Part shown: in pieces, positions 1 to 64,000 of the stretch
Position numbering within the stretch: the first letter of the stretch is position 1
Layout: each line of letters begins with the position of its first letter
NCBI GenBank assembly: GCA_026390575.1
Contig: JAPLFR010000007.1
Location: forward strand, 62,001 to 126,000
Direction: 5' to 3'
Length of the DNA: 64,000 nucleotides
Source: Ignavibacteriales bacterium
Lineage (GTDB): Bacteria > Bacteroidota > Ignavibacteria > UBA10030
Program-made: the position numbers and the translations under genes
The notes under the pieces: model-generated
Told to the model about the DNA's origin: nothing
Databases searched by the model: none
What the model saw: the letters and a program-made list of their open reading frames with translations, nothing else

Positions 1-2602
1 GGAGATCACAATTAAACGTTGATGGCTTTATTTGACTATTTGTTACTATCGTCGTTCCGGTACTTGGATTCGAAAGATCAGGTGTATAAGGCGATCCAGA
101 ACCATATTGAAGGATGGAACTGACACCCCAGGAAGTCATTGTATAGTTTAACGACACATTTAAGGTATGCCGTTGATCCCAATCTAAAGGTACCATTTGA
201 ATATCCGGAAGTCCTCCTCCTGCTATCCTATTCTTAGCCTGTTGGGGGTCAGACGCAGTTCCATCGGCAACCTGATAAGTATAATCAACTCGTGCTGTTA
301 TTCCTCCAGAGAATTTCTTGTCTACCGTCAGTACGATTCCTTTGACAGTCCCGAAATCACTATTTGCATATTGGGCATATTGTCCTCCTCCACTTACATC
401 AAAAATTGCAGTTTGTGTGAGGCCTCGAATATCTCTCATATATATTGTCGCATCAAATGCGACGTCTTCAGATAATTGCTGCTGGACACCAAGTTCTGCG
501 CTTACCGTCTGTTCTGGTTTCAAATCAGTATTACCCATGATACCAATTATACCGGAAGAATTTTGGCTAATTTTGAATCTGGGGTTTTCATAAAGCCGTT
601 CGAATCCCGGCAGTTGGAAGAAATGACCATAGGAAAAATGAACAATGCCTCTATCTGTAATAGGGAAAGATACACCTAATCTTGGACTGACAGCATATTT
701 TGAAGTTGCCGATTTGTACCAATATTGTTCCCGTTGCTGAAGCGTTGTAGAACCACCCTGCTGGCTCACATCAAGATGATCACTTCGTACCGGACTGTCA
801 ATGCTTGGATCGTTCACGGTATACATATAATGCAACGGATCGCTGGTATCCGGATGCGCATCATTCAGTACAAGCCCATCTGGTTGAAAATAATCGAACC
901 GAACTCCAACGTTAACAATAACGTTCTTATACTCCATCTTATCCTGTAAGTAGGCAGAAAATTCTTTTGGATGATGTTCATAGTAATCGTGATAGGGAGA
1001 ATTAATATCTAGAATCATCGTTCGAATATACGGCCTGAGAATGGCAGGATCGAATCCTGTTTGTGAACTCGCCGACTTCAATTCGATATGTTCATTTGTA
1101 ATGTCATGAGAACGATACTCAACACCGAACTTTACCATATTCATTTCATCCATTTGACTAGTCAGATCAAATTTGATAAGCGCGGTTTGAGTAGAACGAT
1201 GGTCTTTGTTGGGATCAGTACCGCCGACCATAAAAGAATAAGCAGGTGCAACTGATAAGTTGGGATCTACATAATGAGGTCCGTACGGATCGACTACTTC
1301 ATTCTGTACATGATCACCGTTTGAGAGTGTAGAATCTTGGTATTGCAGATCATAGAGATAATACTTGTAATCTTTTTTAAAGATTGATCCCCCAATCGTG
1401 TAGAACGTACTCGAACTGAGGCTATGATTAAATTGAAAAATAATTGTATTGCTTAAGTTATACTGATTCCCTACTCCATCCGGATTATAGAAATAATCCC
1501 GACGATAATTACCAAATGCATCAAGGCCTTTCTTTTTTGTGTCATCGTAGATATAATCAACAGAAAACTTCATCAATGAAGAAATATGCCATGTGAGTTT
1601 CGCTTGTGCATAATATCGCTCACTCCAGTTCATTGGAACGATCGAACTATCTCCCTTTCCATCAGAAAAAACAGATTCCAATTGGTCATTTGTTAATTTT
1701 GGAATATTCCACGGATTAAATCTTCGATATCCTTTTTCCCAGCCATTAAAATAGATGTATCGAGCATTAGTAAAAAAAGTGAGATCGTCTGTCAAAAGAG
1801 GTCCACTTAAGTTCCCTTCGATATTTCTTATATTATTAGCTTTAAAACTATTCCCCGGGAAAATACTATCATTCGTCAGGGCATAGTCCCCTCCATAAAT
1901 TCCTAATCCTCCGGAAAATTTCGAGCCTCCTTCTTTGGATGTAATGTTCACAATACCCGACATCGCTTGGCCATACTCTGCATTGAATGCACCTGATATA
2001 ACCTGGAGTTCTTGAACAAGGCTCTTATTCACTTCAACAATCTGACTTCCGTTGAATGCATCCGTTACAGGCACTCCATCAATCCAATATGCTACTTCAC
2101 CACTGCGCCCGCCGCGAAGACTCCCTGAGACAAATCCTGCCTGCATATTCACAACCGCCCCAACTTCTGACACTGGCATGGCGGCAATATCGTTGCCGCT
2201 CACAATCGCGGTTTTTGCGGTGAGATCTTTTTGTACGAGCGGTCGCTCAGCCACCACCTCAACTGCCTCTCCTATCTGAAGAACTGTCTCTGTGATCTCC
2301 ACATCGATCGTTGTAGTCAAATCTCCCTTGACGCGTACACCGGTAGTTTTCGATGGAGTATATCCAACCATTGTCACCACCATGCTGTAATCATTCGGAG
2401 GGACGTTGATCATGAAGTACTTCCCATCAAAATCCGTCATGCTACCCAGAGTGGTTCCTTCGAGCCTTACATTCGCGCCGATGATCGGATCGCCTGTCTT
2501 CTTGTCTTTCACGACACCAGAGATCTTTCCCGTGGACCCCCCGAGAGCGAGGGAAGAAAGAAAAGAGATGATGAAAAGAGAATGCACTATTCGTGTAAAC
2601 AT
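1..2602 (-). CDS. TonB-dependent outer-membrane receptor, 3' end outside window
   Basis: The reading frame is open from an ATG at 2602 to the left edge, so about 867 codons are visible and the C-terminus is missing. GGAGAAT precedes the start. The protein begins with a signal peptide (MFTRIVHSLFIISFLSSLALG), then a carboxypeptidase regulatory-like domain around residues 25-105 (motif GKISGVVKDKKTGDPIIGAN), then a plug domain (around residues 125-225, with RGGRSGEVAYWIDGVPV) and a long beta-barrel rich in aromatic residues. Such receptors import large ligands across the outer membrane using TonB energy. It lies 57 bp behind a LacI regulator in the same direction and malQ is next, so a maltodextrin-like ligand is the inferred cargo. 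No SusD partner is visible, and it is not clearly SusC-like. Confidence 0.9.
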   Translation of the reverse strand, partial: MFTRIVHSLFIISFLSSLALGGSTGKISGVVKDKKTGDPIIGANVRLEGTTLGSMTDFDGKYFMINVPPNDYSMVVTMVGYTPSKTTGVRVKGDLTTTIDVEITETVLQIGEAVEVVAERPLVQKDLTAKTAIVSGNDIAAMPVSEVGAVVNMQAGFVSGSLRGGRSGEVAYWIDGVPVTDAFNGSQIVEVNKSLVQELQVISGAFNAEYGQAMSGIVNITSKEGGSKFSGGLGIYGGDYALTNDSIFPGNSFKANNIRNIEGNLSGPLLTDDLTFFTNARYIYFNGWEKGYRRFNPWNIPKLTNDQLESVFSDGKGDSSIVPMNWSERYYAQAKLTWHISSLMKFSVDYIYDDTKKKGLDAFGNYRRDYFYNPDGVGNQYNLSNTIIFQFNHSLSSSTFYTIGGSIFKKDYKYYLYDLQYQDSTLSNGDHVQNEVVDPYGPHYVDPNLSVAPAYSFMVGGTDPNKDHRSTQTALIKFDLTSQMDEMNMVKFGVEYRSHDITNEHIELKSASSQTGFDPAILRPYIRTMILDINSPYHDYYEHHPKEFSAYLQDKMEYKNVIVNVGVRFDYFQPDGLVLNDAHPDTSDPLHYMYTVNDPSIDSPVRSDHLDVSQQGGSTTLQQREQYWYKSATSKYAVSPRLGVSFPITDRGIVHFSYGHFFQLPGFERLYENPRFKISQNSSGIIGIMGNTDLKPEQTVSAELGVQQQLSEDVAFDATIYMRDIRGLTQTAIFDVSGGGQYAQYANSDFGTVKGIVLTVDKKFSGGITARVDYTYQVADGTASDPQQAKNRIAGGGLPDIQMVPLDWDQRHTLNVSLNYTMTSWGVSSILQYGSGSPYTPDLSNPSTGTTIVTNSQIKPSTFNCDL

Positions 2603-2659
2603 GATTCTCCTGTTTTCTAATTCATAGTGACATGGTTTTTGTTTTGCTAGCATATTCCG

Positions 2660-3697
2660 TTAAGCACTTTTTGCGATTCTTCCCAAAGGAAGTGTTGTTC
2701 TGCGTACTATTAATGTCGGTTCGAAAGTTTTATGGAATATAGAAAGATCATGATTATTCATTCGCTCAAGCAATCTCTCGATGGTTAACGTTCCCATCTC
2801 AGACATGGGCTGCAGCATGGATGTCAATCCAAGCGGTCCAGAAAGTTCTAAATCATCAAATCCTATAAGTGCAATATCCTCCGGACAGCGTAAACCCATC
2901 TCTGAAATTGCCGCAAGTGCACCATATGCCTGAATATCACTCGCCGCGAATACCGCTGTCGGTCTATCTGATCCAAGTTTCAGCAACTCCTTCATCATCT
3001 CATAACCGTTCTCTCGGGTAAATCCATCAAGATATTCAGATTTCGTTTTTCGGATGAGGCACTCATGTAATTTTTTATGAGCATCCATCATTGCCATTTG
3101 ATATCCCTTAAACCGCTCTTTTGCAGGAACGCTCCTGAGATTCGCATTTAATATCGCAATCCGAGTATGGCCAAGATCAAGAAGATGTTTTGTGGCTGTG
3201 TATCCTCCCTGTACATTATTCACAGCAAAGGAATCAAATTCTTTGTGATATGTATCTACAAGCACCATCGGGATTTTTTTAAATAGCGTACTCTTTGCCA
3301 ATTGATCCGGAATCTTCATGGAACATAACACAATACCATCGACTCGATTACGATGGATATTAAGGCGAAGCGTTTCTGCAATTTGATCAGGATGATTGAT
3401 GCCTAATAAAATAATACTGGCATCGAGATCCGATAAACGTTTTTGAATCTCGCGAAGAATTTCTAGATAGAAAAACGTTGCAAAAAATGGAATTGTAAAG
3501 AGAATTGAATTTGTTCTTTGACGAGCGAGACCAATAGCATAGGGATGAGGTCTATAATTTAATCTTGAGACTACTTGCAAAACGCGAGTGCGTGTTTTCG
3601 TTGAAACGCTCGCATTTTTATTGAGCACGCGTGATACTGTCCCTATTCCGACGTTAGCTTTTTTTGCAATATCATAAATGGTGACAGCCATATTCAT
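2660..3697 (-). CDS. LacI-family transcriptional regulator
   Basis: A 345-residue protein with the usual LacI length. The N-terminal helix-turn-helix is at about residues 6-26 (TIYDIAKKANVGIGTVSRVL), followed by a hinge and a periplasmic-binding-protein-like sensor domain (for example AVFAASDIQAYGALAA and IALIGFDDLELSGPLG). A second Met two codons in (3691) is an equally possible start. Upstream lie two tandem LacI-type palindromes, suggesting autoregulation and control of the downstream TonB receptor gene. The neighbouring 4-alpha-glucanotransferase gene points to maltose or maltodextrin as the inducing sugar, which is inference. Confidence 0.92.
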   Translation of the reverse strand: MNMAVTIYDIAKKANVGIGTVSRVLNKNASVSTKTRTRVLQVVSRLNYRPHPYAIGLARQRTNSILFTIPFFATFFYLEILREIQKRLSDLDASIILLGINHPDQIAETLRLNIHRNRVDGIVLCSMKIPDQLAKSTLFKKIPMVLVDTYHKEFDSFAVNNVQGGYTATKHLLDLGHTRIAILNANLRSVPAKERFKGYQMAMMDAHKKLHECLIRKTKSEYLDGFTRENGYEMMKELLKLGSDRPTAVFAASDIQAYGALAAISEMGLRCPEDIALIGFDDLELSGPLGLTSMLQPMSEMGTLTIERLLERMNNHDLSIFHKTFEPTLIVRRTTLPLGRIAKSA

Positions 3698-3710
3698 ATC
3701 ATCTCATGCA

Positions 3711-3740
3711 TGGAAGCGTTTCCATATGGAAGCGCTTCCA
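3711..3740. promoter_or_regulatory. tandem LacI-family operators
   Basis: TGGAAGCGCTTCCA at 3727-3740 is a perfect 14-bp palindrome with the central CG typical of LacI/GalR operators. A second copy, TGGAAGCGTTTCCA at 3711-3724, differs by one base. The two are spaced 16 bp start to start, and the nearer one lies 14 bp before the LacI gene start. A repressor bound here would cover the promoter or leader of the lacI-receptor unit. I did not see a copy directly upstream of malQ. Confidence 0.8.
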
Positions 3741-4018
3741 ATATTTAGAAAATACTTTTTAGAGTCAAGTTAATTTTTATCTTTGATATCTTTGATGCAT
3801 TTCAACGCATTATTAAGGAAGGGGGTTCCTTTCTTAAGTCAAGAGGAGATGGTTGGCGGAGCAAATAACTTTGAATGTGTATTTTTACGATGTACTTTTA
3901 ACAATTTAATTTGGTTTCTACTCATGTTTCACCAGTATGGCATTTTCCTATAAAAGCAGGGATCACACTCCTGCGTTTCAATTGTTCATAGATAATAACT
4001 AAGCATAGAATCTCTCGA

Positions 4019-5539
4019 TTATGATGGGAGAAGATTCAATCTCTCAGGTGTACACCTCCCATATAATGCGGACAGTTCGTATAACCTGGTTGTTGCCCAT
4101 GGTTCTAGTTGTTCCCATGTAAAACGCCATTCCCAATTTCCATCGACTGTGCCTGGAAAGTTCATTCTTCCCTCATTGCCCAGACCAAGGACATCTTGGA
4201 ATGGTATCACTGCAATATCTGCAACGGATTGCAATGCCAGTTTTATGAGATCCCAATGGATTTCGTTTCCGCTCGTTTTGCAGTACCGCCTGACAAAATC
4301 GCGCTCATGTTCCGTAGCCTTTCCATACCAACCAATGGTTGTATCGTTATCATGAGTGCCGGTGTAGACTACACAATTCTTGTCAAAAACATGAGGAAGA
4401 AAATTATCTTTGGGATCGGTTGAGAATGCAAATTGTAGCACTTTCATTCCCGGAAAACCAAATGTTTCCCGAAGTGCAGTAACTTCTGGTGTCATAACAC
4501 CAAGATCTTCGGCAATAATCGGCAATGTTCCAAGTCTCTTTTCGATCGCTTTGAAGAGATCTTTGCCTGGTCCTTTTACCCATTTCCCAATTCGTGCTGT
4601 TTTTTCCTTCGCCGGAATTCTCCAATACGCTTCAAATCCTCTGAAGTGATCGATGCGGAGGATATCAAAGAGGTCAAACGTTTTTTTAAACCGTTCAATC
4701 CACCATTGATATTTTTGTCGTTTCATAACATCCCATCGATATAATGGATTGCCCCATCGCTGACCATCTTCGCTAAAATAATCTGGTGGGACGCCCGCAA
4801 CAACAAGAGGTCTCCCGTCCTTATCAAGAGAGAATGCCTCCTGATTGGACCAAACATCTGCACTATGATGTGCAACAAAGATCGGGATATCCCCAACAAG
4901 TTTGATATTTCGATCGTTCGCATATTTCTTTAATTTTTTCCATTGCCGTGCAAAGCACCATTGCATGAACTTATGAAAATGCACTTGTGCTTTCCATCTT
5001 TCTGCTGCTTGTTTGAGAGCCGAAGGTTTTCGATGCACAAGATCATGATCCCAAACGATCCATTCCTTGCCGCCATATTGATCATTCAGCGCCTGGAACA
5101 ACGAATAATCATTCAACCATTTTTTTTCTGTTTCGCAATAAGAACCAAAGTGTTGACGCTCTTTTTCATTCCCATGTTCAAAAAAGTATTGGGCGGCCTT
5201 CCAAAGCAAGTTCATTCTAAATACTGCGACTTCCTGATATTTCACACGGGTTTTCGAATCATTCGTGAACGTTTCAAGTTCGTTCTGAACCAACCAACCT
5301 TGTGATACCAATTCCTCCAGGTCAATGAGCAAGGGACTTCCCGCAAAAGCAGAGAGCGACATGTATGGGGAATTCGCCATACCTGCAGGTCCCAACGGAA
5401 GCATTTGCCAAAGTGATTGACCTGCAATTGACAACCAATCAACGAATTGATATGCTGAAATACCAAGATCCCCGGAACCATAAGGCCCCGGCAATGATGT
5501 GGGATGTAAAAGTATTCCACTACTACGAGCAAATTGCAT
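4019..5539 (-). CDS. malQ: 4-alpha-glucanotransferase (amylomaltase)
   Basis: A 506-residue GH77 enzyme that transfers alpha-1,4-glucan segments between maltodextrins in the cytoplasm. The fold signature starts at once (SSGILLHPTSLPGPYGSGDLG). The catalytic nucleophile is D297 in RIDHFRG, the acid/base is E344 in IIAEDLG, and the third carboxylate is D397 in THDNDTT. The length is normal for bacterial MalQ. The start is supported by GAGGTAAGA just upstream. It lies upstream of, and in the same direction as, the LacI regulator and TonB receptor, which makes a small maltodextrin-use locus. About 280 bp with no gene separate it from the regulator; apart from the operators I see nothing defined there. 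Confidence 0.96.
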   Translation of the reverse strand: MQFARSSGILLHPTSLPGPYGSGDLGISAYQFVDWLSIAGQSLWQMLPLGPAGMANSPYMSLSAFAGSPLLIDLEELVSQGWLVQNELETFTNDSKTRVKYQEVAVFRMNLLWKAAQYFFEHGNEKERQHFGSYCETEKKWLNDYSLFQALNDQYGGKEWIVWDHDLVHRKPSALKQAAERWKAQVHFHKFMQWCFARQWKKLKKYANDRNIKLVGDIPIFVAHHSADVWSNQEAFSLDKDGRPLVVAGVPPDYFSEDGQRWGNPLYRWDVMKRQKYQWWIERFKKTFDLFDILRIDHFRGFEAYWRIPAKEKTARIGKWVKGPGKDLFKAIEKRLGTLPIIAEDLGVMTPEVTALRETFGFPGMKVLQFAFSTDPKDNFLPHVFDKNCVVYTGTHDNDTTIGWYGKATEHERDFVRRYCKTSGNEIHWDLIKLALQSVADIAVIPFQDVLGLGNEGRMNFPGTVDGNWEWRFTWEQLEPWATTRLYELSALYGRCTPERLNLLPS

Positions 5540-5654
5540 TTCTTACCTCATGTCTTTATCATCGTACACATTTTCTTCAAACAACCTGTCAAACATAAAC
5601 AAGCATCCAAACAAACGCAAGGAAAAATATTTTCAAAAATTGTACCGCGCAATA

Positions 5655-5864
5655 TTATTTCATATGTATCATTTTTTTGACATCTGTAAAATCTCCAATC
5701 TTCAGTCGATATATAAATACTCCGCTGGATAGACGCGATGCTTCCCAAGATACAGCATAGACGCCGGATGACTTTTCACCGTCTACTAAAGTCGCCACCT
5801 CACGGCTCACGTTGCCGAAACAGCGATAACGGCAATAGATATGCACCTTCGCTTGTGTGCCCAT
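5655..5864 (-). pseudogene. orphan type IX sorting-domain remnant
   Basis: The last 50 or so codons read as a typical T9SS C-terminal sorting domain (REVATLVDGEKSSGVY, then LSSGVFIYRLKIGDFTDVKK) and stop normally at TAA 5655-5657. There is no cargo domain in front of it. The codons before REVATL (VHIYCRYRCFGNVS) look scrambled compared with the usual KVYDLLG strand, as if frameshifted, and the NPFNP segment is absent. This is best read as the 3' relic of a deleted or decayed secreted-protein gene, now lying in the region upstream of malQ. Expression as a short protein cannot be excluded but has no clear ribosome binding site. Confidence 0.6.
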
Positions 5865-6059
5865 AACTTGGTAATCTCCTTATTTGAGTTACTTAAATGA
5901 CGAAGCAACGACTTCCCTACCAAATATGTGGATTGCATTCTTTTTCAATCAATGCGGTGGTTACTTCCTTCCAAATTGTTATAACTTTCGGACAAAAAAG
6001 ATCGTATAATAAATCGAATCCAATTCTTGAACTATACTTTCGGAAAGGAGCGGCGCATC

Positions 6060-6494
6060 ATGGAAAAACATTTTACACTCGTCGGCATTCTGAATATTGT
6101 GTATGATTCTTTTGCTCTCATTGGCTCATTTGTTCTCTTTGCCATCGCAATTGGATTCAGATATTTCTTTGAGTTAATCTCCCGGTATAATCACCACGGA
6201 ATGGATGAAGTCCCTCCGGAAGTGTTAGATATCGTACCGTTTATCCTGACGGTTATCGGAATTCTGATCTTAGTCTTTGCTATTATCGGGATTATTGGAG
6301 CTGTTGGTGTGATGAAAAGAAAAGAATGGGGACGGATTACATTGCTCGTTATATCGTTCTTTAATCTGATACATATTCCACTCGGCACTGTTCTTGGGGT
6401 CTACAGTATTTGGGTGCTTCTGAACGACGAAACCATCCGACTCTTTAATCCAGTTCCGAATACACCAGTCGAGAAATCAACAATTTCATCCTGA
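6060..6494 (+). CDS. small integral membrane protein (DUF4064-like)
   Basis: A 144-residue protein beginning MEKHFTLVG. The ATG at 6060 is chosen because GGAAAGGAG lies about nine bases before it; an in-frame upstream start at 6027 lacks such a site. Four hydrophobic helices can be seen: residues about 8-35, 58-80 (VPFILTVIGILILVFAIIGI), 85-105 and 108-125. The pattern resembles small DUF4064-type membrane proteins of unknown role. It may share a transcript with the next gene, whose start is 13 bases after this stop. Confidence 0.72.
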   Translation: MEKHFTLVGILNIVYDSFALIGSFVLFAIAIGFRYFFELISRYNHHGMDEVPPEVLDIVPFILTVIGILILVFAIIGIIGAVGVMKRKEWGRITLLVISFFNLIHIPLGTVLGVYSIWVLLNDETIRLFNPVPNTPVEKSTISS

Positions 6495-6507
6495 GACGAT
6501 ATCCTTT

Positions 6508-6810
6508 ATGAAAATTCTCGCGCTTGAAAAAGAGATCGCTGGGATAACGGACGAGCAATTTACTCCCGCAATTTTGAAAACAGAGGCAATGCGGGCTTGG
6601 GAACTACATCAACAAGGAACGATCCGCGAGCTGTACTTCCGACAGGATCGAAATGAAGCAGTGCTGATTCTAGAATGCAAAGATGTTAAAGAAGCTCAAT
6701 CTGTACTTGCAACATTACCGTTGGTGAAGGCAGGTCTGATCGCATTTGAAATTATTCCACTTATTTCATACGATGGTTTTACTCGGCTCTTTTCGAAAGA
6801 ATTTTTATAA
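6508..6810 (+). CDS. small muconolactone isomerase-like (dimeric alpha/beta barrel) protein
   Basis: A 100-residue soluble protein with no signal peptide. The pattern IRELYFRQDRNEAVLILEC, a helix (DVKEAQSVLATLPLV) and IAFEIIPLISYDGFTRLF matches the ferredoxin-like barrel of the muconolactone delta-isomerase-like family, where short proteins of this kind are common and mostly uncharacterised. The true function is unknown; it need not be an isomerase. The ribosome binding site is weak, and it probably depends on the preceding membrane-protein gene for expression. Confidence 0.65.
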   Translation: MKILALEKEIAGITDEQFTPAILKTEAMRAWELHQQGTIRELYFRQDRNEAVLILECKDVKEAQSVLATLPLVKAGLIAFEIIPLISYDGFTRLFSKEFL

Positions 6811-7008
6811 AAAAATAATAATTGAAGTTGTTTTGAATTCCCGACTGCTCTATATTTAACAGAGCGCTCTGGGTTCATTTTTCGATCGGAATTATTCTTC
6901 CTCCGGATTGTAATAGACGCGCTGAACTTTCCGCGCTTTATGCATACGTATTGTAATCGCTCCCAACATGCTCGGCTTTTTTACCTCTAAGCTGAAAGGG
7001 TTCGATCG

Positions 7009-8496
7009 ATGAACATTCTCCTCGTCAACCCAAAATTTCCTGATACGTTCTGGAGTTTCAAGCATGCACTCAAGTTTGTCTCCAAGCGTACAACCTTTCC
7101 GCCGCTCGGACTGCTGACCGTAGCATCACTGCTGCCTCATTCATGGAACAAGCGTTTGGTTGATATGAATGTGCAAGACTTACGAGAAATTGAATTGAGA
7201 TGGGCTGACCTCGTTTTCCTTGGCAGTATGTCGATTCAATTGAAATCAGCGCGAGCTGTCATTGAGCGATGTAAAACAATGGGTAAAAAGATTGTCGCCG
7301 GCGGACCGTTGTTCACATCATTCCCCGACGAATTCAAGGATGTCGATTATCTTGTCCTCAATGAAGCAGAGTTGACCCTGCCACAATTTCTCGCGGATAT
7401 AAGAAATCGTGATGCTTGCCATATTTACCAGACCGATCAATGGGCAGATGTTACAACAACTCCTGTTCCTTTGTGGAATCTCATCAATTCGAAGTATTAC
7501 TCATCCATGAATATTCAATACTCACGCGGCTGCCCGTACGATTGCGAATTCTGCGACATTACAGTTCTGTACGGACGCGTACCGAGAACAAAAACAAAGG
7601 AACAGATGCTTTTGGAATTAGAAGCTATGTACTCTACCGGCTGGAGAGGCGATGTTTTCATTGTTGACGACAACTTCATCGGCAATAAGGCATTGCTGAA
7701 GAAAGAAATTCTGCCCGCAATGATACATTGGATGGAACAAAGAAAGTATCCGTTTGCTCTCAACACAGAAGCTTCCATCAATCTCTCCGACGATGAAGAG
7801 TTGATGGATTTGATGGTGAGAGCAGGGTTCAATGCGGTATTCGTCGGTATCGAATCACCGAATGAAGAAAGTTTAATTGAGTGTAAAAAGAGCCCGAATA
7901 GAAACCGCAATCTTGTCGAATCGGTGAAGAAACTTCAACACAAAGGACTGCAAGTGCAGGGTGGATTTATCGTCGGATTTGATAGCGATCCGAGTTCAAT
8001 CTTTCAGAAGTTAGTCGAGTTCATTCAAGAGAGCGGCATCGTTACTGCAATGGTCGGATTGCTGAATGCACCAATAGGTACAAGACTCTATAAACGGATG
8101 CTGAAAGAAGGACGATTGCTTAAAGCAATGTCAGGTGATAATACAGATTTCTCAATGAATTTTATTCCTAAGATGAACTATGATTTTCTCGTCAATGGAT
8201 ATCGATCGATTCTGGAAAATATTTATTCGTCAAAACAATATTACGCCCGCGTCAAAGAGTTCCTTCGGACGTATAATCCTCCGAAAGTTAAAGTTCCGTT
8301 AGTACAAGCAGACCACTTCAAGGCGCTCTTGCGATCTGTGATTATACTCGGTATTATCGATAAGGAACGCGTGCAGTACTGGAGGTTATTTTTCTGGTCA
8401 CTCTTCACACGTCCGCGCATGTTTCCACTTGCAATCACCTTCACAATTTACGGATACCATTACAGAAAAATTTTGGAATATTACGTAGCAGGATAA
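7009..8496 (+). CDS. B12-binding domain radical SAM protein (DUF4070 type)
   Basis: A 495-residue protein. Residues 1-150 resemble a cobalamin-binding Rossmann domain (MNILLVNPKFPDTFW, PPLGLLTVASLLP). The radical SAM core follows with the cluster motif C175-x3-C179-x2-C182 (SRGCPYDCEFCDI). The C-terminal 150 residues (from about MVGLLNAPIGTRLYKR) fit the DUF4070 region found in this subclass. The family includes B12-dependent methylases and cyclases acting on lipids or natural products, but the substrate cannot be read here. The start ATG follows AAAGGGTTC closely. It stands alone, convergent with the folD operon. Confidence 0.85.
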   Translation: MNILLVNPKFPDTFWSFKHALKFVSKRTTFPPLGLLTVASLLPHSWNKRLVDMNVQDLREIELRWADLVFLGSMSIQLKSARAVIERCKTMGKKIVAGGPLFTSFPDEFKDVDYLVLNEAELTLPQFLADIRNRDACHIYQTDQWADVTTTPVPLWNLINSKYYSSMNIQYSRGCPYDCEFCDITVLYGRVPRTKTKEQMLLELEAMYSTGWRGDVFIVDDNFIGNKALLKKEILPAMIHWMEQRKYPFALNTEASINLSDDEELMDLMVRAGFNAVFVGIESPNEESLIECKKSPNRNRNLVESVKKLQHKGLQVQGGFIVGFDSDPSSIFQKLVEFIQESGIVTAMVGLLNAPIGTRLYKRMLKEGRLLKAMSGDNTDFSMNFIPKMNYDFLVNGYRSILENIYSSKQYYARVKEFLRTYNPPKVKVPLVQADHFKALLRSVIILGIIDKERVQYWRLFFWSLFTRPRMFPLAITFTIYGYHYRKILEYYVAG

Positions 8497-8564
8497 AAAA
8501 TACACAGCATCAAGAAACAACTATCTTCGTTTACTCCTAACTGTTCTTGATCACTCTTCATTGA

Positions 8565-9443
8565 TCATTGCACATTGCTTGCTGCCTTCAACGTATTCTT
8601 CAAGAGCATCGCAACCGTCATGAGGCCGACACCGCCAGGGACGGGCGTGATAGCCTTCGCGATTTTCGATGCAGATTCAAAATGTACATCACCGACGATA
8701 CGGTATCCTTTAGGTTTCGAAGTATCTTCAACGCGATTAATACCGACATCAATGACGACAACGCCTGGCTTTAACATTGCACCAGTGATAAATTCCGGTT
8801 TGCCGATGGCGGCGATAAGAATGTCTGCAGATTTGATATAGGATACGAGATCGGAAGCGCCCGTGTGCGCGACAGTGACTACAGCATTAGCACCGCGCTG
8901 TTTTTGCAATAAGATATTCGCAACCGGTTTACCGACGATGTTGCTGCGGCCAACGACAACAACGTGTTTTCCTGATGGATCATTGCCGCTTCGAACGAGA
9001 AGTTCTTGAATTCCCGCAGGTGTGCACGATTTGAATGTATCAATCCCTATAACCAATTTTCCGATGCTCATCGGATGAATACCATCGACATCTTTACGCG
9101 GATCAATGGCTTGAATCACTGTTTGCTCATTCAAATGCTTCGGCAGCGGCAGTTGAACAAGAATTCCATGAATTTTCGGATCACGATTGAACTCGTCAAT
9201 TTTTCTTAGCAATACTTGCACCGAGGTATCAGCCGGCATCTGCTCCGTGATCGAATAAAATCCCATTTCTTCAGATCGCTTCCCTTTCGAGCGTACATAC
9301 GATTGCGATGCGGGATCGTCTCCGACAAGAATTACCGCAAGTCCAGGAACAATTCCTTTCGTTTCTTTCAAACGGATGGTTTCTTCCTTCACCTCGCGTT
9401 TGATGTCTTCTGCAATTTTCTTTCCGTCTATAATTTCTGCCAT
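8565..9443 (-). CDS. folD: methylenetetrahydrofolate dehydrogenase/cyclohydrolase
   Basis: A 292-residue bifunctional enzyme that interconverts 5,10-methylene-THF and 10-formyl-THF in the cytoplasm, supplying formyl groups for purine synthesis. Seen motifs: the YVRSK element with the catalytic lysine, HGILVQLPLP, TPAGIQELL and the NADP-binding VVVGRSNIVGKPVA. Length is standard. It is the last gene of the minus-strand unit. Its start overlaps the end of the upstream methyltransferase gene by 16 bp, with AAGGATGAG as the ribosome binding site inside that gene. The purine gene purM heads the same unit. Confidence 0.97.
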   Translation of the reverse strand: MAEIIDGKKIAEDIKREVKEETIRLKETKGIVPGLAVILVGDDPASQSYVRSKGKRSEEMGFYSITEQMPADTSVQVLLRKIDEFNRDPKIHGILVQLPLPKHLNEQTVIQAIDPRKDVDGIHPMSIGKLVIGIDTFKSCTPAGIQELLVRSGNDPSGKHVVVVGRSNIVGKPVANILLQKQRGANAVVTVAHTGASDLVSYIKSADILIAAIGKPEFITGAMLKPGVVVIDVGINRVEDTSKPKGYRIVGDVHFESASKIAKAITPVPGGVGLMTVAMLLKNTLKAASNVQ

Positions 9444-10285
9444 GGCTCATCCTTTGCGTTTTGACAATCGATCGCAACAAATGGAACGTTCATGGAAAAG
9501 CTTTTCGCCCGTTCAGCCAAGAGATTCAATTTATACTCGATGTTCTGAAAAACATCCTCTCTCCATTGGTCAGGCACTAATTCCTTCCACGCTGCCATAA
9601 AGATCTTCATAGAAAAATGATTCAACATTGCTGTAGCGTCTGAAAATTTAAAATCGAACTCATCTTCATACAATGCATTGATATGAAAGTTCGATTGCTC
9701 GAGCATATTTTTATATTCGGCAACCGGCCTGCGCTTCTCATAGATATGATCGTCAACCTTCACGCATAATTCCTTCAAACCGCTCTCGTTCAAAACTTCA
9801 CGAAACACATTGTAAAATTCAGCGAATGTCTGGTCCGTATTAAATGTAAAGACAAATTGAGCGCCGGGCCGGGAGACACGTCTGCATTCACTCAGTGTTT
9901 TGGAAAAATCCTGAACATTATTCATTCCGTTATTGGAAACGATCAGATCAAAAAAATCGTTATCGAAAGGCATTCGTTCAGCCACGCCTTCGACAAGTTC
10001 AACATTTGGCACGCCTGTATATCTCAATTTAAATTTTGTCCGTTCAAGAGCTGCTTTCCACGGGTCAATACCGAATACTTTGCACGTTGGGCCAAGACGC
10101 ATCGCAAGCTCGACCAATGGGAAACCTGATCCAAAGCCAATATCAAGGGCATGAATATTTCTTCTGTACCGCACAAGGCTGAGCAGTTTGATTCCAAAAG
10201 GAGCTGCCCAGAACGACATATCATCAAGCGCCGATAAGAACTCCGGGTCGTTGAAATTCAATTCGGTTTTTAAGTACTGAGTCAT
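9428..10285 (-). CDS. class I SAM-dependent methyltransferase
   Basis: A 285-residue protein. Motif I is HALDIGFGSGFPLVELAMRL (SAM glycine loop), followed by the acidic strand end GIDP and motif IV FDLIVSNNGMNN. Beyond the Rossmann core a C-terminal helical part (about residues 190-285) may bind the substrate. This looks like the small-molecule methyltransferase group related to UbiE; the substrate is unknown. The gene lies 47 bp after the ymdB-like gene and overlaps folD, so all three are probably co-translated from one messenger. Confidence 0.85.
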   Translation of the reverse strand: MTQYLKTELNFNDPEFLSALDDMSFWAAPFGIKLLSLVRYRRNIHALDIGFGSGFPLVELAMRLGPTCKVFGIDPWKAALERTKFKLRYTGVPNVELVEGVAERMPFDNDFFDLIVSNNGMNNVQDFSKTLSECRRVSRPGAQFVFTFNTDQTFAEFYNVFREVLNESGLKELCVKVDDHIYEKRRPVAEYKNMLEQSNFHINALYEDEFDFKFSDATAMLNHFSMKIFMAAWKELVPDQWREDVFQNIEYKLNLLAERAKSFSMNVPFVAIDCQNAKDEPWQKL

Positions 10286-10332
10286 AGTAAAAGTTGGTTG
10301 CTAAATTACCAAGTCATAGAAGAACAGCGACA

Positions 10333-11130
10333 CTATTGAAAACTTGGAAAGATCACTTGTTCAATCTTGGTTGCATTGCCGGATTCTGCATCCACTTGAA
10401 TAAAGACCGCACACATCCGTACGTCATGTTCAGCAAGTTCGAATTTGTAGGGTGTCTGGAATTGGAACCGGCGGATCGCAATTTCTTTTTTCATCCCGAT
10501 CACCGAATCGTACGGCCCGGTCATTCCAACATCCGTAATATACGCAGTACCTTTCGGAAGAATCCGTGCATCAGAAGTCGGGATGTGCGTATGTGTCCCT
10601 ACAAATGCGCTCACACGTCCATCGAGATGCCATGCAAGCGCCATTTTTTCCGCAGTAGCTTCAGCATGCATATCAATGAGGACGACTTTTGTATCATGTG
10701 CAACTCTACTCAACGCCCAATCCGCAGCCTTGAACGGATCATCGATAGTTTGCATAAATGTCCGTCCCTGCAAGTTAATAACGCCGATGCGTCCCTTCTC
10801 TTTCAAATCATAAAGAACAAAACCGTTGCCGGGATTTTCCTTCGGATAGTTCAGCGGCCGCAGAATGTTGCGTTCTTTCGCGATGAGCGCTTTCGCCTGC
10901 CAGCGGTCCCACAAATGATTCCCTGTGGTGATCACGTGAACACCTAATTCGAAAAGTGCCTTTGCATCCGCTTCGTCAATTCCCTTGCCTTCGGTTGCAT
11001 TCTCTCCATTGACGATACAAAAATCAATTTCATATTTCTGGATGTATTGTTTGAGCAAAGTAGCAAGAAGCGTCATTCCCGGTTTGCCATTGATGTCGCC
11101 TACAAAAAAAATATTTATGAGTTTTGCCAC
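10333..11130 (-). CDS. YmdB-family metallophosphoesterase (TIGR00282 type)
   Basis: A 265-residue protein with the full calcineurin-like metal site: FFVGDINGKPG, VNGENATEGKG, TTGNHLWDR, LIDMHAEATAEK and GTHTHIPTSDARIL. The length and order match the YmdB family, shown in Bacillus to hydrolyse cyclic nucleotides or 2',3'-cyclic phosphates. This gene is often near folD in bacteria, as here. There are no export signals. It lies 77 bp after the glycosyltransferase gene of the same direction. Confidence 0.92.
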   Translation of the reverse strand: MAKLINIFFVGDINGKPGMTLLATLLKQYIQKYEIDFCIVNGENATEGKGIDEADAKALFELGVHVITTGNHLWDRWQAKALIAKERNILRPLNYPKENPGNGFVLYDLKEKGRIGVINLQGRTFMQTIDDPFKAADWALSRVAHDTKVVLIDMHAEATAEKMALAWHLDGRVSAFVGTHTHIPTSDARILPKGTAYITDVGMTGPYDSVIGMKKEIAIRRFQFQTPYKFELAEHDVRMCAVFIQVDAESGNATKIEQVIFPSFQ

Positions 11131-11207
11131 AAGTTCCCTCGATGTGTTAAGATAAAGATTTGATATTCAGCCTTCTCTGTCACTATTGATGCATCGTAAA
11201 AAGTTCA

Positions 11208-12245
11208 TCAGGCAAGATCCAGAATATTATCGTACACCTGTTTTATCTTTTCTCCCACTCGTTCCCACAGAAATTCTTTTTGAATACGTGTACGCAAGAC
11301 AGTATCTTTTTTATTCTTCAATGCTGTCTGTATTCCTTCAGCAATATTCTCTGTTGATGTTGGCTCTACATAGATTGCATCATTGCCAAAATAATCTTTT
11401 GTTCCGCCAACCGGTGTGATGACAATTTTTGCGCCAGCCAGGCCTGCTTCTAATGCAGCAATGCCAGGTGTTTCAAACTGAGAGGGAAGGACAAAAACAT
11501 CGCAAGCGGCATACGCCGATGCCAGTAACATCGAGTCATGGGGAATTGCATCGACGATCAACAATCGAGGATTGCTGCTTGCACGCTCAAGGCATGCTCG
11601 CCCTGATGGTGTGTTCTCTATACGTCCTATGATTGCTGCCGGATGATCGATGCGCTCAAGCGCTTCAATGAGGCGAAAAATATTTTTACGTTCAGGTCCG
11701 ATATGTCCCACAGAAAGAATAAAGTTTTTTATTCCATACTCACGTTCGAACAATCCCGGCGCTGCATGCGCAAATCGTTCTTCCACGCCATTCGGAACGA
11801 CGATGAGCTTTTTCTCCGGGACGCCAAATGCATCGACGAACAGCTTCCCTTCCTCTGTCGTATTAGGTGTGACGGCTTCCGCCCAGCTGCACATCTCTGC
11901 AATCAATCCGTAATCTGTCCAGATTCCGCGCACTGTGCGGCTTATCAATCTATCGACGTTGATAACACGCTGAACCGTTTTGGCGGTGCGCCGTGTATAA
12001 AAAACAGGCGAAATGACAAGTGGAAGTCCCTGCGCTTTGACAGCACGTGCGAAATGGTACGTTGCCATGTTTGCTGAAAAAACGTGCACAAGATCAAATT
12101 CATTCGCATGAAAATCACGCCATGTATCGAACAATGTCACGTGCACACCAAGATGTTCCAATGCTTCTTTCGTCTGAAGCACCTGTGTACGCACACCTCC
12201 GCGCGTCAATGCTGTTGCCTGACTTGTTGCGAATAAAACATGCAT
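11208..12245 (-). CDS. glycosyltransferase family 4 protein
   Basis: A 345-residue GT-B enzyme. The N-terminal acceptor domain starts MHVLFATSQATALTRGGVRT with the glycine-rich acceptor loop. The C-terminal nucleotide-sugar domain has VGHIGPERKNIFRLIEAL and the E-x7-E motif in FETPGIAALEAGLAG. It probably adds a sugar to a lipid-linked glycan at the cytoplasmic membrane face. It follows the deacetylase gene by 9 bp in a five-gene surface-glycan block. Confidence 0.9.
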   Translation of the reverse strand: MHVLFATSQATALTRGGVRTQVLQTKEALEHLGVHVTLFDTWRDFHANEFDLVHVFSANMATYHFARAVKAQGLPLVISPVFYTRRTAKTVQRVINVDRLISRTVRGIWTDYGLIAEMCSWAEAVTPNTTEEGKLFVDAFGVPEKKLIVVPNGVEERFAHAAPGLFEREYGIKNFILSVGHIGPERKNIFRLIEALERIDHPAAIIGRIENTPSGRACLERASSNPRLLIVDAIPHDSMLLASAYAACDVFVLPSQFETPGIAALEAGLAGAKIVITPVGGTKDYFGNDAIYVEPTSTENIAEGIQTALKNKKDTVLRTRIQKEFLWERVGEKIKQVYDNILDLA

Positions 12246-12254
12246 ACGTTTTCC

Positions 12255-13814
12255 CTACGCCTTTTTCTTCTTTTGAAGTAAATTCATTGCGGCGTTTACA
12301 CCGCGCACAAGCGGAATGCGATAGTTAAACCGTCGTGCGCGCAAATAGTCTTCCGGCATCGTCCACGCTGCAGAGTTCGGTTCCCACCGAACAGTTTCCA
12401 GCACAATGTGTTCTGATGCGGGGATAATGGCTTCTGTCCCATTCGGTTGTGCAATGCGAATATACAGCGATTTATCGAGCCGAACACCTTGCAAACGCAC
12501 TTTGCCATTTGCATGCTGTAATTCAGGAATTGATCCTGTACGCATGTTCCACCACGATGCATATTCGCCCATCGTTTTTACCGGTACTTTCTCGTAGCGC
12601 ATTTCTTGAAAAAGCCATTCCAGCACATCGAGATGCATATCCCGTGGATGATGATAGAAAATGATCGGTTCGTGAACTGCTATTTTTCGCTCAACAACAC
12701 TCGCAAAGTACCTGATCATCTGCTCGTTGTTATAGCCATGCCGTTTTAAACTGCCAATACAAATCGGATGGATCGGCACCTGTAATGCACCGTCACTGTT
12801 CTGAAGCCGTGGTAAGCTCGGCAAGTTGTCATAATCATACGAAAACTCTGACGAATATTCAAAACCGCAGTCAACAATTGCACGGCCAAGTTCATCGTTC
12901 CAAGTGCCAAAGGGAGCTGCAAATCCGTGTAAACGAAATCCTGAATTGCGTAACAATGCTTGTGCTTTACGGATATTCTGAACATTGCTTTCATAATCCG
13001 GAAACGTCTCGTGATCGAAGCAATGCACACCAACCTCATGTTCATTCATCTCCACATAGGACTTTATGGAAGTTGCATGATTTTTAGCGTCAACGAACCA
13101 TGTCGGAGAAATCCCGTTTCGGTGGACAACAAGAGATAGATCTTTTAACTGTTCATCTGTTCCATTATCCGTATCAATTCGCAGACAGAATAATGAGCGT
13201 GCACCATGGGGGAAATTCCAGAGATGAACAAACGGCAATCCGCGACGATGATGAAGAAGCTCGAGGCAACTCAAAACTAATACTCGAATTTCTCCTTTTG
13301 AAACTCGTGAGACTGTTTCAAAAGGAAGTCGGCTTTCCGGTGAATAAAATGATTTCACTGCTGCACGGCGATCCGTCGCCAGTGCCGCAGGATCAAACGG
13401 CAAGGCGATCACTAAATCATCTACCTGTGTTCCTACACGAGCCGCAAAACTGCCGCGGTTGGTTTTGAGCTCGTTGGCATTCCATGCAAGCTGGCACCGG
13501 GCATACACATCGATGATGCCAAGTGAATGAAACATTGAATTCTGTGCCGGATACAGATAATCTATGTGTGCGAGTTGAGCTGTTATCTGCCGGATACGCG
13601 CGTACACTTTTACCGAACATAACACTGCGCCTCCAAGGCCAACATACTGACGAAGCATTTCCGACTCACGATCATCCACCATATCGCTTACCACCACAAC
13701 ACTAAATTCATCTGGAAGCAATGAATCTGTAACGACTGCATGCGGCACACCGATTTGCTGAAGAAGGATTTTCCATCCGGCATGTCCGCCAAGTATTCCG
13801 ATTTTCAAGTTCAT
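12255..13814 (-). CDS. NodB-like polysaccharide deacetylase with extra N-terminal domain
   Basis: A 519-residue protein. The middle (about residues 200-400) has a NodB-type deacetylase fold: the RIDTDNGT metal motif, EVGVHCFDHETF with the histidine pair, and FAAPFGTWN. Before it sits a domain of about 190 residues starting KIGILGGHAGWKILLQQIGV, which resembles a class I glutamine amidotransferase-like Rossmann fold without an obvious catalytic cysteine. A beta-rich tail of about 90 residues follows. No signal peptide is seen, so it probably acts in the cytoplasm or at the membrane. Its last codons overlap nothing downstream, but its start overlaps the flippase stop by 4 bp. Confidence 0.8.
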   Translation of the reverse strand: MNLKIGILGGHAGWKILLQQIGVPHAVVTDSLLPDEFSVVVVSDMVDDRESEMLRQYVGLGGAVLCSVKVYARIRQITAQLAHIDYLYPAQNSMFHSLGIIDVYARCQLAWNANELKTNRGSFAARVGTQVDDLVIALPFDPAALATDRRAAVKSFYSPESRLPFETVSRVSKGEIRVLVLSCLELLHHRRGLPFVHLWNFPHGARSLFCLRIDTDNGTDEQLKDLSLVVHRNGISPTWFVDAKNHATSIKSYVEMNEHEVGVHCFDHETFPDYESNVQNIRKAQALLRNSGFRLHGFAAPFGTWNDELGRAIVDCGFEYSSEFSYDYDNLPSLPRLQNSDGALQVPIHPICIGSLKRHGYNNEQMIRYFASVVERKIAVHEPIIFYHHPRDMHLDVLEWLFQEMRYEKVPVKTMGEYASWWNMRTGSIPELQHANGKVRLQGVRLDKSLYIRIAQPNGTEAIIPASEHIVLETVRWEPNSAAWTMPEDYLRARRFNYRIPLVRGVNAAMNLLQKKKKA

Positions 13815-15202
13815 AAGAACCTCGTTATTAATTCTGTAATATCATGCCAAGTAACTGCACGGAGCAGCATCAACATAAGACTATAACACCCAATTCCCAA
13901 AAGGATTCCCCACAACAATCCATACGGAATAGCAATTGCAACACACACTGCCATGATCGCGGCGGAAAAAACCACACGTAATATTTTTCCCGGCGGGTAA
14001 AGCGGAATAACCCGCTGAAGTGAACGCTTCATCAGCAAAACACTTATGCCTTCCGAGAGAACGACACCGAAGGCAGCTCCAATCGCTCCAAAGAAACACA
14101 CCCCGGTCGTGACACTCACAATATATGCGAAAGCTGTTATAAGCATAATCTTACCGTACGATTTATCTTCGCCTACGCCAATCAATCCGGCAGAATACAC
14201 TGTGTGTATCATCGTAATAAAGAAATACCAAATAAACACCTGAAACACAGCGACCGATGAACTGTACTCGGCTCCATAGATTATCGCAATAAGTTGGTTC
14301 GCGATCAATATTCCACCAACAGCAACAGGCAGGCTTATGATAAGAATCCATCGCATTGCATCAGTCAGCATGCGGTTGAATGCTTCCGGGGAATCAGAGT
14401 ACTTGCGCGCCGATGCCGGCAGAAGCAGCAACACGAGAATCCGATCGCCCATGAGCAAGAAATAGACAAGCTTGCTCGCTGCACTGAACGTGCCGACATT
14501 TGCAGTGGTTGTAAAAACACCAAGCGCAATCGGCGGGTAATTAATCACTAATGTTGTAAGAACAACCCCCACTGCCAGCGGAATGGACTGTTTCAAAAGA
14601 CGCAGCGACGGCTTCATATGAATGTGAACATCGTGATGCTTCATACGAAATCGTATAAACAACAATACCGACGCCAGACATTCACCGGCAATACTTCCTA
14701 GTGCTACCCATACAATATCGTTAATCGTGCGGACAAAAATGAGGACAACAGCGAGATAGACGATTGCCTGCGTTACTCTCGCCGCACTGACAATTCCTAA
14801 AGTCTCTTTCCCTTGAAAAAACCAATCAACGAAAAATATTTGCGGGAGTACGGCAAATGAAAATATGATGATGAGCCACGCGATCGTTGCATTCGGAACT
14901 GTGATCAGCACAGTGAACGCAACAACGAACAGCACTATCATTGTCGCAATCAACCTGCTGCCGATCACACTGCCTACCAATTCTGGAGATTCGCCCTGTG
15001 CTATTTTTTTCGTTCCAAGTGTAGGAAAGCCAGCCGCACTCAAGACCATGGTGTACGCCAACACAGCAAAACCTAGATTGACAGCACCGAAACCTTCTTT
15101 CCCCAACACACGCGCCAGATATGCAACGGAAATAAAACCCAAGAGACGGCGTGCAATATCTGCGGAAAGAAGTGAAAGAAAGTTTTTAGAAAGTCGTTTC
15201 AT
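13811..15202 (-). CDS. oligosaccharide flippase (Wzx-like, MOP superfamily)
   Basis: A 463-residue polytopic protein with about 12-14 hydrophobic helices. The N-terminal pattern FGAVNLGFAVLAYTMVLSA and the DWFFQGKETLG loop are hallmarks of Wzx/RfbX polysaccharide transporters, which flip lipid-linked repeat units to the outside of the inner membrane. It overlaps the genes on both sides by 4 bp, indicating tight translational coupling. No polymerase (Wzy) or O-antigen ligase is visible in the window. Confidence 0.92.
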   Translation of the reverse strand: MKRLSKNFLSLLSADIARRLLGFISVAYLARVLGKEGFGAVNLGFAVLAYTMVLSAAGFPTLGTKKIAQGESPELVGSVIGSRLIATMIVLFVVAFTVLITVPNATIAWLIIIFSFAVLPQIFFVDWFFQGKETLGIVSAARVTQAIVYLAVVLIFVRTINDIVWVALGSIAGECLASVLLFIRFRMKHHDVHIHMKPSLRLLKQSIPLAVGVVLTTLVINYPPIALGVFTTTANVGTFSAASKLVYFLLMGDRILVLLLLPASARKYSDSPEAFNRMLTDAMRWILIISLPVAVGGILIANQLIAIIYGAEYSSSVAVFQVFIWYFFITMIHTVYSAGLIGVGEDKSYGKIMLITAFAYIVSVTTGVCFFGAIGAAFGVVLSEGISVLLMKRSLQRVIPLYPPGKILRVVFSAAIMAVCVAIAIPYGLLWGILLGIGCYSLMLMLLRAVTWHDITELITRFL

Positions 15203-16374
15203 GAGTGCTTCATGACTTTTTCATATACTTCATACGTTTGTCTGCCAATATTCGACCATGAATATTTTTGTTCGGCAAACTCAATAATGTATGCGCGGGT
15301 TTGTTCCCGCACATGAAACAAATGACTGTTGAGAAACATCTGAAGTTTCTTTGCCATATCTTCAGCATCATCCGGCTTGCAGATAAAACCGGTTACCCCT
15401 TCAAGAACGTCCTCGCGAAAGCTGCCAATGTCCGTTGCGATAATCGGCAAGCCAAATCGGTACGCAAGGAAAATGACACCGCTCTGAAAAATTCTTTTAT
15501 ACGGGAGAACAAGACAATCTGCAGCAGCGAAGTACGTTTCCACTTCATCAACTGGAATGAATTGGAACCTGAACAGAACATTCCTCTCCGGTAAAATTTT
15601 CGCTGCTTGCGATTTCAATTTTGCCGCATAGTTCGACTTCCGCTTTGGCTTTCCGATGATCATCAGCACAACTTCTGGATTTTCACGAACAAGCAACGAT
15701 GCCGCATCAATCAATTTCTCTATACCTTTGTATTCATTAATCTGGCCAAAGAAAAGAATTGCATGTGCCGTCGATTCAATGCTGAGTTTTACGCGTGCAT
15801 CTTTTTGCGAAAGCCCGCTCCGCGCTATGCGATTGTTGATCCCATGGGGAATGACAACAACTTTTTCCGGTGAGACATGAAAGAGCGAACAAAGTTCGTC
15901 TTTCATCTTTTGTGTATGGACAATAACACAATCCATAAGGTGATACATGATTTTGAGTGAAATCCATTGAAGAAAGGTCGCCCGTCCATCGCGCGCGTCT
16001 TTGTAAATATTGTGAGCAGTATAAACCATTTTTTTGCCAAACAGCTTATAATAGAGAATCAGAACTGTCCGGTCAAAAAGTGAGATACTGTTTTCCCATT
16101 GAATATGAAAAATTTCTGATTGTGTACGCGCTGTGTACCAAAGTAGCCGTAGATAGTACTTGCTGATACGCCAAGCTTTTGTAAATATAGTTTGTGTCGA
16201 AAGATTATCTCCGCGAAGATTATAGAGCGTAGTACGCGGAAATGTATCAATCACACCGACCGAACTATCGGAGTCAACGACTTCTATCTCCAACGATGGT
16301 ATCTCGGAAAGTCCTGAGACAATTCCGTAAAGATAATCGGTTTGCTGACCGGCATTCAGGATGGAGATTTTCAT
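15199..16374 (-). CDS. glycosyltransferase family 4 protein
   Basis: A 391-residue GT-B enzyme. The N-domain shows MKISILNAGQQTDYLYGI and VYTAHNIYKDARDG; the C-domain shows ILFFGQINEYKGIEKLIDAA and LPYKRIFQSGVIFLAYRFG. The usual E-x7-E pair is missing at the latter site (positions are Q/S and Y), as in one GT4 subgroup with the pattern SGVxxLAxxxGxPVIAxD. The sugar donor is unknown. Start and stop lie within the flippase operon, 12 bp after the DUF2721 gene. Confidence 0.87.
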   Translation of the reverse strand: MKISILNAGQQTDYLYGIVSGLSEIPSLEIEVVDSDSSVGVIDTFPRTTLYNLRGDNLSTQTIFTKAWRISKYYLRLLWYTARTQSEIFHIQWENSISLFDRTVLILYYKLFGKKMVYTAHNIYKDARDGRATFLQWISLKIMYHLMDCVIVHTQKMKDELCSLFHVSPEKVVVIPHGINNRIARSGLSQKDARVKLSIESTAHAILFFGQINEYKGIEKLIDAASLLVRENPEVVLMIIGKPKRKSNYAAKLKSQAAKILPERNVLFRFQFIPVDEVETYFAAADCLVLPYKRIFQSGVIFLAYRFGLPIIATDIGSFREDVLEGVTGFICKPDDAEDMAKKLQMFLNSHLFHVREQTRAYIIEFAEQKYSWSNIGRQTYEVYEKVMKHS

Positions 16375-16386
16375 AGGCGGGACTAT

Positions 16387-16881
16387 CTATTCGTCCACCT
16401 GTACCTCAAACTTAACGATGTTGTATCCTTTCATCGTGTCGCGCACTCCGAAGATTACGCCTACAAAGACAACAACCATACCGCTCAGGAACGTACCGAG
16501 AATCAAATAACGAAGCTGAAGCACTGCTACAAAATAATCAGTGCCAATCAATAACGAAGTGACGACGAACAAGCCGACCGCGCAAAGGTAACAAAAAATT
16601 GAATTCCGGATGAGCCGCGCCCGGTTCAGAAGTCCTGCCACTTGCCGGGTGATGCTTTCAATACGCTGGATTTCAACAGAAAGAAAATCCCTTTGAGCTG
16701 CATTGAGGATCGTCTTCCTTTTTTCTTCTGTCAATATCCGGATGCGATTGAGAACACTCGTGAATTTGTTGTTAATGCCGAGCAGCAGAAGCCCGCATGC
16801 ACTGATCATGACACCGGGAGCAAGAATTAATTGAATTGCCTGGATGACAGATAAGTTTTCGGAAAGATTCGGATTATTCAT
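16387..16881 (-). CDS. DUF2721 membrane protein
   Basis: A 164-residue protein with a first helix near residues 18-38 (LILAPGVMISACGLLLLGIN), a cytoplasmic coiled segment with conserved NRIRILTEEKR and QRIESITRQVAGLLNRARL, and two C-terminal helices (about 93-113 and 124-146). This is the DUF2721 pattern; no function is known for the family. It lies between purM and the glycan genes in one unit, with gaps of 23 and 12 bp. Confidence 0.88.
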   Translation of the reverse strand: MNNPNLSENLSVIQAIQLILAPGVMISACGLLLLGINNKFTSVLNRIRILTEEKRKTILNAAQRDFLSVEIQRIESITRQVAGLLNRARLIRNSIFCYLCAVGLFVVTSLLIGTDYFVAVLQLRYLILGTFLSGMVVVFVGVIFGVRDTMKGYNIVKFEVQVDE

Positions 16882-16904
16882 GTGCTTCGGCCTTTACATT
16901 CTCA

Positions 16905-17915
16905 TTAATTTTTATTCGCGATCTCACCCATCACAAATGGTTTTTCTTTCTTCCGCTTCAGAGCAGATAGAACAGCATCGACGCCTCGATGATCCACAAG
17001 CAAAATCAATCCTACACCAAGATTGAATGTGCGACGCATATCTTCTTCCGGCACCTCGCCAACATGCTGGATGAGATTAAAAATGGCGGGCCTCTCCCAT
17101 GCATTCCAATCTACATTGAGTGCTAATCCATTCGGCACGACGCGCATTGTATTACCTTCGATGCCGCCGCCTGTGATGTGCGATAGACCATGAATATATT
17201 TTGAAATAGAGGAGTTCAGCAGCGGATGAACCGATTGCTTATATGAACGATGGACAGCAAGCAGCGCATCGCCTAAAGTTTTACCTAATTCATCAAGATG
17301 GATATCAAGCGCAAACTTGTTGAGCAAAACGCGGCGCGCAAGTGAATAACCATTCGTATGTAATCCGGTGGAAGGCAAGCCGATGAGCACGTCGCCCCCC
17401 TTGACGTTTTTCCCGTTTAATATTTTTTTCTCCTCAACAATTCCAACGATGGTTCCTGCAATATCATAGTCTTCCATTCCATACATGCCGGGCATTTCTG
17501 CTGTTTCGCCGCCGATGAGTGCGCAGTCGTTTTCTTTACACGCTTTCACAAAACCAAGAACAACTTGTTCGGCAACATCCGGAGACAATTTACCGGTGGC
17601 ATAATAATCCAAAAAAAACAACGGTTTTGCACCACAGACCAAGATGTCATTCACACAATGATTCACCAAATCCTGTCCAACTGTAGTATGACGATTCATA
17701 GCAATAGCAATTTTCAACTTTGTGCCAACACCATCAACACTGGAGACAAGCACAGGCTTTTTGATGGCTTTGAAGTCTGCACGATAAAAAGCGCCAAACA
17801 TGCCGATGTCCGTAAGCACGTTGCGATTGAACGTGGAACGAATTGGTTTTTTAATGCGACGGATAAGTTCTTCACCAGTGTCGATATCAACACCAGATTC
17901 TTCGTATGTAGACAT
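16905..17915 (-). CDS. purM: phosphoribosylformylglycinamidine cyclo-ligase (AIR synthetase)
   Basis: Catalyses ATP-dependent closure of FGAM to AIR, step five of purine synthesis. Motifs: SSVDGVGTKLKIA, GGETAEMPGMY, GLPSTGLHTNGYSLAR and SHITGGGIEGN. From the ATG at 17915 the protein is 336 residues, the normal PurM size, and AGGAAG lies eight bases before it. The frame also runs up to an ATG at 17999, which would add 28 residues of non-PurM sequence, so that start is rejected. It heads the long minus-strand unit that ends with folD. Confidence 0.96.
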   Translation of the reverse strand: MSTYEESGVDIDTGEELIRRIKKPIRSTFNRNVLTDIGMFGAFYRADFKAIKKPVLVSSVDGVGTKLKIAIAMNRHTTVGQDLVNHCVNDILVCGAKPLFFLDYYATGKLSPDVAEQVVLGFVKACKENDCALIGGETAEMPGMYGMEDYDIAGTIVGIVEEKKILNGKNVKGGDVLIGLPSTGLHTNGYSLARRVLLNKFALDIHLDELGKTLGDALLAVHRSYKQSVHPLLNSSISKYIHGLSHITGGGIEGNTMRVVPNGLALNVDWNAWERPAIFNLIQHVGEVPEEDMRRTFNLGVGLILLVDHRGVDAVLSALKRKKEKPFVMGEIANKN

Positions 17916-18024
17916 AGATGGAACTTCCTGATAAGAAATTTCTGTTGATTGAAGATAGCAGATTTTTTTGCCTTGAACAAGGAGAGAACGAATATCCATT
18001 GCACAAATAATAACGGAGTTTTCC

Positions 18025-18053
18025 TTGCTCTTTTTCCTCGGCTTCTTTATATT
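18025..18053 (+). promoter_or_regulatory. sigma-70-like promoter
   Basis: TTGCTC at 18025-18030 and TATATT at 18048-18053 are separated by exactly 17 bp, in the gap between divergent purM and the lipoprotein gene. The same spacer style (pyrimidine-rich, CTTC before TATATT) recurs at 24496-24524, which strengthens both calls. It would drive the lipoprotein and the protease genes to the right. Confidence 0.45.
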
Positions 18054-18130
18054 GGAATCGGTTTAATACATATGGGAGTTCGAGTGTGACCAATCTCAAC
18101 TCTTTTCTTTCACTATCCTTTATATTTGTT

Positions 18131-18433
18131 ATGAAACATATTGTTATCCTTATCATTTTCCTAGGACTTCTTTGCGGATCGTGTTCGACATCTCAATCAT
18201 CTTTACCAACAGAGGGCGTTCTGGAAGGAACAATCTTTGCGATCGGAAATGACCCGTTTACAAAGCTCGGCCTTCAGACCACTCAAAATCAAATGTACGT
18301 TCTCCGCTGCTCAAAGGAGATAGAAAAAGAATTGAATACAAAACAAGGTCAAAAAATGCGCATTCAGTACGACACGTTGGAGAATACCCCGGAAGGAATA
18401 ACCGTACGGGTCATAAGTTACGAACGCCAATAA
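18131..18433 (+). CDS. small lipoprotein of unknown function
   Basis: A 100-residue protein from the ATG at 18131: MKHIVILIIFLGLLCGSCST has a hydrophobic stretch and the lipobox LCGSC, so it should be lipidated at the cysteine (residue 18). The mature part is short, with an apparent small beta-barrel pattern (EGVLEGTIFAIGNDPF, then MRIQYDTLENTPEGITVRVI) like OB-type domains. A longer in-frame start at 18086 would bury the signal peptide. It lies 30 bp before the first secreted protease gene, possibly on the same transcript. Confidence 0.7.
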   Translation: MKHIVILIIFLGLLCGSCSTSQSSLPTEGVLEGTIFAIGNDPFTKLGLQTTQNQMYVLRCSKEIEKELNTKQGQKMRIQYDTLENTPEGITVRVISYERQ

Positions 18434-18463
18434 TTACCTTTTGGCATTCTTAGGAGATACTGT

Positions 18464-21151
18464 ATGATACACAGTTTAGCAAAACGACTGATCGGTTTCT
18501 TTATCGGATCCATCCTCTGCACTACAGCGCTTTGGGGACAACAATTCGTACAAGCAACAGAAATAGGTACCATTGGACAAAAAAGTTATCCCATTCATGC
18601 TTCGGATTTACTTTGGAAGCAGGAACTTGAAGTTCGGGAGTATATAAAAGCACATCCGAGTGCTCTGCAGCGAACTTCTCTTAAGAAGACAACATCGTTT
18701 TCTGTCGGTGCTACGAAATCGTGGTATGCAGATAATTTAATTACACAAAAGAATTCAGATCGCTATCTCGTACCCTCCACCTGCCGCGCTGTTGGAACCA
18801 ATTGCTATATATTTGTGGAGGATGCGAGCTGGGGATCACGGGTAAGTCAGTCTTCGGTCGATTCTGTACGTATTTACTTTGACTCAAAAACACCTGCCAA
18901 CCCAGCCAAAGGAATTTATCAGACAGATGTTGATGCTTTCGGCAACCCGCCTGATGTTGATAACGATCCGAAGATTATTATCCTAATGATGGATATAAAA
19001 GACGGATATACGAGTGGTGGGACGAACGGCTACGTAGAAGGATATTTTTATTCGTTTAATGAAATCGATTCTGAATCACCAGGTTATAGCACAAGCAATT
19101 TCGCGGAAATATTTTATCTTGACACCAATCCTCTTGACCTCGCCACTACAAGCGGACTGTACGGCGGACTTTCTACCTTAGCGCATGAATTCCAACATAT
19201 GATTCACTTCAATTATGATCGCAATGGAAACGAGTTAACATTCGTGAAGGAAGGATGTTCGGTACTTGCTGAAGTGAATTGCGGGTTTCCAATTTATCCA
19301 CAGTCATACTATGCTGCTGAACCGAACCATTATCTCCTTGATTGGCGCCGTGATGATTATACGGCTGTTCTCAATGATTATTCACGCGCAGCACGCTTCT
19401 TTGTGTATCTGCGGGATCAGGTGGGTATGGGGCTTTTTAGACCGCTTGTTGCCAGTGCCAGCACGCTTACTGGAACGGCAGGTATCAATGCTGCGTTGCA
19501 ATCAATCGGTGCAGGAGTACAGTTTTCCGATATACTACAAAATTGGTTCATCGCAAATATTTTGAACGACAGGAGTGTGGATACAAAGTACGGATATATA
19601 TATCCCAATCTCCCAAAGTCAAAAGGACGCGTCTTCCTGAGTCCTAATGTATCCGTTACAAATGATACCGTCCAAAATTATGCTGTTCAATATATCAACT
19701 TTAAAAATGGATCGCAGTTAAAAGCCACGTTTACGGTGAGCAATCCGGCATTGATTGTAAAAGCAGTTGAGATTGGCGCTTCATCAAAACGTGTTGTTAA
19801 TGTTACAAGCGGGGTAGAATTCTCCGAACCGCTTTATGGCAGCACTTATACCGAGGTTCACTTTGTCGTCATGAACACCGATCCTTCACTCTCTTATACT
19901 TTTACATATCAAGCCTCCGGTGCTAGTAAACCCATCGAACTGATGTATGACTATACTGAACCTGTTGGCGTTCTTCCGCTTGCTGCAAATGATACTGTTT
20001 GCGTTACTTTCGATGCCGTGCAGGATGGAAGTCTCGATTCTATCCGTGTGGCACTCCGCCGCAGTAGTACGATACGAGGGGGAATCTGGAGATCGACGGG
20101 CCTTAGCAGTCCGTCTCCCCTAGGTCAACCTATTACAACTAATTTGACGGTAAAAGGTTTATCAACTCCGCCTTCTCCCTATCCTGTTCCGTGGCCTAAT
20201 TGGGTGACTATTGATGTTCGTTCTTTGAATATTAATACAAACACACCTTTCGCAGTGGCATTCATTGTGGAAGGTGCATATAGTACAACCGATGGAACCA
20301 CCTACAACTATGTTATGACCACCCTCGCACCTGTTAGCAGTACACCGACAAGTTTTTCTTATTCGTCGGAATCTACAAGCGGAGCTAAATGGTACAATTT
20401 CGTCAGCAGTACCGCCCCCGATATGATGTTTAACTATTTAATACGGGCATATGTTAGTTTCCCGGCTTCGGTGTTGTACCCCGGTGATGCAAATAACGAT
20501 GGCATTGTAGACGCAAGAGATATTTTACCGATTGGATTGTATTATGGGAAAACGGGTTCACCTCGTTTAAACGGATCCAATACCTGGCAAAAGCAATACA
20601 TCGATCCACCATGGACACCGGAGCAAGCCGGCTATGCAGATTGTGATGGTAATGGCAAGATAGATTCTAATGATGTTATAGCCATTATTCAAAACTGGAA
20701 TGCAACAAGGACTGGCGGTGTGCCGGCTGGACTCGTACGCAGTGCCATTTGCCAGGAATTGTTGCAGGAGATTGACCGGAATGGTGCGACCGGACCGATG
20801 CGTTCTATTCGTAATGCGATCTCTTCCTATATGAATCAATCGCTTGTCGAGCATACGGACAACGTCCCTTTGAATTTTGCATTATACCAGAATTATCCCA
20901 ATCCATTTAATCCCTCAACAACTATTCATTTCACATTTCCGCAGAAAATACAAGAAGTTCGTCTTTCGATTTTCAATATCCTCGGGCAATTAGTGTGGGA
21001 AAAAGTTTTATCTGGTATTGAAGCCGGCACCTATGATGTTTCTTGGGCAGGGGAAACATTCAGCGGATCTAAGGTTGGCAGCGGAATATATATATACAAA
21101 TTAAAAGCAGGTTCCTATCATGACGTTAAAAAAATGATTCTTATTAAATAA
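18464..21151 (+). CDS. secreted HExxH metalloprotease with dockerin-like module and T9SS sorting domain
   Basis: An 895-residue protein. A signal peptide covers about residues 1-25. The zinc motif is H241-E-F-Q-H245, with a likely third ligand E263 in FVKEGCSVLAEVNCGF, a gluzincin-type arrangement. A beta-rich region follows. At about residues 674-735 there are two calcium-loop repeats of dockerin type: GDANNDGIVDARD and ADCDGNGKIDSND. The end is a type IX sorting domain with NYPNPFNPSTTI and DVKKMILIK. It should therefore cross the outer membrane and stay on the surface or be released. It is paralogous to the protein at 22665-24428. The cohesin-like lipoprotein gene starts 17 bp after it. 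Confidence 0.88.
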   Translation: MIHSLAKRLIGFFIGSILCTTALWGQQFVQATEIGTIGQKSYPIHASDLLWKQELEVREYIKAHPSALQRTSLKKTTSFSVGATKSWYADNLITQKNSDRYLVPSTCRAVGTNCYIFVEDASWGSRVSQSSVDSVRIYFDSKTPANPAKGIYQTDVDAFGNPPDVDNDPKIIILMMDIKDGYTSGGTNGYVEGYFYSFNEIDSESPGYSTSNFAEIFYLDTNPLDLATTSGLYGGLSTLAHEFQHMIHFNYDRNGNELTFVKEGCSVLAEVNCGFPIYPQSYYAAEPNHYLLDWRRDDYTAVLNDYSRAARFFVYLRDQVGMGLFRPLVASASTLTGTAGINAALQSIGAGVQFSDILQNWFIANILNDRSVDTKYGYIYPNLPKSKGRVFLSPNVSVTNDTVQNYAVQYINFKNGSQLKATFTVSNPALIVKAVEIGASSKRVVNVTSGVEFSEPLYGSTYTEVHFVVMNTDPSLSYTFTYQASGASKPIELMYDYTEPVGVLPLAANDTVCVTFDAVQDGSLDSIRVALRRSSTIRGGIWRSTGLSSPSPLGQPITTNLTVKGLSTPPSPYPVPWPNWVTIDVRSLNINTNTPFAVAFIVEGAYSTTDGTTYNYVMTTLAPVSSTPTSFSYSSESTSGAKWYNFVSSTAPDMMFNYLIRAYVSFPASVLYPGDANNDGIVDARDILPIGLYYGKTGSPRLNGSNTWQKQYIDPPWTPEQAGYADCDGNGKIDSNDVIAIIQNWNATRTGGVPAGLVRSAICQELLQEIDRNGATGPMRSIRNAISSYMNQSLVEHTDNVPLNFALYQNYPNPFNPSTTIHFTFPQKIQEVRLSIFNILGQLVWEKVLSGIEAGTYDVSWAGETFSGSKVGSGIYIYKLKAGSYHDVKKMILIK

Positions 21152-21168
21152 TCTCCATGAGGAAAACA

Positions 21169-22161
21169 ATGAAACAATATAGAGTAATAATTCCAATTGT
21201 CCTCCTCATCTTAGGAGGTTGCAGCAAGAGCACAACATCACCGGAAACATCAACATATACAATAACACCAACAGCTGGGTTGAATGGGATGATCAATCCT
21301 TCAAGTGCAACGACCGTAGAATCTGGTCAATCACAGAGGTTTGTTTTTATGCCTGACGCTGGCTTTATAGTCGATGTCTTATTAATAGATGGTGTGAAGG
21401 TAGATTCCTCTGTCGGTTATACATTTATCAATGTAAATACTAACCATACGATCCGTGTCACCTTCAAACTTGCTTCATTCACTTTAACACCGAGCGTCGG
21501 GCCGCATGGGTCGATCACTCCATCGAATGTAGTAGGTGTGGATTATGGCGGCACACAGAGATTCATTTTTACACCGGATGCGAATTATCAGGTTGATTCA
21601 GTGTTTGTGGATGGAGTGGAAGTTGACTCGCTGATTGGTTATTCGTTCGTGAATGTCACGGCGTCTCATTCGATCCGCGTAGTGTATTCCGCTATTGTTG
21701 CAGAAACCTGGACCTATCCATCTAATGGAGCAAAGTTTGCTGCAACAGTATACTCCAGTGCTTCTACAGTACAGAATGGCTCTCGATTTGAAGTGCTGGT
21801 GGTCTATTATAATATGACCAATGTTTTTGGAACAGCAATTGAGCTCGGTTTCCCAACCGACAAAATAGCTATACGGGATGTTATAGCCGGCCCGTACATA
21901 TCCGGCAGTTCAGCACTTATTCTGAAAAAGTTGGACAACACTGCGGGGCGCGTGAGCTTGGGGGCAACATTTACTGCGGGCAGTGGCAGCACAGCTGCTG
22001 GAAGCGGTGTAATACTCAAGTTAAAGTGCCGTGCGATAAATACCGGCAGTAGTCCGATTACGATCAATGCGTCAAAACTACAGATTCTCCAACCGGATGG
22101 TTCATCGATCACGAATTTTAATACGCTCCAGATTGAGAACTTGACAATGGGAATTCAATAA
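21169..22161 (+). CDS. lipoprotein with two B-repeats and a cohesin-like domain
   Basis: 330 residues from the ATG at 21169, chosen because GAGGAAAAC lies just before it (an ATG at 21157 has no such site). The lipobox is LGGCS. Two tandem repeats of about 75 residues follow (for example GLNGMINPSS... HTIRVTFKL and GPHGSITPSN... HSIRVVYSA), of the divergent InlB B-repeat type seen in surface proteins. Residues 193-330 read as a cohesin-like jelly roll: NGSRFEVLVVYYNMTNVFG, FPTDKIAIRDV, AGSGVILKLKCRAINTGSSP. Cohesins bind dockerins, and the upstream gene encodes one, so this may anchor the protease. The cohesin call is by eye and needs a profile search. Confidence 0.75.
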   Translation: MKQYRVIIPIVLLILGGCSKSTTSPETSTYTITPTAGLNGMINPSSATTVESGQSQRFVFMPDAGFIVDVLLIDGVKVDSSVGYTFINVNTNHTIRVTFKLASFTLTPSVGPHGSITPSNVVGVDYGGTQRFIFTPDANYQVDSVFVDGVEVDSLIGYSFVNVTASHSIRVVYSAIVAETWTYPSNGAKFAATVYSSASTVQNGSRFEVLVVYYNMTNVFGTAIELGFPTDKIAIRDVIAGPYISGSSALILKKLDNTAGRVSLGATFTAGSGSTAAGSGVILKLKCRAINTGSSPITINASKLQILQPDGSSITNFNTLQIENLTMGIQ

Positions 22162-22257
22162 ATGATTGGGTCTATCATTCATTCACTTGAAATAGGAGAA
22201 ATGAAAAGCCTCTAGAGGAAAAAAAGATTTTCAACGCTTCCGTTATATAAATCATTC

Positions 22258-22294
22258 AAGCCCTGACGCAGTAATGTGACAGGGCTTTAATATT
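22258..22294 (+). terminator. rho-independent terminator after the cohesin-like gene
   Basis: AAGCCCTG at 22258-22265 pairs with CAGGGCTT at 22280-22287, followed by a T-rich run (TTAATATTTTTC). It closes the protease-lipoprotein unit. A closely similar element follows the paralogous protease gene at 24450. Confidence 0.7.
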
Positions 22295-22664
22295 TTTCTT
22301 CAGGGGCAATTCTTCCACCGCTTCATTCTATAATTGTTTCATTACTTATTGTTGACAGGTCAGTTAGCTGAAATGCTTATTGAACACGCATAAGGAAGAC
22401 AATGATCCTCTATCGACCTGCTTCTGCAATAGCATCATTTGCTCCTCTCGCATTCGATATGCATCATCATGCGCACATCTTCTTAAAAATGATGGCGACG
22501 GGAACCACTATTATAGTGTCTTCGTTTATGAAGAGAAGATATTGACAATCATCGACTATACGGAACAAACTGATTCGGATAACAAAAAGAGGATGTAAAG
22601 ATTGAATATCAAAATAAACGCAGAGTCAAGTGATGATCATCTCACACACAGTGGAAGATCTCGG
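22295..22664 (+). other. intergenic region with promoter-like sequence, no clear gene
   Basis: This stretch between the terminator and the second protease holds TTCTTCC-CCGCTTCATT followed by TATAAT near 22330, matching the arrangement before the gene at 24551, and a TTGACA at about 22353. A 46-codon frame from ATG 22401 with GGAAG before it, and an overlapping 72-codon frame from a TTG, resemble nothing known and are not called as genes. Confidence 0.4.
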
Positions 22665-24428
22665 ATGCAACATTATTTCATTCGGCAATTCATAGCTCTT
22701 GTTTTCGGTTTCATGGTTTGCACAACCCTTCTTGCACAGCAGATGGAAAAGATAGTGGCAGAGAAGGGCATACCTCCGAATAGCTACCTGATTCATGCAT
22801 CAGATTTGCTCTGGAAACAAGAGCTTGAAGTGCGAAATTTTGTGGTACAACATCCAGAAGCTCTCAAATCGAGTACACTACTCAAAACCGCATGGACATT
22901 CACAGTGGGCTCTACTAAATCATGGTACGCAGATAATTTGGTTACCGGTTTAATCAGCGACAGGTACCAAGTACCTTCGACATGCCGTGCTGTGGGCATC
23001 AACTGCTATATTTTTGTGGAAGACTCAAGCTGGATCACTCGTGTAAATCAAGCTGCCGTTGATTCCATACGAATATATTTTGATTCCAAAACACCTGCTA
23101 ATCCTTCCAAGGGAATTTTTGCTACGGATACTTCCGCCTTCGGCAATCCACCCGATGTCGATCAAGACCCGAGAATCATCATTCTGCTCCTCAATATTAA
23201 AGACGGTTACAACGGCAGCGGTGGTTTTGTTGGAGGGTACTTCCAGCCATTCAATGAAATTAATCCCTCGCAACATGGATATAGCACAAGTAATTTCGCA
23301 GAGATGTTTTATATTGATACGAATCCGCTTAAGCTTACAACATCAGGAGGGTTAACAACCGGAATTTCAACACTTGCACATGAATTCCAACACATGATTC
23401 ATTTCCATTACGATCCTACTGAAATATCTTTTGTAAATGAAGGCTGCTCGGTACTTGCAGAAGTAAATTGCGGGTTTCCAATTTACTCACAGTCATATTA
23501 CGCATCCGAACCCAATCACTATCTCCTTGATTGGCGCAGTGGTGACTTGACACATGTGCTTAACGATTATTCAAGAGCTGCCCGGTTTTTTGTTTACATA
23601 CGCGATCAAGTAGGTATTGGAGTATTTAAAAAAATAGTTGCCAGCACTCAACACGGAACTGCCGGGATTGATGCCGGATTACAAGCATACGGTTCACCCC
23701 TACGGTTCAATGGAATCTTGCAGGATTGGTTCATCGCTAATATCTTAGATGATAGATCTGTCGACTTATTATACGGTTACTCCTATCCCAACCTTCCAAA
23801 GGTATTAGAACGAACATTTTTCAATCCTAATGTTGCTCTCACAACCGACACTGTCAAAAATTATGCTGTCCAGTATCTTGCTTTTAAATCTGGTTCCCAA
23901 TTGCATGCTACTTTTACATCCAGCAATTCTGCTCTTATTATTAAAGCGGTTGAAATAGGATCCTCAAAACGCGTAATTGATGTAACCAGAAATGTTGATT
24001 TCACAGAACCATTATTTGGTACCACATATAACGAAATTCATTTCGTTGTTATGGATACGGATCCTAATATTCAAGTAATATATTCTTATACAGCATCTGG
24101 TACCGCAGTACCGCAAACGGATGTCCAACGCGTTTCCATTGCTTTGCCAACTTCGTTTATGCTTAAGCAGAACTATCCCAATCCATTTAATCCGAGCACG
24201 AACATCGAATACAGCATTCCTATAAAAGGAATTGTAAAAATTGAGGTATTTGATATTCTTGGTCACTCGGTTGCAACATTAGTCGATAAAGTTCAAGACG
24301 CCGGTGTCTATCATACAACGTGGACTGGAAAAGCAAACAATGGCATAGCAATGCCCTCTGGAGTGTATTTCTATCGGCTGGAAAGCGGCAGTTTTTCAAA
24401 AACCGAACGAATGCTCCTTTTGAAGTAA
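22665..24428 (+). CDS. secreted HExxH metalloprotease with T9SS sorting domain (paralogue)
   Basis: 587 residues from the ATG at 22665, where the signal peptide (MQHYFIRQFIALVFGFMVC) aligns with that of the first protease; a TTG at 22602 would add 21 residues of no clear use. The zinc motif is H239-E-F-Q-H243, with FVNEGCSVLAEVNCGF after it. It is strikingly similar to the protease at 18464 over the first 500 or so residues, but it lacks the dockerin-like insert and goes straight to the sorting domain (NYPNPFNPSTNIEY, then VATLVDKVQDAGVYHTTW). The pair arose by duplication, and the two differ in surface attachment. Confidence 0.86.
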   Translation: MQHYFIRQFIALVFGFMVCTTLLAQQMEKIVAEKGIPPNSYLIHASDLLWKQELEVRNFVVQHPEALKSSTLLKTAWTFTVGSTKSWYADNLVTGLISDRYQVPSTCRAVGINCYIFVEDSSWITRVNQAAVDSIRIYFDSKTPANPSKGIFATDTSAFGNPPDVDQDPRIIILLLNIKDGYNGSGGFVGGYFQPFNEINPSQHGYSTSNFAEMFYIDTNPLKLTTSGGLTTGISTLAHEFQHMIHFHYDPTEISFVNEGCSVLAEVNCGFPIYSQSYYASEPNHYLLDWRSGDLTHVLNDYSRAARFFVYIRDQVGIGVFKKIVASTQHGTAGIDAGLQAYGSPLRFNGILQDWFIANILDDRSVDLLYGYSYPNLPKVLERTFFNPNVALTTDTVKNYAVQYLAFKSGSQLHATFTSSNSALIIKAVEIGSSKRVIDVTRNVDFTEPLFGTTYNEIHFVVMDTDPNIQVIYSYTASGTAVPQTDVQRVSIALPTSFMLKQNYPNPFNPSTNIEYSIPIKGIVKIEVFDILGHSVATLVDKVQDAGVYHTTWTGKANNGIAMPSGVYFYRLESGSFSKTERMLLLK

Positions 24429-24448
24429 GATACAGGATTGATCATTGA

Positions 24449-24490
24449 GAAAGCCCTGCCGCAGAAATGCGATAGGGCTTTTCATTTTTC
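24449..24490 (+). terminator. rho-independent terminator after the second protease
   Basis: AAGCCCT at 24450-24456 pairs with AGGGCTT at 24474-24480, with an inner CCGCA/TGCGA stem and a GAAA-type loop, then TTTCATTTTTC. It is a near copy of the terminator at 22258. Confidence 0.78.
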
Positions 24491-24495
24491 TCTAT

Positions 24496-24524
24496 TTGCC
24501 ATTCTTCCGCCGCTTCATTATATT
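24496..24524 (+). promoter_or_regulatory. sigma-70-like promoter of the FAH-family gene
   Basis: TTGCCA at 24496-24501 and TATATT at 24519-24524 are 17 bp apart, 26 bp before the ATG at 24551. It immediately follows the terminator, so a new transcript must start here. Confidence 0.55.
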
Positions 24525-24550
24525 GATTCGTCCAATGCAAGGTCAGCCCA

Positions 24551-25222
24551 ATGAAATCAGTTATTCTTCGCGGCACGGATAAGTTTTACACTGTTGGCAA
24601 AATCATTTGCCTCGGGCAGAATTACGCTGAACATGCCAAAGAAATGAAATTCGAAGTACCCGCATCGCCTGTATTCTTCTTCAAACCTCCAAGCGCGATC
24701 ATCCATAACGGCGGACAAATTGTTCTGCCTGAGATATCGAACGATGTCCACCATGAAGTTGAGATGACCATACTGATAGGTGAAAGGGGAAACAACATTC
24801 ACCGTTGCACCGCTTTGAAGCATGTTGCAGGATATGGAATTGGGCTTGATATGACGATGCGTGATATCCAGAATGAAGCAAAGAAAAAAGGCCTTCCGTG
24901 GGCACTTGCCAAGGGGTTCGATACCTCTGCACCTGTTTCGGAATTTATTCCGGCAGAGAGTGTAGGCGATCCTGGTTTACTTACTGTCCAATTGTTGATC
25001 AACGGAAAGCTTCGGCAATCATCTAGCACGAGCAAATTTGTATTCCCTGTCGATAAAGTTATCGCCTACATCTCGCAGTTCATCACCTTTGAGCCCGGAG
25101 ATATTATTTTCACCGGCACGCCGGAAGGCGTTTCACGCGTAGAGCATGGTGATAAATTAGAAGCTTCATTGCTTGATACCGATAAAAATATATTAACATC
25201 TTTGTCTGTAAGCGTGCAATAA
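24551..25222 (+). CDS. fumarylacetoacetate hydrolase (FAH) family protein
   Basis: A 223-residue single-domain FAH protein. Motifs: KIICLGQNYAEHAKEM at the N-terminus, the metal-binding EVEMTILIG and GLDMTMRDIQ, and FEPGDIIFTGTPEGV near the end. This size and motif set match the FAHD1/YcgM group, which includes acylpyruvate hydrolases and oxaloacetate decarboxylases. The exact substrate is not readable. It stands before the parA-like gene with a 44-bp gap. Confidence 0.9.
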   Translation: MKSVILRGTDKFYTVGKIICLGQNYAEHAKEMKFEVPASPVFFFKPPSAIIHNGGQIVLPEISNDVHHEVEMTILIGERGNNIHRCTALKHVAGYGIGLDMTMRDIQNEAKKKGLPWALAKGFDTSAPVSEFIPAESVGDPGLLTVQLLINGKLRQSSSTSKFVFPVDKVIAYISQFITFEPGDIIFTGTPEGVSRVEHGDKLEASLLDTDKNILTSLSVSVQ

Positions 25223-25266
25223 TAAAGCGAATTGCTGATAACTGACAACTGTAACTGAAAACTGTT

Positions 25267-26079
25267 TTGACTAAAATCATCACGATAGCGATTCCAAAAG
25301 GCGGCGTTGGGAAAACAACAACGGCGGTAAACCTTGCCGCAAGTTTCGCCGTACTCGAAAAACGCGTCCTGCTCATCGACACAGATCCATTTGGCGCGTG
25401 CAGTATGTCGCTCGGTTTCACACCGGAGAAAACCAAAGGCGGATTATACGAAGTCTTCAACTTCATGCACTCGATGGCTCAGGTGATTCATCGAACCGAT
25501 CTTGCATTCTTGGATTTTGTTCCCACAAACATTACTTCCACACAGGCGGAAGAGCGTATGATGCGTATTGCTGAGAATCGCACATTACTGAAAAACATTC
25601 TCCGCACGATCGCACCGCACTATGATTACATCATTATCGATACACCGCCATTCCTGCGCGGATTAACGACCAATGCACTCACGTGTGCTGATTCTGTACT
25701 TATACCAATTCGGTCTGGGCATTTCTCACTGGAGGGTATTGACAAACTATTCAAATACTTTGACTGGATTCGCGAAGCCGCAAACAAAAATCTGCAAATT
25801 GAAGGTATCCTTCAAACAATGTACGAGCCGCACACGAAAGTAACAGAAATAACTGATCGCGAATTGCAATTGCGTTATCGTAAGCATTTGATTAAAACAA
25901 TTATCCCAAAGAACACTCATCTCACAGAATCTTCGTTTTATGGTAAACCGGCTGTGCTCTTTAACGCCGCATCGAAAGGTACGTTGGCGTATTTAGAACT
26001 TGCACGCGAACTCATTAGCCGTCACGAAGCAGCGCAGCAACCTCAAACATCAATTACTACGCAAATCCAATCTGCATAA
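25267..26079 (+). CDS. ParA-family ATPase
   Basis: A 270-residue protein with a TTG start (no ATG fits) and a deviant Walker A motif KGGVGKTTT at residues 11-19, Walker A' VLLIDTDPFGACSMSLG, and switch II YIIIDTPPFLRGLTTNA. This is the ParA/Soj/MinD-like fold that positions DNA or protein cargo on the nucleoid or membrane. No parB or other partner gene is next to it; valS follows after 116 bp. The role is therefore open, for example chromosome segregation or cargo positioning. Confidence 0.88.
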   Translation: MTKIITIAIPKGGVGKTTTAVNLAASFAVLEKRVLLIDTDPFGACSMSLGFTPEKTKGGLYEVFNFMHSMAQVIHRTDLAFLDFVPTNITSTQAEERMMRIAENRTLLKNILRTIAPHYDYIIIDTPPFLRGLTTNALTCADSVLIPIRSGHFSLEGIDKLFKYFDWIREAANKNLQIEGILQTMYEPHTKVTEITDRELQLRYRKHLIKTIIPKNTHLTESSFYGKPAVLFNAASKGTLAYLELARELISRHEAAQQPQTSITTQIQSA

Positions 26080-26195
26080 TTTCAGCATTCTCCCTCCTGT
26101 CGTTGATTTCGTTCCCCTTTTTTCGTTAATTGATAATGAAATGGACGAGCGGGTACTAAGAGACCACCCTTTTTTATATCAAAGACAGAACCCGA

Positions 26196-28946
26196 ATGAG
26201 CACACAAGAACTTTCCAAAGCATATAATCCGAAAGAAGTTGAAGATAAATGGTATTCCTGGTGGGAATCAAATCACCTCTTCCACGCTGCTGTGAATAAA
26301 GATAAAGCGCCTTATACCATCGTTATTCCTCCGCCGAACATTACCGGTATTTTAACGATGGGGCATGTGCTGAACAATACTTTGCAAGATGTCTTCGTTC
26401 GATGGAAACGTATGCAGGGATTCGAAGCGTGCTGGATTCCCGGAACTGATCACGCAGGCATTGCAACACAGAACGCTGTTGAAAAATCTCTCGCCAAAGA
26501 AGGAAAGCATCGCCGCGATCTCGGCAGAGAAAAATTTATCGAACTCGTTTGGCAATGGCGTGAAAAATACGGCAGCACCATCATCCGGCAGCTGCGCAAA
26601 CTCGGCGTCTCCTGCGATTGGGAACGCGAGCGATTCACCATGGATGAAGGATTATCGAATGCGGTGAAAGAAGTCTTCATCCGGTTGTTTGACAAAGGAC
26701 TTATTTATCGCGGCAAGTACATCGTCAACTGGTGCCCGCAGCATCAAACCGCGCTCAGCGACGACGAAGTCGATCATGCGGAATCAAACGGCAATCTCTA
26801 TTATATCAAATATCCGATAGTCGGTTCAGACGAGCATGCACTCATCGCTACAACGCGGCCAGAAACAATGCTCGGCGATACGGCGCTTTGCGTACACCCC
26901 AAAGATGAACGCTACAAACATTTGATTGGCAAGACAGCAATACTGCCAATTGTTGGACGTAAACTACCAATTATTGCTGATGATTATATTGATCTGAGTT
27001 TTGGGACTGGTGTTATGAAAGTGACTCCTGCGCATGACACCAACGATTTCCTTCTTGGCCAGCGGCACGAACTTCCACAATTGAATATCTTTGACGAAAC
27101 TGCGCATCTCAATTCATCTGTTCCAAAACAGTACGAAGGATTGGATCGGTTTGAGTGCCGCGCACAGCTTGTGAAAGATCTGGAAGCTCAAAACTTGTTA
27201 GTGAAGACCGAACCTTATGTACACAACATTGGCAAATGCTATAGATGCCATACTATTATAGAGCCATGGCTGTCGGATCAATGGTTTGTGAAGATGAAAC
27301 CACTTGCGGCTCCGGCATTGCGTGTCGTGCACGAAGGTTTAGTGCAGTTTCATCCGGACCGCTGGACAAAAGTGTATGAGCATTGGATGACAAACATCCG
27401 CGACTGGTGTATCTCGCGCCAGATCTGGTGGGGACATCGCATTCCTGTGTATTATGCACCGGACGGTAACTATGTCCCGGCACGCAATGAAGAAGAAGCA
27501 CGCAAAAAACTGGGCGTTGCTGCCGACGTCCCGATTCGTCAAGATGAAGATGTACTAGACACTTGGTTCTCGTCCTGGCTCTGGCCATTCTCTACTCTTG
27601 GTTGGCCGGAAGATAATGCGGATCTGCATTATTTCAATCCGACCGACACACTTATCACCGCACCCGATATTATTTTCTTCTGGGTCGCACGGATGATTAT
27701 GGCGAATATGGAATTTATGAAAGGCACGCCGGGCCGCGACGGCAAACCGCGCAAAAAAGATGAGGACTTGATCCCGTTCCACGATGTGTATTTTACCAGC
27801 ATCATTCGTGACGAACAAGGCCGCAAAATGAGCAAGTCGCTCGGCAATTCACCTGATCCGCTCGACGTTATCGATCAGTACGGCGCCGACGCATTGCGCT
27901 TCACCATCGCGTACCTTTCTCCGCTCGGTCAGGATGTACTGTTCGCGTCGGAGAAATGCGATCTTGGCCGCAATTTCGCTAATAAAATTTGGAACGCCGG
28001 CCGTTTTCTTCTCATGAATAAGCAGGAAATCATCGGCGCAGAAAACATCTCCCTCGACACATTGTCGATGGAATATCTCGATCTTGCCGATCAGTGGATT
28101 CTCTCCCGGCTCAATCACGCTATTAAATCATTCAACACCTCGCTCAACCAATTCCATGTCAATGAAGCAACAAAGGTGATTTATGATTTTGTCTGGCATG
28201 ATTTCTGCGATTGGTATGTGGAGATGGTGAAAACGCGTTTTTACGGCGAGGAACCGCAGGATGTAAAAACTGTCGTCGTAACACGTGCGTTTTGGATTTT
28301 CGATCAAGCACTCCGTTTGCTGCACCCGGTGATGCCGTTCATTTCGGAAGAATTGTGGCAGAATCTGAGCGACCGCAAAGGACAATCGCTCGTACGCACT
28401 GCTTTCCCAATCGCGAATGAACATCACATCAATCAGATAGTTGAAGATGAATTGAACTTCGTCATCAAAGTTGTCGAGGCGGTGCGAAATATCCGCGGCG
28501 AGTTGAATGTTGCGCCGTCAAAACAAATTGAAGTGCATATGCATCTTCACGGTGAGTTTGGCGAGAAGTTAGCTCTCGATGCAAACTATATTCAAGGACT
28601 TCTCAACTATATCGACCGTCTCTGTCGAGCAAAGACAGTGCCAACATGGGCTCGCGAATCGGAAAAATTTGAACGCCCGAAAGCATCCGCCAGCGCAGTC
28701 GTTGATGGAACGGAAATCTATGTTCCGCTTGTTGGTATCATTGACCTTGATGCCGAACGGAAACGATTGGAAAAAGAGATCGCACGCCTGCAAGGATTGA
28801 TCGATAGTATTGGGAAGAAATTAACAAACGCCAGTTTCGTCGAGCGGGCGCCGAAAGATGTCGTAGAAAAAGAACGCGAGAAACAAAAGAACATGACAAT
28901 GAATATGGAGAAGTTAAAAGTAAGCTTGGAGCAATTGAGCCAATAA
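26196..28946 (+). CDS. valS: valyl-tRNA synthetase
   Basis: A 916-residue class I synthetase that charges tRNA-Val. The HIGH-equivalent is TMGH at 54-57, the KMSKS loop is at 544-548 (RKMSKSLGNS), and the editing domain has TTRPETMLGDTA. The end is a tRNA-binding coiled coil rich in Lys/Glu (AERKRLEKEIARLQGLID), as in ValRS and not IleRS. The start ATG at 26196 gives the normal length. A REP doublet follows its stop. Confidence 0.98.
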   Translation: MSTQELSKAYNPKEVEDKWYSWWESNHLFHAAVNKDKAPYTIVIPPPNITGILTMGHVLNNTLQDVFVRWKRMQGFEACWIPGTDHAGIATQNAVEKSLAKEGKHRRDLGREKFIELVWQWREKYGSTIIRQLRKLGVSCDWERERFTMDEGLSNAVKEVFIRLFDKGLIYRGKYIVNWCPQHQTALSDDEVDHAESNGNLYYIKYPIVGSDEHALIATTRPETMLGDTALCVHPKDERYKHLIGKTAILPIVGRKLPIIADDYIDLSFGTGVMKVTPAHDTNDFLLGQRHELPQLNIFDETAHLNSSVPKQYEGLDRFECRAQLVKDLEAQNLLVKTEPYVHNIGKCYRCHTIIEPWLSDQWFVKMKPLAAPALRVVHEGLVQFHPDRWTKVYEHWMTNIRDWCISRQIWWGHRIPVYYAPDGNYVPARNEEEARKKLGVAADVPIRQDEDVLDTWFSSWLWPFSTLGWPEDNADLHYFNPTDTLITAPDIIFFWVARMIMANMEFMKGTPGRDGKPRKKDEDLIPFHDVYFTSIIRDEQGRKMSKSLGNSPDPLDVIDQYGADALRFTIAYLSPLGQDVLFASEKCDLGRNFANKIWNAGRFLLMNKQEIIGAENISLDTLSMEYLDLADQWILSRLNHAIKSFNTSLNQFHVNEATKVIYDFVWHDFCDWYVEMVKTRFYGEEPQDVKTVVVTRAFWIFDQALRLLHPVMPFISEELWQNLSDRKGQSLVRTAFPIANEHHINQIVEDELNFVIKVVEAVRNIRGELNVAPSKQIEVHMHLHGEFGEKLALDANYIQGLLNYIDRLCRAKTVPTWARESEKFERPKASASAVVDGTEIYVPLVGIIDLDAERKRLEKEIARLQGLIDSIGKKLTNASFVERAPKDVVEKEREKQKNMTMNMEKLKVSLEQLSQ

Positions 28947-28965
28947 GCTTGTGAGTTAATCAGTA

Positions 28966-29034
28966 GTAGAGTCCAGTCACCGACTGGACATTTCCATTGC
29001 TTTTATATTGTCCGATCTGGTGATCGGACTCTAC
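28966..29034. repeat. REP doublet (two hairpins inside a 9-bp inverted repeat)
   Basis: GTAGAGTCC at 28966-28974 and GGACTCTAC at 29026-29034 are inverted copies. Inside lie two hairpins: GTCCAGTC-ACC-GACTGGAC (28971-28989) and GTCCGATC-TGGT-GATCGGAC (29010-29029). This BIME-like layout sits between valS and queD and may act as a terminator or messenger stabiliser. Its sequence differs from the three other palindrome families in the window, and no cognate transposase is visible. Confidence 0.7.
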
Positions 29035-29068
29035 TTTTAAATTTTCACTTTTTACTTTGGACTTTGTT

Positions 29069-29440
29069 ATGTACACAGCCACAATTGAAACAGAATTCTC
29101 CGCCGCACATATCATCCGCGGATATAACGGACCGTGTTCACATCCTCATGGACACAATTGGAAAGTCACGGTCGAAGCGAAAACAGAGGTTCTCGATCAT
29201 CTCGGAATGAGTGTTGACTTCTATGTCCTTGAGAAAAAGACAGAAGAGATTGTTGCACAATTCGATCACTGCGATTTGAACACGACACCGCCTTTCGACC
29301 AAGCTCTTAATCCAACATCTGAGAATATCGCACGGTATATTTTTGAAGAGCTGAAAAAATGTTTGCCAGCAAAGATAAGTCTGTCCTTTGTAGCGATTGG
29401 CGAAACTGGAAAATACACCGCAAAGTATTCAGAAGCATAA
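29069..29440 (+). CDS. queD: 6-carboxytetrahydropterin synthase
   Basis: 123 residues from the ATG at 29069 (a TTG at 29057 adds four residues and is less likely). It converts dihydroneopterin triphosphate to 6-carboxytetrahydropterin, an early step to queuosine. Zinc ligands are H14, H27 and H29 (SAAHIIRGYN, HPHGHNW) and the catalytic cysteine is C23 in NGPCSHP. It is the first gene of a queD-queE-queF-queC run. No folE is visible. Confidence 0.95.
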   Translation: MYTATIETEFSAAHIIRGYNGPCSHPHGHNWKVTVEAKTEVLDHLGMSVDFYVLEKKTEEIVAQFDHCDLNTTPPFDQALNPTSENIARYIFEELKKCLPAKISLSFVAIGETGKYTAKYSEA

Positions 29441-29446
29441 CACGCA

Positions 29447-30109
29447 TTGAAGAACAATTCTTCTCAAGATACTCTCGTCGTCAACGAGATCTTTTTCAGT
29501 ATCCAAGGTGAATCCTCCCAAATCGGCAAACCCTGCGTCTTTGTACGGCTCACTGCCTGCGACCTGCGATGCAGTTGGTGCGATACTACATATGCCTTTG
29601 AAGAAGGCAGGACGATGCACATGGATGAAATACTGGAACAGGTAAAATCGTACAAATGCAGCCTGGTGGAGATCACCGGCGGCGAACCTTTATTCCAGGA
29701 TAATGTTCACGGCCTCTTGAAGCGCCTGTGTGATGACGGCTATGTTGTCATGATTGAAACCGGTGGTCATCGCGATATCAGTACAATTGATCCGCGGGTG
29801 AAACGAATTATGGACGTCAAATGCCCCGGCAGTTTGATGGAAAAGCGCAATCGTTGGGAGAACTTAGAAGCACTGACAGCACGGGATGAAATAAAGTTTG
29901 TCATCGCACATGAAACCGATTACGAGTGGGCAAAGAACGTCATACAAAAGTACAACTTAATAGACCGATGCACAGTTCTCATGTCACCTGTGTTTGGTAC
30001 ATTAGAAAATCGTACATTAGCAGAGTGGATTCTTCGCGATCACATACAAGTGCAGTTCCAAATCCAAATACATAAATATATTTGGGATCCGAAGGCAAGA
30101 GGAGTATAA
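29447..30109 (+). CDS. queE: 7-carboxy-7-deazaguanine synthase (radical SAM)
   Basis: A 220-residue protein starting at TTG 29447, seven bases after queD; no ATG lies nearby. Motifs: VNEIFFSIQGESSQIGKP, then the cluster cysteines C38-x3-C42-x2-C45 (TACDLRCSWCDTTYAF) and VEITGGEPLFQ for SAM binding. It turns 6-carboxytetrahydropterin into CDG. The C-x3-C-x2-C spacing is the canonical one. The C-terminus (WDPKARGV) is typical. Confidence 0.95.
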   Translation: MKNNSSQDTLVVNEIFFSIQGESSQIGKPCVFVRLTACDLRCSWCDTTYAFEEGRTMHMDEILEQVKSYKCSLVEITGGEPLFQDNVHGLLKRLCDDGYVVMIETGGHRDISTIDPRVKRIMDVKCPGSLMEKRNRWENLEALTARDEIKFVIAHETDYEWAKNVIQKYNLIDRCTVLMSPVFGTLENRTLAEWILRDHIQVQFQIQIHKYIWDPKARGV

Positions 30110-30226
30110 TGATTACCCAGATTACGCTGATGTACCACTGATAAGAGATTTCGCAGATGGAAAGAATTTGTATTCGTCAAGAAGAATGTGACGAAAGTGA
30201 TACAAGAAAGAAACAAGGAACCTTCC

Positions 30227-30595
30227 ATGAACCCTATTGACAAGCTTGAAACGTTTGATAATAAATATCCCACACGCGATTATACTATCACGATAGTGAA
30301 TCCGGAATTCACTTCCGTCTGTCCAAAGACCGGCCTGCCTGATTTCGGTACAATCACGATCAACTATATTCCAGGAAAAAAATGCGTCGAACTGAAATCG
30401 CTGAAGTACTATTTTCTTGAATACCGTTCGATGGGTATTTTTTATGAGACGGTTGTGAATAAAATTCTTGACGATCTCGTGTCGATGCTGCACCCAAAGT
30501 GGATCGAAGTGACCGGAAGCTTTACGGCGCGCGGCGGCATTGAGACAACCGTCAAGACCGTACATTCAGAAAAAGGGAAACATAAAATTTCATGA
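30227..30595 (+). CDS. queF: NADPH-dependent 7-cyano-7-deazaguanine reductase
   Basis: 122 residues from the ATG at 30227, with AAGGAA seven bases before it. A GTG at 30188 would add 13 residues. It reduces preQ0 to preQ1, the last step before tRNA insertion. The nucleophile is C32 in [14 protein letters not shown], with D39 as acid, and the substrate-binding ELKSLK element begins with E55. This is the short, unimodular QueF type. Its stop overlaps queC by 4 bp. Confidence 0.95.
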
Positions 30596-31299
30596 GCAAG
30601 TCACGCGCGGTTGTGCTGGTGAGTGGAGGAATGGATAGCTGCGTCACTGCTGCTATCGCCAATCTTCAGTACGAATTAGCATTTTTGCATGTGAACTACG
30701 GTCAGCGGACAGAACAGCGTGAATTGAAGGCCTTTCATGCACTTGCCAAACATTACGGCGTTCAGCAGCGGCTCATTGCAGATTTGACGCATCTTAAATC
30801 CATCGGCGGCTCCAGTCTTACCGACAGGCACATGGCAGTGACAGAAGCCGATCCGGAAACACTTTTTCATTCTAAGAAAAACGATATTCCGACTTCGTAT
30901 GTTCCATTTCGAAACGCCAACATTTTATCTGTTGCAGTAAGCTGGGCGGAAGTTGTCGGAGCAGAATATGTATTCATCGGCGCAGTGGAAGAAGATAGTT
31001 CCGGGTACCCCGATTGCCGAAAAGAATTTTACGATGCCTTCAATACAGTCATTGATTTAGGAACAAAACCAGAAACGAAGATTTCAATCAGTACTCCTGT
31101 CATCAATCTAAAAAAATCTGAAATCGTAAAGCGCGGGATAGAATTGCATGCGCCTTTTGAGTTGACATGGTCGTGCTATACAAACGAAGATCGCGCTTGC
31201 GGAGTTTGTGACAGTTGTGCACTACGTCTGCGGGCATTTCAAATTGCCGGAATTGAGGATCCAATTCAGTACGCACAACGACCTCGATATATTTCATAA
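30592..31299 (+). CDS. queC: 7-cyano-7-deazaguanine synthase
   Basis: A 235-residue PP-loop ATPase that converts CDG and ammonia to preQ0. The PP-loop SGGMDS is at residues 11-16. The zinc site has four cysteines, C195, C203, C206 and C209 ([17 protein letters not shown]). Length is normal. The ATG overlaps the queF stop (ATGA type), so translation is coupled. All of preQ1 assembly from the QueD substrate is encoded in this 2.2-kb run; a tgt gene is not in the window. Confidence 0.96.
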
Positions 31300-31312
31300 C
31301 AGGTATACCAGA

Positions 31313-31723
31313 ATGGTTCACCAGAATATAACATATATCGGCGAGTTACGGTGCGAAGCCATCCATGGTCCGAGCAGCGTTCATCTTATCACCGATGCGC
31401 CGATAGACAACCATGGAAAAGGTGAAAGTTTCTCGCCTACAGATTTAGTCGTTACGGCGCTTGCCACTTGTGTTATCACAACGGCTGGGATGATTGCTGA
31501 ACGTGAGAATGTGAAATTGGAAGGCACAAAGATTTATACCGAGAAGCACATGTCCACGGACTCACCCCGCAGGATCGTGAAGATAGTATTAGAGTTTGAC
31601 ATGCCGAAAAGTATTCCACTCAACTTTCGTCCAAAGTTGAAAGCAACTGCTGCTTCGTGCCCGGTAAAGCAGAGCATACACCCGGATGTGGCAGTGGATA
31701 TTCATTTCCGGTTCCCTGATTAA
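31313..31723 (+). CDS. OsmC-family peroxiredoxin-like protein
   Basis: 136 residues from the ATG at 31313; an earlier in-frame start overlaps queC and adds unrelated sequence. OsmC/Ohr proteins reduce organic hydroperoxides through two cysteines. Here they are in LVVTALATCVITTAGM and in ATAASCPVKQSIHPDV. The SFSPTDLVVTALATC stretch is the family signature. The gene follows queC by 13 bp and could be read through from the queuosine operon. Confidence 0.88.
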   Translation: MVHQNITYIGELRCEAIHGPSSVHLITDAPIDNHGKGESFSPTDLVVTALATCVITTAGMIAERENVKLEGTKIYTEKHMSTDSPRRIVKIVLEFDMPKSIPLNFRPKLKATAASCPVKQSIHPDVAVDIHFRFPD

Positions 31724-31831
31724 GGAACAACCATGTTCCCATCAGAAATCCTTCGCAATATTCTCAAACTATTTCAACTCCTTTCACGGGGGTTCAAATC
31801 AAGTTTCTCTCTCAATCCATCGGAGAAAAGT

Positions 31832-32461
31832 ATGAATCAACCCGGTACAAATCGACCCATTCCAGTCGCCCATCGCAATATATGTCCGCACTGTAGACTG
31901 GATATCCCTGATGGTGCACGCGTATGCCATCACTGCCATCAATTCGTCAGTGTGAGATTCAATCTTGCGAATATTATTACTATTCTTGTTTCTGTCGCAG
32001 CAGTAGCAATGTCTGTTTATTCACTCTATATGACTGCGACGCAGGCGCAGGTAGCAAAGAATATTGAGAGTCGCCGCTTCCTCATCGAGACACTTCATAA
32101 TATGCAGCAGGTACAGGATGAATTGCAGGCATCGCGTGAAAAATCCGGCGGTGAAGAAAAATTGAACGAGAAAGAATTATTACTGCTGAATTACTATCAA
32201 GTACTTTCTCGTACATTAGCACAGTATATCAAACAAGAACCGTCCCTGTTCGTGAAAATGCGCTGCACATACGAACCTTCCATCCGGATGAGGCAAAGTC
32301 CCTCGACAAAATCTCAGCAACTTGGGACATTATATAAAGACGAAGAAGTTTTTAGACTCGGAAATTTTCGGGACAGCAAGGGTGATATGTGGTACTATGT
32401 TGCTAGTGCCGACCAACAAAAGATCGGGTGGATTTATAAGTATCTGGAAATAGTGCAGTAA
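31832..32461 (+). CDS. zinc-ribbon, single-TM, SH3b-domain protein
   Basis: 209 residues from the ATG at 31832, which has CGGAG six bases before it. An N-terminal zinc ribbon (CPHC and CHHC, about residues 18-38) is followed by one membrane helix (ANIITILVSVAAVAMSVYSL), a coiled segment with many Gln/Glu residues, and a C-terminal bacterial SH3-like domain (EPSIRMRQSPSTKSQQLGTL, then WYYVASADQQKIGWIYKYL). SH3b domains often bind cell-wall peptides. No known family with this exact layout comes to mind. Confidence 0.72.
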   Translation: MNQPGTNRPIPVAHRNICPHCRLDIPDGARVCHHCHQFVSVRFNLANIITILVSVAAVAMSVYSLYMTATQAQVAKNIESRRFLIETLHNMQQVQDELQASREKSGGEEKLNEKELLLLNYYQVLSRTLAQYIKQEPSLFVKMRCTYEPSIRMRQSPSTKSQQLGTLYKDEEVFRLGNFRDSKGDMWYYVASADQQKIGWIYKYLEIVQ

Positions 32462-32470
32462 CAAGTCACC

Positions 32471-32497
32471 AATCCGACCGATTTCAGCGATCGGATT
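32471..32497. repeat. REP palindrome, family 1
   Basis: AATCCGACCG at 32471-32480 pairs with CGATCGGATT at 32488-32497, with one mismatch. It lies just after the SH3b gene stop and can serve as its terminator. It shares the core TCCGACC/GATCGGA with five or more copies around the transposase gene at 32618. Confidence 0.75.
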
Positions 32498-32508
32498 GAT
32501 TCAGCCTT

Positions 32509-32541
32509 ACCTCTCCGACCCCTTTCAGGGATCGGAGAGGT
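32509..32541. repeat. REP palindrome, family 1
   Basis: ACCTCTCCGACCCCT at 32509-32523 and AGGGATCGGAGAGGT at 32527-32541 form a stem of about 15 bp with one mismatch. It is 77 bp before the RAYT start codon. Confidence 0.85.
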
Positions 32542-32567
32542 TCAGTTTTCTACCTTTACTTCATTAT

Positions 32568-32596
32568 CTCTCCAATCGCTACCAGCAATTGGAGAG
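32568..32596. repeat. REP palindrome, family 1 variant
   Basis: CTCTCCAATCGCT at 32568-32580 pairs with AGCAATTGGAGAG ending at 32596. The inner bases differ from other copies, but the CTCTCC/GGAGAG ends are kept. It ends 12 bases before the ribosome binding site of the transposase gene. Confidence 0.7.
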
Positions 32597-32617
32597 GTTT
32601 TTGTTCTGGAGGCAAAT

Positions 32618-33226
32618 TTGAAATATCTTGATGAACATTTTTACCATGTATTCAATCGTGGATCACGTTCTGAAGAGATATTCTTTTCTGATGCAAACTA
32701 TGAATACTTCCTGCGTTTGATTGCTATGAATGCCTCTACACACTTGGTTTACATTGGTGCATATTGTCTTATGCCGAATCATTATCATTTGGTATTACAA
32801 CAGAAAGAAAACGGTTCCATTTCAAAATTTATTCAATCAGCTATGACCTCCTATGTTCAGGCAATAAATAAAAAATACGACACCAGCGGCAGCTTATTCC
32901 AAGGAAAAGCAAAATCAAAACTTATTGATTCAGATGAAAATGTTTTACAAGTGATTCGCTACGTTCATCTAAACCCGGTAAGTGCCAAACTTGTGCAAGC
33001 GCCGGAAGATTGGCGTTTTTCTGATTACCGCGAGTGGATAGACGATACCTTTCCGACCCCTTCAAGGGATCGGAAAGGTACAACTTTAACCTCTACCAGC
33101 TATCGGATTGGTAATTTGCGCAATGCATATTTTGCAAATGCAGAAGAATATCGGCAATTTGTCGAAGAATACCGGATTGAAAAACAAAACTGTAAACTTG
33201 AAAAATTTCTTTTTGAAGAAGAATGA
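32618..33226 (+). CDS. REP-associated tyrosine transposase (RAYT), family 1
   Basis: A 202-residue Y1-type (IS200/TnpA-like) single-strand transposase. TTG start with CTGGAGG ten bases before it. Motifs: HVFNRGSRSEEIFF, the metal-binding HxH in YCLMPNHYHLVLQQ, and the region of the catalytic tyrosine near VIRYVHLNPVSAKL. RAYTs are single-copy domesticated transposases that spread REP palindromes. Six matching palindromes lie around it, and one lies inside its own 3' part (33047-33079), where it adds about 14 residues (TFPTPSRDRKG and neighbours) compared with the RAYT at 39932. Confidence 0.92.
   Translation: MKYLDEHFYHVFNRGSRSEEIFFSDANYEYFLRLIAMNASTHLVYIGAYCLMPNHYHLVLQQKENGSISKFIQSAMTSYVQAINKKYDTSGSLFQGKAKSKLIDSDENVLQVIRYVHLNPVSAKLVQAPEDWRFSDYREWIDDTFPTPSRDRKGTTLTSTSYRIGNLRNAYFANAEEYRQFVEEYRIEKQNCKLEKFLFEEE
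33047..33079. repeat. REP palindrome, family 1, inside the RAYT coding region
   Basis: ACCTTTCCGACCCCT at 33047-33061 and AGGGATCGGAAAGGT at 33065-33079. The copy is 33 bp, a multiple of three, so the reading frame stays open. A second right half (TCGGATTGGT) lies at 33103-33112, suggesting a doublet was inserted or formed here. Confidence 0.85.
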
Positions 33227-33235
33227 GATTCTACG

Positions 33236-33262
33236 AATCCGACCCCTTATAGGGATCGGATT
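33236..33262. repeat. REP palindrome, family 1
   Basis: AATCCGACCCCT at 33236-33247 pairs with AGGGATCGGATT at 33251-33262, just after the RAYT stop. Confidence 0.85.
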
Positions 33263-33274
33263 GGTTCAACGTCA

Positions 33275-33307
33275 ACCTCTCCGACCGCTTCAAGCGATCG
33301 GAGAGGT
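33275..33307. repeat. REP palindrome, family 1
   Basis: ACCTCTCCGACCGCT at 33275-33289 pairs with AGCGATCGGAGAGGT at 33293-33307, one mismatch. It lies between the convergent RAYT and redoxin genes and may end both transcripts. Confidence 0.85.
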
Positions 33308-33314
33308 GCAATCT

Positions 33315-33866
33315 CTATGCCATCCATTTAATCGAGCAACCCATTGACGGATATTGTTCTCCCCTAAGCGGTTTTCCAGCAACAAGATTCTCAATCGCTT
33401 CCTTCAATTCTTCCTTCGTCACTTTCGATTCATCCTGCCAGTTGTCATCCAAGCGGCCGTGATAGACAAGCTTCTGTGCGGCATCAAACAAATAAATATC
33501 CGGCGTGCACTGCGCCTTGAATTCGCGCGCCGTCTTTTGTGTGTTGTCGATCAGATACGGGAAAGGAATTCCCCATTCCTTTATTTTATTCCGCATCTCG
33601 TCCGGTGAGTCATCAGGATAGTCCGGATTGATATTGGGATTAATTGCCAGGACGTTCACGCCGTTTTTCTGCGCATACGTACCAAGTCGAATAGTTCGCG
33701 GCCACACTGCCTTCGCATAGGGACAGTGATTACAGGTGAACACAATGAGCAGTCCTTTCTTCCCGAACGCATAATCGCTTACCTGAATAACACCATTTGG
33801 ATCTCTTAAAATAAATTTTGGCATCTTTGTGCCCAACGGTATATCAAGTGATTCTAACCGTGCCAT
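33315..33866 (-). CDS. thioredoxin-fold peroxiredoxin-like (redoxin) protein
   Basis: 183 residues from the ATG at 33866 (AAAGGAG eight bases before it); an ATG at 33884 would add six residues. The active site is C45-N-H-C48 in IVFTCNHCPYAKAVW, followed by AINPNINPDYPDDSPDEM and the cis-proline region QCTPDIYLFDAAQKLVYHGR. This is the AhpC/TSA-like cytoplasmic redoxin group, annotated as thioredoxin family protein in many genomes. No signal peptide. It lies alone on the minus strand between plus-strand genes. Confidence 0.9.
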   Translation of the reverse strand: MARLESLDIPLGTKMPKFILRDPNGVIQVSDYAFGKKGLLIVFTCNHCPYAKAVWPRTIRLGTYAQKNGVNVLAINPNINPDYPDDSPDEMRNKIKEWGIPFPYLIDNTQKTAREFKAQCTPDIYLFDAAQKLVYHGRLDDNWQDESKVTKEELKEAIENLVAGKPLRGEQYPSMGCSIKWMA

Positions 33867-34013
33867 TACAATTTCTCCTTTCAATCGCTGTGTTAAATCA
33901 ATCTCTAAAACCAGAAGAATCTAATAAAAGTTTCCATTATTTTCAGGTGCTTGCAATTCAAACGAAATTGATGGACATTTGAGCGTTTATTTCTAATTGT
34001 TCATACTGGCATT

Positions 34014-34046
34014 ACTTCTCCGACCCCTCTAAGGGATCAGAGAGGT
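34014..34046. repeat. REP palindrome, family 1 (degenerate)
   Basis: ACTTCTCCGACCCCT at 34014-34028 against AGGGATCAGAGAGGT at 34032-34046, with mismatches. It lies in the otherwise empty 246-bp gap before the acyl-CoA ligase gene. Confidence 0.75.
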
Positions 34047-34112
34047 ACCAAATTTTATAAAACTGTGGGAAGCCACACAAAGAAACAACCGAATCATACT
34101 ATTGAGGTTTCA

Positions 34113-35822
34113 ATGAAACGCACACCAAAGCTGTTCCAAGTCCCTCATATCGATTCCATTCAGGATATGATAATCAAATCAGCAGGCAAGTATGGCGACA
34201 AACTTGCGCTCGAGGATTTGAAGGATACGCCCGTCCCAAAAGTCAGCTACAATACCTTATTGAAACACGTGTTCAAATTCGGAACAGCTCTGCGCGATCT
34301 CAAATTACCGGAACGAAGCCACATTGCTGTCATCTCAGAAAACCGTGTACAATGGTGCTTGACCTATCTTACGTCAATGTGCTTCAATTACGTTATCGTT
34401 CCCATCGATGCGAAGCTGAGCACAAACGAAATTCTCAACATCATCCACGAGTCAGATACGAATGTCATTGTCTTTTCTGAATCTTTCGATTCAATGCTGC
34501 GCGAGAAACGCCATTCGTTAAAACATATAAAATATTTTATAAGTATGGATTTGTTGACGAAGAAAGATGGCTTTCTTTCCATGGTCGAGCTCATCAATAA
34601 CAGCCGCGGTTGTACGGTGGATGCATTGCCTAAGATAGACGTACGAGATATGGCGGTCATTATCTTTACTTCAGGAACGCTCGGCAGAGCGAAAGGTGTC
34701 ATGCTCAGTCAGCGGAATCTTGCTGCAAATCTCATTGCCATGGTCAGTATGATGATGATCTATCCAGAAGACCGCTTCCTTTCTGTTCTCCCTATTCATC
34801 ATACGTACGAGTGCACATGCGGATTTCTGTGTCCGATGTATTCCGGTGCTTCAGCACACTATGCCCGTTCACTCAAAACTGTGGTAGACGATCTTCAGCA
34901 AGTAAAAGCAACGATGCTTCTTGGCGTACCGCTTCTCTTCGATAAAATGTTCAAGCGCGTCTATCATGCCATTCATGAAAAACGCCTCACATCGATGATT
35001 GTACCGCCGCTAATCAGACTAACAGACTTTGCGGCACGTTTTGGGTGGAAGAGTTCCAAGAAACTTGTTTTCGCTGAAATCCACGAACGCTTCGGCGGGC
35101 ACATTCGCGCATTTATTGCCGGCGGAGCCGCTCCTGATCCGAAGGTTGCAGAAGGGCTTCGCGCTCTCGGCTTTACATTTGTGCAGGGATATGGCTTAAC
35201 AGAAACATCTCCCATACTCACATTGAACCAACTCGACAATTTCAAAGATGATGCGGCTGGACTTCCACTCCCCGGTGTTGAATTGAAAATTCATTCACCC
35301 AACGAAGACGGTATCGGCGAAGTATGGGCAAAAGGGGCTAACGTAATGATTGGTTTTTATAAAAATGAAAAAGCGACTCGTGATGTATTTGAGGACAGTT
35401 GGTTTATGACCGGTGACCTCGGCTCTATCGATGAGGACGGTTTCCTTCATATTTGCGGGCGGAAGAAGAATGTCATCATCTCACGAAGTGGAAAAAATGT
35501 TTTCCCGGAAGAAATTGAAGACACTCTCCAGCGCAGTCCCTACATTCTGGAGTGTCTTGTATACGGCGAAGATGATCCTAAATTAGATGAAATTATTTCA
35601 GCTCAAATTGTTGTAGATGCAGAAGCGTTCATAGAGTTATCGGAAGCCCGCAGAGTACCAATCACCCCGGAACTTATCAATGATGTAATCGCAGATGAAG
35701 TAAAAAGGGCAAACGCCGAGCTGACCAGTTTCAAGCAGATCAAAAAATTTACAATCCGTGAGGTGGAATTCGAGAAAACGACAACGCAGAAAATTAAACG
35801 CTACCTCGCCCTCCCGAAATAG
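34113..35822 (+). CDS. AMP-dependent long-chain acyl-CoA synthetase
   Basis: 569 residues from the ATG at 34113, with TTGAGG six bases before it; an upstream in-frame ATG at 34065 has no such site. Adenylation motifs: IIFTSGTLGRAKGVMLSQRN (phosphate loop), GYGLTETSPILTL (A5), SWFMTGDLGSIDEDGFLHI (A7) and GRKKNVIISRSGKNVFPEE. It activates a fatty acid to its CoA thioester, probably for degradation or lipid recycling. The length and motifs match FadD-like enzymes. It seems to be monocistronic. Confidence 0.93.
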   Translation: MKRTPKLFQVPHIDSIQDMIIKSAGKYGDKLALEDLKDTPVPKVSYNTLLKHVFKFGTALRDLKLPERSHIAVISENRVQWCLTYLTSMCFNYVIVPIDAKLSTNEILNIIHESDTNVIVFSESFDSMLREKRHSLKHIKYFISMDLLTKKDGFLSMVELINNSRGCTVDALPKIDVRDMAVIIFTSGTLGRAKGVMLSQRNLAANLIAMVSMMMIYPEDRFLSVLPIHHTYECTCGFLCPMYSGASAHYARSLKTVVDDLQQVKATMLLGVPLLFDKMFKRVYHAIHEKRLTSMIVPPLIRLTDFAARFGWKSSKKLVFAEIHERFGGHIRAFIAGGAAPDPKVAEGLRALGFTFVQGYGLTETSPILTLNQLDNFKDDAAGLPLPGVELKIHSPNEDGIGEVWAKGANVMIGFYKNEKATRDVFEDSWFMTGDLGSIDEDGFLHICGRKKNVIISRSGKNVFPEEIEDTLQRSPYILECLVYGEDDPKLDEIISAQIVVDAEAFIELSEARRVPITPELINDVIADEVKRANAELTSFKQIKKFTIREVEFEKTTTQKIKRYLALPK

Positions 35823-35904
35823 TCGGCGGTATTCTCATTCATAGAATATACCTGTTCAGCGAAATGATCAACGAGCGTGTGAACATGCAACTGATGTATC
35901 ATAT

Positions 35905-36978
35905 ATGAAACTTACCTTCTCTACGTTTATCTACAGCATCGCGATATTTCAGGCATTTCTCATGTCTTTGTTTTTCTTCATGAATAAAAAAGGAATGCGG
36001 TCAAGCAACCGCATCCTTGGTACGTTGTTAGGTCTTTACGGATTCTATTTGATCTTTCTCCTGATCGTGAGCACCGAACAAGGGCTCGAAATTATTAAAA
36101 TGTATCCCGCGATCTGGCTGCTCTTTGAATTGAATTATTGCTTTGGCCCGCTCCTCTATTTTTATACCCGATCCACCATTGACGGAATGTTCCGATTCCG
36201 GGTTAAAGATATGGTGCATTTTATCCCATGTCTTGCTACAGCGGCGATAGCGGGTGCACTCTTTTATAATCTTATCGAATTGAAATGGTTCTTTTTCGTA
36301 GATCAAAAAGTTGTCATTTTTCATCTTGCCATCTATATTTGTGTTTCAATGTTTACAGCTCGGTCAAGAATTAAATCCCCTTTCTCCCCGGTTGACGACA
36401 TACGACTTGCATGGCTTCGGTTCCTGTTCTTCGCCTACATTATTATTCTGGGGACCAGAATTTTTGTTTCGCTCAGTGTTCTGTGGGAATGGAAAGAATT
36501 GTTCCTGTTCACCCGTTTTGTTCATATGACTTTTATTTTTGTTTTCTTCAATACAACGGCCTTGATTGCTCTTTTAAAACCGGAATTATTTTCCTTTATC
36601 GTTCGATATGAAAAATCGGTACTGAAGGATGCAGACAGGGAGCCCTACAAGCGCAAACTTCTTAACGCGATGGAGAAAGACAAACCGTATTTAGAACCTG
36701 CGTGTACGCTTCCAGCGCTGGCAAAAAAACTGTCGATTCCAGTTCCCTACCTCTCCCAGATTATCAATGAGACATTTAATCTGAATTTCCCGGATTTTAT
36801 AAACCGGTACCGCATTGAAGAAAGTAAACAGTACTTGTCCAAGCTCTCTGAAAGTAAAATGACTATACTGGAAATTGCCTATACTGTTGGATTTTATTCA
36901 AAATCTTCGTTCAACGCTGCATTTAAACGGCATGTGGGTACGACTCCCAAAGAGTATAAAAAGCAGAAAGCTGCATAG
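35905..36978 (+). CDS. membrane-bound AraC-family transcriptional regulator
   Basis: A 357-residue protein. The first 230 or so residues hold seven or eight hydrophobic helices (from FIYSIAIFQAFLMSLFFF onward). The last 100 form an AraC DNA-binding domain: PACTLPALAKKLSIPVPYLS, then MTILEIAYTVGFYSKSSFNA and FKRHVGTTPKEYKKQ. Such membrane-anchored AraC proteins are common in FCB bacteria and sense unknown signals. The Kelch gene starts 200 bp downstream and is a possible target. That gap shows no clear terminator. Confidence 0.9.
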   Translation: MKLTFSTFIYSIAIFQAFLMSLFFFMNKKGMRSSNRILGTLLGLYGFYLIFLLIVSTEQGLEIIKMYPAIWLLFELNYCFGPLLYFYTRSTIDGMFRFRVKDMVHFIPCLATAAIAGALFYNLIELKWFFFVDQKVVIFHLAIYICVSMFTARSRIKSPFSPVDDIRLAWLRFLFFAYIIILGTRIFVSLSVLWEWKELFLFTRFVHMTFIFVFFNTTALIALLKPELFSFIVRYEKSVLKDADREPYKRKLLNAMEKDKPYLEPACTLPALAKKLSIPVPYLSQIINETFNLNFPDFINRYRIEESKQYLSKLSESKMTILEIAYTVGFYSKSSFNAAFKRHVGTTPKEYKKQKAA

Positions 36979-37180
36979 GTACCACTCATATTTTCCCATC
37001 GAGCTGTTTTTCGTTCTCCGTATATTTTGTCCTCATTTATACATTCGGTCGAATTTTTCTCTCTTCCATAATATATTAATTCTCGACAAAGCGGGAAATG
37101 CTGATGTTACAAGAAGTTGATCCCTTGTATTACGAAATAAGCATTGTTACCTCATACTATTCAAAAAACTTGGAGTACAT

Positions 37181-38614
37181 ATGAAAGAAATAACAGTAAT
37201 CCGATTAACCCTGCTCACTCTTATCGCAAATGTTCTCGCGGTTACGGCATTGATTGGACAATCATGGCAGCAATGCGGTTCGTTGCCGGAAGCAATGGCG
37301 CCTTCAGCACTCGCGGTAAACGGGAAAATTTATGCAGTGAGAGGAAATAATTTTTACAGAGGGAACCTGACTGAACCTTCGTCGATGTACGAATATGACC
37401 CTTCAACTAATATCTGGATAAAGAAAGGAACAATGAACACTCTTCGGACCCTTTCGAGCTTGATAGAATTAAACGGGAAAATTTATGCGATCGGGGGCGT
37501 GACGAATAATACATACGCAACAAGTATTACGATGGCTGACGTTGAGTCGTATGACATTGCAACCGGCAATTGGCAGACAAAAAGCAGCATCCCAAAATCA
37601 TTGTATGTCTTTGGACTCGTAACAGTGCAGGGTAAAATATATGTTCTGGGCGGCAGTAATAAAACAATGATAAACGGCACGCGCAAAGACAGTACAAGTA
37701 ATCAGCTCTACGAATATTCTCCGGAGAGCGACACGTGGACAACCAAAGCAAGCATGCTGAAACACAGATCGTGGTCTGATGCGGTGACAGTGAATAATAA
37801 AATTTATGCGATCGGCGGGAATAACGGTATCCCGCTGTCGGGTGAGAACACTATTGAGGAATATGATATAGCATCAGACTCTTGGACACAGAGGGCAACG
37901 TTTACGAACGGCTTCGACGGTCAATGCCAGGCGGTGGTCATGAATGGAAAGATTTACACGTTATCATCGGATGTAATCTCAACAGGCGCATTTACGAAAG
38001 CGTTGATAGGGGAGTATGATCCGGCAACCGGTACATGGGTGGAAAAAACACAAATGCTGTCCCCGATAATGGATTTTAGTAAAGTAGTCTGCAACAACCA
38101 ATTATATATGATAGGCGGCCATCTCGTTTCGGGAATGACGTTTTCGAATAAAGTCATTAAATACGACCCGGCAACAAATAGTCAGCTCTCCCTTCCTGAC
38201 ATATCTCAATGGTATAACGCAGTTGTCGAGACGGGCGGAATTATTTATGCCGTCGGAGGAGTCAATAACAGTGGCTCGTACATCAACAGAGTAATAAAGT
38301 ATGATACCAAAAATGATGCGACCCCCGTTCAGAAGATGCAGAACAAACCAGAATCATTCCTATTAGAACAAAATTATCCTAATCCCTTTAATCCAACGAC
38401 ACGAATAGTGTACCGCATCAACAAAAATGCGCGTGTTACCTTAACAGTCTGTGATCTGCTTGGGCAGAAGATTGCTACCTTGATCGATGAAGAGAAAGCT
38501 GCCGGTGAACACTCTGTGAATTTCGACGCATCACGATATTGTTCGGGTGTCTATTATTATCGCTTATCATGCGATGGATTTTACTCGGCGAGAAAAATGC
38601 TTATCATGAAATAG
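37181..38614 (+). CDS. Kelch-repeat secreted protein with T9SS sorting domain
   Basis: A 477-residue protein. A signal peptide spans residues 1-29 (ends near LIGQSW). Five or six Kelch motifs follow (KIYAIGGVTN, GKIYVLGGSN, KIYAIGGNNG, QLYMIGGHLV, IIYAVGGVNN), giving a beta-propeller. The C-terminus is a type IX sorting domain: NYPNPFNPTTRIVY, then KIATLIDEEKAAGEHSVNF and SARKMLIMK. Probably surface exposed, for binding protein or glycan; no enzyme motif is visible. Confidence 0.9.
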   Translation: MKEITVIRLTLLTLIANVLAVTALIGQSWQQCGSLPEAMAPSALAVNGKIYAVRGNNFYRGNLTEPSSMYEYDPSTNIWIKKGTMNTLRTLSSLIELNGKIYAIGGVTNNTYATSITMADVESYDIATGNWQTKSSIPKSLYVFGLVTVQGKIYVLGGSNKTMINGTRKDSTSNQLYEYSPESDTWTTKASMLKHRSWSDAVTVNNKIYAIGGNNGIPLSGENTIEEYDIASDSWTQRATFTNGFDGQCQAVVMNGKIYTLSSDVISTGAFTKALIGEYDPATGTWVEKTQMLSPIMDFSKVVCNNQLYMIGGHLVSGMTFSNKVIKYDPATNSQLSLPDISQWYNAVVETGGIIYAVGGVNNSGSYINRVIKYDTKNDATPVQKMQNKPESFLLEQNYPNPFNPTTRIVYRINKNARVTLTVCDLLGQKIATLIDEEKAAGEHSVNFDASRYCSGVYYYRLSCDGFYSARKMLIMK

Positions 38615-38719
38615 TAAAAAATTCTGCCCTTATCATTTGTACCATGCGCCTGATTATTCCGGCAGCTTATCCTTTTGCTAAAGTAAATCTTTGCGTACCT
38701 TCATCAAGAGAATCTTCTC

Positions 38720-39874
38720 ATGACGCACAAGAAATATATTGCCCACCTCGATCTCGATTGTTTCTTTGTCTCTGTCGAACGAATAAAGAATCCGGACCTC
38801 ATCGGCAAACCGGTGATCGTCGGCGGCAGCACAGCCGGGCGAGGTGTCGTCGCATCAGCTTCGTACGAAGCGAGAAAGTTTGGCATTCATTCCGCCATGC
38901 CCACGGCACGAGCGCAGCGGCTTTGTCCCGACCTGATCGTTGTGCATGGAAGTCACGGCGAATATGGACGTATCTCCAAGAAACTTTTCGAACGGATGTG
39001 CGAGCTCGCACCTATTGTCGAGCGCGCCTCCATCGATGAAATGAATATGGATTTTACAGGATGTGAGAATCTCTACCATAACGATCTACCCGGTTTTATG
39101 AAGACAATTCAGAAACTTGTGTCTGATGAATTCAAGCTTCCCTGTACCATTGGACTTGCCTCCAACAAAACAATCGCAAAGATTGCAGTGAATCAGGTGA
39201 AACCCGCCGGTATTATTTTCGTTCCTCACGGAACAGAAGCCGCATATCTTGCACCTCTCGACATTGGCGTCATTCCCGGTGTCGGCAAGAAAACAGAAGA
39301 ATATTTGCGGGAAAAAGGATTTTATAAAGTTTCCGATGTCCAACAAAGGACGAAGAAGGAAATCCTGGACATTCTTGGCAAGCATGGGTTATGGATATAC
39401 CAAGTAGCATGCGGACTTGGTTCTGATGTGATCGGCGAAGATTGGGACGCGAAAAGCATCTCGCGCGAAGAGACATTCGCCAAAGACATTGCCGACAAAA
39501 AAGAACTAGAGAAAATTATTTTTGCATTGACAGAAGATGTATGTCAACAGCTCCGCGAACATGGATGGAAAACACGTACAGTAACTTTAAAGCTTCGATA
39601 TTCTGATTTTAAGACTATCACACATGCAGAAAGCATAGAACCAACGAATGACGACACGATTGTAGCGCATACTGCACGCTCGCTTCTTCATTCCGCTTAT
39701 ACACGCAATCTCCCGATCCGGCTGATTGGAGTACGACTTACTAATTTCGACGAGGAAGACCAGATGGAATTATCCCTCTTCCCTTCTGAAAAAAAGAAGC
39801 AAAATATTCTCAAAGTTGTCGATAGAATCCGTAAAAAATTTGGAGATGATGTGATTCATGTAGGTGGAGGATAA
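38720..39874 (+). CDS. dinB: DNA polymerase IV (Y family)
   Basis: A 384-residue translesion polymerase. Catalytic acids are D11 (AHLDLDCFFVSVE) and D106-E107 (VERASIDEMNMDFTG). The helix-hairpin-helix (IPGVGKKTEEYLREKG) and the little finger domain follow. The C-terminus (QMELSLFP) resembles a beta-clamp binding motif. The start at 38720 gives a normal length. A family 2 REP palindrome begins on its last base. No LexA-like box was recognised upstream. Confidence 0.94.
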   Translation: MTHKKYIAHLDLDCFFVSVERIKNPDLIGKPVIVGGSTAGRGVVASASYEARKFGIHSAMPTARAQRLCPDLIVVHGSHGEYGRISKKLFERMCELAPIVERASIDEMNMDFTGCENLYHNDLPGFMKTIQKLVSDEFKLPCTIGLASNKTIAKIAVNQVKPAGIIFVPHGTEAAYLAPLDIGVIPGVGKKTEEYLREKGFYKVSDVQQRTKKEILDILGKHGLWIYQVACGLGSDVIGEDWDAKSISREETFAKDIADKKELEKIIFALTEDVCQQLREHGWKTRTVTLKLRYSDFKTITHAESIEPTNDDTIVAHTARSLLHSAYTRNLPIRLIGVRLTNFDEEDQMELSLFPSEKKKQNILKVVDRIRKKFGDDVIHVGGG

Positions 39875-39906
39875 TCTCCGACGCACTTCAAAAGTGCGTC
39901 GGAGAT
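39874..39906. repeat. REP palindrome, family 2
   Basis: ATCTCCGACGCACTT at 39874-39888 and AAGTGCGTCGGAGAT at 39892-39906 form a perfect 15-bp stem with a CAA loop. It lies between dinB and the RAYT gene and is 26 bp before the latter. Confidence 0.9.
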
Positions 39907-39931
39907 ATAATCGTTCCAGGGGGGACTTCCA

Positions 39932-40507
39932 ATGGCACAAAGATCAGTAAAGTTCACTCAAGGAGAGTACTATCACATCTACAATCGAGGATGCGGACGA
40001 GATAACATCTTCCGAGAATCAGAGAATTATTCTTATCTGCTTCGACTTTTTCAAAAGAAACTGCCGCAGTTCCAAGTAACGTCTATAGCATATTGTTTAA
40101 TGCCTAATCACTATCATTTCATCCTTCGACAAGATAGCGAAATCTCAATTGGTTACTTCATCCAGAGCATTTTCAATAGTTACAGTAAAGCTTTCAACAA
40201 GCGGTATAAAAGAAGTGGGACACTTTTTGAAGGTCCTTTTCAGGCCAAACATATCAATAAGCAAGAGTATTTGATTCATCTTTGTAGATACATCCATCGA
40301 AATCCTGTCGATGCTGGACTTGTCAAGTCTCCTGAAGAATGGCCGTTCTCTGATTATTGCAATTGGATAGGAGTGAAAGAGAACACATATATAGATAAGG
40401 ATTTTATTGAGAACATCTTTTATTCTGCAAAGGAATACGAAACTTTCGTTAAAGAATTCGTACCATCTAAGGTCAAAGGTGGATTAAATTCTTACCTTTT
40501 TGATTGA
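39932..40507 (+). CDS. REP-associated tyrosine transposase (RAYT), family 2
   Basis: A 191-residue Y1-type transposase. Start ATG with CCAGGGGGG eight bases before it. Motifs: YHIYNRGCGRDNIF, HxH in YCLMPNHYHFILRQ, FNKRYKRSGTLFEGPF, and the tyrosine region CRYIHRNPVDAGLVKSPEEW. It is clearly similar to the RAYT at 32618 but its flanking palindromes (CTCCGACGCAC type, at 39874, 40510, 41959) are a different family. That pairing of transposase and palindrome is what defines RAYT systems. Confidence 0.93.
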   Translation: MAQRSVKFTQGEYYHIYNRGCGRDNIFRESENYSYLLRLFQKKLPQFQVTSIAYCLMPNHYHFILRQDSEISIGYFIQSIFNSYSKAFNKRYKRSGTLFEGPFQAKHINKQEYLIHLCRYIHRNPVDAGLVKSPEEWPFSDYCNWIGVKENTYIDKDFIENIFYSAKEYETFVKEFVPSKVKGGLNSYLFD

Positions 40508-40509
40508 TT

Positions 40510-40542
40510 AACTCCGATGCACATTCAAGGTGCGTCGGAGTT
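40510..40542. repeat. REP palindrome, family 2
   Basis: AACTCCGATGCAC at 40510-40522 pairs with GTGCGTCGGAGTT at 40530-40542 with one mismatch. It begins two bases after the RAYT stop. Confidence 0.88.
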
Positions 40543-40683
40543 GCAGACCCTTTAGCTTCCTGTAAGAGAAAGCAATATCTTAGTATTATACGGCGTTCGT
40601 TAAAGCGGTTTGCAGGAACAAACGTCTTTACAGTGCAAGGTGAGCTAAATGCTAATTATAAGACAACGTAATATGTTAATACA

Positions 40684-41847
40684 TTGAAGCGATCAGACTA
40701 CTTAAATATTTTCTTCAAATTAATAAATAAACTAAAACGATCTCCAACAGTTGTAGAGTATATTAATTATTCCAAATGCAAACTCGACGATATTAATAAC
40801 GTGTTTGGTAATTGGTATAATTTTTTAAGAATTGCAGAGAACATAACCAATGAGGAGATCGACACTTTTGATCATCTATATGTTGGTGACAACATAATAG
40901 AATTAGAATATATCCCGCCTAAAATACTCAAAGACAATAAATTATGGATCATACTTAAGTACATTGAAGCAAAAAGAATACTTGGAAAGCAACCTACGAA
41001 TACCGAGTTTTCTAGGAATACAAATATTGCTACTACTAGGGTTAGAGAAATATTTGGAAGTTGGAATGAATTTATAATATACATGGGGGACAATCCAATA
41101 AATGTTCCAAGACTTGATAGACAACATCAAAAACGAAATCCGACAAAAAAGGTATTAATCCAAGAGTATTTAAAAATACGGAATAGAATGGGCAGAAAAC
41201 TTTCTGCACATGAAATTACAAAATATGGTAAATACACTGAAAATGTTTATATACATAAATGGGGAACTTGGAATAATTTTCTAAAGGAAATAGGCGAAAG
41301 TACTAAATTGTTTAGATCGGGTGGGCCAAGAAAATATTCTGATGATAGCATTATCAAAAAGTACGAAATTGTAAAGAGGAAGATTAAAGATATCCCTAAG
41401 TCTAAAGATTTAGATAATATCTACCCAAATTTGTACGAACATTTAGTAAGACGATTTGGAGGTCTTGAGAAAATAAGAATAATGCGAAACGAAAAAAGTA
41501 ATTCTGACCTTATGAAGGAAACCATAATGAAAATCAAACAAGACAATAAATCAAGGATAGGTGCAAAAATAGTTGCTCAAAGAGTCAAAAGTCTTCAACA
41601 TTTTCTATCCAATCACGGTGGAATTGAGGCATTTCAGAACATTTACAAGATGTTAAATAGTAATTCGAGTAGAGATGATATTGCAAAAGAATTGAAATTA
41701 TCGACTGCGCAAGTGTCAAGACTCGTTGATAATTTATTTGAAACAAAATATATAGCACGTAACGAAGTTAGAAAGTATATTGAGTTATATATTGATAACA
41801 TACAAAAAGAACAAACTGCAACATCTGAATGGGTAAAAAATATTTAA
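40684..41847 (+). CDS. AT-rich homing-endonuclease-associated-repeat protein
   Basis: A 387-residue protein, TTG start (an in-frame stop lies just upstream, and no SD is visible). Four repeats of about 55-60 residues share the pattern GxxPTxxEF... FGSWNxFL: KRSPTVVEY/FGNWYNFLRIA, GKQPTNTEFSRNTNIATTRV/FGSWNEFIIYMG, GRKLSAHEITK/WGTWNNFLKEIG, and a weaker fourth (FGGLEKIRIM). This is the repeat seen beside HNH homing endonucleases, where it binds DNA; here no nuclease domain is present. The tail has a helix-turn-helix (SRDDIAKELKLSTAQVSRLV). At roughly 30 percent GC it stands out from its neighbours, a sign of recent transfer. Function unknown. Confidence 0.7.
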   Translation: MKRSDYLNIFFKLINKLKRSPTVVEYINYSKCKLDDINNVFGNWYNFLRIAENITNEEIDTFDHLYVGDNIIELEYIPPKILKDNKLWIILKYIEAKRILGKQPTNTEFSRNTNIATTRVREIFGSWNEFIIYMGDNPINVPRLDRQHQKRNPTKKVLIQEYLKIRNRMGRKLSAHEITKYGKYTENVYIHKWGTWNNFLKEIGESTKLFRSGGPRKYSDDSIIKKYEIVKRKIKDIPKSKDLDNIYPNLYEHLVRRFGGLEKIRIMRNEKSNSDLMKETIMKIKQDNKSRIGAKIVAQRVKSLQHFLSNHGGIEAFQNIYKMLNSNSSRDDIAKELKLSTAQVSRLVDNLFETKYIARNEVRKYIELYIDNIQKEQTATSEWVKNI

Positions 41848-41958
41848 ATCTTTAAATGTCTACACTATTATTTATCATAACATTACCGAAAAATATATTT
41901 CGTATTACTAATCCGCAAGTGGTTGATTCAAATCCCTCACCACGACAAGGAAAGACCT

Positions 41959-41991
41959 ACCTCCGACGCACCTTTAAGGTGCGTCGGAGGT
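41959..41991. repeat. REP palindrome, family 2
   Basis: ACCTCCGACGCACCT at 41959-41973 and AGGTGCGTCGGAGGT at 41977-41991, a perfect 15-bp stem with a TTA loop, 24 bp before truA. With the copy at 40510 it brackets the AT-rich gene. Confidence 0.9.
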
Positions 41992-42015
41992 AAGAAATCC
42001 GTATCTTAATATATT

Positions 42016-42894
42016 ATGGCACGATTCAAGCTTACAATCGAATACGAAGGCACTCGTTTCAGCGGCTGGCAGGTGCAAAAAAACGCGCGCACCGTGCAGG
42101 GCGAATTCAATAATGCAATTGGCAAAGTTTTCGGCACTCATGGATTTGAGTTCTACGGCTCAGGCCGCACAGACGCCGGAGTCCACGCGTTGCAGCAGGT
42201 AGCGCATCTCGACATCAAAACAGTACTCGCACCGGAAATCATCCGGATGAAATTAAACGACGAACTCCCTGCTGACATCAACATTATCGAAGTTGAAAAA
42301 GCTGCCGATGAATTTCATGCACGGCACGATGCAATGGCGCGAAGCTATCTCTACCAGATTTCCCGGCGGCGGACAGCGTTCGGCAAGCGGTTTGTCTGGT
42401 GGATTAAAGATCCGCTCGACATCGTGAAAATGCGTGAAACAGCAGAGATGTTTATCGGACTCAAAGATTATCAATCCTTCACTGCCGATGATCCTGAAGA
42501 AAAATCCACAAAGGTGCATATCAATTCGATTGATGTTCAACAAGCAGGAGATTTGATTCTCATTCGTATCGTTGGATCGCATTTCATCTGGAAAATGGTC
42601 CGGCAGATTATCGGCGTGCTGGCAGAAGTCGGCCGCAGGAAAATGCCCTTGAATGACGTTAAGAAATTTCTCCATGCCAAATCTGAAGAACCGGCAAAAC
42701 TGACAGCCCCGCCATCGGGTTTATTCCTCGAGCGCGTCTATTATAAAGGCGACATCTGGCTGAAAGAGATGAAACCGATGATGGACATTGGTTCAAGGAT
42801 TCCTGCAAAGTTCGTTAAGATGCACGAAGAATCCGGTGATAAACCGAATGAAGGCAAGCAAAACGACAGCGGTAGGAAAGCGCACGAAGGATAG
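42016..42894 (+). CDS. truA: tRNA pseudouridine synthase A
   Basis: A 292-residue enzyme that makes pseudouridine at tRNA positions 38-40. Catalytic D53 is in GRTDAGVHA (50-58). Other motifs: YEGTRFSGWQVQ, FVWWIKDPLDI and MVRQIIGVLAEVGRRKM. The core ends near residue 250; a charged tail (HEESGDKPNEGKQND) of about 40 residues extends it beyond the family norm. It is the first ordinary gene after the RAYT island. Confidence 0.95.
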   Translation: MARFKLTIEYEGTRFSGWQVQKNARTVQGEFNNAIGKVFGTHGFEFYGSGRTDAGVHALQQVAHLDIKTVLAPEIIRMKLNDELPADINIIEVEKAADEFHARHDAMARSYLYQISRRRTAFGKRFVWWIKDPLDIVKMRETAEMFIGLKDYQSFTADDPEEKSTKVHINSIDVQQAGDLILIRIVGSHFIWKMVRQIIGVLAEVGRRKMPLNDVKKFLHAKSEEPAKLTAPPSGLFLERVYYKGDIWLKEMKPMMDIGSRIPAKFVKMHEESGDKPNEGKQNDSGRKAHEG

Positions 42895-43097
42895 TATTCC
42901 TCTCTTCTGTGATTTCTCCTGTCCACATGCAGAGTTCACTCAACCCGATACGAGCGGCGCTTGCAGACGAGATCTCGCAGTCTATTGCACTTTGTATAAA
43001 AGTCATAACAATAAAAACTCCAGTTGTATCGGAAGAAAGAATTAAGATTACAATGGTTCCTCATTCCTGCAATCTTTCTTTGCATCAGTGCCAGCGT

Positions 43098-43658
43098 ATG
43101 ACCTCCATCCGGATTTTGATCATTGCAATAGGTTTTTTTTGCGTTCAGGCACAAGCACAACAATCTTCTTCAAAACCAGATTGGTCTACTTTTCAATTTC
43201 TTCTAGGGGAATGGATCGGTGAAGGCAGCGGCGATCCAGGCCAAGGGAACGGCATCTTCACCTTCTCACTTGATCTTCAAGATCATATTCTCATACGTCA
43301 TAACCAATCCGACTATCCCGAAACAAAAACACATGCCGCTTTTTCTCACAACGATCTCATGGTGATTTACCAAGCACCCGGACATTCGGTACATGCAATA
43401 TACTTTGACAACGAAGGCCATACTATCCAATACACTACGAACATCTCTGACAATGGAAAATCAATAACCTTTATCAGTGATTCTTTGCCGGCAGTACCGC
43501 AATTTCGATTAACGTACACTTCGCTTGCAGACGATTCGCTGTTTATTACATTCGAGATTGCTCCCCCCGCAAAACCGTATACTTTCTCTAAATATCTCGA
43601 GGGTAGAGCACATAGGACGAAATCAAATTCGGCAATAAATTCAGAGAAGAAAAAATAA
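43098..43658 (+). CDS. exported beta-barrel protein (nitrobindin/DUF1579-like)
   Basis: 186 residues from the ATG at 43098. A signal peptide (MTSIRILIIAIGFFCVQAQA) ends with AQA/QQ. The mature part resembles a lipocalin- or nitrobindin-type barrel, starting FQFLLGEWIGEGSGDPGQGN, with a run of short strands to the end. Heme or lipid binding is possible but no ligand residue is certain. A longer frame from 42909 is rejected because it would place the signal peptide inside. Its stop overlaps the next start (TAATG). Confidence 0.65.
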   Translation: MTSIRILIIAIGFFCVQAQAQQSSSKPDWSTFQFLLGEWIGEGSGDPGQGNGIFTFSLDLQDHILIRHNQSDYPETKTHAAFSHNDLMVIYQAPGHSVHAIYFDNEGHTIQYTTNISDNGKSITFISDSLPAVPQFRLTYTSLADDSLFITFEIAPPAKPYTFSKYLEGRAHRTKSNSAINSEKKK

Positions 43659-44902
43659 TGACCTCCTCCGAACTGTCAGCTGCTCTCAACGCTATTGCCG
43701 AACCATATGTAAAGCTCGTGCTCGCCGTTGGTCAACACGATGCGGACTATGTAGATGCATACTACGGGCCGCCAGAATGGCAAGAAGAAGCAAAAGCTGA
43801 GAAGCATTCGTTAGATACGATTCTGCAAACAGCGATTCCGTTAAAAACAAAATTAGATGAACTCCAGAGCAAACGTGCAGAAGATATTCTTCAATTGCGG
43901 CACCACTATCTCCGAAAGCAGTTCTCGTCGCTCATTGCCCGCGTTGAAGTGTTAGGCGGGAAGAAATTCTCATTCGATGAAGAAGCAAAAGCGTACTACG
44001 ATGTTGAACCACCGGTATTTGCGGAAGAATATTTCAAAAAACTTGTAGCAGAATTAGAATCGATTGTACCGGGCAATGGACCGATTCCTGATCGCGTCGA
44101 AAATTATCGCAGACAATTCACTATTACTCCGGACAAGTTAGACAAAGTATTTAACGCCGCAATTTTTGAATGCCGCCAGCGCACAAAGAAGTATATCATC
44201 CTGCCGGAGAACGAAACCTTCCGGTTGGAATACGTACACAACAAAGCGTGGAGCGGTTACAATTGGTATAAAGGGAATAATGAAAGTCTGATTCAGATCA
44301 ACACAGACTTACCGATTTTTATGGAACGCGCCATCGATCTTGCCGCGCACGAAGGATATCCGGGGCATCATGTATATAATTGTTTATTAGAGACAGCATT
44401 CGCGCGCAAATTAGGATGGGTGGAGTTCACAGTATATCCTCTCTTCAGTTCGCAGTCGCTGATTGCGGAAGGAACTGCTAATTTTGGTATTGAAGTTGCG
44501 TTCCCGGGAAAAGAACGGATGGAATTTGAGCGTGATAAACTTTTCCCGCTTGCGGGATTAGATAAAAGTCAGGCGGAAAAATATTCCAAAGTACAGGAGC
44601 TCGCCGCAAAACTCAGTTATGCCGGAAACGAAGCCGCGCGCCGTTATCTCAACGGAGAAATCTCGCGCGATGATGCCGCTCAATGGCTCGTTCACTATGC
44701 GCTTATGTCGCCGGAGCGCGCGCAGCAGCGGACACGTTTTTTCGATCAATACCGCAGTTATGTCATCAACTACAATCTCGGTTTGGATCTCGTACGGCAG
44801 TACATCGAACGACGCGGCGGCACAGAAAAGAATCCTGCAAAGCGGTGGGAAGAATTTACGCGCCTCCTTGCATCACCTCGTTTGCCTTCGGGACTCATAT
44901 AA
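43658..44902 (+). CDS. DUF885-family metallopeptidase-like protein
   Basis: A 414-residue protein without a signal peptide. The motif H231-EGYPGH-H238 matches the HExxxH-like signature of DUF885 proteins, whose members are thought to be zinc peptidases, with a downstream acidic residue in LIAEGTANFGIEV as a possible third ligand. Family members are commonly 500-600 residues; this one is shorter at the N-terminus. It overlaps the previous stop by one base, and the methyltransferase gene starts one base after its own stop. Confidence 0.82.
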   Translation: MTSSELSAALNAIAEPYVKLVLAVGQHDADYVDAYYGPPEWQEEAKAEKHSLDTILQTAIPLKTKLDELQSKRAEDILQLRHHYLRKQFSSLIARVEVLGGKKFSFDEEAKAYYDVEPPVFAEEYFKKLVAELESIVPGNGPIPDRVENYRRQFTITPDKLDKVFNAAIFECRQRTKKYIILPENETFRLEYVHNKAWSGYNWYKGNNESLIQINTDLPIFMERAIDLAAHEGYPGHHVYNCLLETAFARKLGWVEFTVYPLFSSQSLIAEGTANFGIEVAFPGKERMEFERDKLFPLAGLDKSQAEKYSKVQELAAKLSYAGNEAARRYLNGEISRDDAAQWLVHYALMSPERAQQRTRFFDQYRSYVINYNLGLDLVRQYIERRGGTEKNPAKRWEEFTRLLASPRLPSGLI

Positions 44903-46150
44903 ATGTCACCTGTAAAATCAAAAATACCAAAAGAGGAACGCCCGTACCTTGATAGGTTATTGGATGAAGTCCGCTATCGACTCACGACAGTGGAAGATAT
45001 CGACGTTGCGGGACAATCCATTCCACGCTTCGTGGGTGAGTTCTGGACATCACAGCAACGGCAAGCATTGTCTCTGCACGAGGTTTCGTATCGCGCATGC
45101 TTCAAACCGCAGCTTCCGCGATTCTTCATCGAATATTTAACAAATGAAGGCGACACGGTGTACGATCCGTTCAGCGGGCGCGGCACCACAGCATTGGAAA
45201 CGGGATTGCTCAATAGAAAAGTTATTGCGAACGATGCAAACCCTCTCAGCACACTTCTGAGCAAACCGCGCTTCTTCCCTCCTCTGCTTGAAGAATTGAT
45301 GAAACGCTTGGATAGTATTCCTATCAAAGAAAAAGCGGAAGCTGATATAGATCTTTCGATGTTCTATCATCCAAAGACAGAAATGGAAATTGTTTCACTG
45401 AAAGAGTATCTTGACGAACGTCGTGCGAGCGGTACAGAAGATAACATTGACCGATGGATTCGTATGGTCGCCACCAATCGGTTGACCGGACATTCGAAAG
45501 GGTTCTTCTCCGTTTATACGTTGCCTCCGAATCAAGCAGTAAGCGCAGAGAGCCAGCGGAAGATCAATGTCAAGATGCAGCAGGAACCCGAACATCGCGA
45601 CACACGCGTTATCATTTTTAAAAAATCAAAAACGCTTCTTAGCGGTGTCACACCGATCGACCGCGAAAATCTACAACGCGCCGGAGAAACTGCACGATTT
45701 CTCACATGCGATGCGCGCGAAACTAAAGCAATTGCCAGTAACACTATTCAGCTTACTGTTACCTCGCCTCCATTTCTTGACGTTGTTGACTATGTCCAGG
45801 ACAATTGGCTAAGATGCTGGTTCAACAGTCTCGATGCAGCAGATGCCGCCAAGACAATAACAATGTCACGGTCGTTAGAAGAATGGTCGGCAATTATGTT
45901 TGGGGTCTTTCGCGAACTGCATCGGATTACCAAGCCGCGCGGATTTGTAGCGTTTGAAGTTGGAGAAGTACGAAATAAGGTAATCAAGTTAGATGAACAC
46001 GTAGTGCCTCTCGGAATCAAAGCGGGATTTTCATGTGTCGGCATTATTATCAACGAACAGTACTTCACAAAGACATCTAACATCTGGGGTGTTGATAATA
46101 ATGAAAAAGGCACAAATTCCAACCGTATCGTGATTTTCCGGAAGAACTAA
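44903..46150 (+). CDS. DNA modification methyltransferase (probable N4-cytosine/N6-adenine)
   Basis: A 415-residue protein. Motif I is D88-PFSGRGTT (SAM pocket) and the catalytic motif IV is T287-SPPF-291. The order (motif I before IV, about 195 residues apart, with a putative recognition domain between) fits the alpha-type amino-methyltransferases; SPPF is close to the SPPY seen in N4-cytosine enzymes. No restriction nuclease or specificity subunit is beside it, so it is an orphan. Its ATG directly follows the DUF885 stop. Likely roles are regulation or a lost restriction system. Confidence 0.82.
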   Translation: MSPVKSKIPKEERPYLDRLLDEVRYRLTTVEDIDVAGQSIPRFVGEFWTSQQRQALSLHEVSYRACFKPQLPRFFIEYLTNEGDTVYDPFSGRGTTALETGLLNRKVIANDANPLSTLLSKPRFFPPLLEELMKRLDSIPIKEKAEADIDLSMFYHPKTEMEIVSLKEYLDERRASGTEDNIDRWIRMVATNRLTGHSKGFFSVYTLPPNQAVSAESQRKINVKMQQEPEHRDTRVIIFKKSKTLLSGVTPIDRENLQRAGETARFLTCDARETKAIASNTIQLTVTSPPFLDVVDYVQDNWLRCWFNSLDAADAAKTITMSRSLEEWSAIMFGVFRELHRITKPRGFVAFEVGEVRNKVIKLDEHVVPLGIKAGFSCVGIIINEQYFTKTSNIWGVDNNEKGTNSNRIVIFRKN

Positions 46151-46203
46151 GTCGAGTTTCGCAAAAGTCTCTCACTTCTCCCAATCCTTTTGTATATTTC
46201 AGT

Positions 46204-47055
46204 ATGAACAAAAACGAACTGCAAAGCATCCATGTGATCATTCACCGTGCGCTCGAAGAAGATTTAGGCGACGGCGATATTACCACACTCAGCACAGTGC
46301 CCGTACGATCAGTACTCAAAGGAACGTTTATCGCAAAAGAATCCGGGATAATTGCCGGACTCGAAGTTGTGCGCGAGACGTTAAAATATCTTGATCCACG
46401 AATAAAATTTACGGCGCACGTCTCCGATGGCAATTATGTTTCTAAAGGCACTGTTCTTGCGACCGTACTCGGCAATGGACGCGCATTGCTGATTGCGGAA
46501 CGAACAGCGCTTAACTTCTTTCAGCGGATGTCCGGTATTGCTACAACAACTCGTATGTATGTGGATGCCGTTAGAAGTACGAAAGCAATTATTGTTGACA
46601 CGCGAAAAACGGCTCCCGGTTTGCGATTGTTGGATAAGATGGCAGTGCGTATCGGCGGCGGACAGAATCATCGGTTCGGCCTCTATGATATGGTACTTAT
46701 TAAAGAGAACCACATTGCAGCATCAGGCGGAATTACACAGGCAGTTGCCCGTGTCCGCGCAATGGACAAAAAGAAACGTCCCATCGAAGTCGAAGTACGC
46801 AATCTGGATGAATTACACGAAGCCCTGAAACTTCATGTGGATAGAATTCTGTTAGATAATATGAGCTTAGATAAGCTGCACGAATCAGTTCGTATCACGA
46901 ATAGAATGACAGTGCTAGAAGCATCCGGCAACGTGTCACTGGATAGTATTCGCGCCATTGCCGCAACCGGTGTAGACATTATTTCCGTCGGCAAGTTGAC
47001 TCATTCGGTGCGAGCATTAGATATTAGTTTTCTCATTGAATCAGTAAAGAAATAG
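46204..47055 (+). CDS. nadC: nicotinate-nucleotide pyrophosphorylase (quinolinate phosphoribosyltransferase)
   Basis: A 283-residue enzyme that makes nicotinate mononucleotide from quinolinate and PRPP. Motifs: EEDLGDGDITTLST, LNFFQRMSGIATTTR, VDTRKTAPGLRLLDKMAVRI, GGQNHRFGLYDMVLIKENHI, and EASGNVSLDSIRAIAATGVD. Length normal. First gene of nadC-nadA-nadB. A weak TATATT (about 46191) sits only a few bases before the ATG. Confidence 0.97.
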   Translation: MNKNELQSIHVIIHRALEEDLGDGDITTLSTVPVRSVLKGTFIAKESGIIAGLEVVRETLKYLDPRIKFTAHVSDGNYVSKGTVLATVLGNGRALLIAERTALNFFQRMSGIATTTRMYVDAVRSTKAIIVDTRKTAPGLRLLDKMAVRIGGGQNHRFGLYDMVLIKENHIAASGGITQAVARVRAMDKKKRPIEVEVRNLDELHEALKLHVDRILLDNMSLDKLHESVRITNRMTVLEASGNVSLDSIRAIAATGVDIISVGKLTHSVRALDISFLIESVKK

Positions 47056-47060
47056 ATACA

Positions 47061-48113
47061 ATGTCAGTCGAATCAATTTATCAAGATCTAAAAATAAAAC
47101 TGCACGACGTTGTGCCGGATGTCGAGCTGCGCTTGAAGGCGGGGCTTGCATTCGAAATCAATAAGCTTAAAGTCGAACGCAACGCTGTTATTCTCGGTCA
47201 CAACTACATGGAACCGGCGCTTTTTCATTCGATTCCAGATTATGTCGGAGACTCGCTGGAACTCAGCCGCATCGCCAGTACGACTGAAAAAGATATTATC
47301 GTTTTCTGCGGCGTTCGCTTTATGGCAGAGACCGCAAAAATTTTGTCGCCTAAGAAAACGGTCCTGATACCGGCAAAGAAAGCTGGTTGTTCACTTGCAG
47401 ATGGAATTACAGCAGAAGATGTCCGCCAGTTGAAAGCTCAATTCCCCGGTGTTCCGGTTGTCACGTACGTGAACACGAGTGCAGAGGTAAAAGCAGAATC
47501 GGATATTTGCTGTACCTCGAGCAATGCCGTTGCGGTGGTTCAATCGCTAAAGAGTGAGACGGTTATTTTCCTGCCGGATGAATATCTTGCCCGCAATGTT
47601 GCACGCGAAACAGGACGTCATATTATTTTCCCGACTCTCACAGGTGGTGATCCCACAAACGAGACACTTCTCAATAAACCTATCATCGGCTGGAAAGCAC
47701 GGTGCGAAGTGCATGAAAAATTCACCGTGGAAGATATTCAGGATGTGCGAAAACAGTTTCCTGATGTAGTTATTCTGTCGCATCCCGAGTGCAGTCCGGA
47801 AGTTGTGACCGCATCGGATTATTCCGGTAGTACGACACAAATGATTCGCTATGTCCAACGCACCAATGCCCCGCGGTATCTCTTATTAACGGAATGTTCC
47901 ATGGGCGATAATATTATGGCGGCTAATCCGGAAAAGAATATGCTGCGTCTGTGCAGTGTTCGGTGTCCGCACATGAATGAAATTACATTGGAAGACACAT
48001 TGGAGGCACTCCGGAAAACTCAGTATGTGGTCGAAGTGCCGGAAGAAATTCGTGTGCGCGCGTATCGTGCTGTGGAGAAAATGCTGAGTATTATTCCTAA
48101 AGCATCTGATTGA
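47061..48113 (+). CDS. nadA: quinolinate synthase
   Basis: A 350-residue iron-sulfur enzyme that condenses iminoaspartate with DHAP. Candidate cluster ligands are C110 (KKAGCSLADGI), C215 (WKARCEVHEKF) and C302 (RCPHMNEITL). Substrate motifs HNYMEPALFH and GDSLELSR are present. The start lies five bases after nadC. Length matches the compact A-type NadA. It receives iminoaspartate from NadB encoded next. Confidence 0.96.
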   Translation: MSVESIYQDLKIKLHDVVPDVELRLKAGLAFEINKLKVERNAVILGHNYMEPALFHSIPDYVGDSLELSRIASTTEKDIIVFCGVRFMAETAKILSPKKTVLIPAKKAGCSLADGITAEDVRQLKAQFPGVPVVTYVNTSAEVKAESDICCTSSNAVAVVQSLKSETVIFLPDEYLARNVARETGRHIIFPTLTGGDPTNETLLNKPIIGWKARCEVHEKFTVEDIQDVRKQFPDVVILSHPECSPEVVTASDYSGSTTQMIRYVQRTNAPRYLLLTECSMGDNIMAANPEKNMLRLCSVRCPHMNEITLEDTLEALRKTQYVVEVPEEIRVRAYRAVEKMLSIIPKASD

Positions 48114-48181
48114 TATCACCGAATACCGAAATTAAAATTTGTTTTGGATTTGAAATTTAAGTATTGTTATTGAATCACATT

Positions 48182-49750
48182 ATGAAAGAATGCATTGAAA
48201 CGGATGTCTTAGTCATCGGCAGTGGTGTTGCCGGCAGTATCGCGGCACTGCAGCTTGCTGATGCCGGAATCCATGTAGTCGTGGCTACACGCGCATCGAA
48301 TCCGGAAGAATCAAACACCTTCTATGCGCAGGGCGGCATTGTCTATGAAGGCGAAGGCGATTCACCGGAACTTCTTACGAAAGATATATTGCATGCCGGC
48401 GCAGGGTATTGCAATCCGCAAGCGGTTGAACTTCTTGCAAAGGAAGCTCCAAAACTTGTTCGGTCTCTCCTTTTAGAAAAGCTTGCGATCCCATTTGATC
48501 GAACTCCTACAGGAGAGCTTTCGCTTGTCCTTGAAGGCGGCCACACAGTTGCGCGCATTCTTCATGCGGCAGATTCTACCGGAAGCCTGATTGAGCAACA
48601 TCTTATACGCGCGCTCAAGTCGAACTCTAACATTACGCTGCTCACCGGAAGAACGGCAGTTGATTTGCTGACTCCCGCTCACCATTCAAAAAACCGGCTT
48701 TCTGTGTACGATCCACTTTCCTGCAATGGGGCATTTCTTCTCGATCAGGAATCAGGACAAGTACAGCGAGTGCTGGCGCGCGCAACCATTCTTGCTACTG
48801 GAGGATTGGGGCAAATATTTCTTCGAACAACAAATCCTGCCGGTGCGCGCGGTGACGGATTATCAATTGCCTATCGTGCCGGTGCACGAGTGCTGAATTG
48901 CGAATTCGTGCAATTTCATCCAACAGCGTTCTATCATCAAAATGCACCTTTCTTTTTAATTTCCGAGGCAGTACGCGGCGCAGGTGCACGCTTGATCGAC
49001 TCGACCGGTAAACAATTTATGCAGAAGTACGATCCTGAATGGAAAGACTTAGCACCGCGCGATGTCGTTGCCCGCGGTATTCATCAGGAGATGTTGACCA
49101 GCGACGCGTCGAATGTATTCCTTGATATCGCATCTTACATGCCCGCAGAAAACATCCGAAGTCACTTTCCGTCCATCTACCTAAACTGTTCTCAATACGG
49201 TATTGATATGACGCGTGAACCAATACCTATTGTCCCTGCGGCGCATTATTTTTGCGGCGGCGTATGGGCGGATCTATGGGGACGGACAACACTCAACCAC
49301 CTCTATGCAGTCGGCGAAGTAGCATGCACAGGACTTCATGGCGCTAACCGGCTTGCAAGTACCTCCTTACTGGAGGGTGTTGTGTGGGGATATAAAGCAG
49401 CAGAAAATTTTCTTGTTACAATAAAAGAACATCCTCAGCCGGTTGCAGATAATATTCCACCATGGCGCGAAACCGGGACAGAAATTCCCGACTCTGCACT
49501 TATTAATCAGGATATGAGCGTCATAAAAAACATCATGTGGAATTATACAGGATTGATACGGACAACCGAACGTCTGCTGCGCGCTATGCGTGAACTGCGC
49601 CATCTCGAAACCGAAATCGAACGGTTCTACCGAGCTGTAAAACTGACGGACGATATTATCGGCTTGCGCAATGCTGTACGCGCTGCCATTATTGTGACAA
49701 TCTCCGCTTGGGAAAATAAAACAAGCGTTGGCTGCCATTACAGACAATAA
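48182..49750 (+). CDS. nadB: L-aspartate oxidase
   Basis: 522 residues from the ATG at 48182; a TTG at 48164 would add six residues. The FAD Rossmann motif is VIGSGVAGSIAALQLADAG. Other motifs: FYAQGGIVYEGEGDSPE, ATGGLGQIFLRTTNP, ILAHEGANR-equivalent GLHGANRLASTSLLEGVVWG. It oxidises aspartate to iminoaspartate for NadA. The three genes complete NAD de novo synthesis up to NaMN. Confidence 0.96.
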   Translation: MKECIETDVLVIGSGVAGSIAALQLADAGIHVVVATRASNPEESNTFYAQGGIVYEGEGDSPELLTKDILHAGAGYCNPQAVELLAKEAPKLVRSLLLEKLAIPFDRTPTGELSLVLEGGHTVARILHAADSTGSLIEQHLIRALKSNSNITLLTGRTAVDLLTPAHHSKNRLSVYDPLSCNGAFLLDQESGQVQRVLARATILATGGLGQIFLRTTNPAGARGDGLSIAYRAGARVLNCEFVQFHPTAFYHQNAPFFLISEAVRGAGARLIDSTGKQFMQKYDPEWKDLAPRDVVARGIHQEMLTSDASNVFLDIASYMPAENIRSHFPSIYLNCSQYGIDMTREPIPIVPAAHYFCGGVWADLWGRTTLNHLYAVGEVACTGLHGANRLASTSLLEGVVWGYKAAENFLVTIKEHPQPVADNIPPWRETGTEIPDSALINQDMSVIKNIMWNYTGLIRTTERLLRAMRELRHLETEIERFYRAVKLTDDIIGLRNAVRAAIIVTISAWENKTSVGCHYRQ

Positions 49751-49799
49751 ATCATTTACGAATTAGTCGATATCCATCACGTACTTACAAGGAGGCCTT

Positions 49800-50693
49800 A
49801 TGTTATTTCTTCTCAGTCTCGTTATCGCCATCGGAGCTATCGTTGTTTGGGTCAATGCACGCAAAAAAGTGCACAACGAAAACAATCCCATTTTTAAAAC
49901 AACAGCATCTGTCGCCGGGGTCACAGCACTCGTTTTTGCATTGATCGCTCTCACTCAATGCTTTACACAAATTCCTGCCGGACACGTCGGCGTAGTCGAT
50001 TTCTTCGGTGTTGTTTCTGACAAACCATTAACGGCAGGTATTCAACCAGTTAATCCATTGGCAAATGTTGTGAAATTCTCAATTCAAACGAAGGAGCACA
50101 AAGAGACAATGCAGGTACTCTCGCGTGAAGGATTGTCGATTGGATTAGAAATCAGTGCAATTTACCGGCTCAATCCGGATTCTGCGGCACAAGTGTATAA
50201 AACCATTCTTGGCGGCGACTACGAGGACATCGTTCTCGTTCCTCAGTTCCGTGCTATCAGCCGCGCTATAACGGCAAGTTTTCAAGCCAGTGCATTATAT
50301 TCAACAGAACGTGAACAACTCGCAATCGGAATACAGAATGAACTCGGAGCTACCGTCATCAAACGAGGAATCATTATCGAAGCAACACCATTGCGCAACG
50401 TTGGCCTGCCGCCGCAATTGACAGAAGCAATCGAAACAAAGCAGCGCGCTGACCAGGAAAGTCAACGAATGCAATTTGTGTTGACGAAGGAGACACAGGA
50501 AGCCAACCGCAAACGGATTGAAGCGCAGGGTATTTCAGACTTTCAGGCCATCGTGGCGCGTGGTATCAGCGATCAGTTGCTGAGGTGGAAAGGCATCGAA
50601 GCAACTGAGAAGATCGCTCAATCGCCAAATGCGAAGGTTATCGTCATCGGCGCCGGTAAAGATGGTTTGCCGTTGATACTCGATACAAAATAA
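49800..50693 (+). CDS. prohibitin/SPFH-domain membrane protein
   Basis: A 297-residue protein with AAGGAGG nine bases upstream of its ATG. Two N-terminal helices (residues 1-20 and about 33-52) are followed by an SPFH domain (HVGVVDFFGVVSDKPLTAGI, then SREGLSIGLEISAIYRLNPD) and a Lys/Glu-rich coiled coil (ADQESQRMQFVLTKETQEAN). Prohibitin-like proteins form ring-shaped membrane scaffolds. It may begin the run of plus-strand genes up to 55 kb. Confidence 0.92.
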   Translation: MLFLLSLVIAIGAIVVWVNARKKVHNENNPIFKTTASVAGVTALVFALIALTQCFTQIPAGHVGVVDFFGVVSDKPLTAGIQPVNPLANVVKFSIQTKEHKETMQVLSREGLSIGLEISAIYRLNPDSAAQVYKTILGGDYEDIVLVPQFRAISRAITASFQASALYSTEREQLAIGIQNELGATVIKRGIIIEATPLRNVGLPPQLTEAIETKQRADQESQRMQFVLTKETQEANRKRIEAQGISDFQAIVARGISDQLLRWKGIEATEKIAQSPNAKVIVIGAGKDGLPLILDTK

Positions 50694-50736
50694 GGAAAGA
50701 ATAGCATATTCTATTTCTTCGATAAGGAGGTGCAAG

Positions 50737-51309
50737 ATGTATGCTTATGTAAAAGCATTGCTCGTATGTGCATTCCTTGTACTTATTCATCCGGGTTGTT
50801 CTTCCGGAAATGCAATCAAAAACATCTCATCCCCTCTTTCGCCACCCTCGTCTGCACTAGATCGGGCAGTGGTGCGCGATAGGGTGTTTATCACTGCTCA
50901 ACCAAGCGAAGCAGAAATTCGTTCATTACCTGGAAAAGGAATAACGTGTGTCTTCAATGTCCGGTCACCAGAAGAAATGAGCGACAAAACTCAAGTCCCT
51001 TTTGCAGAAGACTCTGTCGTCATACATGCAGGAATGCATTATGCCCAAGTACCCATTGGTGGCGAGAAGTATCCTTATGTGCCTGAAACCCTGGAAGCAT
51101 TTGCGAAAGTCATGCAAGCCGATACAGGGAAAATACTTCTCCATTGCAAATCGGGAGGGCGCACTGCTTGGCTGTATGCCGCTTATGAATTGAAGTATCT
51201 CGGGAAAAGTCCGCAAGAGATTATGAAATGGCTGGAGCGATATGGTTACTGGCCATTACCGATTGAAAAGCTTACCGGAATTCCATTGGAACTACGGAAG
51301 CTTCAATAA
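50737..51309 (+). CDS. lipoprotein phosphatase-like protein (DUF442/dual-specificity type)
   Basis: A 190-residue protein with GGAGG just upstream. The lipobox is HPGCSS near residue 27. The fold pattern RVFITAQPSEAEIRSLPGKG, FNVRSPEEM and HCKSGGRTAWLYA is that of the DUF442 or beta-lactamase-hydrolase-like phosphatase group. The P-loop is C-x4-R as in DUF442, one residue shorter than the classical C-x5-R. It should sit in the periplasm or on a membrane. The substrate is unknown. Confidence 0.8.
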   Translation: MYAYVKALLVCAFLVLIHPGCSSGNAIKNISSPLSPPSSALDRAVVRDRVFITAQPSEAEIRSLPGKGITCVFNVRSPEEMSDKTQVPFAEDSVVIHAGMHYAQVPIGGEKYPYVPETLEAFAKVMQADTGKILLHCKSGGRTAWLYAAYELKYLGKSPQEIMKWLERYGYWPLPIEKLTGIPLELRKLQ

Positions 51310-51325
51310 GAATAAGTTCTTCATC

Positions 51326-52135
51326 ATGGATACCGCGATAGAAAGAATTCTTGGTTCTACCGGACAAAAGGTTTTTCCACTCGGCCTTTCTACAACCTAC
51401 TGGCCGGGAAAGAAAACCGTGTATAAAGCTATTGACGAAGGTATGAATTTTTTCTTCGGCTTTGGTTTCGATCGGCAAATGTTTTCAGTTCTGCGCGATG
51501 TTATAAAATCGAATCGTCAGAAGTTCGTCCTTGCCACGGGCGCATACAACTACATGTTCGGATATCAGAATCTACGGAAAACCTTGGAGCGGCGCTTGCG
51601 TCAATTCCGCACCGACTATATCGATGCATTTCTCTTTCTTGGTGTTACAAGAAAGAAGGAGTTCCCGGAAAAAGCGCGAGAGGAGTTGGTCCGACTCCGT
51701 GAAGAAGGAAAGATTCACGCTATCGGCATGTCATGCCATGACCGCACTTATGCCGGTTCACTTGCAGCTCAAGGGGCGCTCGATGTATTCATGATTCGCT
51801 ATAATGCTGCGCACCGGGGAGCTGAACAGGATATTTTTCCAAATCTTTCTCACTATAATCCTGGAATCATTAGTTATACTGCGACGCGATGGAGTTATCT
51901 ACTTCGCAGGCCCAAAGAGTGGCCTAACAATGGCCGCATTCCGACGGCTGGAGAGTGCTATCGCTTTGTCCTTTCAAACCCTCAAGTGCATGTCTGCTTA
52001 ACTGCACCATGGAATCAGAGACAGTTACAAGAGAACATTGATGCAGTTCGTAAAGGTCCATTATCGGAAGATGACATGCGTTTTATGAAAGAATTTGGCG
52101 ACGCGGTCTACCGTCAGTATAAATGGTTTATGTAA
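51326..52135 (+). CDS. aldo/keto reductase-like protein lacking the catalytic tetrad
   Basis: 269 residues from the ATG at 51326. The TIM-barrel pattern of the AKR superfamily is clear (RILGSTGQKVFPLGL, TDYIDAFLF, KIHAIGMSCHDRTYAG). The usual catalytic residues are replaced: Asp by F44 (NFFFGFGFDR), Tyr by D49 or F48, Lys by G72 (LATGAYN) and His by L105. It is therefore probably not a standard NADPH reductase. It has no signal peptide. Its stop is 15 bp before the first DUF362 gene. Confidence 0.82.
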   Translation: MDTAIERILGSTGQKVFPLGLSTTYWPGKKTVYKAIDEGMNFFFGFGFDRQMFSVLRDVIKSNRQKFVLATGAYNYMFGYQNLRKTLERRLRQFRTDYIDAFLFLGVTRKKEFPEKAREELVRLREEGKIHAIGMSCHDRTYAGSLAAQGALDVFMIRYNAAHRGAEQDIFPNLSHYNPGIISYTATRWSYLLRRPKEWPNNGRIPTAGECYRFVLSNPQVHVCLTAPWNQRQLQENIDAVRKGPLSEDDMRFMKEFGDAVYRQYKWFM

Positions 52136-52137
52136 AA

Positions 52138-52150
52138 AAGGGGTCGGATT
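52138..52150. repeat. half REP palindrome (family 1) acting as ribosome binding site
   Basis: The sequence ending GGGGTCGGATT (52140-52150) is the exact reverse complement of the left arm AATCCGACCCC of family 1 REPs. It directly precedes the ATG at 52151, and its GGGG lies about seven bases before that codon, so it may serve as the Shine-Dalgarno sequence. Confidence 0.5.
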
Positions 52151-53092
52151 ATGAAGAGCCATATCGACCGTCGTAACTTCATGAAACAAAGTCTAGCAGT
52201 CAGTGCCGGAGCCGCCTTAGGATCCGTTTCCTTACCTTCTATCCTTTTCGGAAATTCCCTCAAAGCCAAAATTGATTTATCCGTGGTCAATGGAACAGAT
52301 TATTACACAAACACTTGGAAGGCTCTTGAGACGCTCGGTGGGATGGAATCGTATGTTCGAAAAGGAAGCACAGTCGGGTTGCTGATTAACTCACCCTTTG
52401 ACGCGTTCGGTGCACATACAAATCCTGATATTGCATTCGCCGTACTGAAGATGTGCCTTGATGCAGGGGCAAAGCAAATTTATTCCATCGAAGGAGCTTC
52501 ACGGGAATATTGGAAACGGAGCCGGTTGTTTCCTACGTTTAAGGATGAACTTGTCCGTGTACAATCTGATAACAATAAGACCACAATCAAGATCGAAAAA
52601 GGAAAATCTCTCAAGGAAGCTGAAATATCCAAGCGATTGGTTGACTGTGATGTTCTTATCAACGTGCCTATTGTGAAAGACCACAAGGGGACAAAATTCA
52701 CTGCAAGTATGAAAAATATGATGGGAGCGTGTGCAAGTTCGACCAACAGGTTTTTCCATCAAGGTTCGGGCAAAGGCGGCGTGCTGAGGTATTTTCAGTA
52801 TTACAATAATATCGAGTTCCTTTCACAGTGTATTGCTGATGTTCATCTCGTTCGCAAACCAGATCTCTGTATTGTGGATGCAACAGAATTCATAACGACA
52901 AATGGTCCGAATGGACCTGGTGAATTGAAAAGAGCGCAGAAAATTGTCGCGGGTCCTAACTGCGTTTCCGTCGATGCCTATTGCGCTGCATTGCTCGGTT
53001 TCCAGCCGGAAGATATTCTCATGATTCAATATGCAAGTGAACATGGAATTGGTGAAAAGAATTTAAAGAGGCAGACTATCAAGGAGCTTTAA
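52151..53092 (+). CDS. Tat-exported DUF362 protein
   Basis: A 313-residue protein. The N-terminus (IDRRNFMKQSLAVSAGAALG) fits a twin-arginine signal. The mature domain is DUF362: VGLLINSPFDAFG, FAVLKMCLDAGAKQIYSIEG, CDVLINVPIVKDHKGTKFTA, NMMGACA and DATEFITTNGPNGPGELK. DUF362 proteins are of uncertain function; some bind iron-sulfur clusters, but no cluster motif is present here. It shares this fold with the next gene (DUF362 paralogue). Confidence 0.85.
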   Translation: MKSHIDRRNFMKQSLAVSAGAALGSVSLPSILFGNSLKAKIDLSVVNGTDYYTNTWKALETLGGMESYVRKGSTVGLLINSPFDAFGAHTNPDIAFAVLKMCLDAGAKQIYSIEGASREYWKRSRLFPTFKDELVRVQSDNNKTTIKIEKGKSLKEAEISKRLVDCDVLINVPIVKDHKGTKFTASMKNMMGACASSTNRFFHQGSGKGGVLRYFQYYNNIEFLSQCIADVHLVRKPDLCIVDATEFITTNGPNGPGELKRAQKIVAGPNCVSVDAYCAALLGFQPEDILMIQYASEHGIGEKNLKRQTIKEL

Positions 53093-53184
53093 CCTGTTTG
53101 ACATTCCTTCATAAAACATACCTCATAAGAATTTTGTCATAATCGAGGAATGGGATAGAACAGAAGCCATAAAGGAGATTCTCC

Positions 53185-54108
53185 ATGAAAAGCAGTATTG
53201 ATCGTCGTGAGTTCATGAAACGCAGCGTAGCGGCCGGTGTTGCTGCAATGACTGGTTCTTTATCTCTTCCCTCTCGTATTTTCGGAAAATCTCTTCCTTC
53301 CAAGCTCGATCTTTCTGTGATCAACGGTACGAATTATTTTGCCAGTACTATGAAAGCAGTAGAAATGCTTGGTGGAATGAGCAAGTTCGTTACAAAAGGA
53401 AGCAGTGTCGGCCTTCTCATTAATTCTCCCTGGAATAAACCGGGAACATACACGAATCCGGTTATCTCTCTCGCTGTGCTGAAAATGTGCATTGATGCAG
53501 GGGCTGGAAAGGTTTACTCAATCGAGAATGCATCCTTGGGATATTGGAAAAGAAGCAGTAATTACGATAAATACAAAAACGAAATAAAATTTGTGCAGTC
53601 GAACAGCGAAAAGAAAACAGTACCGATTAAAAATGGAAAATTACTCAAAGAAGCAGAAATTTCTAAAATATTCCTGGACTGTGACGTTTTAGTAAATATC
53701 CCCATCGTTAAAAATCATCAGGGAACAAATTTTACCTGCAGCTTAAAGAATGTCATGGGTGCATGTTCGCATCAAACCAATGGATATTTTCATCAAGGCG
53801 GAGGCGGAACAGGGTATTACGACACCCCTGATTTCCTTTCGCAGTGCATCGCGGATCTCCAATTAGTACGAACACCCAATCTTTGTATCGTCGATGCATC
53901 GGAGTTTGTCCTTACCAACGGGCCGGCAGGTCCGGGTGAATTGAGAAAATCAAATAAAGTCGTTGCAGGCACCAATTGCGTTTCTGTGGATGCCTATTGC
54001 TCAACATTACTCGATTTCAAACCCGCTGATATCTCGATGATTCGCTTCGCAAACCAACACGGGTTGGGTGAAATGAATTTAGCAAAGATCTCCATAAAGG
54101 AAGTTTAA
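53185..54108 (+). CDS. Tat-exported DUF362 protein (paralogue)
   Basis: A 307-residue protein with the twin-arginine signal IDRREFMKRSVAAGVAAMTG. It is closely similar to the preceding gene, for example VGLLINSPWNKPG, CDVLVNIPIVKNHQGTNFTC, NVMGACSH and DASEFVLTNGPAGPGELR. GGAGATTC lies nine bases before the start. The two copies likely work as a heteromeric or redundant pair in the periplasm. The next gene starts three bases after its stop. Confidence 0.85.
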   Translation: MKSSIDRREFMKRSVAAGVAAMTGSLSLPSRIFGKSLPSKLDLSVINGTNYFASTMKAVEMLGGMSKFVTKGSSVGLLINSPWNKPGTYTNPVISLAVLKMCIDAGAGKVYSIENASLGYWKRSSNYDKYKNEIKFVQSNSEKKTVPIKNGKLLKEAEISKIFLDCDVLVNIPIVKNHQGTNFTCSLKNVMGACSHQTNGYFHQGGGGTGYYDTPDFLSQCIADLQLVRTPNLCIVDASEFVLTNGPAGPGELRKSNKVVAGTNCVSVDAYCSTLLDFKPADISMIRFANQHGLGEMNLAKISIKEV

Positions 54109-54111
54109 GGA

Positions 54112-55026
54112 ATGAATAGTGTTAGAAATACCCTGCACATTCTCGCCTTAAGTACGCTCTTTCTTTATACTGGATCTCTTCAAAGCTTGAGCCAGGACAT
54201 CCATTCTTATCTTCCCAATCCGAATGAACTTGGAATATGGCATGCGGTGGATTCTGTCCGTGTCTTTACCGGAGAAGAGCTTTATACTCTCATTGATGGC
54301 GGGGCAGATATGTATCTGGAGTATGGTTTTCAACGGGTCATGACAGCTGAATATGAGAATCCGCAGGAACGATCGATCAAACTCGAGATTTATGAAATGA
54401 CCGATGCCGCCGCTGCTGCTGGTTTATTTTCATTGAACATAGGTACTCAAGGAAAACCAGTTGCAATTGGCAATGAGGGCAGGCAATACGATTATCACAT
54501 CATGTTCTGGAAAAATCGATTTCTTGTATTTGTATCTGGTAATGATACACTCAAAGAAACGTCAGTAGGTATCAGAACCATAGCTTCAACAGTGAACGAT
54601 AAATTAGGTCCGCTGGGGAAAATGCCGGCAATTCTGGAATATCTTCCATCAAAAGATTTAAAAAAGTCGACCTATCTGAGGGGAATACTCAGTCTCTCTT
54701 CTCTCTATACATTTGATACTAAAAATATATTTGGAATGAAGGAAGGTGTTCTCGGGAAGTATCCTACACATAGTTGCTTTATCTTTCGCTATTCTTCCGA
54801 AAAAGAAGCTGAGGAAGGATACAACAATGCACTTGGAGCATTGAGATCCGGCAGCCGATTCACGGGATGCAACGAGTCTTCAGGACACCTGACGATGATC
54901 GATCTGAAGAACTCTCACCTTTGTGTAACGCATGTTCATGACCTGATCGTGATCATCCTGTGCGAACCAAAGAATGACGCAGTTGCCATTTCCGAAGATG
55001 TGCTTTCTTATATTCACCAACATTAA
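54112..55026 (+). CDS. exported DUF6599-like protein
   Basis: A 304-residue protein with a Sec signal peptide (about residues 1-28, ending SLSQ). The mature part matches the DUF6599-like pattern: YTLIDGGADMYLEYGFQRV, SIKLEIYEMTDAAAAAGLFS, YDYHIMFWKNRFLVFVSG. The function is unknown. It is the last gene of the AKR-like, DUF362, DUF362 set and starts three bases after DUF362 number two, so co-expression is near certain. Confidence 0.75.
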   Translation: MNSVRNTLHILALSTLFLYTGSLQSLSQDIHSYLPNPNELGIWHAVDSVRVFTGEELYTLIDGGADMYLEYGFQRVMTAEYENPQERSIKLEIYEMTDAAAAAGLFSLNIGTQGKPVAIGNEGRQYDYHIMFWKNRFLVFVSGNDTLKETSVGIRTIASTVNDKLGPLGKMPAILEYLPSKDLKKSTYLRGILSLSSLYTFDTKNIFGMKEGVLGKYPTHSCFIFRYSSEKEAEEGYNNALGALRSGSRFTGCNESSGHLTMIDLKNSHLCVTHVHDLIVIILCEPKNDAVAISEDVLSYIHQH

Positions 55027-55176
55027 TGTCTGAAATCTTTTTCTTTACCCCCCTGCTCTTGCAGATAAAGTGAAATCTCTCTACTATTTTAATCAAGATT
55101 CTCACTCTTTAAATGCGTCAAAGAATTATCAGTCCTAAATACGAAAACATACTGTTCACTTCCCTGAAAGGAATGC

Positions 55177-56694
55177 ATGTCTCAGGCCATAGGTTTTGAT
55201 AATGAGAAATATCTTGCTCAACAAAGTCAAGCGATCTTAGAACGCGTCCATAGGTTCGATAACAAGCTGTATCTGGAATTTGGCGGTAAGTTGATGTACG
55301 ATTACCATGCCTCGCGTGTTTTGCCCGGATATGACCCGAATGTAAAGATGCGCCTTCTCCAAAAGTTAGGCGACCAGTCTGAAGTGATCCTGTGTATTTA
55401 TGCCGGAGATATTGAACGAAAAAAGATTCGCGCCGATTTCGGAATAACTTATGATGTTGATGCGATGAAACTAATTGATGATTTGCGTGAATGGGACGTG
55501 AACGTCACTGCTGTTGTCATTACGAGGTACGACAACCAACCATCGGCAACATTATTCAAAAACAAACTAGAACGCCGCGGCATCCGAATCTATACTCATA
55601 AAGCTACAAAAGGATATCCCATAGATGTCGATACAATAGTCAGCGATGAGGGATATGGTGCTAATCCCTACATAGAAACGACAAAACCAATTGTCATTGT
55701 GAGCGGACCAGGACCGGGAAGCGGCAAGTTAGCGACCTGCCTTTCGCAATTTTACCATGAATACCGCCGTGGTGTACACGCAGGATATGCAAAGTTTGAA
55801 ACTTTTCCAATATGGAATCTTCCATTAAAGCATCCGGTGAACGCCGCGTATGAAGCCGCTACCGCTGACCTTCGAGATTTCAACATGATCGATTCTTTTC
55901 ATCTTGAAGCATACAACAAGAAATCGATCAACTATAATCGTGATATGGAGGCATTTCCGCTGTTGAAACGCATTATCGAAAAGATTACAAATGCGCCTTC
56001 GTTCTATAAATCGCCAACCGATATGGGAGTAAATTGTGCAGGATTTGGTATTGTGAATGACAGCGTTGTTCAATCAGCGGCAATACAGGAAGTCATTCGC
56101 CGTTACTTTAGGTATGCGTGTGAGTATGCAATCGGTTTTACAGATAAAGAAACAGTTCAGCGTGTCGAACTTTTATTAGATGAATTGAATGTGAAACCCG
56201 AAAATCGAAATGTCGTCAATGATGCCCGGCAAGTTGCCGCTACTGCAGAACAGCGCGGCAAAGGTAATAACGGTATGTTCTGCGGTGCTGCAATAGAAAT
56301 GCCGGACGGTTCTATTGTTACCGGCACAAATTCGACTCTTATGCATGCAGCCTCCGCTCTCGTGCTGAATGCAGTAAAACAGCTTGCTGTATTTCCAGAT
56401 TCTATTCACCTGCTTCCACCGGACATCATTCAATCACTAACACATTTTAAAAAGGATGTGCTACGAGGAAAAATGGTGAGTTTAGATTTGGAAGAAACGC
56501 TCATCGCGCTCAGCATTAGCTCCACGGTCAATCCAGCCGCTAAAACTGCAATTGAAAAACTGAAGGAACTCCGGGGCTGCGAAGTTCACATGACACATAT
56601 ACCAACTCCCGGTGACGAAGCAGGATTTCGAAAGCTTGGCGTGAATCTGACAAGCGACGCGGATTTTTCAACGAAAAGATTATTTGTGAGTTAA
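55177..56694 (+). CDS. DUF1846-family protein
   Basis: A 505-residue soluble protein. It starts AIGFDNEKYLAQQSQAILER and has a glycine-rich segment VIVSGPGPGSGKLATCLSQF that could bind a nucleotide, and a C-terminal GNNGMFCGAAIEMPDGSIVT motif. The size and order fit DUF1846, which is conserved in many anaerobes and has no established role. CTGAAAGGA precedes the ATG by eight bases. The thioredoxin gene follows after two bases. Confidence 0.88.
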   Translation: MSQAIGFDNEKYLAQQSQAILERVHRFDNKLYLEFGGKLMYDYHASRVLPGYDPNVKMRLLQKLGDQSEVILCIYAGDIERKKIRADFGITYDVDAMKLIDDLREWDVNVTAVVITRYDNQPSATLFKNKLERRGIRIYTHKATKGYPIDVDTIVSDEGYGANPYIETTKPIVIVSGPGPGSGKLATCLSQFYHEYRRGVHAGYAKFETFPIWNLPLKHPVNAAYEAATADLRDFNMIDSFHLEAYNKKSINYNRDMEAFPLLKRIIEKITNAPSFYKSPTDMGVNCAGFGIVNDSVVQSAAIQEVIRRYFRYACEYAIGFTDKETVQRVELLLDELNVKPENRNVVNDARQVAATAEQRGKGNNGMFCGAAIEMPDGSIVTGTNSTLMHAASALVLNAVKQLAVFPDSIHLLPPDIIQSLTHFKKDVLRGKMVSLDLEETLIALSISSTVNPAAKTAIEKLKELRGCEVHMTHIPTPGDEAGFRKLGVNLTSDADFSTKRLFVS

Positions 56695-56696
56695 TC

Positions 56697-57260
56697 ATGA
56701 AACGAAAATATATTATACGAAAAACTGTTTTCTTTCTCATCATGCCCATGCTTGTTATGGATTATTCCATGCTTGGGCAAACCATCAAACCGGATTCGGC
56801 GCAAATCATTCTTAAAGCCGCTGTGACCGATGCACAATCATCCAACAGGAACGTGTTTCTCATCTTCCACGCTACATGGTGCAAGTGGTGTAAACGATTA
56901 GAGGCAGCATTAAATGATCCGGAAATCAAGACACTGATCGACAAAAATTATGTCGTCGTCATGCTGGACGTGCAGGAACGTGGCGATAAGATTCAAACTC
57001 ATGAGAACCCAGGCGGTCAGAAGTTATTATCCGATTTCGGAGGAAACAATGCCGGACTTCCTTTTGTTGTATTTCTCAATAGAAAAGGTAAGATGATCGC
57101 CAACTCCAATGTCATGCCCAAAAAACAGAATATTGGATATCCTGGATCAAAAGAAGAAATTGCTACGTTTACGAAACTTCTTAAGAAGACAGCGCCGCAT
57201 TTGATAGGCAAACAAGGCGATGTCATACAAAAATATTTCGAGTTACATGCACCGAAATAA
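56697..57260 (+). CDS. exported thioredoxin-family protein
   Basis: A 187-residue protein. A hydrophobic N-terminal signal (TVFFLIMPMLVMDYSMLG) should export it. The active site is C62-K-W-C65 in FHATWCKWCKRLEAAL, followed by LPFVVFLNRKGKMIANSN with the cis-proline. It probably maintains disulfides or reduces proteins in the periplasm. It starts two bases after the DUF1846 stop, which suggests coupled translation. Confidence 0.88.
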   Translation: MKRKYIIRKTVFFLIMPMLVMDYSMLGQTIKPDSAQIILKAAVTDAQSSNRNVFLIFHATWCKWCKRLEAALNDPEIKTLIDKNYVVVMLDVQERGDKIQTHENPGGQKLLSDFGGNNAGLPFVVFLNRKGKMIANSNVMPKKQNIGYPGSKEEIATFTKLLKKTAPHLIGKQGDVIQKYFELHAPK

Positions 57261-57281
57261 CGAATGATTGAAGGTAGGAAG

Positions 57282-58061
57282 ATGTCTGATTACAAAACTC
57301 CTGTTCTCTTCATTGGTCATGGTTCACCAATGAACATTATCTATAAAAACGAATATACGAAATCTCTCACGAAATTGGGGATTTCTCTTATAAAGCCTGA
57401 TGCTATACTTGTCATATCTGCACATTGGCTTACCAAAGGAACATTCGTCTGTTCTGCAGATACACCGAAACAAATCTATGATTTTTACGGCTTCCCTGAT
57501 GAACTCTACGGTGTCAAGTACCATCCTCCCGGAGCGCGAGCAGTTGCCGAGTCCATCACTCAAAAATTAAAGTCCGACAACATCCAATTGGATGCAGAAT
57601 GGGGAATCGACCATGCCTCATGGGCTGTGCTTACGCATATGTATCCCAAGGCAGACATTCCAATCTTTGAAATGAGTTTAGATGTAACGAAGAATGAAAG
57701 AGAACATTACGCTTTGGGTAAAAAGCTTTCATTTCTTCGGAGAAAGAATGTTCTCATTTTGGGCAGCGGAAATATCGTCCATAATCTTCGTCAGATCGAT
57801 TTCGATGAGAATGCCAAGCCATTCCCGTGGGCAATCGAGTTCGATGAATATATCAAAGACGCACTTGTTCGAAAAGACCATGAGCAATTGGTTCGCTACA
57901 AAGAATTGAGTCCTGTCAGCCGACTTGCCGTGCCGACGAACGATCATTATCTGCCGCTCCTCTACAGTGCTGCTCTGCAAGAAGAGGATGAACAGGTTGA
58001 ATTTGTTCACGAAGGCATCCAAAACGGATCGATGTCGATGAGATGCTTTAAGATTCAATAA
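57282..58061 (+). CDS. ygiD: 4,5-DOPA dioxygenase-like extradiol dioxygenase
   Basis: 259 residues from the ATG at 57282 (AGGTAGG upstream); an ATG at 57264 is possible. The family is the LigB-type ring-cleaving group. Metal ligands include H13 (IGHGSPMNII), H48 (SAHWLTKG) and a later histidine in TNDHYLPLLYSA; the catalytic histidine is in GIDHASWAVL. Substrates in most bacteria are unknown despite the DOPA name. Gene order here is not informative. Confidence 0.9.
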   Translation: MSDYKTPVLFIGHGSPMNIIYKNEYTKSLTKLGISLIKPDAILVISAHWLTKGTFVCSADTPKQIYDFYGFPDELYGVKYHPPGARAVAESITQKLKSDNIQLDAEWGIDHASWAVLTHMYPKADIPIFEMSLDVTKNEREHYALGKKLSFLRRKNVLILGSGNIVHNLRQIDFDENAKPFPWAIEFDEYIKDALVRKDHEQLVRYKELSPVSRLAVPTNDHYLPLLYSAALQEEDEQVEFVHEGIQNGSMSMRCFKIQ

Positions 58062-58073
58062 TTTTTAGGAAGC

Positions 58074-58084
58074 TTGTTCCGATT
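58074..58084. repeat. half REP palindrome, family 3
   Basis: TTGTTCCGAT starting at 58074 matches the left arm of the palindromes at 58473 and 59057, but no right arm follows. It lies between ygiD and the cupin gene. Confidence 0.5.
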
Positions 58085-58125
58085 CACCGTACTTTCTGTT
58101 GTGTGTAAAATGAAGGGAGCACATC

Positions 58126-58455
58126 GTGATCATCAAAAACATTCCATTTGAAACAACCGATTGGTCAGGAGTAAAATCCGAGCGGCACGAAGGCAAAACA
58201 GGGTATGCACTTTGGAAGGTGCGCCAGTGCGGTGATATCCGCGTGCGCGTTGTGGAATACTCCGCGAACTACAAAGCCGATCATTGGTGCGCAAAAGGAC
58301 ACATTTTGTACTGTCTTGAAGGTGAAATGACTACGAACTTGAAAGACGGTCGAGTAGTCGAATTACGTAAAGGCATGTCGTATCAAGTTGAAGATGAAAA
58401 TTATCCGCATAGCTCATACACAAAGAACGGTGCGGTGTTATTCATTGTAGATTGA
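58126..58455 (+). CDS. DHCW-motif cupin-fold protein
   Basis: A 109-residue protein with a GTG start and AAGGGAG eight bases before it. It has the ADHWCAKGHILYCLEGE core and GMSYQVEDENYPHSS, typical of the short DHCW-motif cupins. The His/Cys cluster suggests metal binding. Function is unknown. It is followed by the family 3 REP and RAYT. Confidence 0.85.
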   Translation: MIIKNIPFETTDWSGVKSERHEGKTGYALWKVRQCGDIRVRVVEYSANYKADHWCAKGHILYCLEGEMTTNLKDGRVVELRKGMSYQVEDENYPHSSYTKNGAVLFIVD

Positions 58456-58472
58456 TATTTATTCCAGCAACC

Positions 58473-58500
58473 TTGTTCCGATGGTCACCCGTCGGAACAA
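58473..58500. repeat. REP palindrome, family 3
   Basis: TTGTTCCGATGG at 58473-58484 pairs with CCGTCGGAACAA at 58489-58500 (one G-T wobble). It ends 14 bases before the RAYT start. Confidence 0.85.
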
Positions 58501-58514
58501 AACCATTCAGCAGT

Positions 58515-59048
58515 ATGGCAAGAAGTAGATATAACATATTTGACACATCACAACCATATTTTTTAACCTGCACCGTTGTGCAATGGCTAAAGTTATTTGA
58601 CAATAAAGATTTACGGAAAGTGATCGTGGATTCGCTTAACTTCATTACAAAACATCATCGCTTTCAAATTTATGCCTATGTCATCATGCCAAATCACCTT
58701 CACCTTATTGCATTATCCGAGCAGCTTTCAAAAGAAATAGCTTCATTTAAATCTTTTACAGCGCGAAATATAATCGACACACTCAAATCACAGAATGAGA
58801 ATCGTATCTTACAAATACTTGCAGAATGCAAACTGAAGTTTAAACATGATCGCACATATCAAATATGGCAAGAAGGCAGTCATCCACAGGAAATACAGAA
58901 CGAGATGATGATGCATCAGAAGATCGAATATATCCATTATAATCCTGTACGTGCCGGGTATATTGAAGAGCCAATGGAATGGACGTACTCGAGCGCGAGA
59001 GATTACAATGGCATTAAAGGACCGATCGAAGTGATTACCGATTGGTAA
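58515..59048 (+). CDS. REP-associated tyrosine transposase (RAYT), family 3
   Basis: 177 residues from the ATG at 58515; a frame reaching back to 58452 would run across the palindrome and is rejected. The HxH motif is in YVIMPNHLHLIALSE and the tyrosine region is MMHQKIEYIHYNPVRAGYI. It differs strongly from the other two RAYTs, with a longer N-terminal strand (PYFLTCTVVQW) and a different C-terminal part. Family 3 palindromes with TTGTTCCGA arms flank it closely on both sides. Confidence 0.9.
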   Translation: MARSRYNIFDTSQPYFLTCTVVQWLKLFDNKDLRKVIVDSLNFITKHHRFQIYAYVIMPNHLHLIALSEQLSKEIASFKSFTARNIIDTLKSQNENRILQILAECKLKFKHDRTYQIWQEGSHPQEIQNEMMMHQKIEYIHYNPVRAGYIEEPMEWTYSSARDYNGIKGPIEVITDW

Positions 59049-59056
59049 TACATAGT

Positions 59057-59083
59057 TTGTTCCGACGCAGAGCATCGGAACAA
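59057..59083. repeat. REP palindrome, family 3
   Basis: TTGTTCCGACGC at 59057-59068 pairs with GCATCGGAACAA at 59072-59083, one mismatch, nine bases after the RAYT stop. Confidence 0.85.
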
Positions 59084-59128
59084 GTAACGACATAAACAAA
59101 GTTGTACATATATTTTGAAAGGGCTCAT

Positions 59129-61948
59129 ATGAAAATAATCATAAAGGTTTTATTTATCATAATCGGAATGTCAATCGTTTTCGTCTTCCTATTTCAAGCA
59201 CAGCAAACGTTCAAACTGGAGCAAGTTCTTACACCTGATCCGAAAATTCTCGTCGGGAAATTGGATAATGGACTTACGTATTACATCCGTGAGAACCACA
59301 AACCAGAGAAACGCGCAGAGCTTCGACTCGCCGTCAAAGCCGGTTCGATTCTCGAAGACGACGACCAGCAAGGACTGGCGCACTTTGATGAACATATGGC
59401 ATTCAACGGCACAAAGAATTTTCCAAAACAAGACTTGATCAACTTCCTGGAAAAATCCGGTGTTCGATTCGGTCCGGAGTTAAATGCCTATACCAGCTTC
59501 GACGAAACGGTCTACATGCTGCAAGTCCCAACCGACTCGCCTGAAGTTATGAAGAAAGGATTTCAGATCCTTGAAGAATGGGGACATGATGTCTCGTATG
59601 ATGACACTGAAATTGATAAAGAACGTGGCGTTGTGATTGAGGAATGGCGATTGCGCCGGGGTGCGGAAGAACGTGTATCGATGAAGCATCTTCCTACAGA
59701 GCTTTACAAATCGCATTACGCCGACCGCATTACTATTGGGAAAAAGGAGATTCTCGAATCTTGTCCGCACGATGCCCTCCGTAAGTTTTATCGGGATTGG
59801 TACCGACCCGATCTGATGGCAGTCCTTGCTGTCGGTGATTTCAACAAAGTAGAAATCGAAAAACTCATCAAGGAACATTTTTCACATTTAAAAAATCCCG
59901 AGAAAGAACGAGAGCGCATTCAATATCCTGTGCCGGATAATAAAGAAACATTAGTATCTATCGCTACTGATGCGGAACTTACCAGAGCTTCCGTTGATGT
60001 GCTATTTAAACGCGATACAAGCAGCCAAAGCACAGCCGCGGACTACAGAAAGGAAATAATCAGCAACCTTTCCAGCTCAATGTTAAATGCACGATATCGG
60101 GAACTGCTCCAGAAACCGAATCCGCCATTCATCTATGCCTACAACTACGATGGAAGGTTTATCGGTCCAAAACAAGCATTCTACTTCGCTGCAGGTGTCA
60201 AAGAGAACTCCATCCTTGATGGACTTGAAGCGATGCTCACTGAAGCTTTTCGTGTGAAGCAGCACGGGTTCACTGCAACTGAACTTGAGCGGCAGAAGAC
60301 ACAATCGTTACGCGGCATAGAAAAGGCTTATAAAGAACGGGATAAAACCGAATCTCGGCCGTTCATTGATGAATATATTAGAAACTTCCTCCAGCATGAA
60401 CCAATCCCAGGCATCGAAGTTGAGCTTGCCTTATACAAACAATTTCTTCCCGGCATAACCCTTGAGGAAGTCAATAAACAAACACAGGAGAGGATGACTG
60501 AGAGTAACCGCGTTATCACTGTTTCTGCACCTCAAAAGGACAGTGTAAAAATTCCCACGGAAGCCGAAGTGTTATCTCTCATGAACGAAGTAAGTGCAGA
60601 GCAACTCACTCCATACGTTGATAAGGTCAACACGGAACCGTTGGTCGACCATCTTCCCACACCGGGAAAAGTCGTGGAAGAAAAAAATATTTCTTCGCTC
60701 GGTGTCATAGAATGGAAACTCTCAAACGGTGCGCGCGTCGTCCTTAAACCCACCGATTTCAAGAATGATGAGATTCTGTTTTCCGCGTACAGTAATGGCG
60801 GTACATCGTTAGTAGATGATAAGAACTCCCTCTCCGCTGAATTTACATCGGTCATTGTCGGACGATCCTCAGGTGTTGGTACGTTCGATCCTATCGCGTT
60901 GCAAAAAAAACTTTCAGGTAAAATAGTGTCCGTTTATCCCACCATCTCCACACTCGCTGAAGGATTCGGCGGCAGTGCATCACCTCAAGATATCGAAACA
61001 CTTTTTCAACTCGTGTACCTCTATGGAACTTCTCCGCGCAAAGACTCGACTGCATTTTTATCCTTGATTACGCGATATAAGGCATCGCTGCAAAATCGCA
61101 GCGTGAGTCCTGAAGCGGCATTTGCAGATACATTGCAAGTCACATTAACCAATTATCATCCACGCATGCGCCCATTGACAACTCCATTATTGGAGGAAGT
61201 GAATCTGGACAGGGCTTTTTCCTTTTACAAAGACAGGTTTGCTGATTTCAGCGATTTCATCTTCTTCTTTGTCGGTAGCTTTAAGGTTGATTCTATAAAA
61301 CCGCTTGTTGAGCAATATCTTGCCGCACTGCCTTCTCTTAACCGAAAAGAAATGTGGAAAGATCTTAACATCGAACCGCCAAGAGGAGTCATCAGTAAAC
61401 AGGTAAAGAAGGGTATTGAACCGAAAAGCTCTGTCAATCTTACATTCACCGGGCCATTTGAATGGTCTCAGCAAAACAGATATGATTTCAATTCAATGCT
61501 CGAAGCGCTCAATATAAAATTGCGGGAGGTACTTCGAGAAGACAAAGGCGGAACCTACGGTGTTGGCGCAGGCGGTTCTCCTTCGCTCTACCCACGACAG
61601 GAATACAACATTTCTGTGCGATGGGGCTGCAATCCCGAACGCGTTGACGAATTAGTGAAGGTCGCTTTGCAGCAAATCGACAGCGCAAAACTTAAACCGT
61701 TTGATCCATTGTATATAGAAAAAGTGCGCGAAACCCAGCGGCGCGGGTATGAAGTAAATCTGAAACAAAACGGATTCTGGCTGAACAATCTCTACTCGTA
61801 TTATGCGAACAACGAAAATCCGGAGATGATCCTGAATTATCCAAAGCTTGTGGAGAATTTAAATGCTGCCGCAATTCAGAATGCTGCGAAGAAATATTTT
61901 GATATGAATAATTATGTGAAGGTAGTGCTGTATCCGGAAAAGAAGTAA
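59129..61948 (+). CDS. M16-family zinc peptidase
   Basis: 939 residues from the ATG at 59129 (GAAAGGG upstream; a TTG at 59102 is weaker). A signal anchor (IIIKVLFIIIGMSIVFVFLF) precedes the first M16 domain, which has the inverted zinc motif H85-FDE-H89 (GLAHFDEHMAFNGT) and ERGVVIEEWRLRRG for the third ligand. A second, inactive M16 half follows (from about residue 540, GVIEWKLSNGARVVLK). Such two-domain exported peptidases digest peptides in the periplasm of FCB bacteria. Confidence 0.94.
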   Translation: MKIIIKVLFIIIGMSIVFVFLFQAQQTFKLEQVLTPDPKILVGKLDNGLTYYIRENHKPEKRAELRLAVKAGSILEDDDQQGLAHFDEHMAFNGTKNFPKQDLINFLEKSGVRFGPELNAYTSFDETVYMLQVPTDSPEVMKKGFQILEEWGHDVSYDDTEIDKERGVVIEEWRLRRGAEERVSMKHLPTELYKSHYADRITIGKKEILESCPHDALRKFYRDWYRPDLMAVLAVGDFNKVEIEKLIKEHFSHLKNPEKERERIQYPVPDNKETLVSIATDAELTRASVDVLFKRDTSSQSTAADYRKEIISNLSSSMLNARYRELLQKPNPPFIYAYNYDGRFIGPKQAFYFAAGVKENSILDGLEAMLTEAFRVKQHGFTATELERQKTQSLRGIEKAYKERDKTESRPFIDEYIRNFLQHEPIPGIEVELALYKQFLPGITLEEVNKQTQERMTESNRVITVSAPQKDSVKIPTEAEVLSLMNEVSAEQLTPYVDKVNTEPLVDHLPTPGKVVEEKNISSLGVIEWKLSNGARVVLKPTDFKNDEILFSAYSNGGTSLVDDKNSLSAEFTSVIVGRSSGVGTFDPIALQKKLSGKIVSVYPTISTLAEGFGGSASPQDIETLFQLVYLYGTSPRKDSTAFLSLITRYKASLQNRSVSPEAAFADTLQVTLTNYHPRMRPLTTPLLEEVNLDRAFSFYKDRFADFSDFIFFFVGSFKVDSIKPLVEQYLAALPSLNRKEMWKDLNIEPPRGVISKQVKKGIEPKSSVNLTFTGPFEWSQQNRYDFNSMLEALNIKLREVLREDKGGTYGVGAGGSPSLYPRQEYNISVRWGCNPERVDELVKVALQQIDSAKLKPFDPLYIEKVRETQRRGYEVNLKQNGFWLNNLYSYYANNENPEMILNYPKLVENLNAAAIQNAAKKYFDMNNYVKVVLYPEKK

Positions 61949-61981
61949 GAAAAAGCGGTCAGTTATCAGAATCAGTTTCGT

Positions 61982-62014
61982 ACCAATCCGACCGCTTAAA
62001 GCGATCGGATTGGT
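61982..62014. terminator. family 1 REP palindrome between converging genes
   Basis: ACCAATCCGACCGCT at 61982-61996 pairs with AGCGATCGGATTGGT at 62000-62014, one mismatch, followed by TTATTTT. It ends one base before the proA stop and lies 34 bp after the M16 peptidase stop, so it probably works as a two-way terminator. It is the copy furthest from the family 1 RAYT. Confidence 0.75.
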
Positions 62015-63268
62015 TTATTTTCTAATCTGTCCTTTTCCATGAACGACGAACTTAGTACTTGTCAGTTCCACAAGTCCCATCGGTCCTCGTGCGTGAAGTT
62101 TTTGAGTGCTGATGCCGATTTCAGCGCCAAGACCAAATTCATAACCATCAGTAAACCGCGTTGAGGCGTTTACATATACTGCGGCTGAATCTATTTCCCG
62201 CAGAAATCTTTCGCCGTTTGTCTTCTTGCTGGTAACAATCGCATCGGAATGGTGGGAACCGAAATGATTGATATGACAAATGGCTTCATCTAAACTCTTC
62301 ACTACTTTAATAGCGATAATGAGATCTAAATACTCTCTGTACCATTCAGCATCCCGAGCGAGTACCGTATTGTTGATAATCGATAACGTTTTTTTATCAC
62401 CGCGAATTTCAACTCCGGCTTGCCTCAGCCTGTTCACAACGCGCGGTAAGAATTTTTCCGCTATTTTCTCATGCACGAGCAGCTTCTCCGCCGCATTACA
62501 GACCGATGGTCTTTGTACTTTTGCGTTAAAAACAATCGCCTCTGCTTTTGCAAGGTCAGCAAAACTGTCAACATAGATATGGCAGTTGCCTTCTCCGTGT
62601 GCGATGACAGGCACAACGGAATTCTCCTGAATAAAGCTGATCAGCTTTTGACTCCCGCGCGGAATGATCACATCAAGATATTCCTCCTGCTTCAACATAG
62701 TCATCACTGCTTTTCTGTCTGTCGTATCGATAAACTCTACACACCCGGTGGGCAGGTGTACATCGTGCAATGCCTTTTTAATGATATCTACGAGTTTCTT
62801 GTTCGTATGTATCGCTTCCGATCCACCCCGCAGCAGCACAGCGTTCCCGGATTTCAAACACAGGACAGAAGCATCGATTGTCACATTCGGCCTCGCTTCA
62901 TAAATAATACCAATAGCGCCGAGTGGCACTCTCATCTTTTCAATAAGAAGACCGTTTGGCCGTTTTGTCTTCTCAAGAACTCTCCCAACAGGATCAGGAA
63001 GTTTGATAACATCCTTCACACCGTCCATCATGTGTTTGATACGCTGTTCAGTGAGAGTCAATCTGTCAAGTAATACTTTTGGCAATCCGGTTTGTTTCGC
63101 ATTCTTCAAATCTTTTTTGTTGGCATTAAGAATTACCGAGGCTTCACTAAGAAGACGATGGTTGATCGCGTTGAGCAAAGAATTTTTTTTCGCGGTCGTG
63201 CAGTTATAAAGAATTCCGCTTGCTTCTTTGACAGACCGCGCCTTCTTGATAATATTGACTTCTAACAC
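62015..63268 (-). CDS. proA: glutamate-5-semialdehyde dehydrogenase
   Basis: A 417-residue NADPH-dependent reductase that converts glutamyl-5-phosphate to the semialdehyde, the second step of proline synthesis. The catalytic cysteine is C257 in VQRPSVCNAAEKLLVH. Other motifs: GLLIEKMRVPLGAIGIIYEARPN, IPRGSQKLI. The start overlaps proB by 7 bp, as often in proBA operons. Length is normal. Confidence 0.97.
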   Translation of the reverse strand: MLEVNIIKKARSVKEASGILYNCTTAKKNSLLNAINHRLLSEASVILNANKKDLKNAKQTGLPKVLLDRLTLTEQRIKHMMDGVKDVIKLPDPVGRVLEKTKRPNGLLIEKMRVPLGAIGIIYEARPNVTIDASVLCLKSGNAVLLRGGSEAIHTNKKLVDIIKKALHDVHLPTGCVEFIDTTDRKAVMTMLKQEEYLDVIIPRGSQKLISFIQENSVVPVIAHGEGNCHIYVDSFADLAKAEAIVFNAKVQRPSVCNAAEKLLVHEKIAEKFLPRVVNRLRQAGVEIRGDKKTLSIINNTVLARDAEWYREYLDLIIAIKVVKSLDEAICHINHFGSHHSDAIVTSKKTNGERFLREIDSAAVYVNASTRFTDGYEFGLGAEIGISTQKLHARGPMGLVELTSTKFVVHGKGQIRK

Positions 63269-64000
63269 GATGATTCTCCGATAAGCACTAAATTGTCACG
63301 ATGAATCACTTCGTCATGTGATTTGCGGTTGAGAATTTTCTCGATCTCGCCTGTCTTCTTTCCTTTAATTTTACCAAGATCAGTAGAAGAAAATCCAGTG
63401 ACACCTTTCGCAATCACTTTGCTATTTATATCTAATATAGAAATTGTCTCGTTCGCTTTGAATTCTCCATGCACTTCAACAATTCCGGACGGCAGCAGAC
63501 TCTTCTGCTTTTTCAATAGTGCAAGTTTGGCCCCGTCATCCACGCGCACATATCCTTTTGCTGAGGACACAAAACCAATCCACTTTTTTCGCATGTTCAA
63601 TTTGTTTTCTGCCGGCAAAAAGAGCGTGCCCTTAAAAATGCCGGAGAAGATTTCTTCTAATACGCCTGGATTCTTTCCGTTGGCAATGATCATCGCAATC
63701 CCTGCAGAGACACATCGCTTTGCTGCCTGAATTTTTGTAATCATTCCGCCGGTACTTAATTCGGTTTTGCTGCTCTTTGCAAGTTTTTCAATTTGCGGCG
63801 TAATTTTTTCTACGACAGGAATCAGTTCGGCTTCGCGGTTCTTCGTTGGGTCATCCGAGAAAAGTCCGTCAATGTCACTCAGAATGATAAGCAGGTCCGC
63901 CTCAATAAGATTTGCGACCATTGCAGAAAGATTATCGTTATCGCCGAGCTTAATTTCTTCTACAGCAACCGTATCATTTTCGTTGATAATCGGAACAACG
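63262..64000 (-). CDS. proB: glutamate 5-kinase, 5' end outside window
   Basis: The frame stays open to the right edge, so the N-terminal part is missing; about 245 codons are visible. The amino-acid kinase end (VPIINENDTVAVEEIKLGDN, then SAMVANLIEADLLIILSDID) is followed by a C-terminal PUA domain from about 63600 to 63262 (SSAKGYVRVDDGAKLALLKK). It phosphorylates glutamate and is feedback-regulated by proline in many species. It forms the proBA pair with the next gene. Confidence 0.95.
   Translation of the reverse strand, partial: VVPIINENDTVAVEEIKLGDNDNLSAMVANLIEADLLIILSDIDGLFSDDPTKNREAELIPVVEKITPQIEKLAKSSKTELSTGGMITKIQAAKRCVSAGIAMIIANGKNPGVLEEIFSGIFKGTLFLPAENKLNMRKKWIGFVSSAKGYVRVDDGAKLALLKKQKSLLPSGIVEVHGEFKANETISILDINSKVIAKGVTGFSSTDLGKIKGKKTGEIEKILNRKSHDEVIHRDNLVLIGESSC

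Follow-up and report, generated by a model that had tools for sequence, protein, structure and literature searches.

The window, meaning the whole stretch of 64,000 nucleotides analysed here, carries an M30-like putative zinc metalloprotease gene, a cohesin-bearing lipoprotein gene immediately behind it and a paralogue of the protease (Table 1). Both reading frames of the pair lie at the positions given in the first-pass annotation. The protease matched PF10460 Peptidase_M30 in Pfam (E 8.1e-8; 31.7 bits, cut-off 25.8), and its type IX secretion system (T9SS) tail was recognized by both PF18962 (E 7.5e-8, Pfam) and TIGR04183 (E 6.7e-9, NCBIfam).

Counted from the stop codon of the protease, the lipoprotein reading frame has its first ATG after 5 bp and another, at 21169 and with AGGA upstream, after 17 bp; the 17-bp spacing given in the first-pass annotation holds for the latter start. 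That annotation also called the product a lipoprotein, in agreement with a lipobox-like signal peptide in which Cys22 follows LGG (read by eye from the sequence). Its two B-repeats gave no Pfam match of their own, but L010, which is homologous to the repeat pair, matched PF18998 Divergent InlB B-repeat (E 5.9e-10), and the label is thus correct. Among the seven pairs described below, the repeats are confined to the window copy and missing from its six relatives; they probably act as a spacer between the lipid anchor and the cohesin.

Table 1. Positions of genes and domains at the locus, in window coordinates.
Feature	Position	Strand	Basis or remark
T9SS-tailed M30-like putative zinc metalloprotease with dockerin	18464..21151	+	ORF, 895 aa, HEFQH motif
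Type I dockerin, aa 673-743, two calcium loops with long insert between	20480..20692	+	PF00404
Segment of ~60 residues from dockerin to T9SS tail	20693..20870	+	conserved with the dockerin across seven pairs
T9SS type A C-terminal sorting domain	20894..21148	+	TIGR04183 at C7:82894-83139 (window 20894-21139)
Cohesin-bearing lipoprotein gene	21157..22161	+	ORF; likely start at ATG 21169; codon of the lipobox Cys at 21220-21222
Two divergent InlB-type B-repeats	21253..21690 (limits approximate)	+	repeat homologues at aa 32-178
Cohesin domain	21727..22158	+	family profile, PF00963 in relative L071, predicted fold
Protease paralogue without dockerin or adjoining cohesin gene (internal control)	22602..24428 (ATG 22665)	+	ORF, Pfam, alignment

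Dockerin and cohesin domains

Two calcium-loop repeats of dockerin type had been quoted from the protease; both sequences are present, and the region passes PF00404 in Pfam (E 5.1e-7; 30.2 bits vs cut-off 22.9). Since profile positions 1-54 are stretched across 71 residues, the window dockerin is a long variant; its calcium loops are visible in the protease sequence and conserved in the alignment of the seven pairs, with weak Pfam matches of EF-hand models to the second loop. The segment of ~60 residues that follows was predicted to be helical in the homologue from genome G012, with low to moderate confidence. In the window genome this is the only PF00404 place at E <= 0.001, and a weaker second one lies on contig C5 (E 0.012).

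The dockerin and the adjoining segment form a clean insertion into a dockerin-less protease family, being missing from the paralogue and from all 15 aligned protease homologues (at least 40 homologous places were obtained, of which 19 loci were screened and 15 of these aligned). One of the 15, L129, carries an unrelated insert at the same position. No cohesin or dockerin of the window family was detected at any of the 19 loci, within downstream flanks of only ~0.3 to 1.2 kb. The paralogue, as previously noted, has neither module: no dockerin was found in it by Pfam or alignment, and the next gene, at 24551, which we take to encode an FAA-hydrolase-like enzyme, is not a cohesin gene.

The last 140 residues of the lipoprotein had been read as cohesin-like, and Pfam searches for both modules had been proposed together with a structure search. 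Unlike PF00404, PF00963 gave no match on the window domain itself, nor on relatives L067, L068, L069 and L070, and the window lipoprotein alone had no cohesin match in Pfam, NCBIfam or PDB-sequence searches. Without the relatives and the fold, this outcome would have refuted the proposal by the standard of the first-pass annotation, which named the lack of a significant cohesin match. Relative L066 remained under the cut-off (E 0.014), and only L071 from G012 passed it (E 4.2e-10; 40.4 bits vs cut-off 24.1), that is, one of the seven cohesins of the pair family. A profile of all seven matched cohesin 5g5d among PDB sequences (E 0.0021). The structure search was positive: with the AF2 model of the window domain (pLDDT 88.7, pTM 0.85), the best Foldseek match was 2xdh (E 1.5e-9), structure alignment with 4uyp_A reached Z 18.6 (rmsd 1.9 A, 136 aligned residues), and the best 50 matches of each kind were all cohesins or cohesin-complex chains by title. 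The domain, of ~145 residues, is thus identified as a cohesin because of its homology to L071, the family profile match and the predicted fold, a cohesin jelly-roll in the model. The cohesin-dockerin reading rests on fold and pairing and not on the count of PF00963 matches.

Gene pairing and change of cargo

In a search with the whole lipoprotein most matches fell on the B-repeats (among the matches listed; 50 of 150 genomes), and a second search was therefore made with the last 152 residues only. Against 294 genomes this gave 28 places, including six close relatives with 36-42% identity; neighborhoods were examined for these six and for the loci of G005, G013, G025 and G081. A profile search of the genome contigs with the cohesin alignment returned five loci, all among the six known relatives. 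The six are small lipoproteins, each encoded directly downstream of a protein with the same long dockerin, and the T9SS tails of these partners pass TIGR04183 in every case. Their dockerins pass PF00404 in 5/6, that of the L071 pair barely (24.1 bits vs 22.9), and the dockerin of the L066 pair had no PF00404 match at E <= 0.01.

From the dockerin side, the 98 genomes of the order hold eight full-length dockerins of the window type, seven of them being rows of the search profile itself. Seven adjoin a cohesin gene; the eighth, in G051, is a remnant in a decayed gene and stands without a lipoprotein. Adjacency is therefore kept in 7/7 intact cases, which are not fully independent because the seven genomes belong to three families of one order. 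It might still be supposed that a generic beta-sandwich and EF-hand-like repeats came to lie side by side by chance, in keeping with the lack of a PF00963 match in the window cohesin and four of its six relatives and with the weak EF-hand matches; we rejected this as extremely improbable, since it is contradicted by the Z score of the fold, the PF00963 match of L071 and the adjacency.

The cargo changes among the pairs. In none of the six relatives is it a protease: four (L067-L070) carry PF15902 Sortilin-Vps10 above the cut-off, and those of L066 and L071, both partial, show propeller repeats by eye only. G081 holds a more distant pair with yet another cargo. Judged from these gene arrangements, the inserted dockerin and the cohesin gene that follows it probably behave as one cassette attached to differing exported cargos, and the conserved pairing, the change of cargo and the clean insertion together point to a probable one-to-one cassette outside cellulosomes.

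Across the same 98 genomes, both domain families were present in 53, neither in 34 and just one in 11, a split for which the Fisher test treats related genomes as independent. A cohesin lay within 3 kb of at least 67 of 139 dockerins, a lower bound obtained with all 139 dockerin places and 150 of 230 cohesin places. In G013, G025, G132 and G396, cohesin and dockerin are found in one open frame. The window genome itself has four further PF00963 places above the cut-off, and a protein on contig C14 bears two PF00963 cohesins, for which no matching set of dockerin enzymes was found in the genome. A cellulosome would comprise a multi-cohesin scaffoldin and several dockerin enzymes; the window lipoprotein bears a single cohesin beside its two B-repeats. 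The reading of the neighboring protease and lipoprotein as a cohesin-dockerin pair outside a cellulosome is well supported by the sequence comparisons and the predicted fold.

Both folds could be real and yet not be mutual partners, with the cohesin binding another ligand (a glycan or a different dockerin) and adjacency reflecting operon inheritance. Adhesion, not dockerin binding, may be the role of some cohesin-like modules; the four other PF00963 places and the weak C5 dockerin make cross-binding possible, and the co-fold described below, which lacks a confident interface, would also suit this explanation. We nevertheless hold it to be improbable, given that the two domains are jointly present and jointly absent through the change of cargo, decay together in G051 and share one open frame in other genomes; moreover, in G032 and G042 the sole PF00404 dockerin is the one beside the window-type cohesin, and these genomes have no PF00963 cohesin at E <= 0.001.

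Binding, export and anchoring

When the G012 dockerin and cohesin were co-folded as one read-through chain, a single attempt gave pTM 0.39 and no confident interface, with pLDDT 35-52 at residues 1-60, which make up most of the dockerin. Regarding export, the sorting domain and a PorU sortase in the genome (E 3.9e-290, above the cut-off) place the protease among T9SS type A cargos, as first suggested. TIGR04183 marks 101 T9SS-A tail places in this genome, and with PorU present such cargo can be anchored without a lipoprotein route. The available part of PMC5080379 gives C-X-K-(D/E)2-X as the lipoprotein export motif of Capnocytophaga. The mature start of the window lipoprotein, C-SKSTTSPE, does not fit this motif, which comes from Capnocytophaga and may not be that of the host; the exact fit was seen in one of seven lipoproteins (L066, CKKDD), and in L067-L070 the lipobox Cys is immediately followed by Lys with one acidic residue (Asp or Glu). 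Of the original proposal, the docking pair outside cellulosomes was upheld by fold, profiles, adjacency, change of cargo and joint absence; lipid anchoring of the protease at the surface was not, in view of the co-fold, the missing export motif and the availability of PorU.

We consider it likely that the locus encodes a dedicated one-to-one cohesin-dockerin pair outside cellulosomes, which would hold the exported protease at the cell. The type IX system would export the protease and the sorting domain would then be removed, so that the processed enzyme would end in the dockerin and the conserved, probably helical segment. The lipoprotein may be tethered to the outer membrane through its N-terminal lipid, and we infer that it faces outward, holding out the cohesin, with the two B-repeats of the window copy serving as a stalk. 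The dockerin would then dock on the cohesin in a calcium-dependent manner and so keep the protease at the cell.

Alternatively, the pair may bind within the cell envelope, where a periplasm-facing lipoprotein would escort or retain this one cargo ahead of its export by T9SS or in the course of it and would not be a surface anchor. This would agree with the absence of the Capnocytophaga-type motif, with PorU as another route to surface attachment, and with 101 T9SS-A tails against one dockerin at E <= 0.001, a ratio from which the lipoprotein partner is taken to be cargo-specific. However, the lineage may have export motifs that differ from that of Capnocytophaga, so the missing motif weighs little; the charged residues behind the lipobox Cys of L066-L070 speak for export, and a B-repeat stalk would seem more natural on the outer surface. 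We regard this periplasmic arrangement as unlikely.

On a wider generalization of the preferred docking model we are evenly divided: T9SS-linked cohesin-dockerin pairs may be widespread in the order, with the window cassette as one branch, and this branch may be a two-gene docking cassette that is portable among the exported proteins of T9SS bacteria, with a dockerin before the sorting tail and a lipoprotein cohesin right behind; through it single cargos, such as a metalloprotease, a Vps10-type propeller and perhaps others, would each receive a private lipid anchor that is non-covalent and does not depend on the sortase.

Comparison with known systems

Cohesin-dockerin pairs are best known from the cellulosomes of Gram-positive anaerobes. 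In Clostridium thermocellum OlpA and OlpC and Ruminococcus flavefaciens ScaE, a single surface-fixed cohesin docks a dockerin protein directly, and the structural matches of the window cohesin include the OlpA and OlpC (3ul4, 4dh2) and ScaE (2zf9) cohesins. Unlike the window lipoprotein, these proteins are held by S-layer or sortase anchoring and not by lipid, and their partners are usually encoded elsewhere. The pair of Archaeoglobus fulgidus is non-cellulosomal, as proposed here, and supplied the best Foldseek match (2xdh; Z 16.9); its host differs in being an archaeon without T9SS or outer membrane. According to the available part of the source, the A. fulgidus domains form an orthogonal high-affinity pair that holds proteins on Escherichia coli (PMC9705933).

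Bacteroidetes surface lipoproteins, as described in the available part of PMC5080379, resemble the window lipoprotein, as pictured in the docking model, in being outer-membrane lipoproteins, possibly presenting a binding domain outside; they differ by the export motif missing from the window copy, and that part makes no mention of cohesins. In the available parts of the T9SS, Ignavibacteria, non-cellulosomal and Bacteroidetes-lipoprotein literature (including PMC3534657, PMC12484212 and PMC5831590), we found no description of a pair formed by a T9SS cargo and a lipoprotein cohesin. If the proposed docking is true, cohesin and dockerin would serve Gram-negative bacteria as a surface-retention device, for proteolysis and not for cellulose alone, and two soluble domains of ~150 residues each might be of use in engineering as an orthogonal binding pair. 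A further question is why one or two of ~100 T9SS cargos need a private partner despite the sortase route.

In Candidatus Stygibacter (Cloacimonadota), the available part of the source describes a cellulosome-like complex with dockerins on exported enzymes, including S8 and C25 peptidases, as at our locus, and these enzymes end in a conserved domain for attachment to the cell surface (PMC8542988), which we read, from a citation given there, as a T9SS domain. In contrast to the window pair, Stygibacter serves several enzymes with one scaffoldin of 3,755 aa, which has repeated cohesins and its own surface-attachment domain (PMC8542988, available part), whereas in the window a single-cohesin lipoprotein stands beside one neighbor, the dockerin protein, and it is this neighbor that bears the T9SS tail.

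Dockerin of the protease and cohesin fold of the adjoining lipoprotein

The window protease opens with an M30-like region that contains an HEFQH motif. A beta-rich region follows, then a dockerin, then some 60 further residues and, at the C-terminus, a type IX secretion system (T9SS) type A sorting domain. The dockerin, proposed in the first-pass annotation from its calcium loops, was borne out by Pfam search (PF00404, E 5.1e-7, over the cut-off). The lipoprotein gene begins 5 or 17 bp past the protease gene, depending on the start codon chosen, and encodes a signal peptide ending LGG-Cys, two repeats, identified as B-repeats through a homologue matching PF18998, and, at the C-terminus, a domain some 145 residues long. 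The related family f3 has very long open frames, of up to 3883 aa, in which these B-repeats are found in many copies (e.g., contigs G043:C38 and G033:C7). In the window and in four f2 genomes alike, the dockerin gene is immediately preceded by a small lipoprotein-like gene; compared by eye, the window gene does not look related to the other four.

Coordinates of the window genes and of related features in other contigs and genomes
Feature	Location	Strand	Size
Protease gene, window	18464-21151	+	895 residues
Lipoprotein gene, window	21157-22161		334 residues
Protease paralogue, window	22602-24428		
Upstream lipoprotein-like gene, window	18131-18433		
Upstream lipoprotein-like gene, f2	L067:7537-8034		
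Upstream lipoprotein-like gene, f2	L068:1563-2051		
Upstream lipoprotein-like gene, f2	L069:835-1308		
Upstream lipoprotein-like gene, f2	L070:8420-8893		
Cassette remnant, G051	L098:3557-4168		
Cohesin-dockerin-cohesin frame	L100:1175-7524		
Cohesin-dockerin-cohesin frame	L101:795-4100		
Two-cohesin protein, window genome (C14)	L104:148-2511		787 aa
Second dockerin match, window genome (L007)	G000:C5:8884-9021		
Dockerin protein, G033	L109:1498-6747		1749 aa
Adjoining two-cohesin protein, G033	L109:6775-8775		666 aa

The C-terminal domain had been read as cohesin-like, a claim that held for its fold and for a relative; the window sequence alone had no cohesin match (PF00963 included) in any library searched. 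Among its six closest relatives (36-42% identity in the seven-domain alignment), the G012 homologue L071 clearly matches the cohesin family PF00963 (E 4.2e-10, 40.4 bits vs a cut-off of 24.1), L066 fell under the cut-off (E 0.014) and L067-L070 had no PF00963 match. A profile of the seven sequences reached the Clostridium thermocellum cohesin 5g5d among PDB sequences (E 0.0021). Furthermore, an AlphaFold model of the window domain with the seven sequences as input (mean pLDDT 88.7, pTM 0.85) had the non-cellulosomal cohesin of Archaeoglobus fulgidus as its top Foldseek match (E 1.5e-9), and VIA-align superposed it on a ScaC cohesin over 136 residues (Z 18.6, rmsd 1.9 A). As modelled, the domain has the fold of a cohesin; dockerin binding does not follow from this.

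Conservation of the pair and the insertion into the protease

With the window domain as sole query, 294 related genomes yielded matches in 24; apart from the window's own, six were close. Each of the six forms the C-terminus of a small protein without B-repeats whose signal peptide looks lipobox-like by eye, and in 6/6 the cohesin lipoprotein gene lies directly downstream of a dockerin-protein gene, overlapping it by 4 bp in L067-L070 and following after about 10 bp in L071, as well as in L066 if an internal ATG at 4830 is used. All six dockerin-protein tails pass TIGR04183. Their dockerins share a long form in which both an insert between the calcium loops and the segment downstream are conserved, and five exceed the PF00404 cut-off (L071 barely; L066 fails). 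The relatives' cargo is not a protease: L067-L070 score as Sortilin-Vps10 propellers (PF15902, E 7.5e-22 to 5e-28), and the partial sequences of L066 and L071, with no PF15902 match, look like propeller repeats by eye. The pairing is strong.

In the order, 35 of 98 genomes encode a relative of the protease. An alignment with 15 of these and the paralogue shows a cleanly bounded insertion in the window protease, about 120 residues long and made up of the dockerin plus the segment behind it, which sits after the beta-rich region and ahead of the sorting tail; the paralogue lacks it, as had been annotated, and one relative carries an unrelated insert at that site. Neither this dockerin nor this cohesin was found at any of 19 protease-homologue loci, whose downstream flanks were short (0.3-1.2 kb). 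Since the 15 relatives lack the insertion and the 19 loci lack both modules, the family is normally dockerin-less. Its sole member seen with a dockerin, that of the window, also has the cohesin gene downstream, and from these comparisons the simplest reading is that the locus gained both together.

Cohesins and dockerins across the order and the phylum

A long-dockerin profile matched 13 of the 98 genomes, full-length in eight (E < 1e-54); seven of the eight, window included, were rows of the profile itself, so the new information is just one further such dockerin in the order. This one, in G051, sits in a frame with a shortened sorting tail and without room for a propeller; other genomes of the G051 family have the lipoprotein at this position, and G051 does not. 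The locus has the form of a cassette remnant, with dockerin and part of the tail kept and propeller and lipoprotein gone, which may instead be an assembly fault. Partial matches occurred in five further genomes of the order. G081 encodes a dockerin protein (PF00404 near the cut-off, TIGR04183 29.5 bits, weak ASH/Hydin-like matches under cut-off) and, 17 bp after it, an open frame that, from an internal start, would be a lipoprotein with a distant member of the window-type cohesin family (E 2.5e-12; PF00963 only 0.061). In a phylum sample of 395 genomes, strong cohesin-profile scores were restricted to the window genome and G032, and no full-length long-type dockerin was found outside these two.

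By Pfam, 58 of the 98 genomes have PF00963 and 59 have PF00404 (both, 53; neither, 34; cohesin only, 5; dockerin only, 6; relatedness of genomes ignored). Two dockerin-only genomes, G032 and G042, have a window-type cohesin after all, missed by Pfam; a third is G051. A cohesin lies within 3 kb of at least 67 of 139 dockerin places, with 150 of 230 cohesin places listed and relatedness ignored. Dockerin and cohesins share one open frame in G013 and G025, and likewise in G396 and G132 outside the order; the cohesin-dockerin-cohesin frames of L100 and L101 could close up within a single chain or join several chains head to tail.

Elsewhere in the window genome, the C14 protein has, besides its two PF00963 cohesins, a pair of calcium loops in tandem at the C-terminus (DTDGSGVIDVTDRANTW / DTDLSGVVDVTDRANTW), which the PF00404 matches do not include; this protein has no TIGR04183 tail, and two T9SS-tailed proteins follow. 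The second dockerin match is weaker (E 0.012), passing the cut-off only together with neighbouring matches, and belongs to a T9SS-tailed protein with many repeated domains, on a contig without a PF00963 place. In G033, a PF00404 dockerin protein, in which a cohesin-like stretch can be made out by eye close to the end, adjoins one with two PF00963 places, and match coordinates suggest a similar two-gene layout in other genomes of the order.

Putative surface anchoring and known systems

We propose that, once the protease has been exported by the T9SS and its sorting domain cut off (PorU is present in the window genome, E 3.9e-290), its mature form would have the dockerin and the conserved tail segment at the C-terminus; the lipoprotein would present its cohesin from the outer membrane, on two B-repeats in the window copy, and docking would hold the cargo at the cell. 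Certainty on docking and anchoring is reduced because a co-fold of the G012 dockerin and cohesin read as one chain reached pTM 0.39 with the dockerin poorly modelled, because the window lipoprotein lacks the export motif described for Capnocytophaga (PMC5080379), and because about 100 other T9SS type A tails in the genome seem to manage without a cohesin partner. L066 does have the motif, and four others have Lys plus one acidic residue. The earlier claim of a docking pair is favored by the conserved pairing; its further step, a surface-anchoring role of the lipoprotein, is plausible.

By fold and family, the pair belongs to the cohesins and dockerins; it is not a cellulosome, because it includes no multi-cohesin scaffoldin and a set of enzymes with dockerins was not found. 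Melioribacter roseus is a member of Ignavibacteria. Its cellulases were reported to be without dockerin and scaffoldin domains (PMC3534657). Within the literature searched, as far as its accessible sections go, no description was found of a lipoprotein cohesin as partner to a T9SS cargo, and this variant is unremarked. The nearest case found is Candidatus Stygibacter, with several dockerin enzymes and a scaffoldin that has a surface-attachment domain at its C-terminus (PMC8542988). In its proposed mode of action, the window pair would work like single-cohesin surface anchors, and it is a real, conserved variant of the non-cellulosomal cohesin-dockerin kind.
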